A DNA stretch of 64,000 bases from Candidatus Nitrosocosmicus oleophilus (GTDB taxonomy: Archaea > Thermoproteota > Nitrososphaeria > Nitrososphaerales > Nitrososphaeraceae), in NCBI RefSeq assembly GCF_000802205.1, contig NZ_CP012850.1, forward strand, positions 1,054,001 to 1,118,000. Direction: 5' to 3'. Under the pieces are notes generated by a model that had not been told where the DNA came from, ran no database searches, and worked only from the letters and a program-made list of their open reading frames with translations. Of the stretch, positions 1-64,000 are shown in pieces. The stretch's first letter is position 1, and every line of letters begins with the position of its first letter. A program made the translations under genes and the position numbers.

Positions 1-249
1 GAAAGCCCTACGGGCTTGACTGGTATAGATGGCATTATTTTAAACAATTCAACTGAAAATGTAAAAGATGTCAAAGTAGATATTATCTTATTTGATCCAC
101 TAAACAAAACAATAGAGGATACAACCAGGTCCATTACATCTCCACTATCTACAATGGAACCAGGCTCTACAGAAGGTTTTAGTTTCCTTATGAGTACGAA
201 GGATATTGATCATTATGATGCACGTTCCTATGGTCTAAGAACAGAATAA
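1..249 (+). CDS. C-terminal part of an FxLYD-like domain protein (5'-truncated by window edge)
   Basis: The reading frame is open from the first base, so the gene starts outside the window; the TTG at 16 is probably not the start. The 80 or so visible residues show a beta-sandwich pattern, with 'GIILNNSTENVKDVKVDIIL' followed by a Gly/Ser-rich stretch and an aromatic-rich end. This matches the FxLYD type of extracellular domain, in which an unconditioned strand pair compares new and old N-terminal strands. Such domains are common in thaumarchaeal secreted proteins. The function is unknown, and any signal peptide lies outside the window. Confidence 0.55.
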   Translation, partial: ESPTGLTGIDGIILNNSTENVKDVKVDIILFDPLNKTIEDTTRSITSPLSTMEPGSTEGFSFLMSTKDIDHYDARSYGLRTE

Positions 250-364
250 AAGACCCGACCTGAAGGATTTTGAAGATCGAACAATAGATTTGTTACAGGT
301 AGATAAAAGGGTTAAATCAAGTCTATTATTAAATAAGATGATATGATTTTTCGGCGCTGTTAAC

Positions 365-1267
365 TTAAGCATGGATCATCTCCTCGTTATGATAATTCAC
401 AAATAGATTCAACCAGTTTTGTAAATGCTTTAGTTTACATTTCTTTATTCTACATTGAAAGTATCTTTGACATATTGGATGGTTCTCCCAATTAGGATTT
501 TCTCTTTTTTTTAGCTACAAAGGAATGAATATGATGCTTTAATCCAAGAAATCTACATGCCATTGGGTACTCTGTCCATCGGCTGAAGAGATGATATATT
601 CATCAGATCTGGTGTTCTTTCATCCGAATCAAATAACTAAGAAATCTTTGACCTATTGCCACGGATAGCACTTTATATTCAATGATTTTCATACAAGCTT
701 CATGAACAAACATCTTATGATGGGAGCTGTCATGATAACTTTAGCAACAGTTGGAATAATTACAGCCGCCACACTGATAGCCCAACAATCGTTCGGAATC
801 TCAATGCCCACATTACAACGCGGCACAGGCTCGGGCGATGAGGGGGGACCAAAAGCACCAATCGCCATATCTGGGGATAATATATACATTACATGGTGGA
901 CTAACGCGACTGGAAATGAGGAGATTATGTTTAGAGCTTCGAATGACGGAGGTACAACATTTGTGGATAAAATGAATCTAAGCAATTCCACAGAGGCAGA
1001 CTCGGAAGACGTAGAAATAGCAGCAGATGGCGATCACCTAGTTATCACCTGGTGGGAACGCAACCAGACAGCAGAAGAGCCCGTTGTTAGAATAAGCTCA
1101 GATGCGGGAGCAACATTTGGACCATTACTGAAATTAGCAACTAATGGAACGATTGGAGTAGCATCGGAAGAAGAATAAAAGTAGTTCATCAATTAAAATA
1201 GCCTATTTATTTTATATTTTTTTTCAATTTGAATTAGATAATTGTAATTCTTTGTTTAAGTACAGCG
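365..1267 (+). repeat. Segmental duplication copy 1 (BNR-type gene plus its upstream region)
   Basis: This segment recurs in the same orientation at 10842-11770. Similarity starts at 'ttaagcatgga' and ends at 'ttaagtacagcg'. It covers about 340 bp of upstream DNA, the 158-codon gene and about 90 bp downstream. Copy 1 is about 26 bp shorter, mainly through a deletion near 460. The flanks on both sides differ, so this is a copied block and not just related genes. A family B tag element lies about 40 bp after this copy. Confidence 0.9.
702..1178 (+). CDS. Secreted BNR/sialidase-type repeat protein (short form, copy 1)
   Basis: The 158-residue product has an N-terminal hydrophobic signal segment (residues about 5-32) and then two imperfect beta-propeller blade motifs. 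These contain the Asp-box-like sequences 'SNDGGTTF' and 'SSDAGATF', and 'ITWW' strands. It is probably exported. A full propeller needs five to eight blades, so this looks like a short relative of the 280-residue protein at 9812-10654, with which it shares 'KAPIA.SGDN.Y..WW'. It is nearly identical to the gene at 11204-11680, differing around LIAQQ/LPAQQ and DEGG/DDEG. No catalytic residues can be assigned; a binding or surface role is inference. Confidence 0.75.
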   Translation: MNKHLMMGAVMITLATVGIITAATLIAQQSFGISMPTLQRGTGSGDEGGPKAPIAISGDNIYITWWTNATGNEEIMFRASNDGGTTFVDKMNLSNSTEADSEDVEIAADGDHLVITWWERNQTAEEPVVRISSDAGATFGPLLKLATNGTIGVASEEE

Positions 1268-1308
1268 TCTTTATACAAAGTCGTTACCCTATAATAGTAA
1301 ATATAGAG

Positions 1309-1355
1309 CGGGCCCGGTGGGCTTCGAATCCATGAGGTACATGGGAACTGTTAAT
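1309..1355 (+). repeat. Tagged repeat element, family B, copy B1
   Basis: The element begins with the shared tag 'cgggcccggtggg' and continues with the family B tail 'cttcgaatccatgaggtac', ending in 'aactgttaat'. The tail contains a perfect inverted repeat, ccatg-aggta-catgg (1330-1344). The tag plus 'cttcgaatcca' resembles, in reverse complement, the T-arm and acceptor 3' strand of a tRNA, but no cloverleaf can be formed. The rest of the spacer 1179-1512 shows no gene. Confidence 0.8.
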
Positions 1356-1512
1356 ATTAAAAGGTATTTTCAAATGCATCGAGTGTCTAACTTGAATTAT
1401 TACTAATATCAATAATAAAAGTTTGTAAATCTTGGTAATGGGTAGATTGGCAGATATAAATTCAAAATCTTATTGATGGTTATATGTTAGGAAAGTATAA
1501 AAAATAAAAAAA

Positions 1513-2058
1513 TTAGTCCGAGTCTACATCATCATCAGATGATGAGGGTACTACTGCTGGAGCTGGAACTACTACTACTTGTTTTCCACTGGCGCTGATC
1601 AATGCATTTTGAATCTGAACTAAACTATCTTGTGCGGCACTAGTATTATCATCATTTAATGCAAGAATAGCAATATTTGTATAATTAAGCAATTTTTCGT
1701 TCATTTCAGGATCTTGTTGCTTTGACTGGTTAGATTGTTGCTGTGTTGGAATGGCTTGCTCTTCCTGTTGTTGAGCTTGTTGTGTGGTATTCTGTCCACT
1801 AGTTTGGTTGGCTTGTGCTAGCTGTTGTTGTGTTTGATTAGATACTTGTTGTTGAGTTTGGTTGGCTTGTGCAAGTTGTTGATTGGCTTGCTCTAAATTT
1901 TGTTGAGCTTGTTCTGTAGTGTTTTGACCGCCGGTTTGGTTGGTTTGATTTGTCTGATCTATTATTTGTCCATAGATACTGGCGCTTCCAGTATTTAGTA
2001 ATAATACCAAGCTAATGGTTAGTATTACTGGAATACTAATGTTGATGAATGTCTTCAT
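1513..2058 (-). CDS. Secreted Gln/Asn-rich low-complexity protein
   Basis: The 181-residue product has a signal peptide or membrane anchor (about residues 6-30, with the likely cleavage near 'SASIYGQ'). Residues about 34-115 are built from variations of 'QANQTQQQ' and 'NTTQQAQQQ'. A short globular part follows (about 118-160), and the tail is acidic (SSSDDDVDSD). Family assignment is not possible. The Gln/Asn-rich stretch carries many N-x-T sequons and is probably an extended extracellular linker. It is transcribed towards the BNR gene, with a family B tag element between them. Confidence 0.7.
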   Translation of the reverse strand: MKTFINISIPVILTISLVLLLNTGSASIYGQIIDQTNQTNQTGGQNTTEQAQQNLEQANQQLAQANQTQQQVSNQTQQQLAQANQTSGQNTTQQAQQQEEQAIPTQQQSNQSKQQDPEMNEKLLNYTNIAILALNDDNTSAAQDSLVQIQNALISASGKQVVVVPAPAVVPSSSDDDVDSD

Positions 2059-2200
2059 TGAAATATAATTTCTAACAATGTTTTTAAAGTAGTAACATGC
2101 GAGTCAAATATTTCTGTATGTTAATTACCAATAGATGTACCATCCAAGATAACTGATAGTACATGTATATAAACCATTATTGATAAAAAATTCTTAAGAT

Positions 2201-2368
2201 ATGCTTGGAACACTTTGGACAATTATTTTGATTATAATAGCAATTATCGTTATAGTATTTTTACTACGGTTTCTTTTTGGAATATTAGTTATAGCTCCTG
2301 TAGGGATGGAATTCGTTAAAACTGGCACACCTATCGATACAGCGTTATCAATATTTACGGGCATCTGA
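2201..2368 (+). CDS. Small single-span membrane protein (55 aa)
   Basis: An ATG opens a 55-codon frame starting MLGTLWTIILIII, with a long hydrophobic helix over residues 2-33 and a short hydrophilic C-terminus ending FTGI. A TATA-like box 'tgtatataaacc' lies about 35 bases upstream, which fits a nearly leaderless message. Small hydrophobic proteins of this kind are frequent in soil ammonia-oxidising archaea. The function is unknown. Confidence 0.5.
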   Translation: MLGTLWTIILIIIAIIVIVFLLRFLFGILVIAPVGMEFVKTGTPIDTALSIFTGI

Positions 2369-2687
2369 TTAGTTGGCGAAATGGCATAATGCGTCTAGAA
2401 CACCTATTGTAGGATGTTACTATTATCAAAGTTTGTGTAATACATTATTAATTTTTCTACTTACTACTAATTTCTTTATCCTTAAATAAATATCATTAAA
2501 TTAAATTTTTTTCTTTCACATCATGGTGAATGATTTCAATTAGCGTTAGAACACTATTTGATTGCAAAAAGATTGAAAGAAAATTCGAGTATACTTACCG
2601 ACTTTAACAATAGCTGATTTATTGATTACTTGTAGTGTTCAGTCTTAGAATGCTCCCTTAACTCTCGCAATAGGCGCTACCGCTATT

Positions 2688-2810
2688 ATGTGGATAATAG
2701 CCAACAGCCTCATAGAAATTACAGGGGTAAGTAGAGAATTGATAGAAGGGATAGAAGGGATAGCAGGAATCTCTGCTGTAGCGTACTCTTTGGGATCAAA
2801 CATAATATGA
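2688..2810 (+). CDS. Possible 40-aa small protein or remnant
   Basis: From the ATG at 2688 the frame reads MWIIANSLIEITGVSRE and ends at TGA 2808. The same frame stays open upstream to a TAG at 2646 with hydrophobic content ('LTLAIGATA'). The true start may therefore be a non-ATG codon, or the 5' end may be decayed. The composition suggests a short membrane peptide. The spacer on either side (2369-2866) shows nothing else. Confidence 0.3.
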   Translation: MWIIANSLIEITGVSRELIEGIEGIAGISAVAYSLGSNII

Positions 2811-2866
2811 CAATCTATTCAAAAATTAGTATATTGATACTTTTTATTTGTATATCTTATTAGAAA

Positions 2867-3202
2867 CTAATTTATCTTTTTCACTAATCCTGTAGCCAGA
2901 GCTATGTCATAAACGTCCTGATATTCTGATTTTTGGTTCAAATTATTTTGTATAGTCTCCAAGACATCACTGATTCTATTTCCCATCGCCGGTGATTTTT
3001 TATTCACATGATTTTTTATTTCCTCCGTCGTAGCTGGAAATTGGAGAGTCCCTCTAACAAATTTGCCATTTTGTATACGATTTCTCTATCTGTGGCTTCG
3101 TTATCAGATGGGGTATTTGTTTTATCGCCTTGTCTCAAATATGGAAAACTCGCCCGTTTTGGTTGGATCAGTATAATTTATGTCATTATTGGATTCTGAC
3201 AT
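2867..3202 (-). pseudogene. Small hypothetical gene with two compensating frameshifts
   Basis: Read on the minus strand from ATG at 3202, the frame starts MSESNNDINYTDPTKTG and runs into a stop after 'FETRR'. The neighbouring frame continues with 'GDKTNTPSDNEATDREIV' and 'YKMANLLEGLSNF'. The original frame then resumes with 'PATTEEIKNHVNKKSPAM' through 'ATGLVKKIN' to the stop at 2867. Start and stop share one frame, so a one-base change near 3128 is undone by another near 3045. The restored protein would be about 111 residues of alpha-helical, acidic character with no recognised family. Sequencing error is possible but would need two independent errors. Confidence 0.6.
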
Positions 3203-3828
3203 ATTAATAATATCTGATCAAAGTAGTTAAACATAACAAATTCAAAATATTTTACCTATTAATTAATAATGTTTTTTAGCGAACAAATCTAAATATAGAA
3301 TACATCATTTAGGCTTGATGTTTACATCTGGAAGAGTTGAAAAATACTTTTCTAGATGTAATATTTATCAATTTAAGGCTTAGCAGGAAGACTGATTAAA
3401 GATAATGAATTATTCTATTTCAACTACTTAGGGTGCAAATATAACGCGTTTTATTATCTAATACCTAACAAGGTAATATCCATCCTTGTTACCTTTCTTT
3501 TTATTCTAATAAAATTTTCAGGATGAAAAATCGGAATTAGTTAGTTTTAGTCCTTTTTCTAATCGAGTCTTGTGGAAATCATGAGGATATCCACATGGGT
3601 TTGATATGAAGATGTTATATGGTATCAACCATTGGGTCGATATTACTATGGTAGGTTTGAGTATGTTCCTGGGACGGTAATCATCCATCAGTCAAAGATC
3701 AGAGAATCCTTGATAAAAGGAAAATCACGGTATCCATCTAATGACCATAGGCAAACCTTGTAAGATAATTGCTATAAGGCTTCTTATGAGAAAAAAAATA
3801 AATATTTCCTGCAATCTTTTATTATACT
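3203..3828. other. Spacer with one coding-like fragment
   Basis: No complete gene is seen. On the plus strand, 3605-3763 is open for 53 codons without a start codon. It reads 'WYQPLGRYYYGRFEYVPG' and then 'IIHQSKIRESLIKG'. The residue pattern looks protein-like, so it may be the 3' end of a broken gene. A hairpin at 3466-3491 is listed separately. Confidence 0.4.
3466..3491. terminator. Hairpin with a T-rich flank
   Basis: The 8-bp inverted repeat taacaagg / ccttgtta has a 10-base loop and is followed by 'cctttctttttatt'. The stem plus T-tract fits a terminator, but no convincing gene ends just upstream, so the role is uncertain. Confidence 0.3.
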
Positions 3829-3987
3829 ATGACTCTTAGGATAAAATGTAAACAATGTGGCTTTGATCATATTTCAAACATATATAGATTAGAAGAACAC
3901 AATTTTCATAGAAATTTTTCAAATCTTGAAAGTTGTCCTAGCTGTGGATATGTATCCAAATGTGACGAATCAGATTATAAATCTTAA
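3829..3987 (+). CDS. Small zinc-ribbon protein (52 aa)
   Basis: The product starts MTLRIKCKQCGFDHIS and contains two CxxC knuckles, 'CKQC' at residues 7-10 and 'CPSC' at about 36-39, separated by 25 residues. A third cysteine lies near the C-terminus ('SKCDES'). This is the classic four-cysteine zinc ribbon. Such proteins usually bind nucleic acid or a protein partner; which one cannot be said. The ATG lies about 10 bases after an A-rich stretch, without a clear Shine-Dalgarno sequence. Confidence 0.65.
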   Translation: MTLRIKCKQCGFDHISNIYRLEEHNFHRNFSNLESCPSCGYVSKCDESDYKS

Positions 3988-4086
3988 TTAGTCAGAGTAC
4001 AATTGTTGGCTTAATAGGTTATCCATATTGGACAATCGAAAAAAGCAAGATCTAAAAGGATAAATAAAATGGCGTAGATGAAGTTT

Positions 4087-4194
4087 CATGAATTTCCTTG
4101 GATATCTAACTTTTTTCCTAGCTGTGATTTTCACAGTGTTCATGAATTTCCTTGGATATCTAACTTTTTTCCTAGCTGTGATTTTCACAGTGTT
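4087..4194 (+). repeat. Exact 54-bp tandem duplication inside a membrane protein gene
   Basis: 4087-4140 and 4141-4194 are identical 54-mers beginning 'catgaatttccttgg' and ending 'cacagtgtt'. The length is a multiple of three, so the duplication adds exactly 18 residues, one membrane-length segment, without shifting the frame. Confidence 0.95.
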
Positions 4195-4294
4195 TTTTAT
4201 AGTTTGCATGGCTATTCAACAAATAGTAACTTATCATGATATCCTAGAAAAAGCAAGGAACTTTTCTAACAATAAATTTTCTCTGAAGAATTAG
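4088..4294 (+). CDS. Small membrane protein with a duplicated hydrophobic segment
   Basis: The 68-residue product reads MNFLGYLTFFLAVIFTVF twice in tandem, followed by a soluble tail (YHDILEKARNFSNNKFSLKN). The second repeat also begins with ATG, so translation from 4142 would give a 50-residue single-span form, which is presumably the ancestral protein. With both repeats the protein can form a two-helix hairpin or one very long hydrophobic region. No family is recognised. Confidence 0.5.
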   Translation: MNFLGYLTFFLAVIFTVFMNFLGYLTFFLAVIFTVFFIVCMAIQQIVTYHDILEKARNFSNNKFSLKN

Positions 4295-4508
4295 ATTAAC
4301 AAAACTAAATCAGTAATAACGAATCAAAACATTATTGCCTATCTGTGTGTGTATATGGATCCAATATTGAGAATTACTGACTAGGTTCAACCTACTAACA
4401 CTATTTGTACTCTCAATGATTGAATAGATTGGCATGAAATACATTAGGTAGATGGGACGGTCACTTAATCTAAATAGAAGGTTGAGGTCTTTAATATTGA
4501 AACAAATA

Positions 4509-5009
4509 TCATGTAGGGTTTTTCAAATCCATCTTCTGATACAGAATGTCAATGACTTCTATCGCATTTATTACGTTAGTAACTGCTTCGAAGAAAAAAT
4601 TCTGATTAAATCCGTCAAAATAAAGATTCTTACTTATGTCGATAGATTCTAAATCATCAATATTATTTAGTGCTTTCTTATCTAAACTTACTGGATTATG
4701 GTTTTTATGGATGAAAACATACTGTAAATTCATTTGTAATAATGATAATTGCACACTGCGTAGGAATTCAAAACCAATGTTTCTAAGATTTGAAATTTGA
4801 CCCTTTAGTTGTTGATTGAATCTATAAGACGTTGAAATTTTGACAATCTCAGATTCATTAAGGATTATTATGTTGTAGCCATATCTATCATTGACAGTTA
4901 CCTTTCCAATAAAATCAATTTTCTGAGATTTTATCAGATCATGATCTGCCTCTACCCTTAGTTTGGATAAATCAACCCATTTGTATATGTTATCCAATAT
5001 TTCTTGCAA
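4509..5009 (-). CDS. Hypothetical soluble protein (166 aa)
   Basis: This is a well-formed 166-residue alpha/beta protein without signal peptide or membrane segment. It starts MQEILDNIYKWVDLSKLRVE. The middle part is strand-rich ('KIDFIGKVTV', 'NIIILNESEIVKI') and is followed by helices ('LKGQISNLRNIGFEFLRSVQ') and the end 'IDILYQKMDLKNPT'. The layout is reminiscent of the archaeal DUF2299 type with a secretion-chaperone-like fold, but I cannot confirm that. It starts close to the remnant of a histidine kinase on the other strand. Confidence 0.6.
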   Translation of the reverse strand: MQEILDNIYKWVDLSKLRVEADHDLIKSQKIDFIGKVTVNDRYGYNIIILNESEIVKISTSYRFNQQLKGQISNLRNIGFEFLRSVQLSLLQMNLQYVFIHKNHNPVSLDKKALNNIDDLESIDISKNLYFDGFNQNFFFEAVTNVINAIEVIDILYQKMDLKNPT

Positions 5010-5066
5010 ATTGAAATTAATATAAACAGATTATTTTTAAACATATTGATTTTAGTGTCTGAAACA

Positions 5067-5186
5067 GAAATACAATACTTGTTTGCCAAGAATATCATCG
5101 AGGCTCACGGTGGTCAGATCTGGGCTCAAAACAACAAGTATGAAAAAGGGGGAACCTTCTTGTTTAGTCTACCATTATACAAATGA
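5067..5186 (+). pseudogene. C-terminal remnant of a histidine kinase ATPase domain
   Basis: The segment 'AKNIIEAHGGQIWAQNN', then 'GGTFLFSLPLYK' and a stop, is the signature end of a HATPase_c domain (G2 box and last strand) of sensor histidine kinases. The N, G1 and F boxes and the His-containing dimerisation helix are missing. The sequence before 'ETEIQYLFAKN' is unrelated and overlaps the start of the minus-strand gene. Only the final 40 residues of a kinase survive. Confidence 0.75.
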
Positions 5187-5308
5187 TCCCGTTATTCAAA
5201 TACCAACTAATTAAAGTCGATATAATGTTACTCTCGTGTGGCAACAGGCTCGAATAATAAACTACCATTACTCGGTTTTCATCTAGTGTAGACTGTTGAA
5301 GGTTGTAG

Positions 5309-5327
5309 CGCCGCCCTAAAGGCGGCG
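5309..5327. other. GC-rich hairpin
   Basis: The perfect 7-bp stem cgccgcc / ggcggcg has a ctaaa loop and stands in very AT-rich surroundings after the kinase remnant. It could be a terminator-like or REP-like hairpin of a mobile element end. No transposase of the IS200/IS605 type is visible nearby. Confidence 0.5.
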
Positions 5328-5451
5328 GGTAACAGTTTAATCTTGTTTTGATTACAGGTTCAAATTAGATTATTTCGGTTAACAGCAAGTTTTTTCTTAA
5401 TCGTAAAATCTTAATAATAATTTAATAATTGGCATTTGTTTTTAAAATAAA

Positions 5452-5682
5452 ATGGTAGATAAGGTAGAGGTAACAGTTACAGATTTATCTAAAAAACATA
5501 ATGGCAAACACGGATACGAGAATATGTATTCTGTAGCTAAACATGTCTACATGGATAATGGAGAAGTAGATACAGTTGGTTTCGCAATCGATAAAGAGAA
5601 TCTAAAGATCTTGAGGGCTAAGATTGATGCGATGTTAATAGGTGATTATAAATCGAGCAAAAAGGAAAAAATTACTATTTGA
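5452..5682 (+). CDS. Small hypothetical protein (76 aa)
   Basis: The product is hydrophilic and strand-rich: MVDKVEVTVTDLSKKHNGKH, then 'VAKHVYMDNGEVDTVGFA', then a helix 'KENLKILRAKIDAML' and a lysine-rich tail. There is no signal peptide. It looks like a complete small alpha/beta domain, but no family is recognised. Codon use and composition are consistent with a real gene. AT-rich DNA precedes it, without a clear Shine-Dalgarno sequence. Confidence 0.55.
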   Translation: MVDKVEVTVTDLSKKHNGKHGYENMYSVAKHVYMDNGEVDTVGFAIDKENLKILRAKIDAMLIGDYKSSKKEKITI

Positions 5683-5779
5683 TATAATGGTCTAGTATTG
5701 ATTTGTCTTATAGCATTCAGTATAGGCGAACAATAAACACCAAGACTAACTATCAACTTTAATTTGAATTCTTTTCTTT

Positions 5780-5992
5780 CTATTTATGGTAATGTAATTT
5801 CGCGGTTAGAAAAAGAGTGGTTGCCGCGATTGCTAGACAAATAATACCAAAAGTAAGGGAATACAGCACAGTTCCTTCAGAATCCTTAGTTCCAATTATA
5901 GAAGTATAGACACCTGCAAGTCCAAATAATCCCATAAAAATAGCAAAAATAGTTCCCATAAAGACAATCATGTTCTTAAAGAGTTTGTTCAT
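5780..5992 (-). CDS. Two-span membrane protein (70 aa)
   Basis: Residues about 5-30 (NMIVFMGTIFAIFMGLFGLA) and 44-64 (LTFGIICLAIAATTLFLTAK) form two clear membrane helices. The loop 'SIIGTKDSEGT' joins them and the C-terminus is short and basic (LHYHK). The function is unknown. The spacing and the Met-Asn-Lys start support a genuine small membrane protein. Confidence 0.6.
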   Translation of the reverse strand: MNKLFKNMIVFMGTIFAIFMGLFGLAGVYTSIIGTKDSEGTVLYSLTFGIICLAIAATTLFLTAKLHYHK

Positions 5993-6097
5993 AAAGAACT
6001 AAAGCTAAGTGAGTGACAACTACATCATGATTTTAGTCTTTGTTTCTATTTGTGAAAAATTTATTTTCATCGTGAAATTCGTATGCAACAATAAAAA

Positions 6098-6235
6098 TTA
6101 AAAGGTGAAATCAGCACCGTCCTCATAAAAAAATATATTAATTACTCCAGTGACTCCAGCATCAATATCTTTCACCACTTGAATATTAACTATCTTTTTA
6201 TTTCCTGTTTGTAGAAAATAATTGATTTCATCCAT
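6098..6235 (-). CDS. Small hypothetical protein (45 aa)
   Basis: The likely start is the internal ATG at 6235, giving MDEINYFLQTGNKKIVNIQ and continuing with strands 'VTGVINIFFYEDGADF'. The frame is open upstream to an ATG at 6313, but that extension (MGFSYTYKILKIHVIKQ) looks less like coding sequence. The pattern of a short helix and two strands resembles small archaeal proteins of unknown role that bind a ligand or a partner. Just upstream, a 32-codon minus-strand frame (roughly 6336-6440, 'IGIDGVSLNDTKKRW') may be another fragment. Confidence 0.4.
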   Translation of the reverse strand: MDEINYFLQTGNKKIVNIQVVKDIDAGVTGVINIFFYEDGADFTF

Positions 6236-6599
6236 GATAGTATTATTCCATCGAAATATTTTCTGTTTTATTACATGTATTTTGAGAATTTTGTAAGTAT
6301 AACTGAATCCCAAGGTTATGTTGAGGTTGGAAAGTCAATCTCACAAGTTCAACTCTAAAATGGTCCATCTCTTTTTAGTGTCATTTAGAGAGACCCCATC
6401 TATACCAATGCTTTGAATTTGATACGGTGCACTAGTCACTTAGGAATTTTGATAATATGGATTTTCTTGCGAATTACTGCCAAAAAGAATCATTCTATAT
6501 ATAGTTGTCTACATAACTTTAATGATGTGGTTACATTCCGTTCATAAGGCAATGACAGTCAAAAAAATGAAAGTAATACCAGCTATTAAATACATTACT

Positions 6600-6866
6600 T
6601 CAAGCAGTTTTTTTGAGCAAAATAACCTTGATGCTCTTTAGATAGTTTCTTATTGTAGAGCCTGTTATCTCTTTTCTGTTAAATCTTTCCAAAAGAGATT
6701 GCATAAATTTTAATATGACATTGAATGTCCATCTAACATCATACTCTTTTGTATAATTAACAAATGCAATGCTCTTTTCCTCTATCGTCTTTCCATCTAT
6801 TTCTAGATAGTCAAAGAATTTCTCAAGTCTCTTTTGATATTTTTGTCTTGTTACCGGTGACTTCAA
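6600..6866 (-). pseudogene. N-terminal remnant of a tyrosine-type integrase
   Basis: The fragment 'SPVTRQKYQKRLEKFFDYL', then 'YDVRWTFNVILKFMQSL' and 'ITGSTIRNYLKSIKVI', matches the helical SAM-like core-binding domain of tyrosine recombinases. Upstream in frame 'IDENNIWSIYLYAL' extends it without a clear start. The catalytic domain with the R-H-R-Y residues is absent, because the frame ends at 'LLKKTA'. It is a truncated leftover of an integrated element or of a resident recombinase copy. Confidence 0.7.
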
Positions 6867-6986
6867 TGCATATAGATATATTGACCATATGTTGTTTTCA
6901 TCAATACATTGAGCTTTAAGTTGTGTTCCGTCACTTTTTATACGTTATATCTTCTCAGAACCTACTTAAAAGCTCCTTTATCGTAA

Positions 6987-7026
6987 CGGGCCCGGTGGGT
7001 TTAGTAATAGATATATTACGAGTCTG
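6987..7026 (+). repeat. Tagged repeat element, family A, copy A1 (long form)
   Basis: The tag 'cgggcccggtggg' is followed by the family A tail 'tttagtaatagatatatta', ending in 'cgagtct'. The tail holds the palindrome gtaata-gata-tattac. Homology with copy A3 (11994) goes on for a further 200 bp or more, through the strong hairpin at 7122-7165, so these two are long forms of the family. The rest of the spacer 6867-7508 shows no gene. Confidence 0.85.
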
Positions 7027-7121
7027 AAATTCCAAATTAATTATTCTGATATCAAAGAATGACTAAACAAATTGAATTATTTTTATTTTATCTAGTTCTA
7101 GTTACAGATGTCTAAAATATA

Positions 7122-7165
7122 GGGTCTTGCATAAAGGGCGTGGGACTAGAGATTATGCAAGACCC
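7122..7165. ncRNA. Conserved strong hairpin downstream of element A1 (candidate structured RNA)
   Basis: gggtcttgcat pairs perfectly with atgcaagaccc across a 22-base loop that contains 'aaagggcgtgg'. The same structure recurs at 12130-12172 with a differing loop and the same distance to a family A tag. Pairing is preserved although the flanks have diverged. It may be a small RNA, a terminator or a mobile element end; transcription is not shown. Confidence 0.4.
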
Positions 7166-7508
7166 TTATGGAATTGCTTTGGAGATTAAACACTACTAGC
7201 ATGATGAGTTTAAAAACATCTCGTATTTCTAGTCCTATATCACTATGGTTACAATTCACTCTTAAACAGCTATTATAATAAAAGACATACTTGAGAATCC
7301 ACCGCATGTATCTAACTCTATAGGCTCATTAAATCAAATAAGAGACGTTTTGACAGATAATATTCGAGGTAACAGCATTGGAATAAAGATCTCTAATAGC
7401 TAGTATGGTGAATAGAAATTGACTCCTTTTTTACAATAAGATATAGGGGTGTCTTCAAATTTGAAATACATCGCAATATTAATATCTAAAAGGATAAAAA
7501 TGATTAAC

Positions 7509-8034
7509 ATGAAATATCAGCATACATTTAATAATGTTTCATTTTGCTTTTGGGATTTGTAATTGTATCTACTATTTTTATGGTTACACAACATGCCCAA
7601 GCCCTAGATAGCACCGACCTGTGCAAAAATAATGGTTTAGGAAACCCATTTTTTGTTGAACATTACCAAACTGAGCTAGGGAAACTGAATACGACAAACA
7701 ATAATGCTTCCGAAAGCTTTTCATTAAGGGAATAATTAACGGCACAGCAGATATAACTGCTGATGTGAATGTGACTGAAACCTTCAGAGATAATGACACA
7801 TCTTATCTGCAAGGAAACACAAAGTATGTTACTGATAACAGAGATATAGCAACTTATACCTTTTATGCAATTGCCAACTATCATGTGGGTGGGGGTTATG
7901 ATAGCAACGGAATTGCTATTTTTGATGACGTTGCTACGGGTAATCTCTCCTCTTTGAGTAATTCAGTAGGAGTCTATAAGGACTATGTCGATAGAAATGG
8001 AACTGGGACATTTCTTATGTGGCATTGGAGGTAA
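7509..8034 (+). pseudogene. Secreted protein gene broken by frameshifts
   Basis: The ATG at 7509 gives MKYQHTFNNVSF. A neighbouring frame continues with a signal segment, 'LLLGFVIVSTIFMVTQHA', then 'QALDSTDLCKNNGLG', up to a stop at 7735. The third part, open from before 7765, reads 'IINGTADITADVNVTETF', later 'YHVGGGYDSNGIAIFDD', and ends at 8034. At least one and probably two one-base changes separate the parts. The restored product would be about 175 residues, secreted and Asn/Thr-rich, of unknown family. Confidence 0.6.
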
Positions 8035-8162
8035 ATATAGCTGTATAGGGAACGTTAAATAGGCAGAAAATAAACCCTTTATTTTCTCATAAAGTATTTC
8101 AGACAATTTATATTATTTAAAAACAAGGATGATTTGGAATTTGGAGATATATGTAGATATCC

Positions 8163-8492
8163 TTAATTAGATTTATTCTTGATGTGCCTTCTAATTCTTG
8201 TCCAGGCTTGTTTAGTTTTATAATCCATAGGTTGAATATTCGATTCCTTTAGATTACCATATCGGTCAAACTCTCTCGCAAATGCTGTTTGTACCCTGTT
8301 TAGAACTTCGTTCCTATCTGTTCCAACAATCATAGATTCGGTAGTATTTATCCCAAAATCATCTAGGATTTCTTTGGTAGTAATCTTGATTATTCCCAAG
8401 TGAATGTCTATTGGAATTGGATTAAATTCGTAGCCATCAACGGGGTCTGGTTGAAATAGGAATCTAGGCATAGTTGTATAAGTTTCAGCCAA
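8163..8492 (-). CDS. Hypothetical soluble protein (109 aa)
   Basis: The complete frame starts MAETYTTMPRFLFQPDPVDG and ends in a basic helix (TKQAWTRIRRHIKNKSN). There is no signal peptide or membrane segment. The middle 'IDIHLGIIKITTKEILDDFG' and 'RVQTAFAREFDRYGNL' suggest a small mixed alpha/beta domain. No family is recognised. It is flanked by two broken genes and may be one of the few functional genes in this stretch. Confidence 0.55.
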   Translation of the reverse strand: MAETYTTMPRFLFQPDPVDGYEFNPIPIDIHLGIIKITTKEILDDFGINTTESMIVGTDRNEVLNRVQTAFAREFDRYGNLKESNIQPMDYKTKQAWTRIRRHIKNKSN

Positions 8493-8593
8493 TTGATATT
8501 AAGACATTGGCAGCCAGTTTAAAAAAGATTTCACAAAATAAGCAATAATGGGTTGAGTTTCTCTAATTAGCTTTTGAAAGAAAAATAGTGGGG

Positions 8594-8999
8594 CTATAAC
8601 ACTGAAGGGATAAAAAGAAGTGCTGCAGCTATAAATGCAAGTGCGATTGGTTGACTGATTGGTATTTGTGTAGGGTTGTTACCTAAAAATGACTCCAAAA
8701 CATCAGAAACACCCGCACCTTGCGGCACTTGAACCACATTGTTCTCTAATCTGATCTATAATTTCATCATCAGAAGCAAATACATTATTTTGTGAGAATG
8801 AGTTCATTACATCGGATACATCTGCACCTTCAGGCACTTTGCCTAAACCACACTGTTCCCTAATCTGGTTAATACTTTCCACATCTAACGTAAATGCATT
8901 AGCTTGTGAGAATGCTCTTGAACTTAATGATGATAGTCCAATTGACAGAGTTAAAGCCATGCAAAATAGTGTCAAACTGAGTCTGGTGTTTAATTTCAT
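8594..8999 (-). pseudogene. Secreted, C-terminally anchored repeat protein with a frameshift
   Basis: From ATG 8999 the frame gives a signal peptide (MKLNTRLSLTLFCMALTLS) and then two related units: 'INQIREQCGLGKVPEGADVS' and 'IIDQIREQCGSS'. It then derails to 'AARCGCF' and a stop at 8703. The neighbouring frame carries the expected remainder, 'VPQGAGVSDVLESF', followed by a membrane helix 'PIALAFIAAALLFIPSVL' and a stop at 8594. One base change therefore separates the second repeat from its anchor. The intact protein would be exported and held in the membrane by its C-terminus. Confidence 0.65.
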
Positions 9000-9327
9000 A
9001 TGATTTATCGCAAAGTTTGATTTATTAGAGCTACCATTGATTATGACGATATAAAATATCAAGGTAATTTTACTGCTAATATATGATATAATTCCAATAA
9101 AACCTGGTAGAATGCATTTAGGATTTTTAATTCAGTAATCAAATAAAAGTAAAATCAAACCTTAGTCCTAAAACCGCAAGTAATCCAATTTTCACAAAAG
9201 GGGACCCCATAAAAGATAGTTAAGCATTCTTTAGGATTTACATCTAACAATTGAAATGATGAAAGACCACCGACTTTCACAGAATTAAGACAGAATGATC
9301 AAATAGTAGTCTCTGGAATTTAATCTA

Positions 9328-9585
9328 ATGACTAGGTGTCAATTCTGTCATCAGGGTCTTAATTCTAACTATATTAGAGTTGGTGCTAAAGAATCTTTCA
9401 GGAAAATAGGACTTTACTGTACCACTTGCGATGTCTACTATTCACCTAACCTGACAAAACAGTATACAGTAATGCAAAAACAGTATACTAATCAGTTTAC
9501 TCAAAATCCCTCTAATAATCAAAATCAAACGGGCCCGATGGGCTTCAGGACGATATCAGTCCTTTACGATGGGTTCAAATTTTAA
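9328..9585 (+). CDS. Zinc-ribbon protein whose C-terminus is encoded by a repeat element
   Basis: Residues 4-7 (CQFC) and 31-34 (CTTC) form a two-knuckle zinc ribbon within MTRCQFCHQGLNSNYIRVGA. A Gln/Asn/Thr-rich linker follows. The last 18 residues (TGPMGFRTISVLYDGFKF) lie inside the family C tagged repeat that starts at 9530 and supplies the stop codon region. The natural C-terminus was probably elsewhere, so the element has either replaced it or been adopted. Partner and function are unknown. Confidence 0.6.
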   Translation: MTRCQFCHQGLNSNYIRVGAKESFRKIGLYCTTCDVYYSPNLTKQYTVMQKQYTNQFTQNPSNNQNQTGPMGFRTISVLYDGFKF

Positions 9586-9586
9586 T
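9530..9586 (+). repeat. Tagged repeat element, family C, copy C1
   Basis: The tag appears as 'cgggcccgatggg', followed by the tail 'cttcaggacgatatcagtcc' and an AT-rich end 'ggttcaaattttaat'. The tail contains the inverted repeat aggac / gtcct. A second copy at 47057 has the perfect palindrome aggacgat / atcgtcct. This copy overlaps the 3' end of the zinc-ribbon gene. Confidence 0.8.
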
Positions 9587-9811
9587 TAACTATTTCTTCG
9601 TGCAACTTTATTACAATACATATACGATATAGTAAACTAATTATTTCTTAAATCTATACTACTTGTTTATTTAAAGGATTCAATCATCTTAATTACTAAG
9701 GACATGCTATCGAATTAGAAAGTACTGTCAACGAAAATAAATTAGTATCTTTCATTCTACAAAGCCCATATTTACTTCATTGAATGACGTCTATAAAAAA
9801 TGAGTTGTGTA

Positions 9812-10654
9812 TTAAGAATTGGGTATGTCCTTAGTATTGGAATCAGCGGGATTTGAAAGTGTTATTTTATCACTGAATGTTTGTCCTCCGTCCTCACTGA
9901 TTCTCATTAATGGTGTATCTGAACCATCCAAATTTCTATCCCACCATGTTACATACACCTTATCATCTATCGCCTTCATGTGTATCCTGTCTGAGGTAAT
10001 TCCTTTTGATTGACTCAAATTGATATCTTTGCCAAAAGTCTTTCCGCTATCATTTGAAACCTTTAGGAATACGTCTGGTTCGTAAGAGGTGCTATTTTTT
10101 TCTGCTCCAGTTGCTAATACATATACCTTATCACCGTCAGCTGCAACCTTGAGTTCATATGGGGATATTTTTACTTTGTTGTAATTCATTTGAGACATTA
10201 ATGTCTTATTTGTTATAGTTGAATTAGTATTGTCAGTTAGTAATATGACTGGATTGAATGTTTTTCCGTTATCGTTAGAAGTAATAATATATGCATCAGC
10301 GTAACCGGTCTTGTTATCTGCAAATGTAACATATACATTATCTCCTGAAGTTGCAATATCTGCCTCAACAGAAGTTCCATTGGTAGAGTTGCTTAAGCTA
10401 ATTTTATCACCTAAAGTCTTACCGCCGTCATCTGATGCTTTAAACATTACCTCATAGTTTCCTGAACTATTTCCCCACCAAGCTACATACACATTATCTC
10501 CTGAAACAGCTATTGGAGCTTTTCCATCACTTCTATCAAGATGAGGCCAGGAGAAGCCATATGATGATTGACCTTGGTACATGGTGGCAAACACCGCAAC
10601 ACCAATTAACATCAACGCTGATAGAATTATTACATTCTGTGATCTATATTTCAT
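9812..10654 (-). CDS. Secreted BNR/sialidase-type beta-propeller protein (280 aa)
   Basis: A signal peptide (residues about 8-32, VIILSALMLIGVAVFATMY) precedes four or five blade-like repeats of the form 'KAPIAVSGDNVYVAWW', then an Asp-box such as 'SDDGGKTL', 'SNDNGKTF', 'SNDSGKTF' or 'SEDGGQTF', and then 'SL/TLSN'. This is the BNR/Asp-box propeller architecture of sialidase-like exported proteins. The residues of a true sialidase active site (Arg triad, Tyr) are not evident, so a binding or surface role is more likely. The 158-residue genes at 702 and 11204 are shorter relatives. Confidence 0.8.
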   Translation of the reverse strand: MKYRSQNVIILSALMLIGVAVFATMYQGQSSYGFSWPHLDRSDGKAPIAVSGDNVYVAWWGNSSGNYEVMFKASDDGGKTLGDKISLSNSTNGTSVEADIATSGDNVYVTFADNKTGYADAYIITSNDNGKTFNPVILLTDNTNSTITNKTLMSQMNYNKVKISPYELKVAADGDKVYVLATGAEKNSTSYEPDVFLKVSNDSGKTFGKDINLSQSKGITSDRIHMKAIDDKVYVTWWDRNLDGSDTPLMRISEDGGQTFSDKITLSNPADSNTKDIPNS

Positions 10655-10784
10655 GATTTTTGTATATTAATGTAGTATAAAAACAATTCTTGACAAGATT
10701 TCTTTATAGAAATAATATCATCTTCATCAAGACAATATGTCATGTGCGAAATCTGAGAAAAGCTTCGAGTTGTTGTAGTTTTAA

Positions 10785-10825
10785 CGGGCCTGGTGGGTTT
10801 AGTAATGGATATATTACGAGTCTGA
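10785..10825 (+). repeat. Tagged repeat element, family A, copy A2
   Basis: The tag is 'cgggcctggtggg' and the tail 'tttagtaatggatatattac'. The palindrome reads gtaatg-gata-tattac, where the changed base still allows a G-U pair in RNA. It sits 17 bp before the start of the duplicated BNR block. Confidence 0.8.
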
Positions 10826-10841
10826 AAACGGCTTTCTAAAA

Positions 10842-11770
10842 TTAAGCATGGACCATCTCCTCGTTATGATAATTCACAAATAGATTCAACCAGTTTCGTA
10901 CATGCTTTAGTTTACGTTTCTTTATTCTACATGGAAAATAATTATCAAAACTTTCAGTTCTATCTTTGATATATTGGATGGTTCCCCCAATCAGGATTTT
11001 CTCTTTTTTTTGAAAGAAACGAATGGATATGATGCTTTAATCCGAGAAATCTACCTGCCATTGGGTACCATGTCCATCGGCTGAAGAGATGAGACATATA
11101 TTCATCAGATCTGGTGTTCTTTCATCCGAATCAAATAACTAAGAAATCTTTGACCTATTGCGACGGATAGCACTTTATATTCAATGATTTTCATACAAGC
11201 TTCATGAACAAACATCTTATGATGGGAGCTGTCATGATAACTTTAGCAACAGTTGGAATAATTACAGCCGCCACACTGCCAGCCCAACAATCGTTTGGAA
11301 TCTCAATGCCCACATTACAACGCGGCACAGGCTCGGGCGATGACGAGGGACCAAAAGCACCAATCGCCATATCTGGGGATAATATATACATTACATGGTG
11401 GACTAACGCGACTGGAAATGAGGAGATTATGTTTAGAGCTTCGAATGACGGAGGTACAACATTTGTGGATAAAATGAATCTAAGCAATTCCACAGAGGCA
11501 GACTCGGAAGACGTAGAAATAGCAGCAGATGGCGATCACCTAGTTATCACCTGGTGGGAACGCAACCAGACAGCAGAAGAGCCCGTTGTTAGAATAAGCT
11601 CAGATGCGGGAGCAACATTTGGACCATTACTGAAATTAGCAACTAATGGAACGATTGGAGTAGCATCGGAAGAAGAATAAAAGTAGTTCATCAATTAAAA
11701 TAGCCTATTTATTTTATATTTTTTTTTCAATTTGAATTAGATAATTGTAATTCTTTGTTTAAGTACAGCG
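10842..11770 (+). repeat. Segmental duplication copy 2 (BNR-type gene)
   Basis: This is the direct-repeat partner of 365-1267, longer by about 26 bp near 10940. It lies between tag elements A2 (17 bp upstream) and B2 (120 bp downstream). That arrangement suggests that recombination between tagged elements could have moved the block. Confidence 0.9.
11204..11680 (+). CDS. Secreted BNR/sialidase-type repeat protein (short form, copy 2)
   Basis: The 158-residue product is almost identical to the one at 702-1178, with the same signal segment (MNKHLMMGAVMITLATVGII) and two Asp-box blades. The few differences include Ile to Pro in 'LPAQQ' and DDEG in place of DEGG. Both copies keep intact frames, which suggests either recent copying or selection for both. 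It is probably exported to the cell surface. Confidence 0.75.
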   Translation: MNKHLMMGAVMITLATVGIITAATLPAQQSFGISMPTLQRGTGSGDDEGPKAPIAISGDNIYITWWTNATGNEEIMFRASNDGGTTFVDKMNLSNSTEADSEDVEIAADGDHLVITWWERNQTAEEPVVRISSDAGATFGPLLKLATNGTIGVASEEE

Positions 11771-11889
11771 GATTTAGATAAAAAATGTTACCCGATAAAA
11801 GAAAGAATAGGATATTATACTATTAGTTAGGGAATATTTTTCAATTGGCAGAGTTAATATGTACTTAAGAATATTCAGAAAATAGCTAG

Positions 11890-11932
11890 CCAGGTTAGCT
11901 TCGAATCCATGAGGTACATGGGAACTGTTAAT
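11890..11932 (+). repeat. Tagged repeat element, family B, copy B2
   Basis: The tail 'cttcgaatccatgaggtac' with 'atgggaactgttaat' is intact, but the tag is decayed to 'ccaggttag'. The palindrome ccatg-aggta-catgg is kept. It lies 104 bp before element A3, forming a B-A pair. Confidence 0.75.
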
Positions 11933-11993
11933 TTAATAAATATTTATTTTAAACATCAAAAAGGTCGGTTTTATAACAAAACAAAGATTACAT

Positions 11994-12033
11994 CGGGCCC
12001 GGTGGGTTTAGTAATAGATATATTACGAGTCTG
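11994..12033 (+). repeat. Tagged repeat element, family A, copy A3 (long form)
   Basis: The tag 'cgggcccggtggg' and tail 'tttagtaatagatatatta' are identical to A1. Homology to A1 continues downstream to about 12240, through 'caaattaattattctgatat' and the hairpin at 12130-12172. It is preceded by 'gattacat', like other family A copies. Confidence 0.85.
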
Positions 12034-12129
12034 AAATTCCAAATTAATTATTCTGATATCAAAGTATAACTAAACAAATTGAATTAATTTTTATTTAATC
12101 CAGTTCTAGTTGCAGATACCTAAAATAAA

Positions 12130-12172
12130 GGGTCTTGCACAAAGGGCGTGGAGAACAAGACATGCAAGACCC
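12130..12172. ncRNA. Conserved strong hairpin downstream of element A3 (candidate structured RNA)
   Basis: gggtcttgca pairs with tgcaagaccc over a 23-base loop containing 'caaagggcgtgg'. It is the counterpart of the hairpin at 7122-7165; the loop differs and the stem is kept. No open frame covers it. Confidence 0.4.
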
Positions 12173-12368
12173 GTATGAAATTGTTGTGGAATTAGATTAA
12201 ACACTACTAACCTGACGCCTTTAAAAATAGCTTGTATTGTAGTCTTTATTCACTCTAGTTACAGCCTACTGCTGCAAAAGGGCAACTCAATAAGAATTGA
12301 AAGTATTGATTTTGGAGTTTCATGGTTATGATGAAGGATAAAACTATGTCCACCTTCATATGAAAATA

Positions 12369-12530
12369 ATGGCTAGGAAAGAATTATCTCTCATATCGCA
12401 TTCGATATCTAATATTAGTTTATTCTTTCAGAATGACAAGCTATCCTACTCGTTCATAAAACAAATGGGGATTAATGGACTAGGAGATGATAATCGTTAT
12501 TTAGATTACATTTTGACCCGTCTGGAATAG
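12369..12530 (+). CDS. Possible small protein (53 aa)
   Basis: The ATG-started frame reads MARKELSLISHSISNISLFF, then 'MGINGLGDDNRYLDYILTRLE' and a stop. The balanced composition is unlike the surrounding AT-rich spacer. No family is recognised, and it may equally be a fragment. Confidence 0.3.
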   Translation: MARKELSLISHSISNISLFFQNDKLSYSFIKQMGINGLGDDNRYLDYILTRLE

Positions 12531-12630
12531 GGCTAAATATACAATTATAAATCCATTTTGAATGTCATATTTGCTTAACAATCTTGAATAGCAATTTAGG
12601 ATTATTCTTTATGAGTAGGATCGTGTAGAT

Positions 12631-12640
12631 GTATAAATAA
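12631..12640 (+). promoter_or_regulatory. TATA-like box for the aquaporin gene
   Basis: 'gtataaataa' is centred about 21 bases before the first ATG (12656) and 30 before the second (12665). With the usual archaeal TATA-to-start distance of about 26 bases, transcription would begin near 12661. This favours the second ATG and a leaderless message. Confidence 0.45.
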
Positions 12641-12655
12641 TTTTATGACAATCTT

Positions 12656-13378
12656 ATGAGGATAATGGATACTAATACTCATGTCTTTCAACCATCTTTG
12701 AGGAACAAATTCTTGGTTGAAATTGTTGGAACATTTATTTTAGTATATGCGATTTGCTCTGCGACAACTGTATATTCTGATAGTGGACAACTAGGAGTAA
12801 TCGGAATAGGTTTGGTTCATGCATTGGTACTTACAGCTATTGTATATGCCATAGGATATCGCTCTGGTGCACAGGTTAATCCTGCAGTCACAATTGGATT
12901 ATTGGTAGCAAGAAAAATAACGGGTAAGGAAGCCGTTGTTTACATAATAGCTCAAATTATTGGAGCAGTATTAGCTGCAGCGGTAGTATATTCAATCTTT
13001 GGTTCTGAAATGGCTGCTAGTGTAACCCTGCCATCAGATGATAATGTAGTTAGAGCCCTTATTTTAGAAACGGTGATGACATTTACCTTGGTATATGTTG
13101 TATTAGCCACGACTACCTCTAAGAACTTTAAGATATTACCGTTGGCTGGTGTAGCTATAGGTTTTACATTAGGTCTAAATGTTATTTTTGGAGGTTCGAT
13201 AACCGGAGGTTCATTGAATCCTGCTCGTTCTTTTGGTCCTGCTTTAATGACTTGGAATTTTGAATATAATTGGATTTATTGGATAGCTCCAATAGTTGGT
13301 GGATTAATAGCAGCAGGAGTATATAAAATACTACATACGAAGGAAGAAGAAGAAAATGAACAACTTCCTCAAAAATAA
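12656..13378 (+). CDS. Aquaporin / glycerol facilitator family (MIP) channel
   Basis: This 240-residue membrane channel has six predicted helices and two half-helices carrying the hallmark motifs NPA (75-77, in 'GAQVNPAVTIG') and NPA plus Arg (188-191, in 'GGSLNPARSFGPA'). The Arg after the second NPA is the usual selectivity-filter residue. The residue before the first NPA is Val instead of the frequent Ile. The length is typical of water-specific aquaporins, though a glycerol or CO2/ammonia role cannot be excluded. The preferred start may be the second Met (12665) because of the TATA box. The C-terminus is acidic (KEEEENEQLPQK). Confidence 0.9.
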   Translation: MRIMDTNTHVFQPSLRNKFLVEIVGTFILVYAICSATTVYSDSGQLGVIGIGLVHALVLTAIVYAIGYRSGAQVNPAVTIGLLVARKITGKEAVVYIIAQIIGAVLAAAVVYSIFGSEMAASVTLPSDDNVVRALILETVMTFTLVYVVLATTTSKNFKILPLAGVAIGFTLGLNVIFGGSITGGSLNPARSFGPALMTWNFEYNWIYWIAPIVGGLIAAGVYKILHTKEEEENEQLPQK

Positions 13379-14046
13379 TTTTTTCATTCTTTTTAGTCTT
13401 AAATCTTATTGTTTTTCTAAAAATTATATGTGAAAGTTGACCTATGTGTTTAACTTAACTTGACATTTAAAAACTGTTACAAATAATAGTTCTCGTCTGC
13501 GCGATCAATTTCCTATGTCAGTAAATTCTTAATGCATCTAGTTAGAGGTCTATACGAGAAATTGAAACTAAAATGGCCTCTACCATAGTTCCTAGTGCCA
13601 CGTATTATTACATACCTCGACATATTTAAAAACAAAATCCTAGTTTAGAAGTATTAAAGGTATCAATATCCTCCAGTGCCGTCAACTCTCAGATATATGG
13701 TTTTAAATTCTCATGCTTTTGTGCCCACCACCTTTGGAAAAAGTAGTTGCGAATCTATTGTTTTTTTGGCGACGGATACTTATCACATGAATGTAGCCTT
13801 TAATACTATTTCTCTAGGACGTCTATTAATTATATTGGAACTAAAGTTAATAAATAATATACTTGATTCTCTCTAAAACTATATAATAATCACAAAATTA
13901 GTTCTCCTCGAAATTATCACTTACTTTGATAATTGTGATACAACCAATTCTAAATTTAGCAAATACCTTGCATGTTCTATAATCCAAATTAAATCCTTTT
14001 GTCGGAGAACAATTCAAACTAATCATACAGTAACTTGGACTCATTA
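13379..14046. other. Spacer without recognisable gene
   Basis: Frames here are short and of poor composition. The longest plus-strand frame (13676-13876) lacks protein-like features. No repeat tag or strong hairpin is seen. Confidence 0.4.
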
Positions 14047-14933
14047 TCACTTTCTTTTCCTCCTTAAAAATAATACAATTGGTATGACAATAACCATCAG
14101 AACAAAAATACCTATACCCAACATTAAACTCCAATAGTCGTTGAAAAACAATTTTACATTTAGCCAAGAATACGGAATCAAAACTAGCAAATCCAAAATG
14201 GAAAAGTCTTCCACCTTCCCTACGGCTAGACTGAATTTTCCAAACTTGGGTATATTATTCTGATCAAGAGTGTTATTACTCAAATTATTTTGACTGTTAT
14301 AGACTATAATATAATATGTTCCTAATTTGTTCAATTTAGAATTTATTTCTTGTCGTTCCCAGTAACTTGTTTGTGTAAATGGCTCGTAAGTGGTGGAAGA
14401 TGGTAGAGAATCATTATAGTCTTCGTTAATCATTGCTTGGTAATTTGTTGGAATGCCAAATGGCAAAGAACCAGTATTACTATCATTAGAACTGAATTAT
14501 TGTGGTAACTAACATCGACAATATTATTATCTTTGATTTCATGAAATATTGGCTCAAGTAACATTATTGATGGAGTAAAGTTTACGAATTGATCTATTTT
14601 CGGAATAACTATTTGAGCATAAAAGCTACTATTTATCTGAGTGTTGTTAAATTTATAGAACCGCGCTTCAATACCATCCTTATCGTCTAAGGTTTGGTAT
14701 ATGGCTCAAGAAATAGTATGATTAGGAATAGTCATTGCTGAAGTAAATTTACTGTTATCATCACTGCCGCTGCTACTTAACAATTTGTGAGCCTCTACAA
14801 GCATTCCTTGTTTGTAGTCACACAATAGACAAGCGTTTAATACAATACTAAAAGCTAGCATTGGATATAAGGTCAGTAACCACATGGTAATTCAATAGCC
14901 AAATGTCCTATACATACTAAATTTTTTGTTCAT
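14047..14933 (-). pseudogene. Membrane-anchored exported protein gene, decayed
   Basis: From ATG 14933 the frame MNKKFSMYRTFGY meets TGA, then runs through a hydrophobic signal segment (MWLLTLYPMLAFSIVLNA). It meets a second TGA after 'NHTIS' and continues with 'AIYQTLDDKDGIEARFYKF' and 'LLEPIFHEIKDNNIVDV'. A frameshift near 14480 leads into the last 139 codons (MPFGIPTNYQAMIN), which end in a membrane helix 'LMLGIGIFVLMVIVIPIVLF' and RRKRK. Two stops and one shift mark a pseudogene. The ancestral product was about 295 residues with signal, ectodomain and C-terminal anchor. Confidence 0.65.
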
Positions 14934-15067
14934 AACAATATATCTAAAATAATATAGTATAATTACTCCTATCATTCATAATATTACATAATTTACAACT
15001 TCAAGTTTAACAAATTATGGTTATTGACAATGTTCCACTAGGGGTATATACTAATATGTCAAAATAT

Positions 15068-15110
15068 GGGCCCGGTGGTTTCCGCTGCATTTTTACCGCA
15101 AGGAGAGTGT
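15068..15110 (+). repeat. Tagged repeat element, family D, copy D1 (left end of the 1,053-bp duplication)
   Basis: 'gggcccggtgg' is followed by 'tttccgctgcatttttaccg' and 'caaggagagtgtc'. The duplicated block begins inside this tag, at 15071. The second copy is at 42835. Confidence 0.8.
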
Positions 15111-15290
15111 CATTTAATAAAATTAACAATACAAATAGATATTTTGATCTTATTGGAGTTATACAGGTTAAGTGACGCTCATAAGCTTAATTCAATTAAC
15201 TGCTAGACTGTCATTAAATAATTATTTAACCAAAAAAATGTTGGTTGTCAGCCTATAGCAGCAGTAATACTTTCCTTTCAAACATCTGGT

Positions 15291-15482
15291 TTGATCACCA
15301 CAATGATATCGATTGTGATTGTTATTGGCATTACCTATGTAATTTATTATCTTACCGATCCTATATATAAGATTCTTGGAAGACGTGGCTCGTTAATTAT
15401 TACAAGAGTATTCGCTATTCTGGTTGCAGCAATAGGAGTTCAATATATCGTGAATGGACTTGAATCGTTATTAAACAATTAG
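15291..15482 (+). pseudogene. C-terminal fragment of a MarC-family membrane protein (copy 1)
   Basis: The 63-codon frame holds two membrane helices (MISIVIVIGITYVIYYL and 'VFAILVAAIGVQYIVNGL'). The end matches the last two helices of the MarC/UPF0056 family, whose members are about 200 residues long with six helices. In-frame sequence before the ATG ('AAVILSFQTSGLI') also fits MarC. The N-terminal two thirds are missing, so it is a truncated remnant. An identical copy lies at 43059. Confidence 0.7.
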
Positions 15483-15705
15483 TTATGTTGTATGGCAAAA
15501 ATATATCTACAATTTAATTAATGATTTGATCATCATCATGTTTTTGATGATACATTTCTACCATCTCGCCATTTAGATGTAACATTATCAAGGTTAAAGT
15601 TTACATTATTGGCTCTTTACTCAAATGACTTCCTAAATATTTTAACCTATTTTCTAAATCTGTTCCCAGAGGATACATTTTATCATTATTTGTATATTCA
15701 TAAAG

Positions 15706-15840
15706 TTACACCTGAGAAGTTTTACAATTGGGACAGTATTGATAATATAACCAATGCCATAATTTTGTATCATCATTAAATTCAGGGTGATTGTGCCTTA
15801 ATTGAGGATGGAAGTGTCCTTTACAACTCTGGCAGTGCAT
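15706..15840 (-). CDS. Small zinc-ribbon protein (44 aa, copy 1)
   Basis: The ATG at 15840 gives MHCQSCKGHFHPQLRHNH and the frame ends 'YCPNCKTSQV'. CQSC (3-6) and CPNC (36-39) form a four-cysteine zinc ribbon with a His/Trp-rich middle (LWHWLYYQY). It is complete in both duplicated blocks (second copy 43474-43608), so it may be the only intact gene the block carries. Confidence 0.55.
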   Translation of the reverse strand: MHCQSCKGHFHPQLRHNHPEFNDDTKLWHWLYYQYCPNCKTSQV

Positions 15841-15932
15841 AGGTAGTATTAGGTCGTAATATTATTAAACCGTTATGTGAGTATGAATCATTTTGACTCA
15901 ATCTAATACAAGAGTATGAAATCTTATTTCCT

Positions 15933-16109
15933 ATGAACGATTTACGTACGTTCAATCGTAATCCTCAAGGTTTGACAATAGGTCCAATGGAGACTTGTAC
16001 CTAGCAGAATATGGTCCCAATTCTGAACACGAAATTAATCATCTCATAGTATAAGGTAAGATGGTTAGCCATATGTTGCGGGATTCAATGAGTACCTGGT
16101 ATATCGATA
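15933..16109 (+). pseudogene. Fragment of a glucose/sorbosone dehydrogenase-like gene (copy 1)
   Basis: Across two frames the DNA reads 'NPQGLTIGP', then 'GDLYLAEYGPNSEHEINHLI', then a stop, and then 'PYVAGFNEYLVYR'. This aligns with the intact secreted dehydrogenase at 25640-27256, where the same region reads 'NAQGITVGPTGDIYISEHGD' and 'GGNYGWPYVSGY'. At least one frameshift and two stops are present. The right border of the duplication falls just after this fragment. Confidence 0.65.
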
Positions 16110-16298
16110 GGAAATTGCGTTTTAGTTCGTATGCTTATTTGATAATCGACTTCGGCTTTTTAGTATATCCGTTTATAAAGTACATTAAATTCAGTAAGAA
16201 TGACGTTAAATTATAAATAATAGTATAAGATTCAGATTTTGGGATATTAAAATGGGAACCCATATACAGATTATAATGCATCCTAAAACTGATCGAAA

Positions 16299-17402
16299 GT
16301 GGGTGAAGGTTTCATTAGAGTTGCTGATACCAAAGACGTACCACCATCACAAATGAAAGAAGTTCAAGTTGAGGGTGAAAGTATTTGTATTGTTAACGTT
16401 GACGGAAAATACTATGCTATTAATAATATTTGTACCCATGAAGGCGGTCCTTTAACAGATGGTACCCTCGATGGATATGAAGTTGAATGTCCTTGGCATA
16501 ATTCTAGATTTGATGTTAGAACAGGAGATGTAACAAGCCCACCAGCAAATGAACCAGAACCTGTGTATGAAGTAAAAATAGAAGATAATAATATCTTGAT
16601 TAAGTTACAAGGTAAAAGTAAATCCTCGCCTCAATTTGAGCTAGAATTGTTAGAAAAAATTAAAGTGGAGGGAACCGATGTAATGTCATTTAAGTTTAGT
16701 AAACAAGATAATCAAGTAGAAGAGGACAAAACATCGTTACTATCGAGATATACTGCAGGTCAATTTGCCTTTTTTGATATAGGCGGTGTCAATAATGATC
16801 CCAAAGGTCCGATTAGGCATTTTACTATTTCATCTTCTCCAACGGAGAACTTTATAATGTTTACAACAAGGATGAGGGATTCTCCATATAAAAAGAGGCT
16901 TACTACCTTAGAGGAAGGGACCAAAGTCAAGGTAAGGGGCCCAGAGGGACAATTCGTGTTACATGACGATTATTCAAAGCCCGCCGTGTTTCTTTCCGGA
17001 GGAATAGGTGTTACTCCATTTAGAAGTATGATAAAGTATGCTACAGATAAACAACTGCCCCTAAAAATAGTAATGTTTGACTCCAATAGGGATTCAGATA
17101 ACATCCTTTTCAAAAAAGAGTTTGATGAATGGACAAAATTAAACAAAAATCTTCAGCTTATATATACAGTTAGTGAAGCAAAACATGATGATGATCAATC
17201 AAATGTTAATGGTTGGAAAGGAGAACAAGGAAGAATAGACAAGTCAATGATTCTAAAATATCTGGATAATGCTTTATTAGACAATTCAATATTCTACATT
17301 TGTGGCCCTCCAAGCATGTTGAAGGCTATGCAATCATTATTGCAAGAAGAATTAAAAATTTCAAAAGAAAAGATCAAGGTGGAGGAATTTACGGGTTATT
17401 GA
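16299..17402 (+). CDS. Rieske [2Fe-2S] domain fused to a ferredoxin-NAD(P) reductase-type module
   Basis: In this 367-residue protein, residues 1-105 form a Rieske ferredoxin domain with the cluster motif C45-x-H47 and C64-x2-H67 ('CTHEGGPL', 'CPWHNSRFD'). Residues about 125-367 are an FNR-like flavin/NAD module: FAD-binding 'RHFTISSSP', the NAD-site 'FLSGGIGVTPFRSM' and 'FYICGPPSMLKAMQ'. It should pass electrons from NAD(P)H via FAD to the Rieske centre and on to a partner oxygenase or carrier, in the cytoplasm. No oxygenase gene is adjacent. The start is GTG 16299; no earlier start in frame is preferable. Confidence 0.85.
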   Translation: MGEGFIRVADTKDVPPSQMKEVQVEGESICIVNVDGKYYAINNICTHEGGPLTDGTLDGYEVECPWHNSRFDVRTGDVTSPPANEPEPVYEVKIEDNNILIKLQGKSKSSPQFELELLEKIKVEGTDVMSFKFSKQDNQVEEDKTSLLSRYTAGQFAFFDIGGVNNDPKGPIRHFTISSSPTENFIMFTTRMRDSPYKKRLTTLEEGTKVKVRGPEGQFVLHDDYSKPAVFLSGGIGVTPFRSMIKYATDKQLPLKIVMFDSNRDSDNILFKKEFDEWTKLNKNLQLIYTVSEAKHDDDQSNVNGWKGEQGRIDKSMILKYLDNALLDNSIFYICGPPSMLKAMQSLLQEELKISKEKIKVEEFTGY

Positions 17403-17730
17403 CAAAACAACTTTTGGAAAAACATTATTATCTGTTGGAGTTGAGAAATTCAAAGATAATTAACCAGTAACAAAAGTGGTTAACTCGTTTCTAATTTTTT
17501 CTCTCCGTTTGTTGTAATGGAATATCTTCAAAGACGAAAGAGTAAAATAATTTATTTTTGGCTTAGATAAGAAACACCCTCCAACCACAACGATAGAAGA
17601 ACTTATCATCTCTATTACCGTAATTGGTTTCGAATTAAATAAATTTACTTATGTTTGTTCGTGATAGATGTGAGAAATATAAATATGTTAAAAATAATTA
17701 AACTAAACATTCATTGTCTTAGATCTCGAT

Positions 17731-18981
17731 TCATTTGAAGAGTTTTTTATTTTTTATAATTTCGTTTGTTTTCTCTTCTCCCTCCTTTATCGAATTCTTA
17801 ATTGTCTGGGGTGAGAAATCTGCATTTTCTGACATATGAGGATATGGCTCTTCACGTTTTACATGATAAATTTCTTTGATTTCTGCACCATGCTCTTGTT
17901 TATATATTTTATATTTTTGACGTATTCTCTTAAGTTGTTTTTCATCTATCCGTAATTTATCAACATTATTTTCTATAGTTTGGTAAAGCTCTTCAATATA
18001 ATCGAGATATCTCGATATTACCTTTGACATTTGTATATTGTGTTCTGTTTTATCAGAAAACATAATGTCCCTAGCTCTATGATAAACTTCGGGTATATTC
18101 TTTGGCAAACTATCTATATTCTTTGGATAATTTTCTATTATGTATATTCTTTTATCCCTTTTTGGTGAAGCTTCTATAACCTCTCTTAATGGAGTATTAC
18201 TAAGTAAACTACCGTCCCATGCAAAGACTCCGTCTTTTACTTTTATCCAACTAAAGTTATATGTTGGATAAGCAGATGTAGCCAATACGTGTGTAGCAGT
18301 TATTTGCTCTTTATAACTATCAAATGTTAAAGGGCGTGCGTTTAAAACATTTACCGCTGTCAAAATTAAGCGTACATTAGAATTTCCTTCTGGTTTTAAT
18401 TTATCATAATTGATGTATCTTTCCAAGGTTTTTGCTAAAGGTGAATGATCATATAGAAAGGTCCATTTTTGTGGTGTAAAATATTCTGGATCCTTTAAAG
18501 CGTATTCTGGTATCCACCTAGGGACAAACATTTTATTATTTCCAAAAATGGCAGAACTGTAAAAGGACTTTATTTGTTTTACTTTCATCTCCATTTCAAT
18601 TCTATTCGAAGAATAGGTTTCTTTTATTCCTGCTACTGCTGCAGATAAAGGTGAATAATAGGGATAATAGTCAAACTTGGAAAGTACTTGCAATGTTTTC
18701 ATATACCAATTCCACACAGAAAATGGAGAAAGTTTATCTATATCTACAAAGCCTTCGGATAGTTCCAGCCAAAAATTCTCTAAGAGCTGATCTATATTAT
18801 CCTCCCTTTTACTACCTGCTATTATTGCTGCATTTATACCACCAATGGAAGTACCCGCAATTACATCTAGATGGATATTATTTTTTACAAGAGCTTTATA
18901 GACACCACATCCAAAAGCACCCAGAGAGCCACCACCTTGAAGTATCAATACATTTTCGATGGTATTGTTAGACATAGTCAA
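17731..18981 (-). CDS. Patatin-like phospholipase
   Basis: The 416-residue protein has the oxyanion glycine loop 'LQGGGSLGAFGCG' (14-26), the nucleophile elbow GTSIG (43-47, Ser45) and the catalytic Asp256 in 'WDGSLLSN'. Ser and Asp thus complete a patatin dyad. The C-terminal 130 residues are helical and charged, as in the patatin branch that carries a DUF3734-like extension. It should cleave acyl esters of lipids, or polyhydroxyalkanoate-type storage material. It follows the ADH-ALDH pair on the same strand with a 59-bp gap, so the three may form one transcription unit linking acyl or alcohol release to oxidation. Confidence 0.85.
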   Translation of the reverse strand: MTMSNNTIENVLILQGGGSLGAFGCGVYKALVKNNIHLDVIAGTSIGGINAAIIAGSKREDNIDQLLENFWLELSEGFVDIDKLSPFSVWNWYMKTLQVLSKFDYYPYYSPLSAAVAGIKETYSSNRIEMEMKVKQIKSFYSSAIFGNNKMFVPRWIPEYALKDPEYFTPQKWTFLYDHSPLAKTLERYINYDKLKPEGNSNVRLILTAVNVLNARPLTFDSYKEQITATHVLATSAYPTYNFSWIKVKDGVFAWDGSLLSNTPLREVIEASPKRDKRIYIIENYPKNIDSLPKNIPEVYHRARDIMFSDKTEHNIQMSKVISRYLDYIEELYQTIENNVDKLRIDEKQLKRIRQKYKIYKQEHGAEIKEIYHVKREEPYPHMSENADFSPQTIKNSIKEGEEKTNEIIKNKKLFK

Positions 18982-19040
18982 ATTCTCTCCTTAGTCCTGT
19001 AATTACTTGCTATTACTTTTTTACTTGTCATCTCTAGTCC

Positions 19041-20447
19041 TCACTCTACGTGATGGTTGTGAATCAATTGATCATAGAATCTGACTGATTTTATATTTAC
19101 AAATTCAAGCATACCGTACCTTGACAACTCCCTGCCAAAACCACTTTTTTTTAATCCACCAAATGGAACTCTAGGATCTGAAGCTACGACATTATTAACA
19201 GATACCATACCTGACTCGATAATGGTTGAAAGTCTTTCTGCTTTGTCTAAATCTTGAGTCCATATACTTGCTCCTAAACCATATTCTGAATCATTGGCAA
19301 TTCTTATGGCTTCTGCATCATCACTGGCTACAATAATTGGAGCAACCGGACCAAACACCTCTTCCTGAGCTATAGACATTTTTGGTTTAATGTTTTTGAG
19401 AACTGTTGGTCTATAAAAATAGCCTTTTTCCCCTACTTGTTCTCCTCCTGTGAGAACTTCTGCACCCTCTTTAATCGAGGTTTTAATCTGAGAATCTATT
19501 TTCTTTAGGCCCCTAGCATTTACAAGAGGTCCTATATCAGTATTATACGATAAGGGATCGCCCACATTAAGAGCTTCAGTTTTTTGAACGAATTTTTCAA
19601 TGAACTCGTTGGCTATACCTTTTACTACAATAAAACGCTTTGATGCTATGCAGCTTTGACCACAATTTATAAAGCGTCCCTTTATCGCACCTGAGGATGC
19701 TTTATCAATATCGGCGTCATCACACACTATGAAAGGGTCACTTCCTCCCAATTCTAACACCGTTTTCTTTACTTGAGACGTAGCCCTTTGCGCAACTGTT
19801 GCACCTATGGGAACACTTCCTGTAAAGGTCACAGCATTAATATCTGAATCAATTAATGACTCTGCAATTCTTGAGTCACCTATTAGTGTTTGAAATACTC
19901 CTTCCGGCATTCCTATATTATCGAAAGTATTTTCTATTTTAATTCCACATTGCATAGTTGCACTAGATGGTTTTAATACAATTGTATTACCAACCATTAG
20001 TGAAGGTGCCGCAAATCTTAATGCTTGCCAGTAAGGAAAGTTCCACGGCATTATACTGCCTATTACTCCAATAGGTTGAAATTTTATCAAGGTTTTTCTT
20101 GCATCCGTATTTAGAATTTCATCCGTAGAAAGGATTTGTCCATTATCTGCATAATATTCCATCGCCCAAGCACATTTTTCAACTTCGGATCTAGCTTCTT
20201 TTATTGCCTTACCCATTTCGTTTGTGGCGGTTCTAGCGAGGTTTTCTTTATCTTTTCGTAATTCATTAGCAAACGCATGGAGAAAATCTGTTCTTTTGTT
20301 TGCATCTTTTTTCCATTCTTGAAATGCAATTTTGGATTTCTTTACTCTGTCATTTATCTGATCTTTGGTCATATTTTGGTATTGGTTGATAACCTGTTCT
20401 GTTGCAGGATTTATTGTTTCAAATTCCATCGCTAAAGAATCTTTCAT
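19041..20447 (-). CDS. NAD(P)-dependent aldehyde dehydrogenase (succinate-semialdehyde type)
   Basis: This is a 468-residue member of the ALDH superfamily. 'MPWNFPYWQALRFAAPSL' (133-150) and 'VLKPSS' form the cofactor-binding part. Glu232 in 'LELGGSDPF' and Cys266 in 'NCGQSCIASKRF' are the general base and the nucleophile. The length and these motifs fit the succinate-semialdehyde branch, but substrate cannot be read from sequence. The start ATG overlaps the stop of the upstream alcohol dehydrogenase (ATGA), indicating coupled translation and probably channelling of an aldehyde product. A second possible start is Met7. Confidence 0.9.
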   Translation of the reverse strand: MKDSLAMEFETINPATEQVINQYQNMTKDQINDRVKKSKIAFQEWKKDANKRTDFLHAFANELRKDKENLARTATNEMGKAIKEARSEVEKCAWAMEYYADNGQILSTDEILNTDARKTLIKFQPIGVIGSIMPWNFPYWQALRFAAPSLMVGNTIVLKPSSATMQCGIKIENTFDNIGMPEGVFQTLIGDSRIAESLIDSDINAVTFTGSVPIGATVAQRATSQVKKTVLELGGSDPFIVCDDADIDKASSGAIKGRFINCGQSCIASKRFIVVKGIANEFIEKFVQKTEALNVGDPLSYNTDIGPLVNARGLKKIDSQIKTSIKEGAEVLTGGEQVGEKGYFYRPTVLKNIKPKMSIAQEEVFGPVAPIIVASDDAEAIRIANDSEYGLGASIWTQDLDKAERLSTIIESGMVSVNNVVASDPRVPFGGLKKSGFGRELSRYGMLEFVNIKSVRFYDQLIHNHHVE

Positions 20448-21499
20448 GGATTTATTACCCCTCTACCTACAATTTTGCCCTCTTTCAGCATCGTCAATGC
20501 TTGTGTTGTCTGATCAAGTTTAAACCGATTTGAAATTAGCGGTTTTATTACTCCTCTTTTAGCTAATGAAACTAATTCTACTAAATCGTTTATCGTTCCA
20601 GTATATGATCCGATTATACGATATGCTCTTGTAGGCATACTTACTAGACCCAATTTTAATTCGCCTCCAAATAGTCCTACCAAAACTACTCTTGCCCTTC
20701 TTCGTAGAAATTGCATATCAATTTCTACGGTTTTTGATGCATTGACAAAATCAATTACCGCATCAGCGCCAACATTGTTGGTTAATTCCATTATTGCCTT
20801 TACAGGATCTTCTTTTTTTGAATTGATTGTATCATTGGCGCCACTATCTTTGGCCGTTTTTAATTTGTCATCGTCGATATCCAGCGCAATTATCCTAGCG
20901 CCAGTAACTGCGCTCGCTAATTGTATGGCCATCAAGCCTAATCCCCCTGTACCAACAATCACAACGTTGTCATTTGGTTTTAGATTAGCATTCTTTACCG
21001 CTCCATACGCAGTAAGGGCAGAACATGACAAAGTTGCAGCTGCATCCATATCCAAATCATCGTCTATTTTTACTAGATATTTGTAACTTGGTACTAAAAC
21101 ATACTCTGAATAGCCTCCATCTAAATAGACGCCTAATGATCTTGGTTTGTCACAAAGGTTTTCCTCGCCACTTCTACAAGCAGGACATAAACCTTCACCT
21201 ATCCAAGGGTATACGATAACTTTTTCATTTTTGCTAAATCCTTCAGCTTGATCTCCTAGACTTTCTATAGTGCCTGCTATTTCGTGACCTGGAGTCAGGG
21301 GATATTCTACTCCTCTATCAGTTGTTTTTAAGATTTGTCCATCAAGGCCTTCATATCCTCCATCCCACAAATGAATATCACTATGACAAACTCCAGAAGA
21401 ATTAACTTTAACAAGAACCTGAGGCCCCATGGGTTTAGGAATTTCGAGTTGTTGTACCTCCAAAGGTCCATGAGGTTTAGTAATTCTTGCAGATTTCAT
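20444..21499 (-). CDS. Zinc-dependent alcohol dehydrogenase (archaeal type)
   Basis: The 351-residue medium-chain dehydrogenase has catalytic zinc ligands Cys38 ('GVCHSDIH') and His72-Glu73 ('GHEIAGT'). The structural zinc lobe reads GEGLCPACRSGEENLC, with Glu102, Cys105, Cys108 and Cys116. Glu replaces the usual first Cys, exactly as in the Sulfolobus solfataricus enzyme. The NAD-binding motif is 'GTGGLGLMAIQLA'. It oxidises an alcohol to an aldehyde that the overlapping ALDH gene product could take further to an acid. It is the first gene of the likely ADH-ALDH-patatin unit. Confidence 0.9.
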   Translation of the reverse strand: MKSARITKPHGPLEVQQLEIPKPMGPQVLVKVNSSGVCHSDIHLWDGGYEGLDGQILKTTDRGVEYPLTPGHEIAGTIESLGDQAEGFSKNEKVIVYPWIGEGLCPACRSGEENLCDKPRSLGVYLDGGYSEYVLVPSYKYLVKIDDDLDMDAAATLSCSALTAYGAVKNANLKPNDNVVIVGTGGLGLMAIQLASAVTGARIIALDIDDDKLKTAKDSGANDTINSKKEDPVKAIMELTNNVGADAVIDFVNASKTVEIDMQFLRRRARVVLVGLFGGELKLGLVSMPTRAYRIIGSYTGTINDLVELVSLAKRGVIKPLISNRFKLDQTTQALTMLKEGKIVGRGVINP

Positions 21500-21679
21500 A
21501 TATGTGTTAGGAAGTTACTGCTTATAAAGAATGATCAATAAAATAGCGGAAATTAAAAGATGTATCAATATCTATTTTTTATGAATATTAATTGATACTC
21601 TTGGTAATAGTTACTCAATTCATTCATTCCTGCAGAATCTGTTAAAAATAATATACTCTAGTTTATTATTATTCCATAA

Positions 21680-22156
21680 ATGGATTCATTCTTGGCATAT
21701 GTACCCCTAATTTCTCTTCTAATAGTCGCTGGGCTTTTTGTTGTGGCAATAGTAAATTTTTCACTTTTAAGAAAAAATACGCAAAAACAAAGTGAACAGT
21801 GGATAAAAAATTTGAAAATGCAAAGTGAACAGCAAATTTATTCTAGAATAATGGATGTAAGGCTTAAACTGGAAAACACCGAAACTTTTACCAGGATGGC
21901 AAAGGAAAGTCCTGTTTTTGAAGAACGATTTTCCTCAGTTGATAGTCCGGACGAATATTATATTATCGTGGCATTCCTAGACTTATTTGAATACTTATTT
22001 GCGCTTGATAAAAAAAATATGATTGATCCTGAAGTATGGTATCGCTGGAGAGGTCTTGCGAAAACAATAATGACTATACCGAAATTTAATAAAGTATGGG
22101 ATAAAACAAATCATATTCATTCTGTTGAATTCAGAGATTTTATGAATTCTCTATGA
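21680..22156 (+). CDS. N-terminally anchored hypothetical protein (158 aa)
   Basis: One membrane helix (residues 5-29, LAYVPLISLLIVAGLFVVAI) is followed by a coiled-coil-like segment ('KNTQKQSEQWIKNLKMQSEQ') and a helical domain with 'LFEYLFALDKKNMIDPEVW' and 'WRGLAKTIM'. The pattern resembles the DUF4760-type single-anchor proteins seen in bacteria and archaea, but this is uncertain. The soluble part probably faces the cytoplasm. Confidence 0.6.
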   Translation: MDSFLAYVPLISLLIVAGLFVVAIVNFSLLRKNTQKQSEQWIKNLKMQSEQQIYSRIMDVRLKLENTETFTRMAKESPVFEERFSSVDSPDEYYIIVAFLDLFEYLFALDKKNMIDPEVWYRWRGLAKTIMTIPKFNKVWDKTNHIHSVEFRDFMNSL

Positions 22157-22495
22157 GTAATTTGATTTAGGATAATCTATTGGCTAGGATGGCAATGATA
22201 TTTCCCGAAAGTTGTTGATAAAAGTACATGAGGTAGACCAAAACACAATAGTTTCCATAATATATACGACATTAATTTCCAAATAGTCTTTTGATTATGA
22301 TTCTATAAACAGGATTTAAAACATCATGAAGTTAATTAATTTCTTTGGTGAATTACTATTTTTAGTATAATTCATATTTCATTAATCTGTATTTTTAACC
22401 CTTGTTGTAAAAGTCTAGATAATTTGTGTCACTTTTTATTATTTATTTTGTGCCTCCACTAATCAATCACGGTGTATGGATTTTCTTTCCATGAC
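22157..22495. other. Spacer without recognisable gene
   Basis: The sequence is AT-rich, lies between two convergent genes and shows no tag element, long frame or strong hairpin. Confidence 0.4.
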
Positions 22496-22900
22496 CTATT
22501 TTTGTTTAACGTTTTCATCATAGATATCTTTAAAATCTCTGAGTTTAACAACATTTTGTCTTCCTTCTACTTCCTGTTTCCATGCTATGAATCCTCCTTC
22601 GATACTAAAGGCGTTAAATCCTTGTTTGTTAAGCTCATCTGCGGCTATGTCTGCTCTTTTACCCACTGTAGAGTAAAGATATACTGGAACTTGTCTAAGT
22701 CTATCTAAATCACCATTTTTTGAGTCCCTTATTAGCTTTGTAAACGGGATGTTGACAGCTCCAAATATATTGCTATTACCGCCATCGGCCTCTTGTTCTT
22801 CCAACTCCTCTCCATCTCTTACATCAATTATGATATATTTGCCTGGTTCGCCCCTTTTTTTCTCCAAGTCTTTAGGTGCTATTCTATTTGTCATTAACAC
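22496..22900 (-). CDS. Rhodanese-fold protein lacking the catalytic cysteine
   Basis: The 134-residue single rhodanese domain shows 'IIIDVRDGEELEEQE' (CH2A-like motif), 'GAVNIPFTKL', the loop 'VYLYSTVGKRADIAADEL' and 'GFNAFSIEGGFIAWKQE'. The active loop normally reads CxxGxR. Here Ser stands in the Cys position (YSTVGKR), so sulfur transfer is not expected. Such inactive forms usually act as protein-binding modules. The start is GTG 22900 or the ATG two codons later. Confidence 0.85.
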   Translation of the reverse strand: MLMTNRIAPKDLEKKRGEPGKYIIIDVRDGEELEEQEADGGNSNIFGAVNIPFTKLIRDSKNGDLDRLRQVPVYLYSTVGKRADIAADELNKQGFNAFSIEGGFIAWKQEVEGRQNVVKLRDFKDIYDENVKQK

Positions 22901-22970
22901 ACAATAACATGCTATAACTATATTTAATTTCCTTAGGCCTAGACTACTCTAGTACAAACACTCAAATTGC

Positions 22971-23372
22971 AAGGGAAAAATCGAAATTCACAATACAATT
23001 GCCTTAAATGTATCTTTTAAAGGAAAGAACGATGTGCTTAACCTTATTTATACTCCTGACGTGGCATTTGTAGTCAGAGACATAAGTAAGGATAAAAAAT
23101 TAGCAATTGATTATACGTCAAAATGGAACAATGTTGCTATTGTTTGTGATGGGATCCGAGTAGTCGGATTAGGAGATGTTGGTCCTGAAAGGCAATTCCA
23201 GTCATGGAAGGAAAATCAGTATTGTTCAAAGTTTTAGGTGGGTGTAAATGCTTATACCTTGTGTATTGACACCAAAGATAAGGAAGAGAAAATTAAGTTA
23301 GTTAAATCTATTCAACCAATTTTTAATGCGATAAATATATCTAATCATAAAATAAGAATAGGAACCAAATGA
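22971..23372 (+). pseudogene. N-terminal remnant of a malic enzyme gene
   Basis: 'VLNLIYTPDVAFVVRDISKD', 'YTSKWNNVAIVCDGIRVVG' and 'LGDVGPE' match the start of NAD(P)-malic enzymes. After GPE the frame shifts; the next frame gives 'AIPVMEGKSVLFKVLGG', and the first frame then resumes with 'GVNAYTLCIDTKDKEEKIK' and 'LVKSIQPIF'. The gene stops at 23370. The catalytic Lys/Asp region and the Rossmann domain are gone. At least two frameshifts and the truncation mark it as dead. Confidence 0.85.
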
Positions 23373-23489
23373 GATAAGTACAAAGATATGCTCATTTACC
23401 CTCGATGATTTGAGGTTTTTTATTATTTATTGTCATATTTAATTTTAAATTTAAATCTAACATATTATATTCTATTATAGGTCTAAAAT

Positions 23490-24503
23490 ATGCAGAAAAT
23501 TATCATTTACTGCCCTATCATTCTTTTTCTTTCAATTTCTTATATAAACATTGTAGAATTTGCAAATGCACAATCACCAGTAAATAATAGTATTGATAAT
23601 AGTATTGACATTAGTGGTATTTACTTGTCTGACAAGCAAATTATATATCATGTTATACAAACAAATAATTCAATTTGGATATTAGGGACTGATGCTCCAA
23701 ATCTTAAGTCCAACACCTTTGTAAGCATTTTTAGTGGGACGTTAGAAAATAACAATAACAAAATAACTGGAAAATGGATAGATTATCCATTATCAAATGA
23801 TACTAAAAGTGGGAATGTTATTTTTAATCTTTTGATTGACGATTCGAATAATAATAATATGACTTTAACTAAGAACCTGTCAACATCAGGATCAAACAAC
23901 GTTTATCCAGCAAATATATTGACCAAATATGACCCCAGTCTTCATGGTCCTTTAACAATTTATGTGTCAATGGAAAATATATTAGTTGATATTCCCCGGT
24001 CGCCTTTGACCGATATTTTGTATGTAGGAATAAGTGGGCAAAAGAATAATGATACTCCTTTAGCTGCAACAAAATACTTGGGACCTAAAGGGTTTGGTTC
24101 AAATATAACTACAGATCTAAGAATTGGTCCTTTTTTAATTGATGATGAAAATGATTCTCTAAAACTATACATACTGGGACTAGATAAGGAAGATGGCACC
24201 ACATCATTTACATTAATCAGTCTTAGAAATGCACTAATTCAATTAATGGAATCGTCCTACAATGTTACGAATCTAGTACCGGCTACAAATATCATTAGTT
24301 CATTATCACCTGCATTAATTCCGACAGGATGTAATGGTTTAGTATTTATAGATAAATTGGAATTATCTTCTGCAGCTTTGAGAAATTTAACCGCCTTTAA
24401 TGAAGAAAACTATCCAGAAAAAACTTATACAGGAACAACAAGTCCACCAGGTTGTGGTCCACCTTCTCAATATGTCATCAAACTATCTATAACATCTCAA
24501 TAA
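23490..24503 (+). CDS. Secreted hypothetical protein (337 aa)
   Basis: A signal peptide (residues about 3-27, KIIIYCPIILFLSISYINIV, with cleavage near 'ANA-QSP') precedes a strand-rich, Asn-rich ectodomain. Features include 'ISGIYLSDKQIIYHVIQ', which resembles a lipocalin- or FxLYD-like opening, a central beta region and a cysteine pair near the end (PTGCNGLVF and PPGCGPPS). There is no C-terminal anchor, so it is probably released or bound to the cell wall layer. No family is recognised. Confidence 0.65.
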   Translation: MQKIIIYCPIILFLSISYINIVEFANAQSPVNNSIDNSIDISGIYLSDKQIIYHVIQTNNSIWILGTDAPNLKSNTFVSIFSGTLENNNNKITGKWIDYPLSNDTKSGNVIFNLLIDDSNNNNMTLTKNLSTSGSNNVYPANILTKYDPSLHGPLTIYVSMENILVDIPRSPLTDILYVGISGQKNNDTPLAATKYLGPKGFGSNITTDLRIGPFLIDDENDSLKLYILGLDKEDGTTSFTLISLRNALIQLMESSYNVTNLVPATNIISSLSPALIPTGCNGLVFIDKLELSSAALRNLTAFNEENYPEKTYTGTTSPPGCGPPSQYVIKLSITSQ

Positions 24504-24905
24504 TATGCATATTTATGAAGCTAGGAATAATATTATGAAAATAATCACATCCTGTATATCTAATTCTTACAACATCTTTAAACAAGTCCTACATATAACA
24601 AATGCAATTAGCTTGAAAGGGAATATAGGCTCAAATCAAATAAAAATATTCAAATTAAACACTGAATATCTAAATTAGAATAGTCGTCAATTTTTTTCGA
24701 GTATGCGAGACTTTATTAGTTAATAAGCAAAATTGTCAATAATTTCTCTCTATAACCGCGTTTTCCGGAGTGATCCTAGATGCTATTGAGATGATAAGGC
24801 TAGTATAAGATGGTTGTTGACCATGATAACAGTAATTTAGAAATAGTTAATGAACACAGCCATTTTGTAATATAGTTTAATATAAAAGGAAATAAAAGTT
24901 AGTTA
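24504..24905. promoter_or_regulatory. Spacer upstream of the CBS gene
   Basis: No gene is seen. Close to the CBS gene 'tttaatataaaagg' (about 24877) may serve as a TATA box, and 'atggttgttgaccat' near 24811 is a small inverted repeat. Both are weak signals. Confidence 0.3.
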
Positions 24906-25406
24906 ATGGGTCTAGAATCAATTGGCATTTCAGAGATAATAAAGAAAGATGTTAAAGTAATTGATCAAGAACAAAATATTTTTGCTGCTTCTAAGGTTAT
25001 GATAGACAATAGTATAGGTTCGGTTGTAATTATTGATAATAACGACAGCAAGAATCCAGTAGGCATTATTACAGAAAGGGATGTGGTTAGAATAGTAAGC
25101 ACATTTTCGTTATCAGATTTGGAAGTACCTATCAGAGAACTCATGAGTAATCCGTTAATTACGCTCTCGCAAAATGCTTCCGTTTTAGATGCAATGAAAT
25201 TGATGTATGAGCGAAAGATAAGAAGAGTGATTGTTCTAGAAGGAAATACTCTCTCAGGGATCGTTACTGAGCATGACCTATTTAAACTTCTCATGAGTAA
25301 TAGGGAATTAATTACCACAGTCATAGCTCCTGATTCTCCAATACCTCAAAAAGAGCTATACGAAGATTTTTCACATTTTTGGTTTAGTAATTCTTTTTAT
25401 AAATAG
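24906..25406 (+). CDS. Two-CBS-domain regulatory protein
   Basis: The 166-residue protein is made of a CBS pair: first repeat about 8-75 ('IISEIIKKDVKVI'-like start, 'SIGSVVIIDNND', 'PVGIITERDVVRIV') and second about 76-145 ('LMSNPLITLSQNASVLDA', 'KIRRVIVLEGNTLSGIVTEH'). Both end in the typical T-E-R/H-D motif that lines an adenosine-nucleotide site. Such stand-alone proteins sense ATP/AMP and modulate a partner. No partner domain is fused, and the neighbours do not reveal the target. Confidence 0.85.
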   Translation: MGLESIGISEIIKKDVKVIDQEQNIFAASKVMIDNSIGSVVIIDNNDSKNPVGIITERDVVRIVSTFSLSDLEVPIRELMSNPLITLSQNASVLDAMKLMYERKIRRVIVLEGNTLSGIVTEHDLFKLLMSNRELITTVIAPDSPIPQKELYEDFSHFWFSNSFYK

Positions 25407-25639
25407 CAATAACCGATGATAGAGACATCCTTAATTTACAAAACTCATTCTTACCCAATTAATTGAAAGATCACTTATTCGGATTAATCATAGTTTTTTT
25501 TAAAAGTCAATATGAATATGTCTTGTCATCTTGTATATCCGTATCTCTTATTGTTTATTATAGAATAGCTAATTCTTTTCAAATTTTACAATTAATGATT
25601 TAATATTTCTAAATCTCTATTTATATAGTATGTTATATT

Positions 25640-27256
25640 ATGATTTTTGCTTTGACAAACCACAAAAATGTAAAATTTTCATTTAAACATTCTATCATGA
25701 CTCTAGCATTATTTGGACTAATAATTCTGTCAGTAGTTCCAGCAATGCTTAGTGGCTTTTTTAATACTAAAACTGTTGCAACTACTGCAACAAACATTGT
25801 TCCAATCGTATTGGCACAAGGAGAGGATCCGTTCCCATCAGTAGTTAATGAAAAATTGACACCAGCTCAACAACAAGCTCGTGAACAGCTTTTGAAGGAA
25901 CAGGGCTTTTCAGTTAATGTGATAGCGAAAAATCTTAGCGCACCATTAAATCTCTTATATGGACCCGATAACGCTCTCTGGATTACGGAGCGAGTAGGAA
26001 AAGATGTTTTACGAGTAGATCCAATTAATGGCACAATACTCAGTAAAATGCCTATTCCTAACGTCAATCAATCCGGAGGTCAGGATGGTGTTTTGGGAAT
26101 GGCATTTGACCCTAACTTCAACAGTACTAATCATATTTACATTGCATACACCTATGAGGATGGCTCCGTGGGAGTTCCCGATCTCAGAACCAAAATTACC
26201 CAATTCACCTTCGACCCCTCTACTAACAATATTAGTGAGCCTAAAGACCTAATAACTGGTCTGTCAGGAAGCAGTGATCATAACTCCGGTCGTATGACAT
26301 TTGGTCCAGATGGAAAGTTATATTATACTATAGGTGATCAGGGTAAGAACCAGCTAGCTTTAGCATGTTTGAATAATATGGCACAGCATCTCCCCACCAC
26401 TCAGCAAGTTGCTGCCAATAACTGGAGTACCTATGAGGGTAAAGTACTCCGTATGAATCCTGATGGCTCAATCCCTGAAGACAATCCTGTAATAAACGGA
26501 GTCCAGAGTCATATCTACACCTATGGACATCGTAATGCTCAAGGTATAACAGTTGGTCCTACAGGTGATATCTATATTTCAGAACATGGAGACAATTCCG
26601 ATGACGAGGTCAATCGCCTTGTAGCAGGAGGAAACTATGGATGGCCTTATGTCTCAGGCTACATTGATGACAAGGCATATCAGTATTATAACTGGTCGGC
26701 TGCAAAGAATTGTCCAGAACTAAAATTTAACGATGTTGCACCAGCACCTCCTGGTGTAACTGTAAAGAACGAAAGTGAATTCAACGCTACAAACTTTGTA
26801 CCACCAATTGCTACATTCTATACCGTAGAGAAAAACTTTAACTTTACGCAGGCAGCCAAGTCATGTGGAAAGATGGCTTCTACCTGTTACCCAACCGTAG
26901 CACCATCAAGCCTACGCCTATATACTTCTGACACTATTCCTGGATGGGAGAATAGCTTACTTATGACTACATTGAAAGGAGGCAAAATCATCAAAATAAC
27001 TTTGGATGATAACGGTACAGCAGTCAAAGGTAAACCTCAAGAGCTTTTCCGCTCAGAGAACCGCTACCGAGACATAGCTTTTAGTCCCGATGGAAGCACA
27101 GTATACGTAATTACGGACATGGGAGGTCCAGTGCAGGCTATAAAAGAAGGTCCAATCACGCCTACCACAACTCTTTGGAGCCCAGGAGCACTTATAGCAT
27201 TCAAGTATATGGGAGCAGAAGGAGGCGGAGGAGGAGGTAACTCGACTACACAATAG
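25640..27256 (+). CDS. Secreted PQQ-dependent sugar dehydrogenase-like beta-propeller (glucose/sorbosone type)
   Basis: The 538-residue protein has an export signal in the first 60 residues ('MTLALFGLIILSVVPAMLSG') and then the glucose/sorbosone dehydrogenase propeller. Its motifs are 'LSAPLNLLYGPDNALWITER', 'GQDGVLGMAFDPNF', 'DHNSGRMTFGPDGKLYYTIG', 'YGHRNAQGITVGP', 'SEHGDNSDDEVNRL' and 'GGNYGWPYVSGY'. The His and Arg of 'YGHRN' and the Asp/Asn calcium sites are those expected for a PQQ-binding active site. The C-terminus is Gly-rich. It may oxidise sugars outside the membrane; cofactor use is inferred. The start could also be Met20. A decayed partial relative lies in the 1,053-bp duplication. 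Confidence 0.85.
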   Translation: MIFALTNHKNVKFSFKHSIMTLALFGLIILSVVPAMLSGFFNTKTVATTATNIVPIVLAQGEDPFPSVVNEKLTPAQQQAREQLLKEQGFSVNVIAKNLSAPLNLLYGPDNALWITERVGKDVLRVDPINGTILSKMPIPNVNQSGGQDGVLGMAFDPNFNSTNHIYIAYTYEDGSVGVPDLRTKITQFTFDPSTNNISEPKDLITGLSGSSDHNSGRMTFGPDGKLYYTIGDQGKNQLALACLNNMAQHLPTTQQVAANNWSTYEGKVLRMNPDGSIPEDNPVINGVQSHIYTYGHRNAQGITVGPTGDIYISEHGDNSDDEVNRLVAGGNYGWPYVSGYIDDKAYQYYNWSAAKNCPELKFNDVAPAPPGVTVKNESEFNATNFVPPIATFYTVEKNFNFTQAAKSCGKMASTCYPTVAPSSLRLYTSDTIPGWENSLLMTTLKGGKIIKITLDDNGTAVKGKPQELFRSENRYRDIAFSPDGSTVYVITDMGGPVQAIKEGPITPTTTLWSPGALIAFKYMGAEGGGGGGNSTTQ

Positions 27257-27294
27257 ATACTTTGTTATTAATGCTGACTTACCTTTTTTTCTTG

Positions 27295-27334
27295 TTAGAT
27301 GTATCCCAGTCTTGACTGTTCCATGTATCTTCCC
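27295..27334 (-). pseudogene. Tiny SnoaL-like fragment
   Basis: On the minus strand these 13 codons read EDTWNSQDWDTSN. They match 'DDAWNSQDWDTF' of the intact SnoaL-like gene at 44713. It is only a scrap in the spacer 27257-27479. Confidence 0.4.
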
Positions 27335-27479
27335 AACGAGAGAACAATCAACATTACAAGTTCAAACGACACGAGAAAGTTATTGATTTGAAGCTAGAGG
27401 TAGGATGAAAAAGTCGCTGCTTCAAAAAAATTTGAATTAATTAGCTGTACGGTGACGGTTTCTCAAATGATTTTTTCAA

Positions 27480-27791
27480 TCAGTCTTCAAATAGGTCATC
27501 ATCATCATCATCATCATCATCGTCATCATGTATGTTATAAGCTGTAGCAAAGCAGCCTCTTATTTGCTGTGGTGTAGCGAATCCCGTAGTTCCAGCTATA
27601 TTGTCAAGACAATTCTGAAAATTATCGTAATTTTGTTTATTTAGGTTATTGTCATCCGAGCCTGTATTTGCTTGTGTTCCCGAATTTGGTTGGGCGAATG
27701 ATGCGCTGGATACATCCACTGAGGAAAATAACATTGCGACTAAAACGAATGAAACGCCAATAATTGTCATTTTACAAGTAGTCATATGCAT
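27480..27791 (-). CDS. Small secreted protein with a poly-aspartate tail (103 aa)
   Basis: A signal peptide (MTIIGVSFVLVAMLFSSVDV, cleavage near 'SFAQP') is followed by an Asn-rich linker. A short helical part with two cysteines (FQNCLDNIAG and IRGCFATAYN) comes next, and the C-terminus is a run of ten Asp with LFED. The acidic tail, encoded by a gat/gac trinucleotide run at about 27497-27530, could bind metal ions. The function is unknown. The two Cys could form one disulfide outside the cell. Confidence 0.65.
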   Translation of the reverse strand: MHMTTCKMTIIGVSFVLVAMLFSSVDVSSASFAQPNSGTQANTGSDDNNLNKQNYDNFQNCLDNIAGTTGFATPQQIRGCFATAYNIHDDDDDDDDDDDLFED

Positions 27792-27917
27792 GATATTTCG
27801 TACAATAAACTATAAAAAGACTTTCAAAATTGAATAGAATAATAACTAACGTATACTATTTCTGAAATATTTAACATCACTTATATAAAAAATATATATA
27901 TTATAAAGGAAATAATA

Positions 27918-28355
27918 ATGTCTAAGGGCATTAACTTAGTTTTTATCATTATGCAAAATTCAAATAACCAAATTCTAGTAAGAAAAAGAAATGATAATAC
28001 TGAGTCCTTCGATTTAAATAAGCTAACTTCATCGATCAGTAGATCGGGTGTACCATTTACTATGGCAAAAGATATAGCTGAGTCAATAAATGATTATATA
28101 AAAATCAATAATAATGATAATTTGGTAAGATCCAATGAAATAAGAGAATTTGTAATTAGCGAATTAAAAAAAAGAAATCAAAAAACCATTGCTAAATCAT
28201 ACTCTGGTTATAGCAAAAATAAAGTCACAAAAATAAGAGAAGAACAAACACACGATATTAAACATGATTCAAAAACTATACCCACTACAGAATCGCATCA
28301 AAAACAATTCTCAAAGGACAAAGACAACCCTACTGGGAGTGGAGCTAAGAGATAA
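27918..28355 (+). CDS. ATP-cone domain protein
   Basis: Residues about 16-100 form an ATP-cone: 'ILVRKRNDNTESFDLNKLTS' followed by 'SISRSGVPFTMAKDIAESI', 'RSNEIREFVISELKKRNQ' and 'IAKSY'. The remainder is a Lys/Gln-rich disordered tail. ATP-cones sense ATP/dATP in ribonucleotide reductases and in NrdR-type repressors. Here the domain stands alone, without a zinc finger or catalytic part, so its target is unknown. The likely start is the ATG at 27951 (MQNSNNQ). A TATA-rich stretch 'tatataaaaaatatatatat' lies just upstream. Confidence 0.75.
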   Translation: MSKGINLVFIIMQNSNNQILVRKRNDNTESFDLNKLTSSISRSGVPFTMAKDIAESINDYIKINNNDNLVRSNEIREFVISELKKRNQKTIAKSYSGYSKNKVTKIREEQTHDIKHDSKTIPTTESHQKQFSKDKDNPTGSGAKR

Positions 28356-28605
28356 CACCCACTGACTTTCAGTAACAAATCTTTTACTTGTTATATATCT
28401 ACATACATTTTATAATTATAGAAATTTGTTATGTATTTTATAAAGGTCCTTGTAATTGGCTAGTTCATAGGTATGAATACTTTTTTGTCATCTTATGCTT
28501 ATGGTTGTAAATCAAATATTATGAAATTTCACTTAGATAAATCGCTATAACTTTTTTAGTATAAAGTTTAATACTAAGTATATATTTGTTTCACCTTTAA
28601 TTCTC

Positions 28606-28959
28606 ATGAATGAAAGGTTAGTGATAGTTATGGTCTTAATGGCTGCGGTTTTTGTAGGAATACCCTCCATGACAACGGCATTTGGAGATCTCTTCCCAAA
28701 TAATCCTGGTACCATTCCTGACATTAGTAATAGTAATGGTGACTTCTTCTATAATACTCCGTCTAACACTCCCGATGCTAGTAATAGTAAGATTGAAGTC
28801 AATAATAACCAAAGCATTAATCAAAAAGGCGATGTAATTATAGGCGGTCAAAACTGTGCAGAAATTAATGTTAACTCACAGAATACTGCCGGCGATGAAG
28901 GGCTAGACTGCCACAATATTCAAGATCAGAGTCCAGAAAATCCAAATACACCTGAATAA
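28606..28959 (+). CDS. Secreted hypothetical protein (117 aa)
   Basis: The signal peptide (residues 4-25, RLVIVMVLMAAVFVGIPSMT, cleavage near 'TTAFG') is followed by two similar Asn/Pro/Ser-rich units, 'LFPNNPGTIPDISNSNGD' and 'FFYNTPSNTPDASNS'. A short strand region has two cysteines (GGQNCAEINV and GLDCHNI). No domain is recognised. It is probably a small exported surface protein. Confidence 0.6.
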   Translation: MNERLVIVMVLMAAVFVGIPSMTTAFGDLFPNNPGTIPDISNSNGDFFYNTPSNTPDASNSKIEVNNNQSINQKGDVIIGGQNCAEINVNSQNTAGDEGLDCHNIQDQSPENPNTPE

Positions 28960-29192
28960 AATTAGCATATGCAATAGGAATAAAGGTCAATTGACATAGA
29001 TATTCAATATCAAATATCAGTGGATGACAATTAGTAACTAAATACAATCTAACATACCATTTTTTGAATTTATACGGTGACTAGCTAATGCTGTTCTACA
29101 TAATATGTTTATAATTTTTTTAGGATAACCAAAACTTAAACAATCCAATTATAAAATAATAGATAAAAGTATGATTCAATTAATTATATCAT

Positions 29193-29786
29193 TTGAGTTC
29201 TACTAAAAATCTGAAAAATGATCATATTACAATACGAAGAGTAAGAAATATTGCTCAAAAATGTTCAGATAATTTATATTCAAATAAAGAAGTTCCCTTG
29301 GAGCATATTGAAATTATATCCGTGATCATAGAAGAGTTTGTAGATGACTTTCATCACGGGAAAGAAGAGAAGGCCTATTTCCCTGAAACCAAAGAAAAAG
29401 ATGCGTTTGCAGAAGACATCCGCAAGTTTTTGATAGAACACGAGTTAGGAAGAAGGATAGCAAATATGTTGAGGAGAGAAATAACAGTATTGAAAGAAAA
29501 CTATAGTAAAGATAAAAACAAAATGTTACAAAATAATTACAAAAACAAACTCGAAGAGCCGGTAGCGAGATTCCTAAAATCATATGCTGTTTTTATAGAT
29601 GATCATACAGGGAAAGAGGATAAATTCTTTGATTTAGTAGAGTCTAGTAAATCTCTGTCTTTAGATGAGGACAAGAGACTATTAGAACACTATGAAGTAT
29701 GTAAAAACCAGGTAGGTGGGGAAACAAGGATTCAACAAATGCTCAAACTAATAGACTATTTAGAGGAACAAGATTGGATGAAATAA
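29193..29786 (+). CDS. Hemerythrin-like (HHE) domain protein
   Basis: The 197-residue four-helix protein carries the iron-ligand pattern of HHE domains: 'LKNDHITIRRVRNI', 'VDDFHHGKEEKAYFP', 'LIEHELGRRIANML' and 'FIDDHTGKEDKFFDLVE'. The His/Glu set fits a di-iron site for oxygen, nitric oxide or iron handling in the cytoplasm. The start is TTG 29193; the nearby ATG at 29171 is out of frame. It stands alone upstream of a degraded IS. Confidence 0.85.
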   Translation: MSSTKNLKNDHITIRRVRNIAQKCSDNLYSNKEVPLEHIEIISVIIEEFVDDFHHGKEEKAYFPETKEKDAFAEDIRKFLIEHELGRRIANMLRREITVLKENYSKDKNKMLQNNYKNKLEEPVARFLKSYAVFIDDHTGKEDKFFDLVESSKSLSLDEDKRLLEHYEVCKNQVGGETRIQQMLKLIDYLEEQDWMK

Positions 29787-29976
29787 TTAAACTATATCTA
29801 TAGTTAATCATCATCCATTACAGAATAGTATGTTTTATATCACCAAAATACTTTGATTTGAAAAAAAAAACTAAAGTCTGTCATTGATATTAGAACCAAT
29901 TTTTAATCCTATTTATTTGGAAATAGTATTGACAAGATTCCATTTAAATTTGATTAATGTACGAATTTACAATTAA

Positions 29977-30918
29977 GAGCCTATCCCAAAATTATCCTTC
30001 TATAGATGATTATGAAACAGGAGAACTGTACCAGTCCAAGATAGTTCTCTGCGTTTTTCTCGTACCTGGTAAATAATTTTCGGAACCTATTATGCCATGA
30101 ATTGGTTCTTTCTACAACCCATCTTCTTGCAGAATATTTTTTCCGATTTAAGATCTGTTGTGTTTCAGCTTGATCTCATCACCTTTTTTTCTTTTGTGTG
30201 GAATATGCAGAGCCTCGTTTGATTAGTTCCTGTTCATCAGGTTCGGAATTGTATGCTTTATCTAGACATAGGTGTTGCAGTTTTCTTCTTTTTTCTGGTT
30301 TAGTTTTATATGATGATGGTCGTCGTCTGATAACCGCACTATCAACCACTTCTGTTACCAGTTTAATATCATGAGTATTAGCAGAGGATATTACAACCGA
30401 TATCGGGATACCTTCCTTATCTGTCAAAATGTGTCTTTTTGTGCCCAGTTTGCTCCTATCTGTAGGATTATTTCCGGTCATCACCACCCTAAAGGTGACT
30501 TTATAGATATAGAATCTAGCGATTGCCATGTCCAGTTGATACCAATGAGGTTATCATAGATTTTCAACAGTCTAATCCATATCCTTTTGAAGACGTCCAG
30601 TTTATTCCATTGCTGGAATCTCCGATGACAGGTAGAACCCGAACCATATTCATGAGGTAGCATCTTCTACTGACAGCCTGTTCTTAGTATGTATAGGATA
30701 CCGTCAAGCACCTTTCTGTATGGTACAATTGGGCGACCTATAGTTTTATATGGTTTCTCATTGGGCAAAATTAGCTTGATCTCATCCCATAATTCATCCG
30801 AAATATTTATGATGGTACAAATATCTTTTCTGTCCTTAGCTCTCTCTTTCTGGATACAGGACACAGTTTAGCAAGAGAGATAAGGAGCTATATTTCTATC
30901 GAATTTTGGGATAGGCTC
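29977..30918 (-). mobile_element. IS5-family element (IS427-like), transposase broken
   Basis: The terminal inverted repeats are 'gagcctatcccaaaatt' at 29977 and its complement ending at 30918. The 3-bp flanking duplication is taa (29974-29976 and 30919-30921). The GAGCCTATCCCAAAA end and the 3-bp duplication are typical of the IS427 branch. Length is 942 bp. The transposase on the minus strand is out of frame in at least two places, so the copy is inactive by itself. Confidence 0.85.
30179..30864 (-). pseudogene. IS5-family transposase, frame-disrupted
   Basis: The N-terminal part (30864-30667) reads 'ISDELWDEIKLILPNEKP' and 'GRPIVPYRKVLDGILYILRT'. The next part (30663-30481) gives 'MLPHEYGSGSTCHRRFQQWN', and the third (30529-30179) 'DRSKLGTKRHILTDKEGIPI' and 'VISSANTHDIKL'. 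Together they form the IS5 DDE transposase order; the later catalytic part degrades near 'AYSTQKKKR'. Three frames are needed. Programmed frameshifting is known for the family but does not explain several breaks. Confidence 0.8.
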
Positions 30919-31115
30919 TAAGATAGTGGCAAGGGAATCTTACAAGAGCGTTACAAAATTCAAGAAATAAAGGAAGTCATTAAGAATTAGAAATCGAATT
31001 ATTAATATTGAAAATGAAATAAACAAAAGAAGCTGATATGGATGAAATAAAACATATACATATCTTTCTTATCTCTTAATACTAGTAACTACAACAACTG
31101 CACAATTCAATTAAT

Positions 31116-32465
31116 CTAATAAATTACTTGTTGCTTTCTTGCATAGGCTTCTCTTGCTACACTAATTGCACCCTTTCGTAATAACATCGCCCTATATACT
31201 ATTTGTTTTGCTGTTTCCATTGCAACCTTTCTGATACTGAATTCAGATGTGTTGTCTGCCTGATCTGTTGACGAAAGTGAGTTGTATAGTGCTCTTTTGA
31301 CATTATTAGTAATTTTATATTCTATTAGATCAAAGGCTTCTTTTTCAGTTCGACCTTGATATTCAACAAATGAGCCTATGACACCGCCAGCATTTGCAAG
31401 AAAATCAGGAATGATTAGAATACCATTGTTTACCAAATATTGATCAGCTGATGGAGTTGTAGGAATATTTGCAGCTTCTACAATTATATTTACATTATTT
31501 TTCAATAACTTGGGAGCAGTATTGTCGTTGATAACACCAGTCAAAGCGGCAGGAATAAAAATATCAGTAGCAACATTAAAAATTTCATCTTTATCTAGAA
31601 GGTCATAACGGTGTTGCTGCTGCTGGTGATTGTCTAAAAGATCACTCAATCTAGCCTTTTCTTTCATATCACTCATTAATTGCGGAATATCTAAACCATT
31701 TTCATCAAATACAAATCCTGAGACATCACTAACTCCTATAACTTTTATATGTAAATCGTTCAAAAATTTTGTAGCAAATGAGCCCACGTTACCAAATCCC
31801 TGAATAACGACTTTGATATCATCACTTTTTTTATCCAGACTAGTTGTAAGATCAAAAAAAGGTCTGGAAGCCTTTGATCCTTCATGCTTGATATCTCTTA
31901 AAAAATCTAACGTAGTTCGTAGAGCAACACTCACACCGTATCCAGTTGTTCCTAGTTCGTGAGGAATTCCTCCAAGTTCCTGTGGTTTACCAGTACATGC
32001 ACGCATATCACCTATTTCATGTGCAAATACTGCCATATCCAACTCGGTTGTACCAACATCAGTAGCTGCAATATATTGTGAAGGACAATAGGGGCTTATC
32101 ATTTTGGCAAAGGATTTCATCCATTCTACTTGGTTTACCTTACTAGGGTTTGCAATAATACCTCCTTTAGCTCCACCAAATGGTAGTCCAGCTGAAGCAC
32201 ATTTCCATGTCATTGTTCTTGCAAGTTTAAATACCTCAGCAGGAGTAACACTTTCTGCAAATCTTATTCCTCCCTTACCTGGGCCAGTGGATGTATTATC
32301 AATGACCAAAACACCCTTCATACCTGTATCAGGATCATAAACCTGCAATACTTTTTCAGGACCCCATTCGTCTATTTCAGACCAGCCGGAATTACCTTTT
32401 ATATCATGTTGCTCCATACTAGGCCCTAAATGTGAGTGAGATAAAGATGAATCAGAGTTAACCAT
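31116..32465 (-). CDS. gdhA: Glutamate dehydrogenase (Glu/Leu/Phe/Val family)
   Basis: The 449-residue protein has the substrate motifs 'GKGGIRFAESVTPAEV' and 'MTWKCASAGLPFGGAKGGI' (Lys88 substrate-binding, Lys100 catalytic). It also has 'AATDVGTTELDMAVFAHE' and a Rossmann motif 'VVIQGFGNVGSFATKFL'. Family members interconvert glutamate and 2-oxoglutarate plus ammonia with NAD(P), central to nitrogen assimilation. Length is slightly above the usual 410-430 because of an N-terminal 25-residue extension and a His/Gln insert ('NHQQQQHRYD'). A C-terminal scrap of a relative lies at 44358-44439. Substrate is inferred from family. Confidence 0.9.
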   Translation of the reverse strand: MVNSDSSLSHSHLGPSMEQHDIKGNSGWSEIDEWGPEKVLQVYDPDTGMKGVLVIDNTSTGPGKGGIRFAESVTPAEVFKLARTMTWKCASAGLPFGGAKGGIIANPSKVNQVEWMKSFAKMISPYCPSQYIAATDVGTTELDMAVFAHEIGDMRACTGKPQELGGIPHELGTTGYGVSVALRTTLDFLRDIKHEGSKASRPFFDLTTSLDKKSDDIKVVIQGFGNVGSFATKFLNDLHIKVIGVSDVSGFVFDENGLDIPQLMSDMKEKARLSDLLDNHQQQQHRYDLLDKDEIFNVATDIFIPAALTGVINDNTAPKLLKNNVNIIVEAANIPTTPSADQYLVNNGILIIPDFLANAGGVIGSFVEYQGRTEKEAFDLIEYKITNNVKRALYNSLSSTDQADNTSEFSIRKVAMETAKQIVYRAMLLRKGAISVAREAYARKQQVIY

Positions 32466-32768
32466 TTCAATTTTTAATATTTATGATATCTTATAATTAT
32501 ACTATATAGGTACAAAGTCACTTCTATTTGTTAAACATATTTCCTATAAATAATATACCTCTGATAACAATCAAAAAAAAAATAATGATTGTCAAATCAA
32601 AAATCTGTATAACCATGGTAATAAAAGATTACAAATACCATATTGCCAGATAAGTATGAAATTTATTGTCAAAGAAATATTCGCGGTATTTTAACATAGT
32701 AATGGGAAGACTATTGATTTTATTTTCTTTTTTGAACTCTATAAATAGCGTAATATACTACTTTTCTT
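32466..32768. promoter_or_regulatory. Divergent spacer between glutamate dehydrogenase and antiporter genes
   Basis: No gene is seen. 'ctataaatagcg' at about 32740 is a good TATA-like box 25-30 bases before the GTG start of the antiporter. 'actatatagg' near 32501 may serve the dehydrogenase. Confidence 0.35.
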
Positions 32769-34016
32769 GTGGAAGCACCAATCGGACAAATATTACAGGA
32801 TTTTGCAGTAATAATGATAATTGCCTCTGTAATGACTTTGATTTTTTACAAATTAAAGCAACCTGTAGTTATAGGATTCATTGTGGCTGGCATCATAATT
32901 GGCCCCTATAGTCCACCATTTAGCCTCATTCACAACTTAGATGTGCTGAATCTATTTGCTGAAATGGGTGTAATCTTATTGCTTTTTACTGTTGGAATGG
33001 AATTTCCAATCCAAAAACTAAAGGAGGTTGGAAGAAAAGCAATTGTTATAGCTTCAAGCGAAGCTTTTGGAACGTTAGTAATAGGTTTTATAGTTGCACA
33101 ATCATTGGGATTAGGATTTTACGACAGTCTATTTATTGCACTTGCAATATCAGTAACAAGCACTGTCATTATAATGAGAGTTCTTGGAGAACTCAAAATG
33201 ATGAAAGATGAGTCTGCTACTCTAATTTTAGGGACAACCATCATTGAAGATATAATTATAATTTCACTATTGGCAATATTTCAATCCGCAGGTGCCAGTG
33301 GAGAATTTTCTATATATGAAATCATAGTTTCTGTAGGAATAACCATAGGTTTTATAGCCGGAGTATTAGTGATAGGCTCCAAAATTATTCCTAAGTTAAT
33401 GGATGTGGTAGCAAGAACCAATCAACACGATGTACTAATAGTCGCAGCAGTAGGTGTTGCTTTTGCATTAGCCTTCATATCATTTCAGTTGGGGATTTCA
33501 GTGGCAGCGGGTGCATTCTTTGCAGGTGTTCTTGTAGCAGAATCTAGATCTCACTCAGTAACCAGTGTTTTAGCCAATCCTGTAAAGGATATTTTTGCAG
33601 CATTATTCTTTGTTTCTGTTGGCGCACTAATGGATTTTTCCTTAATTCCGCAGTTCATAGTCCCTGCATTAATACTGATAGCAGTTTCAATAGGAGCGAA
33701 ATTTATGACCGTTTATATTTCATCCAGAATCCAGAAGCTAAACAATCTTACTTCAGCAAGAACTGCCTTAGGGTGCTCATCCTCCGGGGGTGAAATAGCG
33801 TTAGTTGTAGCGAAGGGAGGTATTGATGTCGGAGCAGCCACTCCGATTATACTACCGATGATTGGAACTATGACAATCATAACTACATTCATTGCGCCGT
33901 ATATTATCAAATATGGATGGAGATTTACAGAGAAATTTTCTAAAGTACGAAATAAGGACGAGGGACAGCAAAATCAACCATCCAAAACAGATGATAGTTC
34001 AAACAAGCCTCCTTAA
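32769..34016 (+). CDS. Cation/proton antiporter, CPA2 (KefB/NapA-like) family
   Basis: The 415-residue membrane protein has about twelve helices. Family motifs are 'FYKLKQPVVIGFIVAGIIIG', 'FAEMGVILLLFTVGMEF', 'SVTSTVIIMRVL', 'GTTIIEDIIIISLLA' (the transport-site acidic residue region), 'ISVAAGAFFAGVLVAES' and 'FFVSVGALMDFSLIP'. It lacks the C-terminal TrkA-N/RCK domain of full KefB proteins, ending in a hydrophilic tail. It probably exchanges Na+ or K+ for H+ to hold pH and ion balance. The start is GTG 32769, close behind a TATA box. Confidence 0.85.
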   Translation: MEAPIGQILQDFAVIMIIASVMTLIFYKLKQPVVIGFIVAGIIIGPYSPPFSLIHNLDVLNLFAEMGVILLLFTVGMEFPIQKLKEVGRKAIVIASSEAFGTLVIGFIVAQSLGLGFYDSLFIALAISVTSTVIIMRVLGELKMMKDESATLILGTTIIEDIIIISLLAIFQSAGASGEFSIYEIIVSVGITIGFIAGVLVIGSKIIPKLMDVVARTNQHDVLIVAAVGVAFALAFISFQLGISVAAGAFFAGVLVAESRSHSVTSVLANPVKDIFAALFFVSVGALMDFSLIPQFIVPALILIAVSIGAKFMTVYISSRIQKLNNLTSARTALGCSSSGGEIALVVAKGGIDVGAATPIILPMIGTMTIITTFIAPYIIKYGWRFTEKFSKVRNKDEGQQNQPSKTDDSSNKPP

Positions 34017-34236
34017 AAAGGAACTTTTACTTTAGATCTCATTATTTCTACCTAAACAGGATATTTTTAACTTCTATTCAATAACTCATGCATGAATTAG
34101 ATCCAGTCTAAATCTATTTGTCTCTTATAAATAAAGGACATACAACTTAATAAATCGGAGAATCAGAGTCATATTATGGATATCTAATACCTTTTTTGTC
34201 TGTACATAACACGGAAAGGAAAGATAAAAAAAGGCC

Positions 34237-34545
34237 TTGTCTGGAAAATCCAAAGCGTCTGAGGAAAATTCTGCATTGTCTACCCTTGATTTAGGTACTA
34301 TGGAGTTTATGAAATGGCTAGTATCAAAAGACGCCAATTCCGGAGATACTTTGATAGTAGTCAAGGACTATTTTGATAATAAATATGTCATTCTGTTTGA
34401 CAAGAGTATTCTAAAAAACATTATAGTCGGTTATAGGGACGGTATGCCCTGGTGTATGACCTGTAATACTGATGATTGCGGTCATGTCGGATTTGCTATT
34501 TGTCTAAAACAAGACTATGATAGAAATGACCAAGTAGTTTTTTAA
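34237..34545 (+). CDS. Small cysteine-containing hypothetical protein (102 aa)
   Basis: The start is TTG 34237. The product has an N-terminal helix, a predicted alpha/beta core ('DTLIVVKDYFDNKYVILFDK', 'NIIVGYRDGMPW') and a cluster CMTCNTDDCGH with a later Cys ('FAICLKQ'). That cluster could bind zinc. Similar small proteins are common in soil ammonia oxidisers, but no function is known. The 260-bp spacer downstream holds no gene. Confidence 0.55.
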   Translation: MSGKSKASEENSALSTLDLGTMEFMKWLVSKDANSGDTLIVVKDYFDNKYVILFDKSILKNIIVGYRDGMPWCMTCNTDDCGHVGFAICLKQDYDRNDQVVF

Positions 34546-34809
34546 CAGTGGTTATAAAAAAATACTTAATTTCATGCTATTGTAAATTACAATTTCATGG
34601 TAAGGAAAGCAAAGATATAAGTTCATAGTGTTTCAAGAAATCTCTTGTTTAGGTCTTTGGTTCCCTCTACCATCGGCGCAAAATTTCAAAATTTTTGAAA
34701 AATTTATTGTTTTTCTGATTTGGATTATATTAGTTGTAATGAACTTCAGATAATTTGTTTACGTCAATACGACATTACTCAGACCCTACAGTATAAACAC
34801 TTTGAATAG

Positions 34810-35280
34810 TTATCTTACTATTAATAACGCACAGTTTACTTCTTCGGCAACCTTTCTTGCAACACTTCCTAATTTCTTAAACATTCCTGAAATTCCTTTG
34901 TGTCCTATACTACCCATAACAATGAGATCAATGTTGTTCTGTTTAGTAAAGTCTACAATTATTTCTGCTGGATCACCAATTTTAATTTCTGTGGTGATAG
35001 AAATATTGTGCTTAGCGTAGGTGTTCTTCACATCCTCCAGAATCACAATCATTTCATTCTTTATCTCATTATGGAGCTTATTAACTAGTGGAGATATAGT
35101 CACCTCATTGTTCTTTAACTCTATCCTTGAATAGTGAATTGGTAACGGTATTTCACTGATTACATGTAATATAAAGATTGGAGATTGATCGATCGCAGAT
35201 ATTTCTACAGCTTTTTCCAAAGCTTTGACTGACAACTCGGAAGTGTCAAAAGGTACTAATATACGAGTAAAAGGCATCAT
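34810..35280 (-). CDS. Universal stress protein (UspA family)
   Basis: The 156-residue single Usp domain starts with 'RILVPFDTSELSVKALEKAV' and ends with the ATP-binding signature 'DLIVMGSIGHKGISGMFK', then 'LGSVARKVAEEV' and 'CALLIVR'. The G-x2-G-x9-G-S pattern is complete, so ATP binding is expected. A second Usp gene lies at 36777 in the same direction, the two enclosing a transporter gene. This suggests a stress-response cluster. Confidence 0.9.
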   Translation of the reverse strand: MMPFTRILVPFDTSELSVKALEKAVEISAIDQSPIFILHVISEIPLPIHYSRIELKNNEVTISPLVNKLHNEIKNEMIVILEDVKNTYAKHNISITTEIKIGDPAEIIVDFTKQNNIDLIVMGSIGHKGISGMFKKLGSVARKVAEEVNCALLIVR

Positions 35281-35558
35281 TTAACAATAAGTTTCGAACA
35301 ATATAAGCAATATCAAGTTGAGCAAAACGTACTGCATGTCTATTTGAATAAAGATTAGGAGATCTATACTATTTAAGAATTTTAATCAAATTTATAAATC
35401 AGTTTTAATTCAATGATTGCAAACTAGTTATTGTAAAAGATAAGTTAGATAGTAACTATGATTTGAGTATTAGAATCTTAATTTTTCAAATAGTAGGTAG
35501 ATTATTTCCGATCGATATAATCCTTAAAATACATTATAAATAAGAAAGGTTAACAAAA

Positions 35559-36521
35559 GTGCCAAAGAGTAGAGCAGACCCGCACACACAGGCATCAGGA
35601 TTAGAGAAAGACGATTTAATGCTTCTTGTTGCAATTGCTATATCAACCGTAGTAGGTATATTGGCACCATCATTTGGAATAATATTTGAACCTTATCTTT
35701 TGGTCTTCCTAGGATGCTTGTTATTCTTAAATTTAATCAAAATGGATCCCCAAGAGCTAGCATTACAGTTTAAAAAGCCTATTCCTATTGCATTGTTAAC
35801 TGCAATCAAACTTTTGGCAATTCCCATTATTCTATACGCAACTACAAACATAATTTATCCATCACTTGCCATTCCGGTCTTACTACTTTCAGGAATATCA
35901 ACGGGTTTAGGAGCGCCATTTGTAATTAATGTTTTTGAGAAAAGCCATCAATTGCCGCTAGTTGTAGGGATGATAATCTCATCATCTATCATCGTTCCAT
36001 TTGTTTTGCCTTCTCTAGTATATTTTTTGGTAGATTTTGAAAAATTTAATATTCCCTTTTTAGATATGACTATTTTATTATCTCAAGCTCTTTTTCTGCC
36101 TTTATTTGTAGGTTGGTTGATGAGGAGTAAAGCTCCGAGAATAGCAAAAAAAATTGAAGCAACTTCTTTCGTCCCTTCAGTCATTCTAGTATCATTGATG
36201 AATCTGGGAATATATGCAAAATTTTCTAACTATTTCATTTCCGATTATTCACTTGTAATTACGATGATTATTGCAGCATTTGCTTTGTTCTTTATATACG
36301 GATTCATAGGATATTTTACCTTATATCTTATAGGTAAAAAAGACAAATCATCTAGAATCGCTGCCTTCGTAACTATGAGTTATGTAAATAATACACTTGT
36401 AGTTGTATTTGCATCTCAGTTTTTCGGAACGGAAGTAGCTACCTTGGCAGCATTCTACAACTTGGCTTACTATGGTCTAATGGTGCCAATGAAAAAATTA
36501 TTTTTGAGTAGATCTTTATAA
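35559..36521 (+). CDS. BASS-type (bile acid:sodium symporter-like) transporter
   Basis: The 320-residue protein has nine or ten membrane helices and a hydrophilic N-terminus. 'YLLVFLGCLLFLNLIKMDPQ' and 'LLSGISTGLGAPFVINVFEK' resemble the first half of the BASS fold, and 'TMSYVNNTLVVVFASQFFG' the crossing region of the second half, where Asn and Thr line the ion site. Members move organic anions with sodium. Substrate is not predictable, and bile acids are not expected. The start is GTG 35559, preceded by 'agaaaggttaac'. Confidence 0.8.
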   Translation: MPKSRADPHTQASGLEKDDLMLLVAIAISTVVGILAPSFGIIFEPYLLVFLGCLLFLNLIKMDPQELALQFKKPIPIALLTAIKLLAIPIILYATTNIIYPSLAIPVLLLSGISTGLGAPFVINVFEKSHQLPLVVGMIISSSIIVPFVLPSLVYFLVDFEKFNIPFLDMTILLSQALFLPLFVGWLMRSKAPRIAKKIEATSFVPSVILVSLMNLGIYAKFSNYFISDYSLVITMIIAAFALFFIYGFIGYFTLYLIGKKDKSSRIAAFVTMSYVNNTLVVVFASQFFGTEVATLAAFYNLAYYGLMVPMKKLFLSRSL

Positions 36522-36776
36522 CATCTTTCATTTTCATTATTTATTTAATAAAACTTCATATTTGATGGATAAAGTGTTTTATTATAATTAATAAAAAAAG
36601 ACAACGCTAACTACTTTTGAAACTCCATATATTTAATGATAAGATTAAATTTAAACTGTTTTGTATGATTGAATTCTGTTAGTAATGGTCCATTTTACAA
36701 TATTCATCGAATATTTGCTACATGAAAAGTGTATAGTTTTTTGGGTATGCTGTATCATATATCGCTACTAATATTG

Positions 36777-37283
36777 TTACCTTATTATTGTCATAGGACA
36801 AGAAACTGATTCTGATACTTTTCTTGAGACACTTCCAAGTCCTTTGAATTTAGCTAATCCTTGCAGTCCATTACTTCCCATAACTATTAAATCAACTCGA
36901 TTATTGTTAGAATAATCTACGATTTGATTAGATGGGTCGCCATAAAGAATCAGTGATTCTAGTTTAATTCCCTCTATAGATTTATAGGCTTTCTTTTTTT
37001 TGTCCATATCATTTTGCATTAGAGTTTTTGTTTCTTCATATATGCTATTGGCATGTTCATTTAATGATGGGTTTACATTTTCGTTTTTAATTTTCATTTT
37101 TTCCAACAGACTTTTGGTAAACGGGATTTCTTGTACCACATGTAGCATTACGATTTTAATTATTCGTTTTTTTGGATCACCTCGGAAGATTGCTTTTGCT
37201 AAATAGACCGCATACTCTAATGCATTTTCGGAAAAATGAGAACTATCATACGGTACTAAAATAACTCGTAGATCCAATCTCAA
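36777..37283 (-). CDS. Universal stress protein (UspA family), second copy
   Basis: The 168-residue Usp domain starts with 'VILVPYDSSHFSENALEYAV' and ends with 'DLIVMGSNGLQGLAKFKGLG', then 'SVSRKVSESVSCPMTIIR'. The ATP-binding loop G-x2-G-x9-G-S is present. It differs clearly from the copy at 34810, with a longer basic insert in the middle ('NDMDKKKKAYKSIEGIKLE'), so it is not a recent duplicate. It sits downstream of and convergent with the BASS transporter gene. Confidence 0.9.
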   Translation of the reverse strand: MRLDLRVILVPYDSSHFSENALEYAVYLAKAIFRGDPKKRIIKIVMLHVVQEIPFTKSLLEKMKIKNENVNPSLNEHANSIYEETKTLMQNDMDKKKKAYKSIEGIKLESLILYGDPSNQIVDYSNNNRVDLIVMGSNGLQGLAKFKGLGSVSRKVSESVSCPMTIIR

Positions 37284-37551
37284 TTATGAAGATGGATATT
37301 ACATCATAATAGCCTTACTATGCATACATATTTTTGCTTCCATGACTAATTAATTCCATTTGTCAAAAATCATATTTGATTTAATAAAAGCAATCAGACT
37401 TAATGTGATAGTCTCTATCATATTGTATATAAAAATGACAAACTATTATTTTAATAGGTCAGCATAGAGACAATATGTATAATAAAGATATTACAAGGTG
37501 TTTTTATTGAAGCGATATCGGATCACCATGGATGAAATTATGATTGTAGGT

Positions 37552-38548
37552 TGCTTTGTCGCCTAACTCAACATATTTAGCTGGAATGAACAGATTGATT
37601 ATTTGTGATAGACTGGCCCTCTTACAATCGCTCATTAGTTCAACGCGGTGAGATCCTCTTCTCGTATGATTTCCTTGATGGTTGGGGTTCAGAGATAGAG
37701 AATATGAATATAAACAAAAAGGGTAAACCATTTGTATTTCCAGATTCTTTCATCTTGGCCATTGGTTACATTCGCTATTTATTTCACCTACCATACAGAC
37801 AAACCCAAGGTATAATTAAGGCCACAGGAAAAAGGTTACCTGCTAATCCACCAAGTTATGGTCACATCTGTAAACGAATCAACAAGCTAAACATCGATAT
37901 TAAAAGAGACAAGATGGATGACGATGATGACCTAATAATATCAATAGACAGTACAGGTATCAAGATTACTAACAGAGGTCAGTGGATGGATGAGAAATGG
38001 AATACACAAAATAGAAAAGGATATCTCAAGATCCACGTTGCTGTAGACATAAAGACCAGGAAAATCATTGCTTTGGAAGTGACAGATGAGAAGGTACATG
38101 ATGGGAAAATGCTAAAGAAACTAGTCAATCATGTTTTGGATTCGAGAGAACCAAACACTGTAAAGATAAAATCGGTACTAGCTGATGGAGCCTATGATTC
38201 AAATCCAAACTTTGTGTATCTTGAGGACAAAAAGATCAATCCAGGTATAAAGGTAAGAAGGAACTCTATTGTTTCTCCTAAAAACAATAGGTTAAGGAAC
38301 AACGAAGTAAAGTTACAAGCAAAGGATCTGTTGAAATGGAAGACAAAAAGAAAATACGGACAGAGATGGATATCTGAAACTGTGTTCTCAGCTATAAAGA
38401 GAATGTTTGGTGAATACACATCAGCAAACAGGTTTCAAAACATGGTAAAGGAGATCATGATAAAAGTATCATTGTATAACATTTTTAGAAGAATATAACA
38501 TGATGATCATGATGATAACCGGAGAATAAGGAATTATGCAACAAAGCA
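37552..38548 (+). mobile_element. Intact IS5-superfamily insertion sequence, copy 1 (997 bp)
   Basis: Ends are 'tgctttgtcgcctaactc' on the left and the complement of 'tgctttgttgcataattc' on the right (15 of 18 bases agree). A perfect 9-bp target duplication attgtaggt flanks it (37543-37551, 38549-38557). A 9-bp duplication suggests the IS903-like branch of the IS5 family. It encodes one intact transposase. The second copy, 53294-54290, has the same length in reverse orientation. Confidence 0.95.
37605..38498 (+). CDS. IS5-superfamily DDE transposase (297 aa), copy 1
   Basis: This is the full-length transposase. An N-terminal helical region ('ILAIGYIRYLFHLPYRQTQG') is followed by the catalytic core, with the first Asp in 'ISIDSTGIKITNRGQW', the second in 'VLADGAYDSN' and the Glu in 'RWISETVFSAIKRMFGEYTS'. 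The frame is undamaged and identical to copy 2, so the element is probably still mobile. Translation may begin at the ATG in MIDWPSYNRSL. Confidence 0.95.
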   Translation: MIDWPSYNRSLVQRGEILFSYDFLDGWGSEIENMNINKKGKPFVFPDSFILAIGYIRYLFHLPYRQTQGIIKATGKRLPANPPSYGHICKRINKLNIDIKRDKMDDDDDLIISIDSTGIKITNRGQWMDEKWNTQNRKGYLKIHVAVDIKTRKIIALEVTDEKVHDGKMLKKLVNHVLDSREPNTVKIKSVLADGAYDSNPNFVYLEDKKINPGIKVRRNSIVSPKNNRLRNNEVKLQAKDLLKWKTKRKYGQRWISETVFSAIKRMFGEYTSANRFQNMVKEIMIKVSLYNIFRRI

Positions 38549-38557
38549 ATTGTAGGT

Positions 38558-38927
38558 CTATAACATAATCGACAAGAATCTGATGTTTGTGAAATTTTCA
38601 TTTAATTTTGTTATTTGGGATGGATGCTAGCTCGTCTGTGGCCGCCAAGCCCGAGAGATTTTATTCTCATCGAATAAGTAATGATCATCAATGTAATTCA
38701 GATCAACTTGAGTTTTAGTATATATTCATTAGTTATGGAGGAATATTATTTATTGATATTCTTCTCAAGACCCTGTTCCAAAAAGACGTTTATAGATCTC
38801 ATTTAATCAAAGGTAAACGGCTGTATTGTACGTAATAACCCGAGTTTTGTTGCCTTCATGTTAATTTATTCCATAGAAAGGAGCCTAGCATAATACATAA
38901 ACATAATCTTGTCAATACAACTTTATA
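38558..38927. other. Spacer after the IS
   Basis: No gene is seen. A short GC-richer stretch around 38625-38660 (gctcgtctgtggccgccaag) stands out but forms no clear structure and no tRNA. Confidence 0.35.
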
Positions 38928-39485
38928 ATGAATGATAAAATAAAGATACTTGGATTTGCGGGAAGCTTAAGAAAAGAATCCTTCAATAGAGCACTTTTAC
39001 GGAATGCAGATAAATTCGTTCCAGATAATGCACGTCTAGAAATTTTTGAACTTGATGGTATTCCGCCATTTAACCAAGATACTGAAAAGGAAATGCCTCA
39101 GAAGGTAAGAGAATTCAAATCCAAAATAAAGGATGCAGACGCAATTTTGATTAGTACTCCTGAATATAATTACTCTGTACCCGGGGTGTTAAAAAACGCA
39201 ATTGACTTCGCTTCTAGACCATATGGCGATAATCCCTTTGACGGTAAACCAGTTGCTATAATGAGTGCATCAATAGGAATGTTAGGAGGAGCAAGAGCAC
39301 AATATCATCTCCGACAAATATTCGTATTCCTTAACATGTATCCAATTAACAGGCCCGAGGTAATGGTAAACTTTGCTACAGACAAATTCGACTCCGAAGG
39401 CAGTCTATTGGATGAGACCTCACGGGAGCTGATAGGAGAGTTAATTCAAAACCTAGTGGATTGGGTTATGTTATTAAAAAAATAA
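38928..39485 (+). CDS. NADPH-dependent FMN reductase / quinone reductase family flavoprotein
   Basis: The 185-residue flavodoxin-fold protein has the FMN phosphate loop 'GFAGSLRKESFNRALLRNA', the conserved 'ISTPEYNYSVPGVLKNAIDF' and 'GKPVAIMSASIGMLGGARA'. It reduces FMN or quinones with NAD(P)H, likely in redox defence. Length is normal. A truncated close relative lies at 43892-44162, cut at the same 'GVLKN' position by the 1,053-bp block. Confidence 0.9.
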   Translation: MNDKIKILGFAGSLRKESFNRALLRNADKFVPDNARLEIFELDGIPPFNQDTEKEMPQKVREFKSKIKDADAILISTPEYNYSVPGVLKNAIDFASRPYGDNPFDGKPVAIMSASIGMLGGARAQYHLRQIFVFLNMYPINRPEVMVNFATDKFDSEGSLLDETSRELIGELIQNLVDWVMLLKK

Positions 39486-39751
39486 CTAAACCAATAACCT
39501 GAATGAATTAAATGAAAAACAACTAATCTGTTATCATTAGTTGGACCTGTGATCGTATTTAAGAATGATGGATATACTAATATTATAATTATTGAACTAA
39601 TGCTACTAGAAAGAAGTCGATTACAATCAGGTCTTGTATACATTTTGACTATCTAAATTATGAAATTTTGTAACTAAGAATTAGGAAAGTAATTTATACA
39701 TGCTTTCCTGAAGATGGTTAAACAGGATATACCATAGGAAAAATGAATTCT

Positions 39752-39793
39752 GTGGGCTTCGAATCCATGTGTTATATAGAATCTGTTAATTAA
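39752..39793 (+). repeat. Tagged repeat element, family B, copy B3 (degenerate)
   Basis: 'gtgggcttcgaatccatgtg' is followed by 'ttatatagaatctgttaat'. The tag is shortened and the palindrome is partly lost (ccatg-tgtta-tatag). It lies 101 bp before A4. Confidence 0.7.
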
Positions 39794-39852
39794 TATATTT
39801 TTATTCTGAAGAACCACTTAGATCGATCTACAATAAAACGGGAAGATTACAG

Positions 39853-39890
39853 CGGGCCCGGTGGGTATAGTAATAGATATATTACGAGTT
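39853..39890 (+). repeat. Tagged repeat element, family A, copy A4
   Basis: Tag 'cgggcccggtggg' plus 'tatagtaatagatatattac'. The palindrome gtaata-gata-tattac is intact. It is preceded by 'gattacag', as in other family A copies. Confidence 0.8.
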
Positions 39891-40282
39891 TAAGAGCTTT
39901 CCAAAAAAAATAATTAACTTATATTTTCTAAATAATATGCATTTAGACCTAGTTAGCGGTTTAGCAATTGAATGGGATTAACCACAAAACCCTTCTCGTG
40001 TGATTTACAGTAATTCGTATCTTAAAAATTAGTATTTACTTAATATTATCTATTGATGACCGGACTTGATTAGAGTTGAGGCAATGGTATCAATAGTTTG
40101 TCAATTACTGAAAATTATATTCTTCTTGGAACCATGACTCGTATTTTTTATCATATAAAATTGCAAGTTTGATTTTTACTCGAAACTTTATTTGTCATTC
40201 AAATCAAATTTAAATAATGATGTTATGTACTGAGTCGCCCTGCTCTGCATTATTATCTATATATTTCTCACAAAAAACAATA

Positions 40283-41689
40283 CTATTTACTATAAATATG
40301 ATCAAGGTATTTGTAGTCTATTCTAATAGCAGCTCCTTGGGTAATATATTGATTCATTATTTCTATATATTGCTTTATTGAATCATATAGATCGGTATCT
40401 TTATCTGCAAATATTAGCCTTCGCCTGTCATTTTGAGTCACCTCGTTTGAAAGATAAAATGAATCATGTAATTCTTCAATTCGTACTGCATAACTATCAT
40501 GCCACAATCCTACATCTCTCGAGTCCAACAAATTAGATGGTGTTGTACTGTCTATAGCGTTTTTAGCATTTTCAGGACTCACCCAAAATAATTGAACATG
40601 CATGTTCTCATGTCGTCTTACAAATTCCTTACAAACATAATATTTAGCTCGAATATCCGCGTGTAGGTTATCTATGTCCGGTATTAGATATCTATTACCA
40701 AAATTGACTGGAATCGGAATCCCTTTAAGTTGGCAGTCTTTTTTTATTCGTTCAAACATCATTTCCTGACTTGTCAGAAAGCCTCCTCTTTGACTTTCAA
40801 AAACACTGGGTAGGAACCGACTAACTCCAGAATATTTTGACCCACCATAGTAAAATAATGTTTTGTAAAAATTAATTTCATCTTCTGCTTCTAAATCGTA
40901 ACCATTGGCGGTAAAAATTTTAGAGAATTGTTTCTTGAATTGATTTACTTTCAATATGAAAAATTCTTGAACTGGAATCTTAGACTCCTTGAGTATATTA
41001 GGAAAATCTAGAGCTTCATCAATATTTAAAAAATTCTTGATACTGGCATTTCCAAAATTGAAGTCATTCATACTTCCATAAAATGAAAAAACTTCCTCGC
41101 CCTTTTTATCGTGTTTAATTGGATAGTTTCCGATCGAATGTATATGATCAAAAAGAACAAGTTTCCAATCTGGAAGTACTTTTCCAATCATTGCATCTCG
41201 AGCCCCTTTAGATAATAGAATTTGATTTGGAAGACATAAATTCAGTAATCTTTGTGCTATAATGGAGCTATAACCCCATGGTGCATATTTATTATGAGTT
41301 TTTTCAAAAAATGAAATACTTGTACCAAAACTGATTCCCATCTTCAATGCTATCTTTTCAGTATCATCATCTTTATTTTCAGTACTTAATTTATGATGTA
41401 GGAAAAGTGCCAAGTTAATAGCATCGTAATATTCATCAAATACCATAAACATACCGTCACCGGTAAAATTGTAGTACTTCTTAATTTCGGTATATTCTTT
41501 AACTCTTTCTGCAATCATTAAAAATTCTAATGTCCAGTCTTGTAGCGTAGTAATTTTTTTTACTTGAATGTCTTCTGGTATACTAGTCTTTGACGAGTCA
41601 ACTACGTCTGTATAGACAAAGAATTTTGCTTGATCGGATGACATACCAGTGTAAAACCATATCAAACATATATACGTATATTTGTTCAA
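40283..41689 (-). CDS. Class III nucleotidyl-cyclase-like protein with an unknown C-terminal domain
   Basis: Residues about 22-170 follow the class III cyclase pattern: 'KFFVYTDVVDSSK' (Asp28, metal), 'YYNFTGDGMFMVF' (Asp78, metal), 'ALKMGISFGTSISFF' and 'WGYSSIIAQRLLNLCLPNQI' (Arg147). The base-specifying Lys is Asn74, the matching Asp is Ala136 and the transition-state Asn is Ile143. It is therefore either not an ATP/GTP cyclase or inactive. The remaining 290 residues form a helical alpha/beta region of unknown family ('EAEDEINFYKTLFYYGGSKY', 'AKYYVCKEFVRRHENMHVQL'). Met1 agrees with the divergent promoter; Met16 is the alternative start. The 256-residue RHH-like gene is divergently transcribed. 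Confidence 0.7.
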   Translation of the reverse strand: MNKYTYICLIWFYTGMSSDQAKFFVYTDVVDSSKTSIPEDIQVKKITTLQDWTLEFLMIAERVKEYTEIKKYYNFTGDGMFMVFDEYYDAINLALFLHHKLSTENKDDDTEKIALKMGISFGTSISFFEKTHNKYAPWGYSSIIAQRLLNLCLPNQILLSKGARDAMIGKVLPDWKLVLFDHIHSIGNYPIKHDKKGEEVFSFYGSMNDFNFGNASIKNFLNIDEALDFPNILKESKIPVQEFFILKVNQFKKQFSKIFTANGYDLEAEDEINFYKTLFYYGGSKYSGVSRFLPSVFESQRGGFLTSQEMMFERIKKDCQLKGIPIPVNFGNRYLIPDIDNLHADIRAKYYVCKEFVRRHENMHVQLFWVSPENAKNAIDSTTPSNLLDSRDVGLWHDSYAVRIEELHDSFYLSNEVTQNDRRRLIFADKDTDLYDSIKQYIEIMNQYITQGAAIRIDYKYLDHIYSK

Positions 41690-41718
41690 TGGTAGCGTGA
41701 GTAAAAAGGAAAAAAAAT

Positions 41719-41738
41719 TAATATATATTTATATATTA
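41719..41738. promoter_or_regulatory. Palindromic double TATA region between cyclase-like and RHH-like genes
   Basis: The perfect inverted repeat taatatata-tt-tatatatta is shared by both divergent genes. It is about 25-35 bases from each start codon, as expected for two back-to-back TATA boxes with very short leaders. Confidence 0.5.
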
Positions 41739-41741
41739 CCA

Positions 41742-41761
41742 GTGTAATAATCTAATTACAC
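41742..41761. promoter_or_regulatory. Candidate operator abutting the RHH-like gene
   Basis: gtgtaat-aatcta-attacac is a perfect 7-bp inverted repeat ending one base before the ATG at 41762. Ribbon-helix-helix proteins bind such short palindromes and often control their own genes. This assignment is inference. Confidence 0.4.
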
Positions 41762-42532
41762 ATGGGAAGGGCGTTTAATAGTAGCGTAGTTACAATAAGA
41801 GTACCGATAAAAAAAGAGATAGACAAACTTAAAAAAAGCGAGGTATCTGTAGGAACATTTGTAAACGATCTTTTGCATTCATACTTAATAAAAGAAACTA
41901 ACTCCGATCTAATATATCCATATAAATTTTCGTTGATGGACGATACAATGACATTAGGCTCGATCCCCGATCGACCTTTATATGCTCAAATTTATAGGCA
42001 TAGACTAATTCACAATTTATCCATATACGATCTTGAAATAAAGAAGCACGTAATCCCTTCACCTGTATTGGAAAATAATAACCAGGTTGCTATTTCTCGA
42101 TATTCTTCAAAAAATATAACCATTACTGATAACACAAATAATTACCTACAGGTTTTATTTCCCAGAAGCTTTGATAAGAAATATGAAGAGTTAATAATAA
42201 TTTTCCCTAATCCCATTAGGAAAGGTGAAGAGTATGAATATTTCATTAACTATGAGAATGATTATACTGATTCTGTAAAATCCTCTTCTAAAGGAACATT
42301 ACATTATGTTCACAAGTTTCTTTCTAGAACAGATAAATATGTTATGTCATTCAAATATCCAAAGAGATGGCCTGACTTAGAAATAGACATTATAGGAGAA
42401 CAATATTTGATAAATAAAAACCCTATTCAGGAAACTCCCAAGTATAAGATACAATCTTATAGCGCACTTAGGATTTCCCCGAATTCTGAAATAGCTTTTG
42501 ATATTCAATCAATGGCTAATAACCGTGATTAA
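41762..42532 (+). CDS. Protein with N-terminal ribbon-helix-helix-like module and a beta-rich domain (256 aa)
   Basis: Residues about 8-46 ('VVTIRVPIKKEIDKLKKSEV' followed by 'SVGTFVNDLLHSYLIKE') have the strand-helix-helix pattern of CopG/Arc-type DNA-binding modules. Residues about 60-245 are strand-rich ('NYLQVLFPRSF', 'EELIIIFPNPIRKGEEYEYF', 'YVMSFKYPKRWPDLEID'), perhaps a beta-sandwich for ligand or protein binding. No family is recognised for that part. A similar N-terminal module heads the TPR protein at 49352. It is divergent from the cyclase-like gene over 72 bp, so the pair may be a sensor/response unit. Confidence 0.6.
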   Translation: MGRAFNSSVVTIRVPIKKEIDKLKKSEVSVGTFVNDLLHSYLIKETNSDLIYPYKFSLMDDTMTLGSIPDRPLYAQIYRHRLIHNLSIYDLEIKKHVIPSPVLENNNQVAISRYSSKNITITDNTNNYLQVLFPRSFDKKYEELIIIFPNPIRKGEEYEYFINYENDYTDSVKSSSKGTLHYVHKFLSRTDKYVMSFKYPKRWPDLEIDIIGEQYLINKNPIQETPKYKIQSYSALRISPNSEIAFDIQSMANNRD

Positions 42533-42738
42533 GATCCAGCAGAAATTTGCTGTTAATGATGAAGATATTGATTGAAATACAATAACACTTAGCCTACCAG
42601 ATAAGATCGCATTCAAGCAATTAACTTTCTCATAATATGCATAATTTAATAAGATTGTGGGTATAGAATGATTTAAATGCCAAATATAAATAATAGCATA
42701 AATTTTTTTGCTTGAAGGTGCTGATATGTAAACTACCA

Positions 42739-42780
42739 CCGGTGGGCTTCGAATCCATGTGGTACATGGGAACTGTTAAT
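42739..42780 (+). repeat. Tagged repeat element, family B, copy B4
   Basis: 'ccggtgggcttcgaatccat' continues with 'gtggtacatgggaactg'. The palindrome is ccatg-tggta-catgg, with the stem kept and the loop changed. It lies 96 bp before element D2. Confidence 0.8.
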
Positions 42781-42834
42781 TAATTAAATTTTCTAAATTA
42801 ATTTATTCATTTATGACAAAGGTTAATTATGAAA

Positions 42835-42878
42835 CGGACCCGGTGGTTTCCGCTGCATTTTTACCGCAAGGAGAGTGT
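42835..42878 (+). repeat. Tagged repeat element, family D, copy D2 (left end of duplication copy 2)
   Basis: The tag is 'cggacccggtgg' and the tail 'tttccgctgcatttttaccg'. The 1,053-bp identical block starts at 42839, inside the tag, because the base before it differs (a versus g) from D1. Confidence 0.8.
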
Positions 42879-43058
42879 CATTTAATAAAATTAACAATAC
42901 AAATAGATATTTTGATCTTATTGGAGTTATACAGGTTAAGTGACGCTCATAAGCTTAATTCAATTAACTGCTAGACTGTCATTAAATAATTATTTAACCA
43001 AAAAAATGTTGGTTGTCAGCCTATAGCAGCAGTAATACTTTCCTTTCAAACATCTGGT

Positions 43059-43250
43059 TTGATCACCACAATGATATCGATTGTGATTGTTATTGGCATT
43101 ACCTATGTAATTTATTATCTTACCGATCCTATATATAAGATTCTTGGAAGACGTGGCTCGTTAATTATTACAAGAGTATTCGCTATTCTGGTTGCAGCAA
43201 TAGGAGTTCAATATATCGTGAATGGACTTGAATCGTTATTAAACAATTAG
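43059..43250 (+). pseudogene. C-terminal fragment of a MarC-family membrane protein (copy 2)
   Basis: Identical to the fragment at 15291-15482: two membrane helices and the end 'YIVNGLESLLNN'. The first four helices of the family are missing. Confidence 0.7.
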
Positions 43251-43473
43251 TTATGTTGTATGGCAAAAATATATCTACAATTTAATTAATGATTTGATCA
43301 TCATCATGTTTTTGATGATACATTTCTACCATCTCGCCATTTAGATGTAACATTATCAAGGTTAAAGTTTACATTATTGGCTCTTTACTCAAATGACTTC
43401 CTAAATATTTTAACCTATTTTCTAAATCTGTTCCCAGAGGATACATTTTATCATTATTTGTATATTCATAAAG

Positions 43474-43608
43474 TTACACCTGAGAAGTTTTACAATTGGG
43501 ACAGTATTGATAATATAACCAATGCCATAATTTTGTATCATCATTAAATTCAGGGTGATTGTGCCTTAATTGAGGATGGAAGTGTCCTTTACAACTCTGG
43601 CAGTGCAT
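43474..43608 (-). CDS. Small zinc-ribbon protein (44 aa, copy 2)
   Basis: Identical to the gene at 15706-15840, with CQSC and CPNC knuckles. The frame is intact in both blocks. Confidence 0.5.
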   Translation of the reverse strand: MHCQSCKGHFHPQLRHNHPEFNDDTKLWHWLYYQYCPNCKTSQV

Positions 43609-43700
43609 AGGTAGTATTAGGTCGTAATATTATTAAACCGTTATGTGAGTATGAATCATTTTGACTCAATCTAATACAAGAGTATGAAATCTTATTTCCT

Positions 43701-43877
43701 ATGAACGATTTACGTACGTTCAATCGTAATCCTCAAGGTTTGACAATAGGTCCAATGGAGACTTGTACCTAGCAGAATATGGTCCCAATTCTGAACACGA
43801 AATTAATCATCTCATAGTATAAGGTAAGATGGTTAGCCATATGTTGCGGGATTCAATGAGTACCTGGTATATCGATA
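43701..43877 (+). pseudogene. Fragment of a glucose/sorbosone dehydrogenase-like gene (copy 2)
   Basis: Identical to 15933-16109, with the same frameshift and stops. The decay therefore preceded the duplication. Confidence 0.6.
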
Positions 43878-43891
43878 GGAAATTGCGTTTT

Positions 43892-44162
43892 TTAACACCC
43901 CGGGTACAGAATAATTGTATTCGGGAGTGCTAATCAAAATAGCGTCTGCTCCTCTTATTTTAGATTTGAAATCCCTAACCTTCTCGGGCATGTCTTTCTC
44001 AGCGTCTTGGTTGAATGGTGGAATGCCATCAAGTTCAAAAATTTCTAGACTAGAATTATCTGGAATAAAACTAACTGCGTTGCGTAAAAGGGCTCTATTA
44101 AAAGAATCTTTCCTCAGGCTTCCAGCAAATCCCAGTATCCTTATTTTATCACTCACAATCAT
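43892..44162 (-). pseudogene. Flavin reductase gene truncated by the duplicated block
   Basis: The first 90 codons (MIVSDKIRILGFAGSLRKDS to 'PEYNYSVPGVLKN') closely match the intact protein at 38928, including the FMN loop. The frame then runs into the duplicated block and reads an unrelated tail until a stop at 43833. The second half of the flavodoxin fold is lost, so it should not bind flavin stably. Confidence 0.85.
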
Positions 44163-44357
44163 GTATTGATGAGACTATGTTTATGTTTTGTGCTCGGTGT
44201 CCTAAAATCAAGACTTGAGACTAATTATTGGTTGTGATACGAATTGTAAAGGTGCATCAAATTAGAACTTATCTCCGCATATTAAACATGGGTTTAAACT
44301 TTATTCATAATCGAATTGATTCAAAGGTGAAATTAGATTCTAATGCTCTAATTCAAA

Positions 44358-44439
44358 CTATAACATCCTTTTTGCATATGCTTCTCTAGCCCCACTAACG
44401 ACTCCTTTCTTCTCAACAATAAATGATGTCACGTTGTCG
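44358..44439 (-). pseudogene. C-terminal scrap of a glutamate dehydrogenase gene
   Basis: On the minus strand it reads 'FIVEKKGVVSGAREAYAKRM' and a stop. This corresponds to 'MLLRKGAISVAREAYARKQQ' at the C-terminus of the intact dehydrogenase at 31116. Only about 26 codons survive. The spacer from here to 44712 is otherwise empty. Confidence 0.55.
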
Positions 44440-44712
44440 AATTCTTATGTCATCATGCTAATAATATTCCTGTTGAAATTTAATAACCTATACAGTAAGG
44501 ACATTACGAATTGAAGAAATTATTTTTTATCAAATCAACCAGATCAAACTCGTTTGATTTATTTCAATGTTTACTAATAAGTTTAAAAGTAAATACAAGA
44601 TCTATACCTTGTAGAGTAGAGGTCTGTTAGATCTTTGAAACCCTTATCATTGTTGTGGCAGAAACGGTTAATCCTATATGCCGAGTAAAAAAAAACTTAC
44701 TCGCTAACCTTG

Positions 44713-45147
44713 CTACATGGCACCTATTTGTTTCATCATTCCAACCAAATCGTAAAAGAGTTTTTCTTCAACTATTTCATCGTTTCGCCAATGGGCAACA
44801 GTACAAAATTCGATTTGAAATTTTTTGTTTGTAGGCTCGATAGTTTTGCCATCCATTCCTTTCAGTGGCCCCTTGAATGTCCCAGTAAAGTTTGCCACAG
44901 AGCATGTCCAATCATCTTGGCCAAACAGTATCTTGTATGGATCATTGTCAATGTGGTTGTCAGGAAATGCCTTGAAAAACTCTATTGATTCATTCTTATG
45001 GTTATCTCTCCCCTTAGTTGGCTGCGGTTGTCCGGGCCAGTATACTTCTGTACTTTCGGCATGGCGTTTGATAAAGGTGTCCCAGTCCTGACTATTCCAT
45101 GCATCATCCAGAGTCTTCATCAATCGTAAATTTCCCTCTAAATTCAT
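44713..45147 (-). CDS. SnoaL-like (NTF2-fold) protein
   Basis: The start is best placed at the ATG at 45147 (MNLEGNLRLMKTLDDAWNSQ), giving 144 residues. The frame is open a further 52 codons upstream, but with poor coding character. 'DWDTFIKRHAESTEVYWPG', 'FPDNHI', 'VANFTGTFKGPLKGMDGKTI' and 'EIVEEKLFYDLVGMMKQIG' are typical of SnoaL-like polyketide cyclase/NTF2-fold proteins, often small-molecule isomerases or hydrolases. It is divergent from a VOC dioxygenase-like gene 165 bp away, hinting at aromatic compound chemistry. Confidence 0.8.
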   Translation of the reverse strand: MNLEGNLRLMKTLDDAWNSQDWDTFIKRHAESTEVYWPGQPQPTKGRDNHKNESIEFFKAFPDNHIDNDPYKILFGQDDWTCSVANFTGTFKGPLKGMDGKTIEPTNKKFQIEFCTVAHWRNDEIVEEKLFYDLVGMMKQIGAM

Positions 45148-45312
45148 GCAATTATGTAGGTAAGAATAACAGATAAGCTTTTTTTCATGTTCTATTATAT
45201 TCTTTAAACATTGCCACGAGCTTATCTTTTCATATGACCATATGTTTCCTTGATAAGTAAATAAGCATAAACTAACTTTTGGTGTTAAATACGTTGGACG
45301 CATACATTAAGT

Positions 45313-46263
45313 ATGGATGTTGATAATCCCAATGAATTTGTAGCCAGTCCGTCACTAAAAGTAGATCATGTTCATCTCAAAGTTTCTAATATAGAAGAGT
45401 CTATAGGTTTTTATGAATCCATTCTTGGGTTGAATGTTTTGGAAGCCCAATCAAGCGGAAATACTGCATACTTGGGTCCAGAGTCGACTGGGGAAAAGTT
45501 ATCAGCGCTACTGATTCTTGATCAAATAGACCAAGACAGAGGTATAACTGATCTTAGTAGAGAGAGAATGGAAGCAGGTCTTTACCATTTTGCAATATTA
45601 TTACCTGAAAGAAAATATCTTGCGTCCTTTCTTCAACATTTCCAAAAGAACACAGATCCACAGTTTTACGATGGTATGGCAGATCATGCGGTTTCTGAAT
45701 CAATTTATTTGCATGATCCGGATTACCATGGAATTGAGGTTTATAGAGATAGAAAACCCTCCGAATGGCAATGGACAGGTGAAAATAAAATATACATGGT
45801 AACAGAACCCCTTGATGTAAACAATTTGCTGAAGCAATATGGTAATGAAAAATGGGATGGTTTTCCTGTCCGTACTACGATAGGTCATGTACATCTCCAT
45901 GTCTCTAATCTTACAAAGACAAAAAAGTTCTATCAACAGTCACTTGGACTTTACCATACTGCATCTTATCCAGGTGCGTATTTCTTCGCCGCAGATAAGT
46001 ATCATCATCACGTAGCGACCAACACTTGGCTTGGGACAAACATTTTACGAAACAGTGCCAATGATCATAGGAAGTCAGGACTAGAACACTTTGCTATAAG
46101 TATAGATGGTGACAAAGGAGATCTAAAGAAATTAAAAGACCATTATGAGCTAAATGGTATAACTATTGACGAAGACACTGATGATTCTGATAAACAGCAC
46201 GAATCGTCTTTTTATACATACGATCCAGATGGAATAAAAATACAGATCCTGTTGAAAGAATAA
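45313..46263 (+). CDS. VOC-superfamily extradiol dioxygenase-like protein (catechol-2,3-dioxygenase type)
   Basis: The 316-residue protein has two tandem vicinal-oxygen-chelate modules: residues about 15-130 ('VDHVHLKVSNIEESIGFYES') and 185-315 ('TIGHVHLHVSNLTKTKKFYQ', 'SGLEHFAISIDGDKGD', 'SSFYTYDPDGIKIQILLKE'). The His at each module start and later His/Glu residues fit a metal site, and the length is that of CatE-like ring-cleavage enzymes. 'HDPDYHGIEVYRDRKPSEW' is typical of that branch. The actual substrate is unknown. It may act with the neighbouring SnoaL-like protein. Confidence 0.8.
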   Translation: MDVDNPNEFVASPSLKVDHVHLKVSNIEESIGFYESILGLNVLEAQSSGNTAYLGPESTGEKLSALLILDQIDQDRGITDLSRERMEAGLYHFAILLPERKYLASFLQHFQKNTDPQFYDGMADHAVSESIYLHDPDYHGIEVYRDRKPSEWQWTGENKIYMVTEPLDVNNLLKQYGNEKWDGFPVRTTIGHVHLHVSNLTKTKKFYQQSLGLYHTASYPGAYFFAADKYHHHVATNTWLGTNILRNSANDHRKSGLEHFAISIDGDKGDLKKLKDHYELNGITIDEDTDDSDKQHESSFYTYDPDGIKIQILLKE

Positions 46264-46374
46264 ATTTATTAGGCGAGTTCCAATATTATTGTAGACTGCA
46301 TCCTACAATGGTAGGAGAAGTAAAAGTAGTTCCATAACGTCTTTTTAATTGAGAAAAGTTACTAAAAATAATAT

Positions 46375-46415
46375 CTGGCCCGGTGGGTTTAGTAATAGAT
46401 ATATTACAAGTCTAA
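46375..46415 (+). repeat. Tagged repeat element, family A, copy A5
   Basis: 'ctggcccggtggg' plus 'tttagtaatagatatattac' and 'aagtct'. The palindrome gtaata-gata-tattac is intact. Confidence 0.8.
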
Positions 46416-46505
46416 ATTGTAGATAAAAACTATCATCGGTGATAATTATGATTTTGTATATGAAATCCATAATCTTAAATATATCAACAATATTAGGACA
46501 ATTGT

Positions 46506-46988
46506 ATGCCTCAAGTAAAATTGGTATTTATTGTCTTAGTTCTCACCACTCTGTTTACATATACTGCAGTGAATGTAATACCCGTCTATGCTCAAAATGG
46601 TGGATTGCGAATAGCTCCAGTGATAAAATGGACAGACAATAAGGAGGGTCATTTTAACTACTGTGTTTACAAAGGGGACGTACCCCTTGGAACTAACATT
46701 GACAATATTAAAAAATACTGCTTAGTAGCTACCGAGAATCCCTCACTTAATAATATGTACGCATATTTGGATGATGATGTGAACATGTATCATCTGGATG
46801 ACATAGTTGTGCCGCCTAATGTAATCAGGGATGGACAAGCGTACACTGTTTGTGTTGGCTTTAATCCTCAATCGGAGGCAGACTATTCTATTGCAGAAAG
46901 TTGCCAACTATTTTATAACACTGAAGGAAGTCACGTTGAAACCCCACTCATCAACTTAGATAGAGATGCATGTTATGACTGTGATTAG
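46506..46988 (+). CDS. Secreted cysteine-containing protein (160 aa)
   Basis: The signal peptide (residues 4-30, VKLVFIVLVLTTLFTYTAVN, cleavage near 'VYAQN') is followed by an ectodomain with six cysteines. These include 'NYCVYKG', 'KYCLVATEN', 'YTVCVGFNP', 'ESCQLFYN' and the terminal 'ACYDCD'. Several disulfides outside the cell are likely. The strand pattern suggests a small beta-sandwich. No family is recognised. Confidence 0.65.
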   Translation: MPQVKLVFIVLVLTTLFTYTAVNVIPVYAQNGGLRIAPVIKWTDNKEGHFNYCVYKGDVPLGTNIDNIKKYCLVATENPSLNNMYAYLDDDVNMYHLDDIVVPPNVIRDGQAYTVCVGFNPQSEADYSIAESCQLFYNTEGSHVETPLINLDRDACYDCD

Positions 46989-47056
46989 TTGACTAATAAT
47001 TTATTTAATAGTATTTTGATTTTTATTTGATTCAACTATTACAAATTATAGTATAG

Positions 47057-47122
47057 CTGGACCGGTGACCGGTGACCGGTGGGCTTCAGGACGATATCGT
47101 CCTTCCGGGTGGATTTTAATAA
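47057..47122 (+). repeat. Tagged repeat element, family C, copy C2, with tripled tag core
   Basis: The core accggtg is repeated three times in tandem (47061-47081), then 'ggcttcaggacgatatcgtc', 'cttccgggtgg' and 'attttaat'. The palindrome aggacgat / atcgtcct is perfect. The tandem tripling suggests slippage or repeated events at the tag. Confidence 0.8.
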
Positions 47123-47196
47123 TTATGATTTGTCAATTAAGATGAATTTGTCAATAGATATGTGTTATTGTGTCTCATACGGCATAACAAATAAAA

Positions 47197-48087
47197 TTAA
47201 ATGTACACGTTATCTTTTACAAACGTTTTCAATATTTCTAATGTTTGATCCAGGGGTTGTTCAGAACTAAATATAATTAAGGTGTGATTTCCGCTTTTGT
47301 TATCTGGCCAATATCCTTCTGGACAATAATCACATTTAGAATAAGTAAAATTATATTCACTTAGTATTTTAATTCCATTTTCATTAAACGCTTGTCTATA
47401 ATATGCTAAAGAACCAGGATGAGAGTTACCGTCATTGTCCTTTGTGTCTTTGACTTGATTTGTAGGAGTATAAAATCCTCCAACAATTAGTTTGTTGTTC
47501 CCACTGATATTACTATTTCCTTGATTGTTTTCCAGCACAGTAATTGTTCCTCCTTTTATTTCATAGTCCTTATCAGTTATTGAATAATTCCCAACAGGAA
47601 GTGTAAAAGGTTCTGAAGTATTTGTATAATCTAAGGTACCGGTTGAAAATGATGAAGCACCGCTATTTTCCTTATTATTAACATTGACTAATTCTAGATC
47701 ATGTGGATGGGGTGTATCCCAAGGTGCATCGGCATCCAGGAATATTAACTTTGTACCCTCGTAGATAACAAGATTAGTCGGTATAAAATATGCGTTCTTA
47801 TCTGTAATTAATTTATGTTGTTCCTGTTTCCAACTTTCATGTGCTTCGTTTACAATTAACATTACAAAGGTGTCTACATTGGCAGGTAGTTTCAATATCT
47901 CAGTTGTATGGACGGATTCTGCCAAAGGAATATTGGGATAAACCGTAGTAACATTGGAGACATTCCCTTGGGCATTTGCAAAAATCATCTTATTATCTAT
48001 ATTAACTCCAAAACAAATAGCTGATATTACCGATACAGCCAGAAGAGCGAATAAATACCCTCTATGGGTGTTCCTATTATATTCCAT
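47197..48087 (-). CDS. Secreted cupredoxin-fold protein without obvious copper ligands
   Basis: The 296-residue protein has a signal peptide (residues about 10-40, 'YLFALLAVSVISAICFGVNI', cleavage near 'ANAQG'). Residues about 90-180 resemble a cupredoxin: 'FIPTNLVIYEGTKLIFLDAD', 'TPHPHDLEL' and 'FTLPVGNYSITDKDYEIKGG', then 'TITVLEN'. The C-terminal ligand loop normally contains Cys-His-Met; here it reads YSITDKDYEIKG, so a classical blue copper centre is not expected. A second part (about 195-296) with 'KCDYCPEGYW' has a possible metal-binding cysteine pair. Confidence 0.7.
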   Translation of the reverse strand: MEYNRNTHRGYLFALLAVSVISAICFGVNIDNKMIFANAQGNVSNVTTVYPNIPLAESVHTTEILKLPANVDTFVMLIVNEAHESWKQEQHKLITDKNAYFIPTNLVIYEGTKLIFLDADAPWDTPHPHDLELVNVNNKENSGASSFSTGTLDYTNTSEPFTLPVGNYSITDKDYEIKGGTITVLENNQGNSNISGNNKLIVGGFYTPTNQVKDTKDNDGNSHPGSLAYYRQAFNENGIKILSEYNFTYSKCDYCPEGYWPDNKSGNHTLIIFSSEQPLDQTLEILKTFVKDNVYI

Positions 48088-48303
48088 ATTTATAATACTA
48101 GAGGGTGCATTTATGTCTTATAGTATTTATTATAAATATTGCGAATATCTTCGTATAGCAAGTAAATAGTGAAAAATATTAGATGATATAAAACCTCATA
48201 ACTTCGCTATCCAATTTCGTATGGCTCACTTTGACTCCAATAATGGATTAACTAGTTATTAGCAGAGAATGATAAATGGGAACGGACATAATAGAATAAA
48301 TTC

Positions 48304-48343
48304 TGTGGGCTTCGAATCCATGAGGTACATGGGAACTGTTAAT
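48304..48343 (+). repeat. Tagged repeat element, family B, copy B5
   Basis: 'tgtgggcttcgaatccatga' is followed by 'ggtacatgggaactgttaat', with the palindrome ccatg-aggta-catgg. It lies 102 bp before A6. Confidence 0.75.
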
Positions 48344-48405
48344 TTATAAAATTTTTTTATAATGATATCGGATATTCAGTTTGTAATACTATATTAAAAT
48401 TACAA

Positions 48406-48445
48406 CGGGCCAGCTGGGTTTTGTAATACATATATTACGAGTCTA
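48406..48445 (+). repeat. Tagged repeat element, family A, copy A6
   Basis: 'cgggccagctggg' and 'ttttgtaatacatatattac'. The palindrome is gtaata-cata-tattac: the loop is changed, the stem kept. It is preceded by 'aattacaa'. Confidence 0.75.
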
Positions 48446-48767
48446 AATTTTTGAAACAATAACAATTCGTTTTTCTAAATTTTCGTGCTATTTTATTTGA
48501 CTTGCATAAGTCTTGGAAATTTGAAGAGGCTATCAATTGATCATCCATAATGTCATTTTTGGATTATAGACATTGACCAAGAATATTCATAATTATTCGA
48601 ATAGCCATTATATTCATATGATTAATGGTGATAAAGGTTTCCCAAATTCAAATCATTGCAGAGACTATCTAGCTAGATTATTGTGAACGTGAATGTATGT
48701 CTTGTTTTTAAGGCTTTGGTTATTTGTAACTATAAATATATTATAAAAATTTTGACTAAAGGATTTG

Positions 48768-49355
48768 TTAGTCCATATAATCGTTGCAAGGGTCGTCCCA
48801 ATAGGTAATTGCTTCTCCTAAACAATCCTCTTCATTTGTAATGCTGGGTAAATTATATTTCCCGTAAAGGTTTCCATAGGGTTGGTTTCCATAGGGTTGG
48901 TTTCCATAGGGTTGGTTTCCATAGGGTTGGTTTCCATAGGGTTGGTTTCCATAGGGTTGGTTTCCATAGGGTTGGTTTCCATAGGGTTGGTTTCCATAGG
49001 AATCATCGCAAGGGTCGTCCCAATAGGTAATTGCTTCTCCTAAACAATCCTCTTCATTTGTAATGCTGGGTAAATTATATTTCCCAAGTGGATTGTGTGG
49101 TTGGTATTCTGTAAGATCTTCTTTAGATTCAATTCCTTGATTCTCTTCATTATCACCTTGCGAATCATCTTTTCCTGTAAAAAGGTTGTTTATCCAATCC
49201 TTTATTTGTTGAGAATTTGGCCAGACATTAGTGATACCTACTCCGGGATTGGCTGGAATGGTTAATTGAGCCATTGAACTATTGAATGATGTTAATAATA
49301 TTACTAATACAATTGCACTTACTAAGGGTATTTTGATATTACTCTTCAATGTCAT
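48768..49355 (-). CDS. Secreted protein with YGNQP repeats flanked by a duplicated 29-residue unit
   Basis: The 195-residue product has a signal peptide (residues 7-30, IKIPLVSAIVLVILLTSFNS). The unit 'GKYNLPSITNEEDCLGEAIT' plus 'YWDDPC.D' occurs twice (about 91-119 and 165-193). Between the two lie eight copies of YGNQP. Both flanking units contain a Cys pair (DCLGE and DPC), probably disulfide-linked outside the cell. The start ATG overlaps the stop of the upstream TPR gene (ATGA), so the two are co-translated. The repeat number is likely variable between strains. Confidence 0.75.
   Translation of the reverse strand: MTLKSNIKIPLVSAIVLVILLTSFNSSMAQLTIPANPGVGITNVWPNSQQIKDWINNLFTGKDDSQGDNEENQGIESKEDLTEYQPHNPLGKYNLPSITNEEDCLGEAITYWDDPCDDSYGNQPYGNQPYGNQPYGNQPYGNQPYGNQPYGNQPYGNQPYGNLYGKYNLPSITNEEDCLGEAITYWDDPCNDYMD
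48871..49000. repeat. 15-bp minisatellite within the coding sequence
   Basis: Eight perfect head-to-tail copies of tttccatagggttgg (48871-48990) and a partial ninth, encoding YGNQP on the minus strand. The array lies between two identical stretches of about 80 bp (about 48783-48864 and 49011-49085). Confidence 0.95.
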
Positions 49356-50815
49356 ATAGTATGCTGTTCTTCTATGAATCCTAAGTTAAAAAGATTTTGT
49401 TCGATAAATGATTTGATTTCATTCGCTTTGGGATGATGTTTATCATAACTCAATGCTTTATTGACTGCGTCACGAGCACTTTCCAAGGTTTTTCTGTCTC
49501 GTATCTTTAGGTTTTCTTTTTCGGGATTATCTGGTTGAACTAGGCATAATGCGAAACCCGCCCAACAATCAGGATTAGTGGGTTCAATATTTCTTCCATT
49601 TATAAAACTTTGACAAGCCTCTTTATATCTTCCTTGATGGAAGAGTGTATTCCCTTGCAAAACAAATACATTGGCTAATATTTCATCTCTTTTCTCTTTA
49701 GAAATATCGACATTCTTGTGGATACTGTCGATGGCACTTTGAAATAAATCTAAAGCCTTTTCGTAATTTCTTGCCTGTTTGTAAAAACGTCCTATTTCAA
49801 CTAGCGGTTCGAAATTTGAATCCTCTTTAAATTTTTTCACATATCCCTCTGCTACATCTAAATCCTTTTTAGTTCCTAAACGGAGAGAAGTCATTATTAT
49901 ATTATAAATAAAGAAATTATCATCCTTTTTTATAGAGTGTGCCATTTCAAAATTAGCTAACGCCTTTCGGAAGATTTCCTTGTCATTTTCCTTCATGGCT
50001 TTCCTAAAAAGGAAATATCCATAATCATTCCAAAGGTGGGGATTCTTTCTGTCTTGCTTTCTGGCTTCTTCTATTGCTCTACCTAATTCCTCCAGGGCCA
50101 GGTCTAGGTTTCTTTCCCTAAAATGGGTTTTCCCTATCGCATGCAAAAGCTCAACTGCATGTGTTTTTGAAAGTTTTGGAGGATCGTCTTCAGTTAACCT
50201 AAGCAATTCTTGATATATCTTACGTGACTGTTCGTATTTCTTTTCCACAAACAATAAATCTGCTTTCTGCCATTGATTCTTTATTTTATTATCAAAGTTA
50301 CTATTTTCTATTAAATTGTATTTTGCGAACACACCATCCTCGAGTTTAATATTTATTTCTGCCTTAATTTTCGAGTATGGCGTTATTACAACATCTTTTT
50401 CATCCTCTTTGTCTCGTTCAACCCCTTTGACATAAGGATATGACTTGGAATAATTGTAGATTTTTCCAACTTCCGTTCGAGCTAACACATATTCTACATG
50501 AATGCAGTTTTTTGATTTATCTTCTTCACAATATAGAAAACTCTGTCCATTCTGTTGCTTAAAATAGACATGAAAGCTCCCACCTTCTTTCAACCAAAAA
50601 TTACAATAACCATCCGTAAAATCAACACTTAATATTTTGGAAAATATCCTTGAATCAAAATACTCCTTCATAAAGTCTTCTTTTTCCAAGTGGGATTCAA
50701 GAAATTCATTTACTAGAGCGCTAAACTCGATGTTCTTGCCAGATATATTTTCCTTAATCTTCTTGGCTACTCCCACTCTAATTGCTATTACTGGTGAATC
50801 CTTAGATCTTGGCAC
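49352..50815 (-). CDS. RHH-like module fused to a TPR domain protein (487 aa)
   Basis: Residues about 6-48 ('SPVIAIRVGVAKKIKENISG' with 'FSALVNEFLESHLEKE') match the strand-helix-helix module seen in the protein at 41762. A strand-rich central part (about 55-180) is followed by tetratricopeptide-like repeats (about 185-480), for example 'ADLLFVEKKYEQSRKIYQEL', 'FYKQARNYEKALDLFQSAID' and 'GNTLFHQGRYKEACQSFING'. It is probably a cytoplasmic protein-interaction or regulatory protein. Its stop overlaps the start of the secreted YGNQP protein gene, indicating an operon. Confidence 0.75.
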   Translation of the reverse strand: MPRSKDSPVIAIRVGVAKKIKENISGKNIEFSALVNEFLESHLEKEDFMKEYFDSRIFSKILSVDFTDGYCNFWLKEGGSFHVYFKQQNGQSFLYCEEDKSKNCIHVEYVLARTEVGKIYNYSKSYPYVKGVERDKEDEKDVVITPYSKIKAEINIKLEDGVFAKYNLIENSNFDNKIKNQWQKADLLFVEKKYEQSRKIYQELLRLTEDDPPKLSKTHAVELLHAIGKTHFRERNLDLALEELGRAIEEARKQDRKNPHLWNDYGYFLFRKAMKENDKEIFRKALANFEMAHSIKKDDNFFIYNIIMTSLRLGTKKDLDVAEGYVKKFKEDSNFEPLVEIGRFYKQARNYEKALDLFQSAIDSIHKNVDISKEKRDEILANVFVLQGNTLFHQGRYKEACQSFINGRNIEPTNPDCWAGFALCLVQPDNPEKENLKIRDRKTLESARDAVNKALSYDKHHPKANEIKSFIEQNLFNLGFIEEQHTI

Positions 50816-51041
50816 AACATATCAACGTAATGACGAGTAATTAATTTTACTCCAATTAATAGATAATCTCTAATTGACTTGATGTCCTTATATAATTAAT
50901 GAATAATAGAATAAATTTAAACATGAAATATACTACCTTAACAAATATCCTGATAGAGCTCCGATTAGTAAAATGAATATACTCGAGTAAACTATGAATG
51001 TATAGTAATGTTTATGTACTCGCGTATATAATCCAATAGAG

Positions 51042-51530
51042 ATGGAGACATCTTATAAAAAAAATATCGGTCTGGTAATTTTTTTAATTGCTACGACGGG
51101 TGTTATTGTAACAAACAACGATTTAGTATTCGCGCAGTCTGAGGGTTGTAATGGGCATGAAGTTTACGTTAATCTGGATCTAACTAGCTTTGCACAAGGG
51201 TCATTAATTGTAGGTGTAACTGCTGATTTAACTGGAGATGTAGTACTAAAAGAGGTTTTTGATAGTCCAGACTCTTATCAAGTTCAAAGTTTTACGGGCT
51301 GTATGTATGTTGCTAAGGGGGATACACTCACAGCTTGCGCTGTAGTTAAGGCGACGAGTGGAACTATTTGTCAGGAGCAAAGTGCTTTTGGAAGTTCAAC
51401 CTCGTTTTTCCTTGACTTGGATCAGCAAGTATATCCTAATCAATACGACCAGAATAATTACTCGACAGAGGAAAGCTTTTCGGAGAATGGTCATATTGAG
51501 GATATATATGGTGATTCAAATCTTTTTTAA
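51042..51530 (+). CDS. Secreted hypothetical protein (162 aa)
   Basis: The signal peptide (residues 8-31, IGLVIFLIATTGVIVTNNDL, cleavage near 'VFAQS') is followed by a strand-rich domain with four cysteines ('SEGCNGHEVYVNLDL', 'FTGCMYVAKGDTLTACAVV', 'GTICQEQS') and an acidic Asn/Tyr-rich tail. The pattern fits a small disulfide-stabilised beta-sandwich at the cell surface. No family is recognised. Confidence 0.6.
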   Translation: METSYKKNIGLVIFLIATTGVIVTNNDLVFAQSEGCNGHEVYVNLDLTSFAQGSLIVGVTADLTGDVVLKEVFDSPDSYQVQSFTGCMYVAKGDTLTACAVVKATSGTICQEQSAFGSSTSFFLDLDQQVYPNQYDQNNYSTEESFSENGHIEDIYGDSNLF

Positions 51531-51691
51531 TTTTTGTGTTACCTAATAAAGTATTTTATAGATCCGTATAAGACAATGGTTTAAGACTTAAAAAATTTTT
51601 TGTAATATTGCATTATTAAACAATGGATAATAATATGATTCACTTCTCATAGGCCTCGACAGAAAGTTTTATACAAATCTGCATATCTAGA

Positions 51692-51850
51692 ATGGATCCG
51701 AAAGACTATTATTCAGTATTTGAATTCTCGCCAAATTCAACTGATGATGAGATAAGAGATACATTTCACATTTGCGCTTTAAAGTATCATCCGGACAAAA
51801 ATAAATCGATGTTCCCTAAAAGGAGAAATAAGGGACGCTATAACTATTAG
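51692..51850 (+). pseudogene. Truncated DnaJ J-domain
   Basis: MDPKDYYSVFEFSPNSTDDE and 'IRDTFHICALKYHPDKNKS' match helices I and II and the invariant HPD motif of a J-domain. Helix III and everything after it are missing; the frame ends with 'MFPKRRNKGRYNY'. The 3' end lies inside the reverse-strand APS-kinase fragment. A functional J-domain needs about 65-70 residues, so this is likely a remnant. Confidence 0.7.
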
Positions 51851-52075
51851 ATCGTTTTCACATAATAGTTTTGCAATGTACGCAACCGTTTTAACATTGA
51901 TTTCTCTATTTTTTTTTGAAAATCCTAACTCAGGATAAATAAATTTTCTGATTTCATCACAATCCAAAATGATCACAGCGTGATTTCTGTCCTTTAACCT
52001 ATTCTTTATAATTTTGGCTATCGTGGTTTTTCCGGAACCTGATAGTCCGGTCAACCATATAACAAAGCCTTGCCT
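51779..52075 (-). pseudogene. Truncated adenylylsulfate (APS) kinase
   Basis: 'QGFVIWLTGLSGSGKTTIAK' contains the Walker A loop of CysC. 'VIILDCDEIRKFIYPELGFS', 'KKNREINVKTVAYIAKLL' and 'IVIASLISPFREHR' follow the family order. The frame then leaves the family at 'FIFVRMIL', losing the last third. It faces the DnaJ fragment tail-to-tail and overlaps it, so both were broken at the same junction. Confidence 0.8.
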
Positions 52076-53015
52076 AACTTTATAATGTTAAAAATTTGTT
52101 ACTTATATCTTGTACTTGCAAACATAGGTGGGATTACATCTTACCGATATGAATTACACTTCAGATGTTGTAAGGAAGTGAATCCATATGGAAATCAAAA
52201 TTCGGTTTAATCTAATACCTGAGAAGAAATGGACTGGCGAAACTATATCTATTATTTGCAAGAGATGCACTACATCTCGAAAGACATACTAAAAGTGGAA
52301 GAACACATTTAAACAGAAGGGGGTTGGATGCATTATCCTCTTTCGAATCAATAAATATAAATGAATCAAGAATATGAAAGATGACCTGGCATTATTTAAG
52401 TGGGTAAATCATTGCAAACTACTGTTGAAACTATCTTTATTGCCATCATTTCATTTCTATTTATCTAGTATGAACAAAAATAGTTATTAATAATATGTAA
52501 TTCAACTTGAGTTCATTGGAAATAAGGTCCATATGCATCAGGGATTGATATTTTTCGATACCTCTTGAGTCCTAATAAAGTAGTAAAATTACAACAGTGC
52601 CCGGTGGGAGAGTCTGTGTTACCTAAGAATTTTAATCTGTGTTTCTCTTAACTATAAAAGGTACTTCCTATCAATTTATCAATTGATAATGCCAATGCAT
52701 ATTGAATTTATTAATATTGATAAGCTGAAATATCATCTATCAATCCTGTTTAATTTATAATATCAAAGATAATGTATCTAGGAACTATTTCCTTGGTTTT
52801 TAGCTTATTTTTGTCTTAAGTCTTAGTACTTCCCCGAGGTGATATTACTGGATTCTACAATTATTTGAGTTAAACTTCTACAGTATGTTACGAATGGGTA
52901 TTAATATCAATTTTCTCGTTTGATTGAACCGTTGTGTAATTGGTATATGGCAAACCATATACATCGATAATTTGAGTTAAATTTAATAGCTAAACAAAAA
53001 TAGATCAAACATTCG
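52076..53015. other. Long spacer with one tag element
   Basis: No gene is recognised. A 34-codon frame near 52189 (MEIKIRFNLIPEKKW) with a CxxC pair is too short to call. A tag-like element lies at 52596. The rest is AT-rich without strong structure. Confidence 0.4.
52596..52615 (+). repeat. Tagged repeat element, orphan copy
   Basis: 'agtgcccggtgggagagtct' is preceded by 'aaattacaac', as in family A. The palindromic tail is missing or replaced, so it is a partial copy. Confidence 0.5.
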
Positions 53016-53293
53016 ATGTGCTGTATTAGTAATATGCTTCTACCTTTAATTGCACTAATTTTTCTTAGTGTTTATTTTTCTTTCAATGATGTTTCTGAAT
53101 GTCTGGGTTTAGAAACGGATCGAACAAATAACAAAAATAGTTTTGACCTATCGAAAAACGATAAGTCCAATCCTACTAATAATTTAACATATATTAATGA
53201 AACATTAGGCATTAATTTTATTTATCCAGATAGTTGGAATCATGTATATAGATATGAGGGTGGGATACCACATGAATATTTTTATCATAATAA
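53016..53293 (+). pseudogene. 5' part of an IS-interrupted beta-propeller gene
   Basis: The 92 codons encode a signal peptide (MLLPLIALIFLSVYFSFNDV), an Asn/Lys-rich linker and 'LGINFIYPDSWNHVYRYEGG', which resembles the start of a PsbP-like domain. The sequence is cut by the IS at 53294. Removing the IS and one target repeat joins codon 93 in frame with 54301 onwards, so the two parts were one gene. In the present state translation would read into the IS and end at 53357. Confidence 0.9.
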
Positions 53294-54290
53294 TGCTTTG
53301 TTGCATAATTCCTTATTCTCCGGTTATCATCATGATCATCATGTTATATTCTTCTAAAAATGTTATACAATGATACTTTTATCATGATCTCCTTTACCAT
53401 GTTTTGAAACCTGTTTGCTGATGTGTATTCACCAAACATTCTCTTTATAGCTGAGAACACAGTTTCAGATATCCATCTCTGTCCGTATTTTCTTTTTGTC
53501 TTCCATTTCAACAGATCCTTTGCTTGTAACTTTACTTCGTTGTTCCTTAACCTATTGTTTTTAGGAGAAACAATAGAGTTCCTTCTTACCTTTATACCTG
53601 GATTGATCTTTTTGTCCTCAAGATACACAAAGTTTGGATTTGAATCATAGGCTCCATCAGCTAGTACCGATTTTATCTTTACAGTGTTTGGTTCTCTCGA
53701 ATCCAAAACATGATTGACTAGTTTCTTTAGCATTTTCCCATCATGTACCTTCTCATCTGTCACTTCCAAAGCAATGATTTTCCTGGTCTTTATGTCTACA
53801 GCAACGTGGATCTTGAGATATCCTTTTCTATTTTGTGTATTCCATTTCTCATCCATCCACTGACCTCTGTTAGTAATCTTGATACCTGTACTGTCTATTG
53901 ATATTATTAGGTCATCATCGTCATCCATCTTGTCTCTTTTAATATCGATGTTTAGCTTGTTGATTCGTTTACAGATGTGACCATAACTTGGTGGATTAGC
54001 AGGTAACCTTTTTCCTGTGGCCTTAATTATACCTTGGGTTTGTCTGTATGGTAGGTGAAATAAATAGCGAATGTAACCAATGGCCAAGATGAAAGAATCT
54101 GGAAATACAAATGGTTTACCCTTTTTGTTTATATTCATATTCTCTATCTCTGAACCCCAACCATCAAGGAAATCATACGAGAAGAGGATCTCACCGCGTT
54201 GAACTAATGAGCGATTGTAAGAGGGCCAGTCTATCACAAATAATCAATCTGTTCATTCCAGCTAAATATGTTGAGTTAGGCGACAAAGCA
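53294..54290 (-). mobile_element. Intact IS5-superfamily insertion sequence, copy 2 (997 bp)
   Basis: The same element as 37552-38548, inverted. The perfect 9-bp target duplication tcataataa lies at 53285-53293 and 54291-54299. It interrupts the beta-propeller gene. Confidence 0.97.
53344..54237 (-). CDS. IS5-superfamily DDE transposase (297 aa), copy 2
   Basis: Identical in sequence to the transposase at 37605-38498, with the catalytic Asp in 'ISIDSTGIK', Asp in 'LADGAYD' and Glu in 'WISETVF' all present. The intact frame and exact identity point to very recent transposition. Confidence 0.95.
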   Translation of the reverse strand: MIDWPSYNRSLVQRGEILFSYDFLDGWGSEIENMNINKKGKPFVFPDSFILAIGYIRYLFHLPYRQTQGIIKATGKRLPANPPSYGHICKRINKLNIDIKRDKMDDDDDLIISIDSTGIKITNRGQWMDEKWNTQNRKGYLKIHVAVDIKTRKIIALEVTDEKVHDGKMLKKLVNHVLDSREPNTVKIKSVLADGAYDSNPNFVYLEDKKINPGIKVRRNSIVSPKNNRLRNNEVKLQAKDLLKWKTKRKYGQRWISETVFSAIKRMFGEYTSANRFQNMVKEIMIKVSLYNIFRRI

Positions 54291-54299
54291 TCATAATAA

Positions 54300-56193
54300 T
54301 ACAAACTCAACGTATATTGATATTTCTTTTACTACGATGTCAACTGAAAGTCTATTGAACGCTATTAGTCATGATATCGAAAGTAAGCGCAAAGACCTAT
54401 TGGATTATCGCATTATTGAAATGAATAATACTGTTTTAGACAACCACGAAAGTTACTATTTAAAACAACGAAATACCAAAATGTATAATTATTCCTCATG
54501 GATATCTACTATTTCTACTGATTTTTACTTAAAACAACTTAATAGTGTAATAGATATAAGATACGTTGCAGATGAGGATCTATTCAATCAGTCGCTTCCT
54601 GTTTTTTGGCAAATTGTTAAATCATTGAATTTAACTTCCGAATTTGAAAATTCAGCTTTATATGCACCAATCATAAAAACAGGGAGTGTCCCTTTTTCTT
54701 TTGGATATAACCCCAGCACAAAAATACTGTATGTATCTAATGCCGCTTCAAATACTATATCTGTTATTAATACCCGTAATAATCAGGTGGTCTCAAACAT
54801 TGCGGTTGGGCAAATTCCGCAAGATATAGCTATTAATACTGATTTGAATCAGGTATATGTTGCTAATACTGGATCAAAAAACATAGCCATTATTGATGGA
54901 TTAACAAATAAAATCACTGGACAAATTGACGTTGGATTTACCTTTGATAACATGGTGTTGGATCCTTATCAAAATCTGTTATTTATTTCCGATAGTTTAA
55001 GCAGCACTCTCTCAATTATCGATACTATTTCACATAATGTGTTTGAAAAAGATATCCCTATTACCATTAAACCTGTGGAGATGAAAATTAATCCCATTAC
55101 TAAACAACTCTTCTTTCTAAATCAAAACTATTCAGTTATATCTATGGAGTATTTTAGCGATTCCTCTAGAAGTCCCCCTCAACTTGGATCTCCCGCTATA
55201 TATTTGAACGGGACTCAAAATTGGGATATAGCGGTAGACCAAAATACTAACAAAGTTTATGTTTCTGACAATACTGAAGATATCATATCTGTTATCGATG
55301 GTTTTAGCCTTCAGAAGCTTAAAGATATCCCGGTAAGCTATGGACCACGTTATTTGTCATTAAGCCCTTACAATGATCAGTTATTTGTATCGCATCAAGA
55401 GAACAATACTATAACAATAATTAATAGAACTACTAATGAAGTTGAAAAAACCATTCATACAAGGAATAATCCGTTACAATCTTTTTATAATGGAGATATG
55501 AATATTGCTTATGTTTCTGACATTAAAAATAATGGTATATTTATTATTGATGGAAAAACAAAAAATGTTTCTGTTGGATTAGAGTTCGTCTATGAACCAG
55601 CAGAAATTGGTTATTTAAATTGTAACAACAAAAATTATACTAACCACGCATACGCATTTTTTGATACAGGCAGCAGGTTAATTTGTTATCCTGTAATATT
55701 TCCAAATTATACTACAACCTATCAATTCAGTTCCCTCCAATACCTTGATGCTATATTTAATGCAAATTTTTCTGAGCCGCCTTATCATCTAGAAGCTACT
55801 AATTTTGGTACAGCACTAGTCAAGTTCACGGTCATACCTGATAATCTTTTGGGTCAAATAGAGAACGTGATAAATAGTCAATTTCATGACATCTTTTATA
55901 GTATTTTTATAGTTATAATAGTAGCACCCATAATAAGTTGGGCTATTCCTTATTACATATCACAAAGGAGGAAAAAAATACAATTAAGACACATCAGATA
56001 TCATTATACAAAAATTGATAATATTTACAATGAGCATAACAAATACAAAACTGAATGTTTGTCAATTTTAGAAGAATATCGTAAGGATCTCGTTTCGTTA
56101 TTTCATCGTGGAATTTTGGAAGACTCTTCATATGTATTTTTAAATACTCATATTGTTGAGTATCAGAAGAAATTGAGTAATGCCGGTCCCTAA
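54300..56193 (+). pseudogene. 3' part of the IS-interrupted YVTN beta-propeller gene
   Basis: In frame with the 5' part it continues 'TNSTYIDISFTTMSTESLLN'. It then has a YVTN-type propeller over about residues 130-410 of this part, with repeats such as 'LYVSNAASNTISVINTRNNQ', 'VYVANTGSKNIAIIDGLTNK' and 'VYVSDNTEDIISVIDGF'. Further on comes a membrane helix 'IFYSIFIVIIVAPIISWAIP' followed by a basic cytoplasmic tail. The internal ATG at 54337 could start a 618-residue product, but it would lack the export signal. The restored protein has about 723 residues: signal peptide, PsbP-like region, propeller, C-terminal anchor. Confidence 0.9.
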
Positions 56194-56350
56194 GTTCAAC
56201 AATCGAGGTGCCTATGTAAAATATTTTGAAAGGTATTGAATTTTGTTCATTATGTTCCAATTTTTATATTGAGTGAATGTAGTTCCTTTGAATTCATGTC
56301 ATGAAGTTCTCTAAACGAACGGGATGGGAACGTACGATGTAATAAGAATT

Positions 56351-56393
56351 CGGTGGGCTTCGAATCCATGATGTACATGGGAACTGTTAATTT
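56351..56393 (+). repeat. Tagged repeat element, family B, copy B6
   Basis: 'cggtgggcttcgaatccatg' continues with 'atgtacatgggaactg'. The palindrome is ccatg-atgta-catgg, with a changed loop and constant stem. It is the only noteworthy feature in the spacer 56194-56582. Confidence 0.8.
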
Positions 56394-56582
56394 ATTAAGA
56401 TTTGGCAGACAAATTATTCAAATATTTAGATTGAATTTATTTAAATTTACAGTTGTCTGAGCTTATAAAACAACATAAGAAAATAAGGAAATAACATTAA
56501 TAGCGAGCCAAACAGCCTGGTAGCGCTGATAGCTGATATTTTTTAATATGTATATAAACCAACTGACATTACTATAAATTGT

Positions 56583-57137
56583 GTGCAAACCACACAAAAA
56601 GATAAAGAAGATCAAATTTTGAACTTATTAGAGGAAGGATATACTAACAGGCAGATTTGTAAAATTGAACATTGTTCGCCAAATAAGGTATCCAGTGTCA
56701 ATAAAAAAAGAACTGGAAAAATCAACGAATTGGATACACAAATTAAAAATAAATCCATTTGTTCACAGGTATTTGACCTATTGGAAAAAAAAGTTCCCCT
56801 TGCCCAGATTATTACAAGGGTTGATATCGATCCGGATGAAGCAATGAAAATAGAAAATAAATATCTTCAAGTGTCAAAAAGAGATAGGATCATCTATTTG
56901 CTTAGAGAAGAAAAAGACATGGTTTTAACTATCGAGAAACTAGAATTTCTAAAAGCAAATCCTGATCTATGGAAGGAAATCAAAAAAACGATGGACATTC
57001 AAACAGTGAATAGGAATCTAGTGATAGAAGGAGATAATATTGAAAATGAAATAGAAGGAAAAAAAATTTTACTAAAAAATTTTTATAACAAAATGATAAA
57101 AGAAAAAAGAAAAAAATTGGGGATTGATATCTATTAA
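56583..57137 (+). CDS. Helix-turn-helix-like, lysine-rich hypothetical protein (184 aa)
   Basis: Residues about 8-40 ('EDQILNLLEEGYTNRQICKI' with 'HCSPNKVSSVNKKRTG') look like a helix-turn-helix of the sigma/resolvase kind. A second similar unit follows ('SICSQVFDLLEKKVPLAQII', 'VDIDPDEAMKIENKYL'). The C-terminal 90 residues are charged and helical. It may be a DNA-binding protein. The start is GTG 56583. A TATA-like 'tatgtatataaacc' lies about 30 bases upstream. No partner gene is adjacent. Confidence 0.6.
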   Translation: MQTTQKDKEDQILNLLEEGYTNRQICKIEHCSPNKVSSVNKKRTGKINELDTQIKNKSICSQVFDLLEKKVPLAQIITRVDIDPDEAMKIENKYLQVSKRDRIIYLLREEKDMVLTIEKLEFLKANPDLWKEIKKTMDIQTVNRNLVIEGDNIENEIEGKKILLKNFYNKMIKEKRKKLGIDIY

Positions 57138-57230
57138 TTCAATCACAAATAAATTTCTGTATTTTTTAGATGCCCAGAAAGAATCATCATCACAATATAT
57201 AACATAAGAGATGCCAGTTTGCTATTACAG

Positions 57231-57270
57231 CGGGCCCGGTGGGTTTAGTAATAGAAATATTACGAGTCTG
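57231..57270 (+). repeat. Tagged repeat element, family A, copy A7
   Basis: Tag 'cgggcccggtggg' plus 'tttagtaatagaaatattac' and 'gagtct'. The palindrome is gtaata-gaaa-tattac: the loop base is changed, the stem perfect. It is preceded by 'tattacag'. Confidence 0.85.
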
Positions 57271-57383
57271 CTTCCTTGAGCATTACATAATTATTCAAAT
57301 CCAAGTCATTTGGATAGGAATCAAAAATATACTTGGTCATTCCAAATAGTCATTCTTACTGCGTCTTTACATTCTCTTTTATC

Positions 57384-57500
57384 TTATTTCTCCCTAGTAT
57401 TTTTTACCATCCATTCTTGAGATTTCAGATATCCTAGCATTGATATTATTAGTAGAATTATGCCGCCTACTAGTATATATGACAGGGAATAAAGCTTCAC
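57384..57500 (-). CDS. Possible small membrane protein (38 aa)
   Basis: From GTG 57500 the frame reads MKLYSLSYILVGGIILLIIS, then MLGYLKSQEWMVKNTREK and a stop. One clear membrane helix is followed by a charged tail. No ATG start is available. Small proteins of this type are frequent in these archaea. Confidence 0.35.
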   Translation of the reverse strand: MKLYSLSYILVGGIILLIISMLGYLKSQEWMVKNTREK

Positions 57501-57675
57501 GGAGAGTATCTTTAGACTTAGGTTAATTATTTGCTAAGTTAATACCTTATCTACAAATAATTCCTTAATATTGGAATTCAAAAGCTGGTAGTACTGTATA
57601 TTTTCTTCTAAAAATGTAGTAAAAGGCTGTTATACTTCATGAAAAACAATTATAACGCTTTGGAAATAATTTCGT

Positions 57676-57822
57676 CTATAAGTCATTTTCGGTCCATGGT
57701 GTTTTTGGAAAAAATTTACTAGTTAGACCGTTGACTAACCGTCTTAATTCAGGTAAATTATCTGCTCTTACCTCGATCGTTTTATTCTCTTCAATGGTTA
57801 CTTTTATATAGTATTCGGGCAT
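57676..57822 (-). CDS. Small hypothetical protein (48 aa)
   Basis: The ATG-started frame MPEYYIKVTIEENKTIEVRA with 'NLPELRRLVNGLTSKFF' predicts two strands and a helix, a compact small domain. No family is recognised. The remainder of the spacer 57823-58252 holds no gene. Confidence 0.45.
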   Translation of the reverse strand: MPEYYIKVTIEENKTIEVRADNLPELRRLVNGLTSKFFPKTPWTENDL

Positions 57823-58252
57823 GACAATACGTCTAAATTTTATTATATAAAGTTATCCAATATTGCTACTGAACTGGATAAAAATCCACATATACGCGTG
57901 AGATCCTCGTTCCTAACTAGAAATAAACTAGTTCCTTACAGTCGACATTTTGTTCTAAATAACCATAAATTCTTTTTAGTGTAGTAAGTTATCAGGTAAA
58001 ACAGAAAGGCCTGACAATATTTTCTTTAATTCCGTACAAGATTTTAGGAAATGACCAACATGGTTACTGTTTAAGGAAATTAAACTTATCAAATCTAATA
58101 TCCAGTCTAAATATCACTTTGAGAATTAAATTATACTTTATAAGCGTCATGACATTTATAAAGAATGTAATTATTAAGTTAAGTTTCTTGGCGAGCAGTC
58201 TATAATAACGCAAGTATTAGAATCTACAAAAAGTTATCCTATTTCAAATCAA

Positions 58253-61200
58253 TTGGTGTACTATTCTAGAATGCTTATCATCCACTATGATGAATATTGC
58301 CAATTAATGGGAAAATACTTAAAAAGTTTTTATGCTAGAAGACGCTATTGCTTTGACATGGAGTCATTATTTCGGTTCTCTTTTATTCGTCCTGCGGTAA
58401 ATCAAGATCCAGCCAACTCTAGTATAGACCTAAGTCAGAATACACCCTTTCAAAGAGATCTCATTGAGGCATCAAAATCCGACAGACCTCGTGAGGCAAT
58501 GAGGGAGGTAGCATTGATTTATGTCGCTGGGCCTGATTTTATTAGCGAACCCAGTGTAAATCCTTTGCATTTAAATTTAGTGACTTTTGCTCGCTCGCTA
58601 GACAAATTAGAACGAGAAGAGGAAGTATCACATGAGGATGTAGTCAGAGCGGTAAGAAAGGCCTTTGATGCAGATCCAGATGAACTAATCCGAGATTCTG
58701 TACTCGAGGTTCCAGTGATGAGGCTTAAAGACTCCATCTTAGCAATTAAACAACTACAGGAGAAACATATTCTTCCCATTGAAGCGCTAGTTGGACAACT
58801 TCGAGACCTAGATCTGATTGTTAAAGTAGCGTCTCACGATGATTTTCCTAAATCTGTTACCTCCTTAAAGTTATATCGCAGGCGTTCTTTACGCTTGCCA
58901 GATTTTCCCGCTTTACCATCAGTCCTTTCGACTGCTAGATTAGAGAAAGAATGGTATATCAAACTGAAAGAAGAAAATACAAAACGTCAAAACCACATAC
59001 AGAGCCTTGTTGATCGATACTTAGCCTCTGTAAAGGCAATAGAGGAATTGACTACACTAGGTGGAGAATATTTTCATACAACTCCAGAGACCCAAAGTAA
59101 CGGACGCAGTCCCAGAGAAGAATTACCTAAGGAAACCAGAAAGCCTCTCTTTAAACCGCTACCTGGTGATGAAGCTACTTTCCGTCTAAAGTCTAGTGCT
59201 CATGACAAATTATCTGAAAGTACAAAGAATATTCTAAAGGATAAGGATTTGGATATAACTAAAACCCCATTGGACAAGCTTGTTGAATCACTGAAAAAGG
59301 AGATTACTAAATCGCGCAGTGAACTTGATGCTTTGTATGCTAAATCACCTCGGATGATAATTAAACGAATTGGTGATACCCTAGTAACCATCTCGACTCC
59401 ATCATCCTCTCGTTGGGAAAGCGTCTTATTAAGGGGACCTCCATACAAGAAACTTCCTACTTTAGCATTGGAGGACCAAATTCCCACAACGAGGGGTAAG
59501 GTTTTTCCTTCAGGAGTCAGTGATTTGATGATTGTGAAGCAACAACTAATAGGTTATGAGGGAGCGGATATTGCTCACATCGAAAACATATTAAAGAGTG
59601 AACACCTGATTCGTGAGCATGTTCGAAGACAGGAAATTGAACAGATTACTTTCCGTGAAACCGAAGTAACCAAGTCAGAAGAACGAGATCTGCAATCCAG
59701 CAGCAGATATGAGATGTCCCAAGAAACTAATACAACTATAAAGCAAGATTCTTCTCTTAAGGCTGGCTTAACTCTATCTGGAAGATATGGTCCGTCAGTA
59801 GAGTTTACTGCTAGTGCAGAAGGCGCATTTTCGCGATCAAAAGAAGAAGCTACAAAGTCCGCTAGTTCGTATTCTCAAGAAATTACTGAACGAAGTGCTG
59901 CGAAAATAACTGAGAGAGTTCTTCTACGAGAATCGCTCCGAATTACAACAGAGACAACAGAAAAAAACCTACATGAGTTTGATAATAAACAAATTGGATC
60001 AAATCACATATCTGGAGTTTATCAGTGGATAAACAAGATTTACCAGGCGCAGATGTTTAACTATGGAATGCGGACAATGTTTGACTTTATGATTCCCGAG
60101 CCTGCAGCATTCTTAATCGAGGTCTTGAAGTCTGCAAAAGAAAGCAGTATAGATATTGAAAAGCCAGAAGAGTTTACGTTAACACCAGCACAAATAGACG
60201 AGAATACTTATGGTGATTATGTTAAACTATATGGGGTAACTGATGTATCTCCTCCACCTGAACAATATATAATTGCATCTCATACTTTTAAGGGTACTGA
60301 AAGTACTAAGGAGTACAGTCATGCAGGAGAAATAGCTATAGACGATGGTTACGAGGCCATTGAAGGATGCGTAGTTGCTATTTTTAATGAAAAGGGTGAT
60401 CCTGCTTCTTCCTCCTTTGCCTTAGGGAGGCGGGTAGGTGGTGGCGATACCCCGCATTCTTGGATATGGACCACTCCACTCGATTTAGAGACAAAATCGA
60501 TTCCTTTTGCATTGGATACTTTCAATATCGACACTATTAATTTCGCCATTGAAGTAAAGTGCCAACGAACACTTCACTTAATGAACAAATGGCGTCATGA
60601 TACTCATGCTAAAATCACTATTGCTTATAAGGCACGTCTATCTGAATACGAAGAGAAGTTATCTGCGCTAAGTATCCAAGCAGGTGTATCGATTGAAGGT
60701 AAAAATCCACTTTTTAACTTAGAGACTATTAACAATGAGCTAAAGAAGAACTGTATTAGCATCATCACGGATCAACACTACGATCTCTTTGATGCAATAG
60801 AACTAGACAGCGCTGGTAAATTTCCACAAATTGACCTACCAAAGGCTCAAACCGAGGGACCATACGTACGTTTTTTTGAACAAGCTTTTGAATGGGAGAA
60901 CATGACATGGGTGGGATATCCCTATTTCTGGGGAAGGAAGGGTCAATGGCAGGAGCGAATTGTTTTTGAAGACCCAGACCCGTTGTTCAATCAGTTCTTA
61001 AAGGCGGGCTATTGTAGAGTGGTAGTCCCTGTTCGACCAGGCTTTGAGAGTGCCATTGACCACTTTAGAAAATACGGAGAGTTGTGGAATGGAGGGCCTC
61101 TTCCCACAATATCCAGTCCGTTATATCTGCCCGTCGCAGATGAACTAGCAGAAAGGCTTGACCGACCAGGAACTGAAATTCCCGAAGGTGAACCCTGGAT

Positions 61201-61294
61201 TGTTAAGATCCCAACTACATTGGTAAAACTGCGTGATGACGACTCGCTGCCGAGTTGGGTCTATGACGAAGATGGGAAGTGGGTTGAAAGTTGA
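58253..61294 (+). CDS. Very large bacterial-like protein of unknown function (1013 aa)
   Basis: The best start is probably Met36 (58358, MESLFRFSFIRPAVNQD); the track from TTG 58253 adds an unusual N-terminus. The order is: an N-terminal conserved part ('SSIDLSQNTPFQRDLIEASK', 'DRPREAMREVALIYVAG'); long helical regions (about 165-360); a Thr/Glu/Ser-rich segment (about 460-580) with 'ITFRETEVTKSEERDLQSSS' and 'SEITERSAAKITERV'-like repeats; 'GVYQWINKIYQAQMFNYGMR' with 'FDFMIPEPAAFL'; and beta-rich C-terminal domains. There is no signal peptide. This domain order is reminiscent of large bacterial proteins of unknown role. Base composition is less AT-rich than in the neighbouring genes, which suggests lateral transfer. 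It is followed by the 702-residue toxin-like gene on the same strand. Confidence 0.7.
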   Translation: MVYYSRMLIIHYDEYCQLMGKYLKSFYARRRYCFDMESLFRFSFIRPAVNQDPANSSIDLSQNTPFQRDLIEASKSDRPREAMREVALIYVAGPDFISEPSVNPLHLNLVTFARSLDKLEREEEVSHEDVVRAVRKAFDADPDELIRDSVLEVPVMRLKDSILAIKQLQEKHILPIEALVGQLRDLDLIVKVASHDDFPKSVTSLKLYRRRSLRLPDFPALPSVLSTARLEKEWYIKLKEENTKRQNHIQSLVDRYLASVKAIEELTTLGGEYFHTTPETQSNGRSPREELPKETRKPLFKPLPGDEATFRLKSSAHDKLSESTKNILKDKDLDITKTPLDKLVESLKKEITKSRSELDALYAKSPRMIIKRIGDTLVTISTPSSSRWESVLLRGPPYKKLPTLALEDQIPTTRGKVFPSGVSDLMIVKQQLIGYEGADIAHIENILKSEHLIREHVRRQEIEQITFRETEVTKSEERDLQSSSRYEMSQETNTTIKQDSSLKAGLTLSGRYGPSVEFTASAEGAFSRSKEEATKSASSYSQEITERSAAKITERVLLRESLRITTETTEKNLHEFDNKQIGSNHISGVYQWINKIYQAQMFNYGMRTMFDFMIPEPAAFLIEVLKSAKESSIDIEKPEEFTLTPAQIDENTYGDYVKLYGVTDVSPPPEQYIIASHTFKGTESTKEYSHAGEIAIDDGYEAIEGCVVAIFNEKGDPASSSFALGRRVGGGDTPHSWIWTTPLDLETKSIPFALDTFNIDTINFAIEVKCQRTLHLMNKWRHDTHAKITIAYKARLSEYEEKLSALSIQAGVSIEGKNPLFNLETINNELKKNCISIITDQHYDLFDAIELDSAGKFPQIDLPKAQTEGPYVRFFEQAFEWENMTWVGYPYFWGRKGQWQERIVFEDPDPLFNQFLKAGYCRVVVPVRPGFESAIDHFRKYGELWNGGPLPTISSPLYLPVADELAERLDRPGTEIPEGEPWIVKIPTTLVKLRDDDSLPSWVYDEDGKWVES

Positions 61295-61305
61295 AAGATA
61301 GAAAG

Positions 61306-61455
61306 ATGAATGATTGGTCAAAACGATATAATGGTATTCCTCAAAAGGATATTCTTAACGTCATTGGTCTGCCATTTGGTTGTGACCATGAAATGCAACT
61401 TATGAATTCAATTGCTCGCATCTCATTACTTAAACTAATTATTTGTTATCTCTAG
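61306..61455 (+). CDS. Possible small protein between the two large genes (49 aa)
   Basis: The ATG-started frame MNDWSKRYNGIPQKDILNVI, then 'GLPFGCDHEMQLM', ends in a hydrophobic stretch 'ISLLKLIICYL'. It begins 11 bases after the large gene, with 'gaaagatg' in front. It may be a real small gene, or a fragment. The rest of the gap to 61547 is empty. Confidence 0.3.
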   Translation: MNDWSKRYNGIPQKDILNVIGLPFGCDHEMQLMNSIARISLLKLIICYL

Positions 61456-61547
61456 TGATTGTTCTGATTGATTAAATCGTCCTGTAGCCATACTGACGGA
61501 TCGATGTTAAAATGGAGTAAAGATGATGGCGATACAGGAGTACAGAA

Positions 61548-63656
61548 TTGAAGTCTAATCCTGCAATTTTGGGATACGTTCAAGCCTATGTAGATCAAGG
61601 CCATGAGAAAGATCCAATAGGTAGAGGTGAATTAATTTTCTTCGCAGATGCTTTGGATCCCAACGCTGGCAAAATAATCATAGAATTCACTTCTCCGCCT
61701 TGGCATAAAACTGGAATACAGCCTTTTGCTTGGGATATGTTACCACCTCCTGTAAGTGCGAATTTCTATAATACAGGTAGCTTGAATGACACGTATGTGA
61801 TCCGCTTAGTTTTGTCCCCAATGGTTAGCTTCCAGCAAACTACAATCGAGGGTAGCAAACTTTACCATAGAGTTATAACAGATATTCAAACTGGGCGTAA
61901 ATTTGTCGATCCTTTAAATCAGGTTGTACGGCTCGAAGTATTTCGACCTCAGGATGAATCACTAGTCCCACAACCAGACGAACCAATTGAACCAATGCGT
62001 TTTTTAGAAGAACCTTATTCCTTGGGATTCTTGATGAGTCTCCCAGCAGACGATGAGTTAGAGGCAGTGGTCAGAGTGATACCTTATCCGAATGGCGTAG
62101 AATTCGTTAGTACAGGTGGAAAATATTCGCTTAGACTACAGATAGACCGCGACGACCAGCCCGCTGCATTCGCGTACGAAATAATTAGACCTGGTCCATT
62201 TTTGAATGATTGGCCTGAGCCGCCCCTACCAGTGGGTCCCCCAAGAGAGAGAGAACATGAATTTCGAATCCGTATTGTTTACAGTCCAAACGTCAGTATC
62301 AGAGCCGAAGCCATCCCTGCTAGGAAATATGAGATATTGGTTGAGACCCGTAAAGTTTACCGTGTAGATGATGTACCCCCACAGGGATCCTCACTAGACG
62401 ACTATACATTCACATATTTCAATATAAGGGACACGCCAGGATCAACGCCAAGACGACCAGTATGGATCACGTTGTTTGAATTAGGAGTTGGATTCATTCC
62501 ATATATAGGTGCGCTCTATAACATAGCACAGCTTGTATATTCACTAAGCACAGGTAAGGATTTCTGGGGTTATAAGGTAGCTGATCTTGATTTTGTGATG
62601 ATGGGGTTTGCAGCAGTTTTACCCTTTGCTTTAAAAGCCACACCCGCCGTTAGAAACCTTCAGAAAGAGATCATACAGGTAATACCAAGAGATAGTAGTA
62701 AAAGAATTTTGGCCCAGATTTTGGACGATGGTATTACCAGAATTGTTAAAATTCGACTCCAACGGGAGCTACTTGAGGCCGTTGGACAAATCGATACCAA
62801 GAGCGCAACTGACCTTGCAAGAAAGATGGCTCTTTACGCTGCAGGGAAAATTACTGCCAGTCAATTTATCAAAGAATTCGATAACCTGGTAAGTGCGGCA
62901 TTCATTCGACAACTTGACATGCGTAAGATTGAGAGAGTTATGAGTGCAGATTTTAAGAATTTCAAAAATCCTATCCTCGCAGAAGGTTTCAATGAATATG
63001 TAAGTCGTAATCGATTTGCAGATCCCGTTAATTGGGCTATACAACAAAGAAATAAGAACAGTCGGTTTTTATTTGAGCTCCAAACGGAACTTGGACCTAA
63101 TTGGAAGAATATCTTGATGCGGAGCCGTGCAAATGATGTGCGATTGAGACCAGTTAGTCAAAAAGAGTTGACGCACTTTGACACATATGCCGTACAGATC
63201 GAGGATGCTAAATCTCTCGCGAAAGTAAACGCTGGACATGGGGCCTACTATGAAGTAGACCATATCCTGGAACAGCGATTCTGGCGCAATGATCCTCGTA
63301 TCGTGATAGCTTTCGACGAAAAAGATTTGGGTCTTGCTATCTTAGTACCAAAAGGTCCTGGAATTGCAGCTAAAATGCCAGGACTACCAATATCTTATGT
63401 CCATACAACTAAGACACAGATGCTGAACTATCTTATCCCCCATGGACAGGAGGCACTATACACGGCACAAGAGATCTTCGACGCGCATATGTTTGTATTA
63501 AAACATTTAGGGCTCGATGAGTCTATTTTACGAAGTAGTCGTTTATTGGGAGATTTTAAATTATTGGCAAAAGCTCGAGGTGAGCCGGCTTTGAAATTTC
63601 GGATCCCTTCTCGATATCGATACTCTCCCACGAAGGGGAGATGGGAAGCATTATGA
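61548..63656 (+). CDS. Toxin-like protein with hydrophobic pre-toxin segment and HNH-like C-terminus (702 aa)
   Basis: The start is TTG 61548 (MKSNPAILGYVQAYVDQGHE). Residues 1-300 are strand-rich repeats. Residues about 305-360 form a hydrophobic Gly-rich stretch ('ELGVGFIPYIGALYNIAQLV', 'STGKDFWGYKVADLDFVMMG') resembling the pre-toxin segment of polymorphic toxins. A helical linker follows. The last 135 residues contain 'YEVDHILEQRFWRND' (Asp571-His572), 'DLGLAILVPKG' and 'VHTTKTQMLN' (His619), suggestive of an HNH/beta-beta-alpha-metal nuclease. There is no signal peptide and no recognised immunity gene after it. Nuclease activity is inference. Confidence 0.65.
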   Translation: MKSNPAILGYVQAYVDQGHEKDPIGRGELIFFADALDPNAGKIIIEFTSPPWHKTGIQPFAWDMLPPPVSANFYNTGSLNDTYVIRLVLSPMVSFQQTTIEGSKLYHRVITDIQTGRKFVDPLNQVVRLEVFRPQDESLVPQPDEPIEPMRFLEEPYSLGFLMSLPADDELEAVVRVIPYPNGVEFVSTGGKYSLRLQIDRDDQPAAFAYEIIRPGPFLNDWPEPPLPVGPPREREHEFRIRIVYSPNVSIRAEAIPARKYEILVETRKVYRVDDVPPQGSSLDDYTFTYFNIRDTPGSTPRRPVWITLFELGVGFIPYIGALYNIAQLVYSLSTGKDFWGYKVADLDFVMMGFAAVLPFALKATPAVRNLQKEIIQVIPRDSSKRILAQILDDGITRIVKIRLQRELLEAVGQIDTKSATDLARKMALYAAGKITASQFIKEFDNLVSAAFIRQLDMRKIERVMSADFKNFKNPILAEGFNEYVSRNRFADPVNWAIQQRNKNSRFLFELQTELGPNWKNILMRSRANDVRLRPVSQKELTHFDTYAVQIEDAKSLAKVNAGHGAYYEVDHILEQRFWRNDPRIVIAFDEKDLGLAILVPKGPGIAAKMPGLPISYVHTTKTQMLNYLIPHGQEALYTAQEIFDAHMFVLKHLGLDESILRSSRLLGDFKLLAKARGEPALKFRIPSRYRYSPTKGRWEAL

Positions 63657-64000
63657 CCTCTGATAATGAAAATTACCATAGAATCGGCAATGATTGATGT
63701 GTACGTAGTTCTAGTGATCAAATACATCAGATTATGGTCAAATTTTATTAAATTAATTATTCCTAATAACTGTCATCTAATTTGGTAATTACTCTTAATT
63801 GGAGTGGACTAAATAATCTTTGATTTTTGCTCTTTCCAATTTTTTAGTCTACAAAATTAAAGTCAATGAATGAAGAGAAAACTCAAATTCAACAGTAATC
63901 GTACAATCTGGGTAAATCTGAAAATATTCTTAGTCATAAAACGATGAGATAATGTTGATGGTATTCAAGAACAGTTAATTCTCACCAATCTTTCACAAGT
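63657..64000. other. Spacer at the right edge
   Basis: No gene, tag element or strong hairpin is recognised. In particular no immunity-gene-like frame directly follows the toxin-like gene within the window. Confidence 0.4.

Follow-up and report, generated by a model that had tools for sequence, protein, structure and literature searches.

An altered base pocket in class III cyclase homologues of ammonia-oxidising archaea, and a divergent gene pair of Candidatus Nitrosocosmicus oleophilus

What does a class III cyclase-like protein do once the residues that specify its purine base have been replaced, and does it work as a unit with the gene that diverges from it? Both questions are raised by a locus within a 64,000-nucleotide stretch of the Candidatus Nitrosocosmicus oleophilus genome, referred to here as the window. 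The two genes and their predicted domains are the following (window positions).

40283 to 41689, minus strand: cyclase-like gene, an intact frame of 468 codons from a TTG (41689)
41090 to 41626, minus strand: class III nucleotide-cyclase-homology domain (AF2 model, Foldseek, PDB profile matches, site census)
40286 to 40981, minus strand: degenerate phospholipase-D-like (PLD-like) domain, HKD-less, a putative sensor (AF2, Foldseek)
41762 to 42532, plus strand: partner gene, 256 aa, divergent (head-to-head) from the cyclase-like gene, an orphan by sequence
41762 to 41911, plus strand: ribbon-helix-helix-like (RHH-like) N-terminal segment of the partner, weak (local RHH profile score)
41996 to 42436, plus strand: beta-rich domain of the partner (HMM match to a domain fused to the cyclase clade)

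Residues of the cyclase-like protein are numbered from the TTG at 41689, as in the original prediction; the ATG at 41644 (Met16; 453 aa), which adjoins a TATA-like stretch, is the more likely start. Pseudogene status of the gene was ruled out, its frame being intact and its active-site positions conserved. Neither the cyclase-like protein nor the partner had any match in Pfam, NCBIfam or PADLOC, the matches of the two in PHROGs were weak and uninformative, and no tRNA or Rfam RNA was found at the locus. Relatives of the cyclase-like gene, its closest orthologue among them, are present in Candidatus Nitrosocosmicus records.

Fold, active site and distribution of the cyclase-homology domain

The AF2 model of the cyclase-like protein has a mean pLDDT of 68, with higher values within the domains. 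Comparison of the model to the PDB with Foldseek gave class III cyclases for all of the first 50 matches (E 3.6e-9; 1ybu, TMt 0.84), Rv1900c being among the nearest folds, and class III cyclases (3mr7, Ma1120 and AC8) were also recovered by a sequence profile search of the PDB. As modelled, the N-terminal domain is a class III nucleotide-cyclase fold. Profile alignment to the solved cyclases and an alignment of 86 sequences both assign the metal sites to D28 and D78 and the Arg site to R147. The original prediction had named these three residues as kept, and they align to 3mr7, Ma1120 and AC8 in just that way. Its proposed substitutions also held in the two alignments, which place N74 at the Lys site, A136 at the Asp site and I143 at the Asn site, and they proved to be maintained across the clade. 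The transition-state Arg is present (R147) and the transition-state Asn is absent (I143). A check for Lys and Asp at the base-specifying sites found N74 and A136 there instead, so that the purine-specifying pair, Lys/Asp in adenylyl or Glu/variable in guanylyl cyclases, is missing.

The 86 aligned rows comprise 67 members of the window clade and 19 other PF00211 proteins from the same genome and order. Among the aligned clade rows D28 is found in 63/63, D78 in 66/66 and R147 in 67/67. Lys never occurs at position 74 (0/66; N, S, L, F and A are seen), nor does Asn at position 143 (0/67; I, V, T or L instead), and position 136, mostly N or A, is Asp in only two of 67 rows. Three further residues, Q42, K45 and W138, are near-invariant in the 67 rows and specific to the clade. 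This near-invariance, together with that of D28, D78 and R147, indicates that the active-site positions are under constraint, and since the altered pocket is common to the clade across two families, it appears to be a shared and maintained feature. By these sequence comparisons the substitutions are beyond chance, clade-wide and not peculiar to the window gene. The 19 other proteins have Lys at position 74 (18 aligned) and Asn or Ser at position 143. A maximum-likelihood tree split the window clade from these ordinary Lys/Asn cyclase-like proteins with support of 100/100, although its long branches make the inner branching order unsure.

Strong matches to the clade were confined to two ammonia-oxidiser families in a 398-genome sample of the phylum, and no relatives were found in the viral contigs searched. 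Homologues of the cyclase-like protein were found in 24 of the 61 genomes searched (its own and relatives), the closest orthologue being a 47% match in genome G004. The window-type gene is sporadic (2 of 15 genus members); most genus members, the host included, encode a ~25% "core" paralogue, which in several of them adjoins ABC-2 transporter genes. In other relatives of the N-terminal domain the fusion partner is a KaiC-like ATPase or a beta-rich domain. PF00211 matches 11 of 12 full-length family members, the window protein being the sole exception. Of 61 genomes sampled from the order to which the window belongs, 46 have PF00211 domains. The host genome (C1) itself has 13 PF00211 matches in about 12 proteins, most of them with the canonical Lys. 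Several PF00211 proteins of the host carry Lys at the position expected for the catalytic Arg.

The window protein resembles class III cyclases (PF00211/COG2114; Rv1900c, Ma1120, CyaC) in its fold, the two metal Asp, the Arg and the positions of the GDG and W-G-x7-R motifs, but differs from them in its replaced Lys, Asp and Asn, its near-invariant Q42/K45/W138 and its fused PLD-like domain. The active adenylyl cyclase Ma1120 carries Ala in place of the Asn, and the Asp site of guanylyl cyclases is occupied by C, S, T, H, A or G (PMC4215837); Rv1900c has His at the Asn site and a bacterial set of nucleotide-cyclase-like proteins has Ile there (PMC4886424). Active enzymes that lack the Asn, or that have Ala where the Asp would be, are thus on record, and the substitutions imply neither loss of activity nor a pyrimidine product. 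The bacterial Ile-for-Asn proteins also keep the metal Asp and the Arg, but they retain the K/E pair where the archaeal window protein has N/A and its relatives have S/A or L/N (PMC4886424). The pyrimidine cyclases PycC of Pycsar likewise combine a class III fold with a non-standard base pocket, and have other residue sets (F100/R142/Q144 in EaPycC, F60/K104/F109 in AnPycC); Y26/N74/T76 of the window protein match neither pocket (PMC11224242), in a comparison made by offset from the metal Asp and restricted to EaPycC and AnPycC among the PycC clades.

A phospholipase-D-like domain at the C-terminus

The C-terminal 290 residues had been put down as an unknown domain, a description that did not last: they consist of a linker followed by a predicted PLD-like domain of ~230 residues (AF2, Foldseek). 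Folded alone with 14 relatives in AF2, the C-terminal domain reached a pLDDT of 84 and a pTM of 0.77. Foldseek assigned it a phospholipase-D fold (best E 1.7e-3, probability 0.99), but the TM-scores were low (about 0.4 when normalised by query length); NucT, FAM83 DUF1669 and TrmBL2 were also among the matches. The catalytic HxK(x4)D (HKD) motif is absent from both the sequence and the alignment of the domain. Elsewhere the PLD-like domain is joined to a methyltransferase-like domain (L041, L098 and L097, the last of which ends at its contig edge), and in L098 and L100 it occurs without a cyclase domain.

The predicted fold is shared with FAM83 DUF1669 and with the effector domain of TrmB/TrmBL2, which are non-catalytic and PLD-like; in contrast to these, the domain has no HKD, shows no detected sequence similarity to them and is fused to a cyclase-like, not a winged-helix, domain. 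TrmB regulators are the analogy behind a sensing role, and from this analogy we infer that the PLD-like domain may be a sensor.

The divergent partner and the intergenic gap

The N-terminus of the partner, compared to a local RHH profile, beats 1000 shuffles and ranks 4 of 975 real ORFs, a score that is not significant against ORFs; it has no Pfam or PDB match. An RHH-like head is therefore listed here as weakly supported. An RHH head was also considered for L100, the PLD-domain protein of genome G011, but was discarded: its score is in the range of shuffles, and it fails to align with the head of the window partner.

The remainder of the partner could be placed through the beta-rich domain that is fused to the same cyclase clade in other ammonia-oxidising archaea. 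An HMM of this domain matched the partner with 14.5 bits, and with 16.6 bits after the profile was widened, the best of 200 shuffles reaching 4.7; the match has an E of 1.6e-4 among 762 ORFs, and the next unrelated ORF scored 5.7 bits. The same beta-rich domain is joined to winged-HTH-like heads in L141 and L142, and an independent search with the partner gave a weak top match (E 0.016) inside one of those beta-domain proteins. The winged-HTH-like and beta-domain protein L142:1545-2372 matches Ribophorin_I (PF04597) above the Pfam cut-off (27.9 bits), which may hint at how the beta domain folds.

No homologues of the partner were found at E below 0.01 in 300 genomes of the class, nor in the phage and plasmid records searched, and the partner matched no CNBD, TIR or other Pfam family. 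No partner gene lies near the 47% orthologue. Since the partner is missing both from the 300 class genomes and from the locus of the orthologue, the two genes do not form a conserved unit: they co-occur nowhere else sampled, and the "two-component signalling unit" of the original prediction was rejected in that sense. The link between the two proteins survives at the level of modules, in the beta domain fused to the cyclase clade elsewhere and in a motif found at or near both starts, and fails as a conserved gene pair. This module-level evidence suggests that the partner is part of the same signalling kit as the cyclase clade; an interaction of the two proteins does not follow from it. Judged by its predicted domains, the partner is probably a DNA-binding regulator.

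The gap between the genes holds the following elements.

41645 to 41654, plus strand: ACCAGTGTAA, first copy, adjoining the cyclase-like gene's probable ATG
41738 to 41747, plus strand: ACCAGTGTAA, copy 2, ahead of the partner
41742 to 41761, no strand assigned: palindrome GTGTAAT-n6-ATTACAC, a candidate operator, abutting the partner ATG

These are the only two copies of ACCAGTGTAA in the whole 64 kb window. The second copy, with an inverted ATTACAC half-site at the partner ATG, makes up the palindrome, which is unique in the genome. By chance, a 10-bp repeat of this kind would arise in the gap with P about 0.006 and a palindrome of this kind with P about 0.03, both motifs having been chosen after they were seen. 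AGTGTAA was not found ahead of the start of the partnerless 47% orthologue. It is a reasonable prediction that the gap motifs are a shared operator for the partner protein.

The locus lies among repeats. CCGGTGGGTWTAGTAATAGATATATTAC is found on the plus strand at window positions 6992, 10790, 11999, 39858, 46380 and 57236; its copies are concentrated in a region of about 115 kb that surrounds the window (about 1.00-1.118 Mb of genome C1), and several other genus members have small numbers of them. A second dispersed repeat, GTGGGCTTCGAATCCATGTG, is found on the plus strand at 1317, 11894, 39752, 42742, 48305 and 56353. Its exact copies at 39752 and 42742 bracket the gene pair, and ARAGORN found no tRNA at these two; a mobile element bounded by them was dropped as an explanation, GTGGGCTTCGAATCCATGTG being dispersed through the region. 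The segment is also flanked by 284-nt inverted copies (83%) of a flavin-reductase-like gene, at 38920-39203 and 43881-44164, the gene being full at 38928-39485 and truncated at 43833-44162.

Readings of the locus and their meaning

Our preferred reading, to which we give a probability of roughly 0.4, is that of a sensor-controlled nucleotide-binding or cyclising protein with a local, autoregulated regulator. The cyclase-like gene would encode a soluble signalling protein made up of the class III cyclase-homology domain and the degenerate PLD-like domain. The latter would sense a ligand, as in TrmB-type regulators, and the ligand state would switch the dimeric cyclase-like domain, which would bind a nucleoside triphosphate via two metals and the Arg; the bound NTP would most likely still be cyclised, with a base preference that is not readable from sequence. 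The partner, with its RHH-like head and a beta-rich tail for sensing or dimerisation, would act as a one-component regulator: bound to the GTGTAA half-sites repeated in the gap, it would repress transcription from its own promoter and tune the cyclase-like gene. The two genes are paired only locally, but the beta module of the partner comes from the parts kit of the same clade.

This reading is favoured by the fold, by the retained D28, D78 and R147, by the swapping of modules among architectures and by the published active cyclases that have no Asn; its regulator half is favoured by the beta-domain homology, by the half-sites at both starts and by the lack of such a motif ahead of the partnerless orthologue. 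Against cyclisation, Lys, Asp and Asn have all been lost together, whereas the cited active examples miss fewer, and the window gene has no Pfam match. The regulator half of the preferred reading is weakened by the absence of the partner beside the only close orthologue, by an RHH score not significant against real ORFs and by modest operator statistics.

A real possibility, live since the original prediction spoke of a "cyclase-derived sensor", is that the domain is a non-catalytic nucleotide switch, i.e. a metal-nucleotide-binding allosteric sensor or dimerisation module that relays its state to the fused domain and makes no second messenger. Such a switch would fit the loss of Lys, Asp and Asn throughout the clade and the position of the window gene under Pfam detection, and the beta tail, found also on DNA-binding heads, means that the cyclase-like domain could be another output or dimer module. 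Had catalysis been lost, however, some of the metal Asp and Arg would be expected to be gone; instead, the metal Asp pair and the Arg are kept in essentially every member, in two archaeal families.

It is unlikely that the protein is an ordinary adenylyl or guanylyl cyclase with a relaxed base pocket, making cAMP and/or cGMP. The activity of Ma1120 with Ala at the Asn site and the A, S, T, G, H or C of guanylyl cyclases at the Asp site (PMC4215837) speak for this, as does Rv1900c, one of the nearest folds, which is without the Asn (PMC4886424); but N, S or L at the Lys/Glu position is unlike the usual pattern of either enzyme, and about a dozen Lys-bearing class III proteins are already encoded in the host genome.

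Quite improbable, in our estimate, is a private class III clade of ammonia-oxidising archaea that makes a non-purine or unusual cyclic nucleotide and is wired via beta-rich and pseudo-PLD modules shared with transcription factors. Such a signalling branch is not described for archaea in the literature that we found; a non-standard nucleotide product, as originally predicted, is in itself no more than possible. Barely tenable is anti-phage defence of the Pycsar type, in which cCMP or cUMP would be produced and the partner would serve as receptor or effector: the altered base residues, the sporadic window-type gene (2/15 genus members) and the repeat-rich zone around the segment would suit it, but there is no PADLOC match, the partner matches no CNBD, TIR or other Pfam family, no CNBD-TM/TIR effector was found, the residues are unlike the two PycC pockets compared, in several genus members the core paralogue neighbours ABC-2 transporter genes, and no viral relatives were found.

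The larger result is the clade itself, a set of modular class III cyclase homologues whose base pocket has been replaced, found within the phylum only in ammonia oxidisers. A 2021 survey reported that very few predicted archaeal adenylate cyclases are class III (PMC8646023), and it is in this domain of life that class III proteins occur in 46 of 61 order genomes, together with an altered-pocket clade. The proteins are single polypeptides, and either outcome is directly testable with them. If they are catalytic, archaea that rank among the most abundant on Earth would have a cyclic-nucleotide signalling system with a product that a simple NTP assay could find; if they are not, they would show clearly how a class III fold has become a nucleotide switch.
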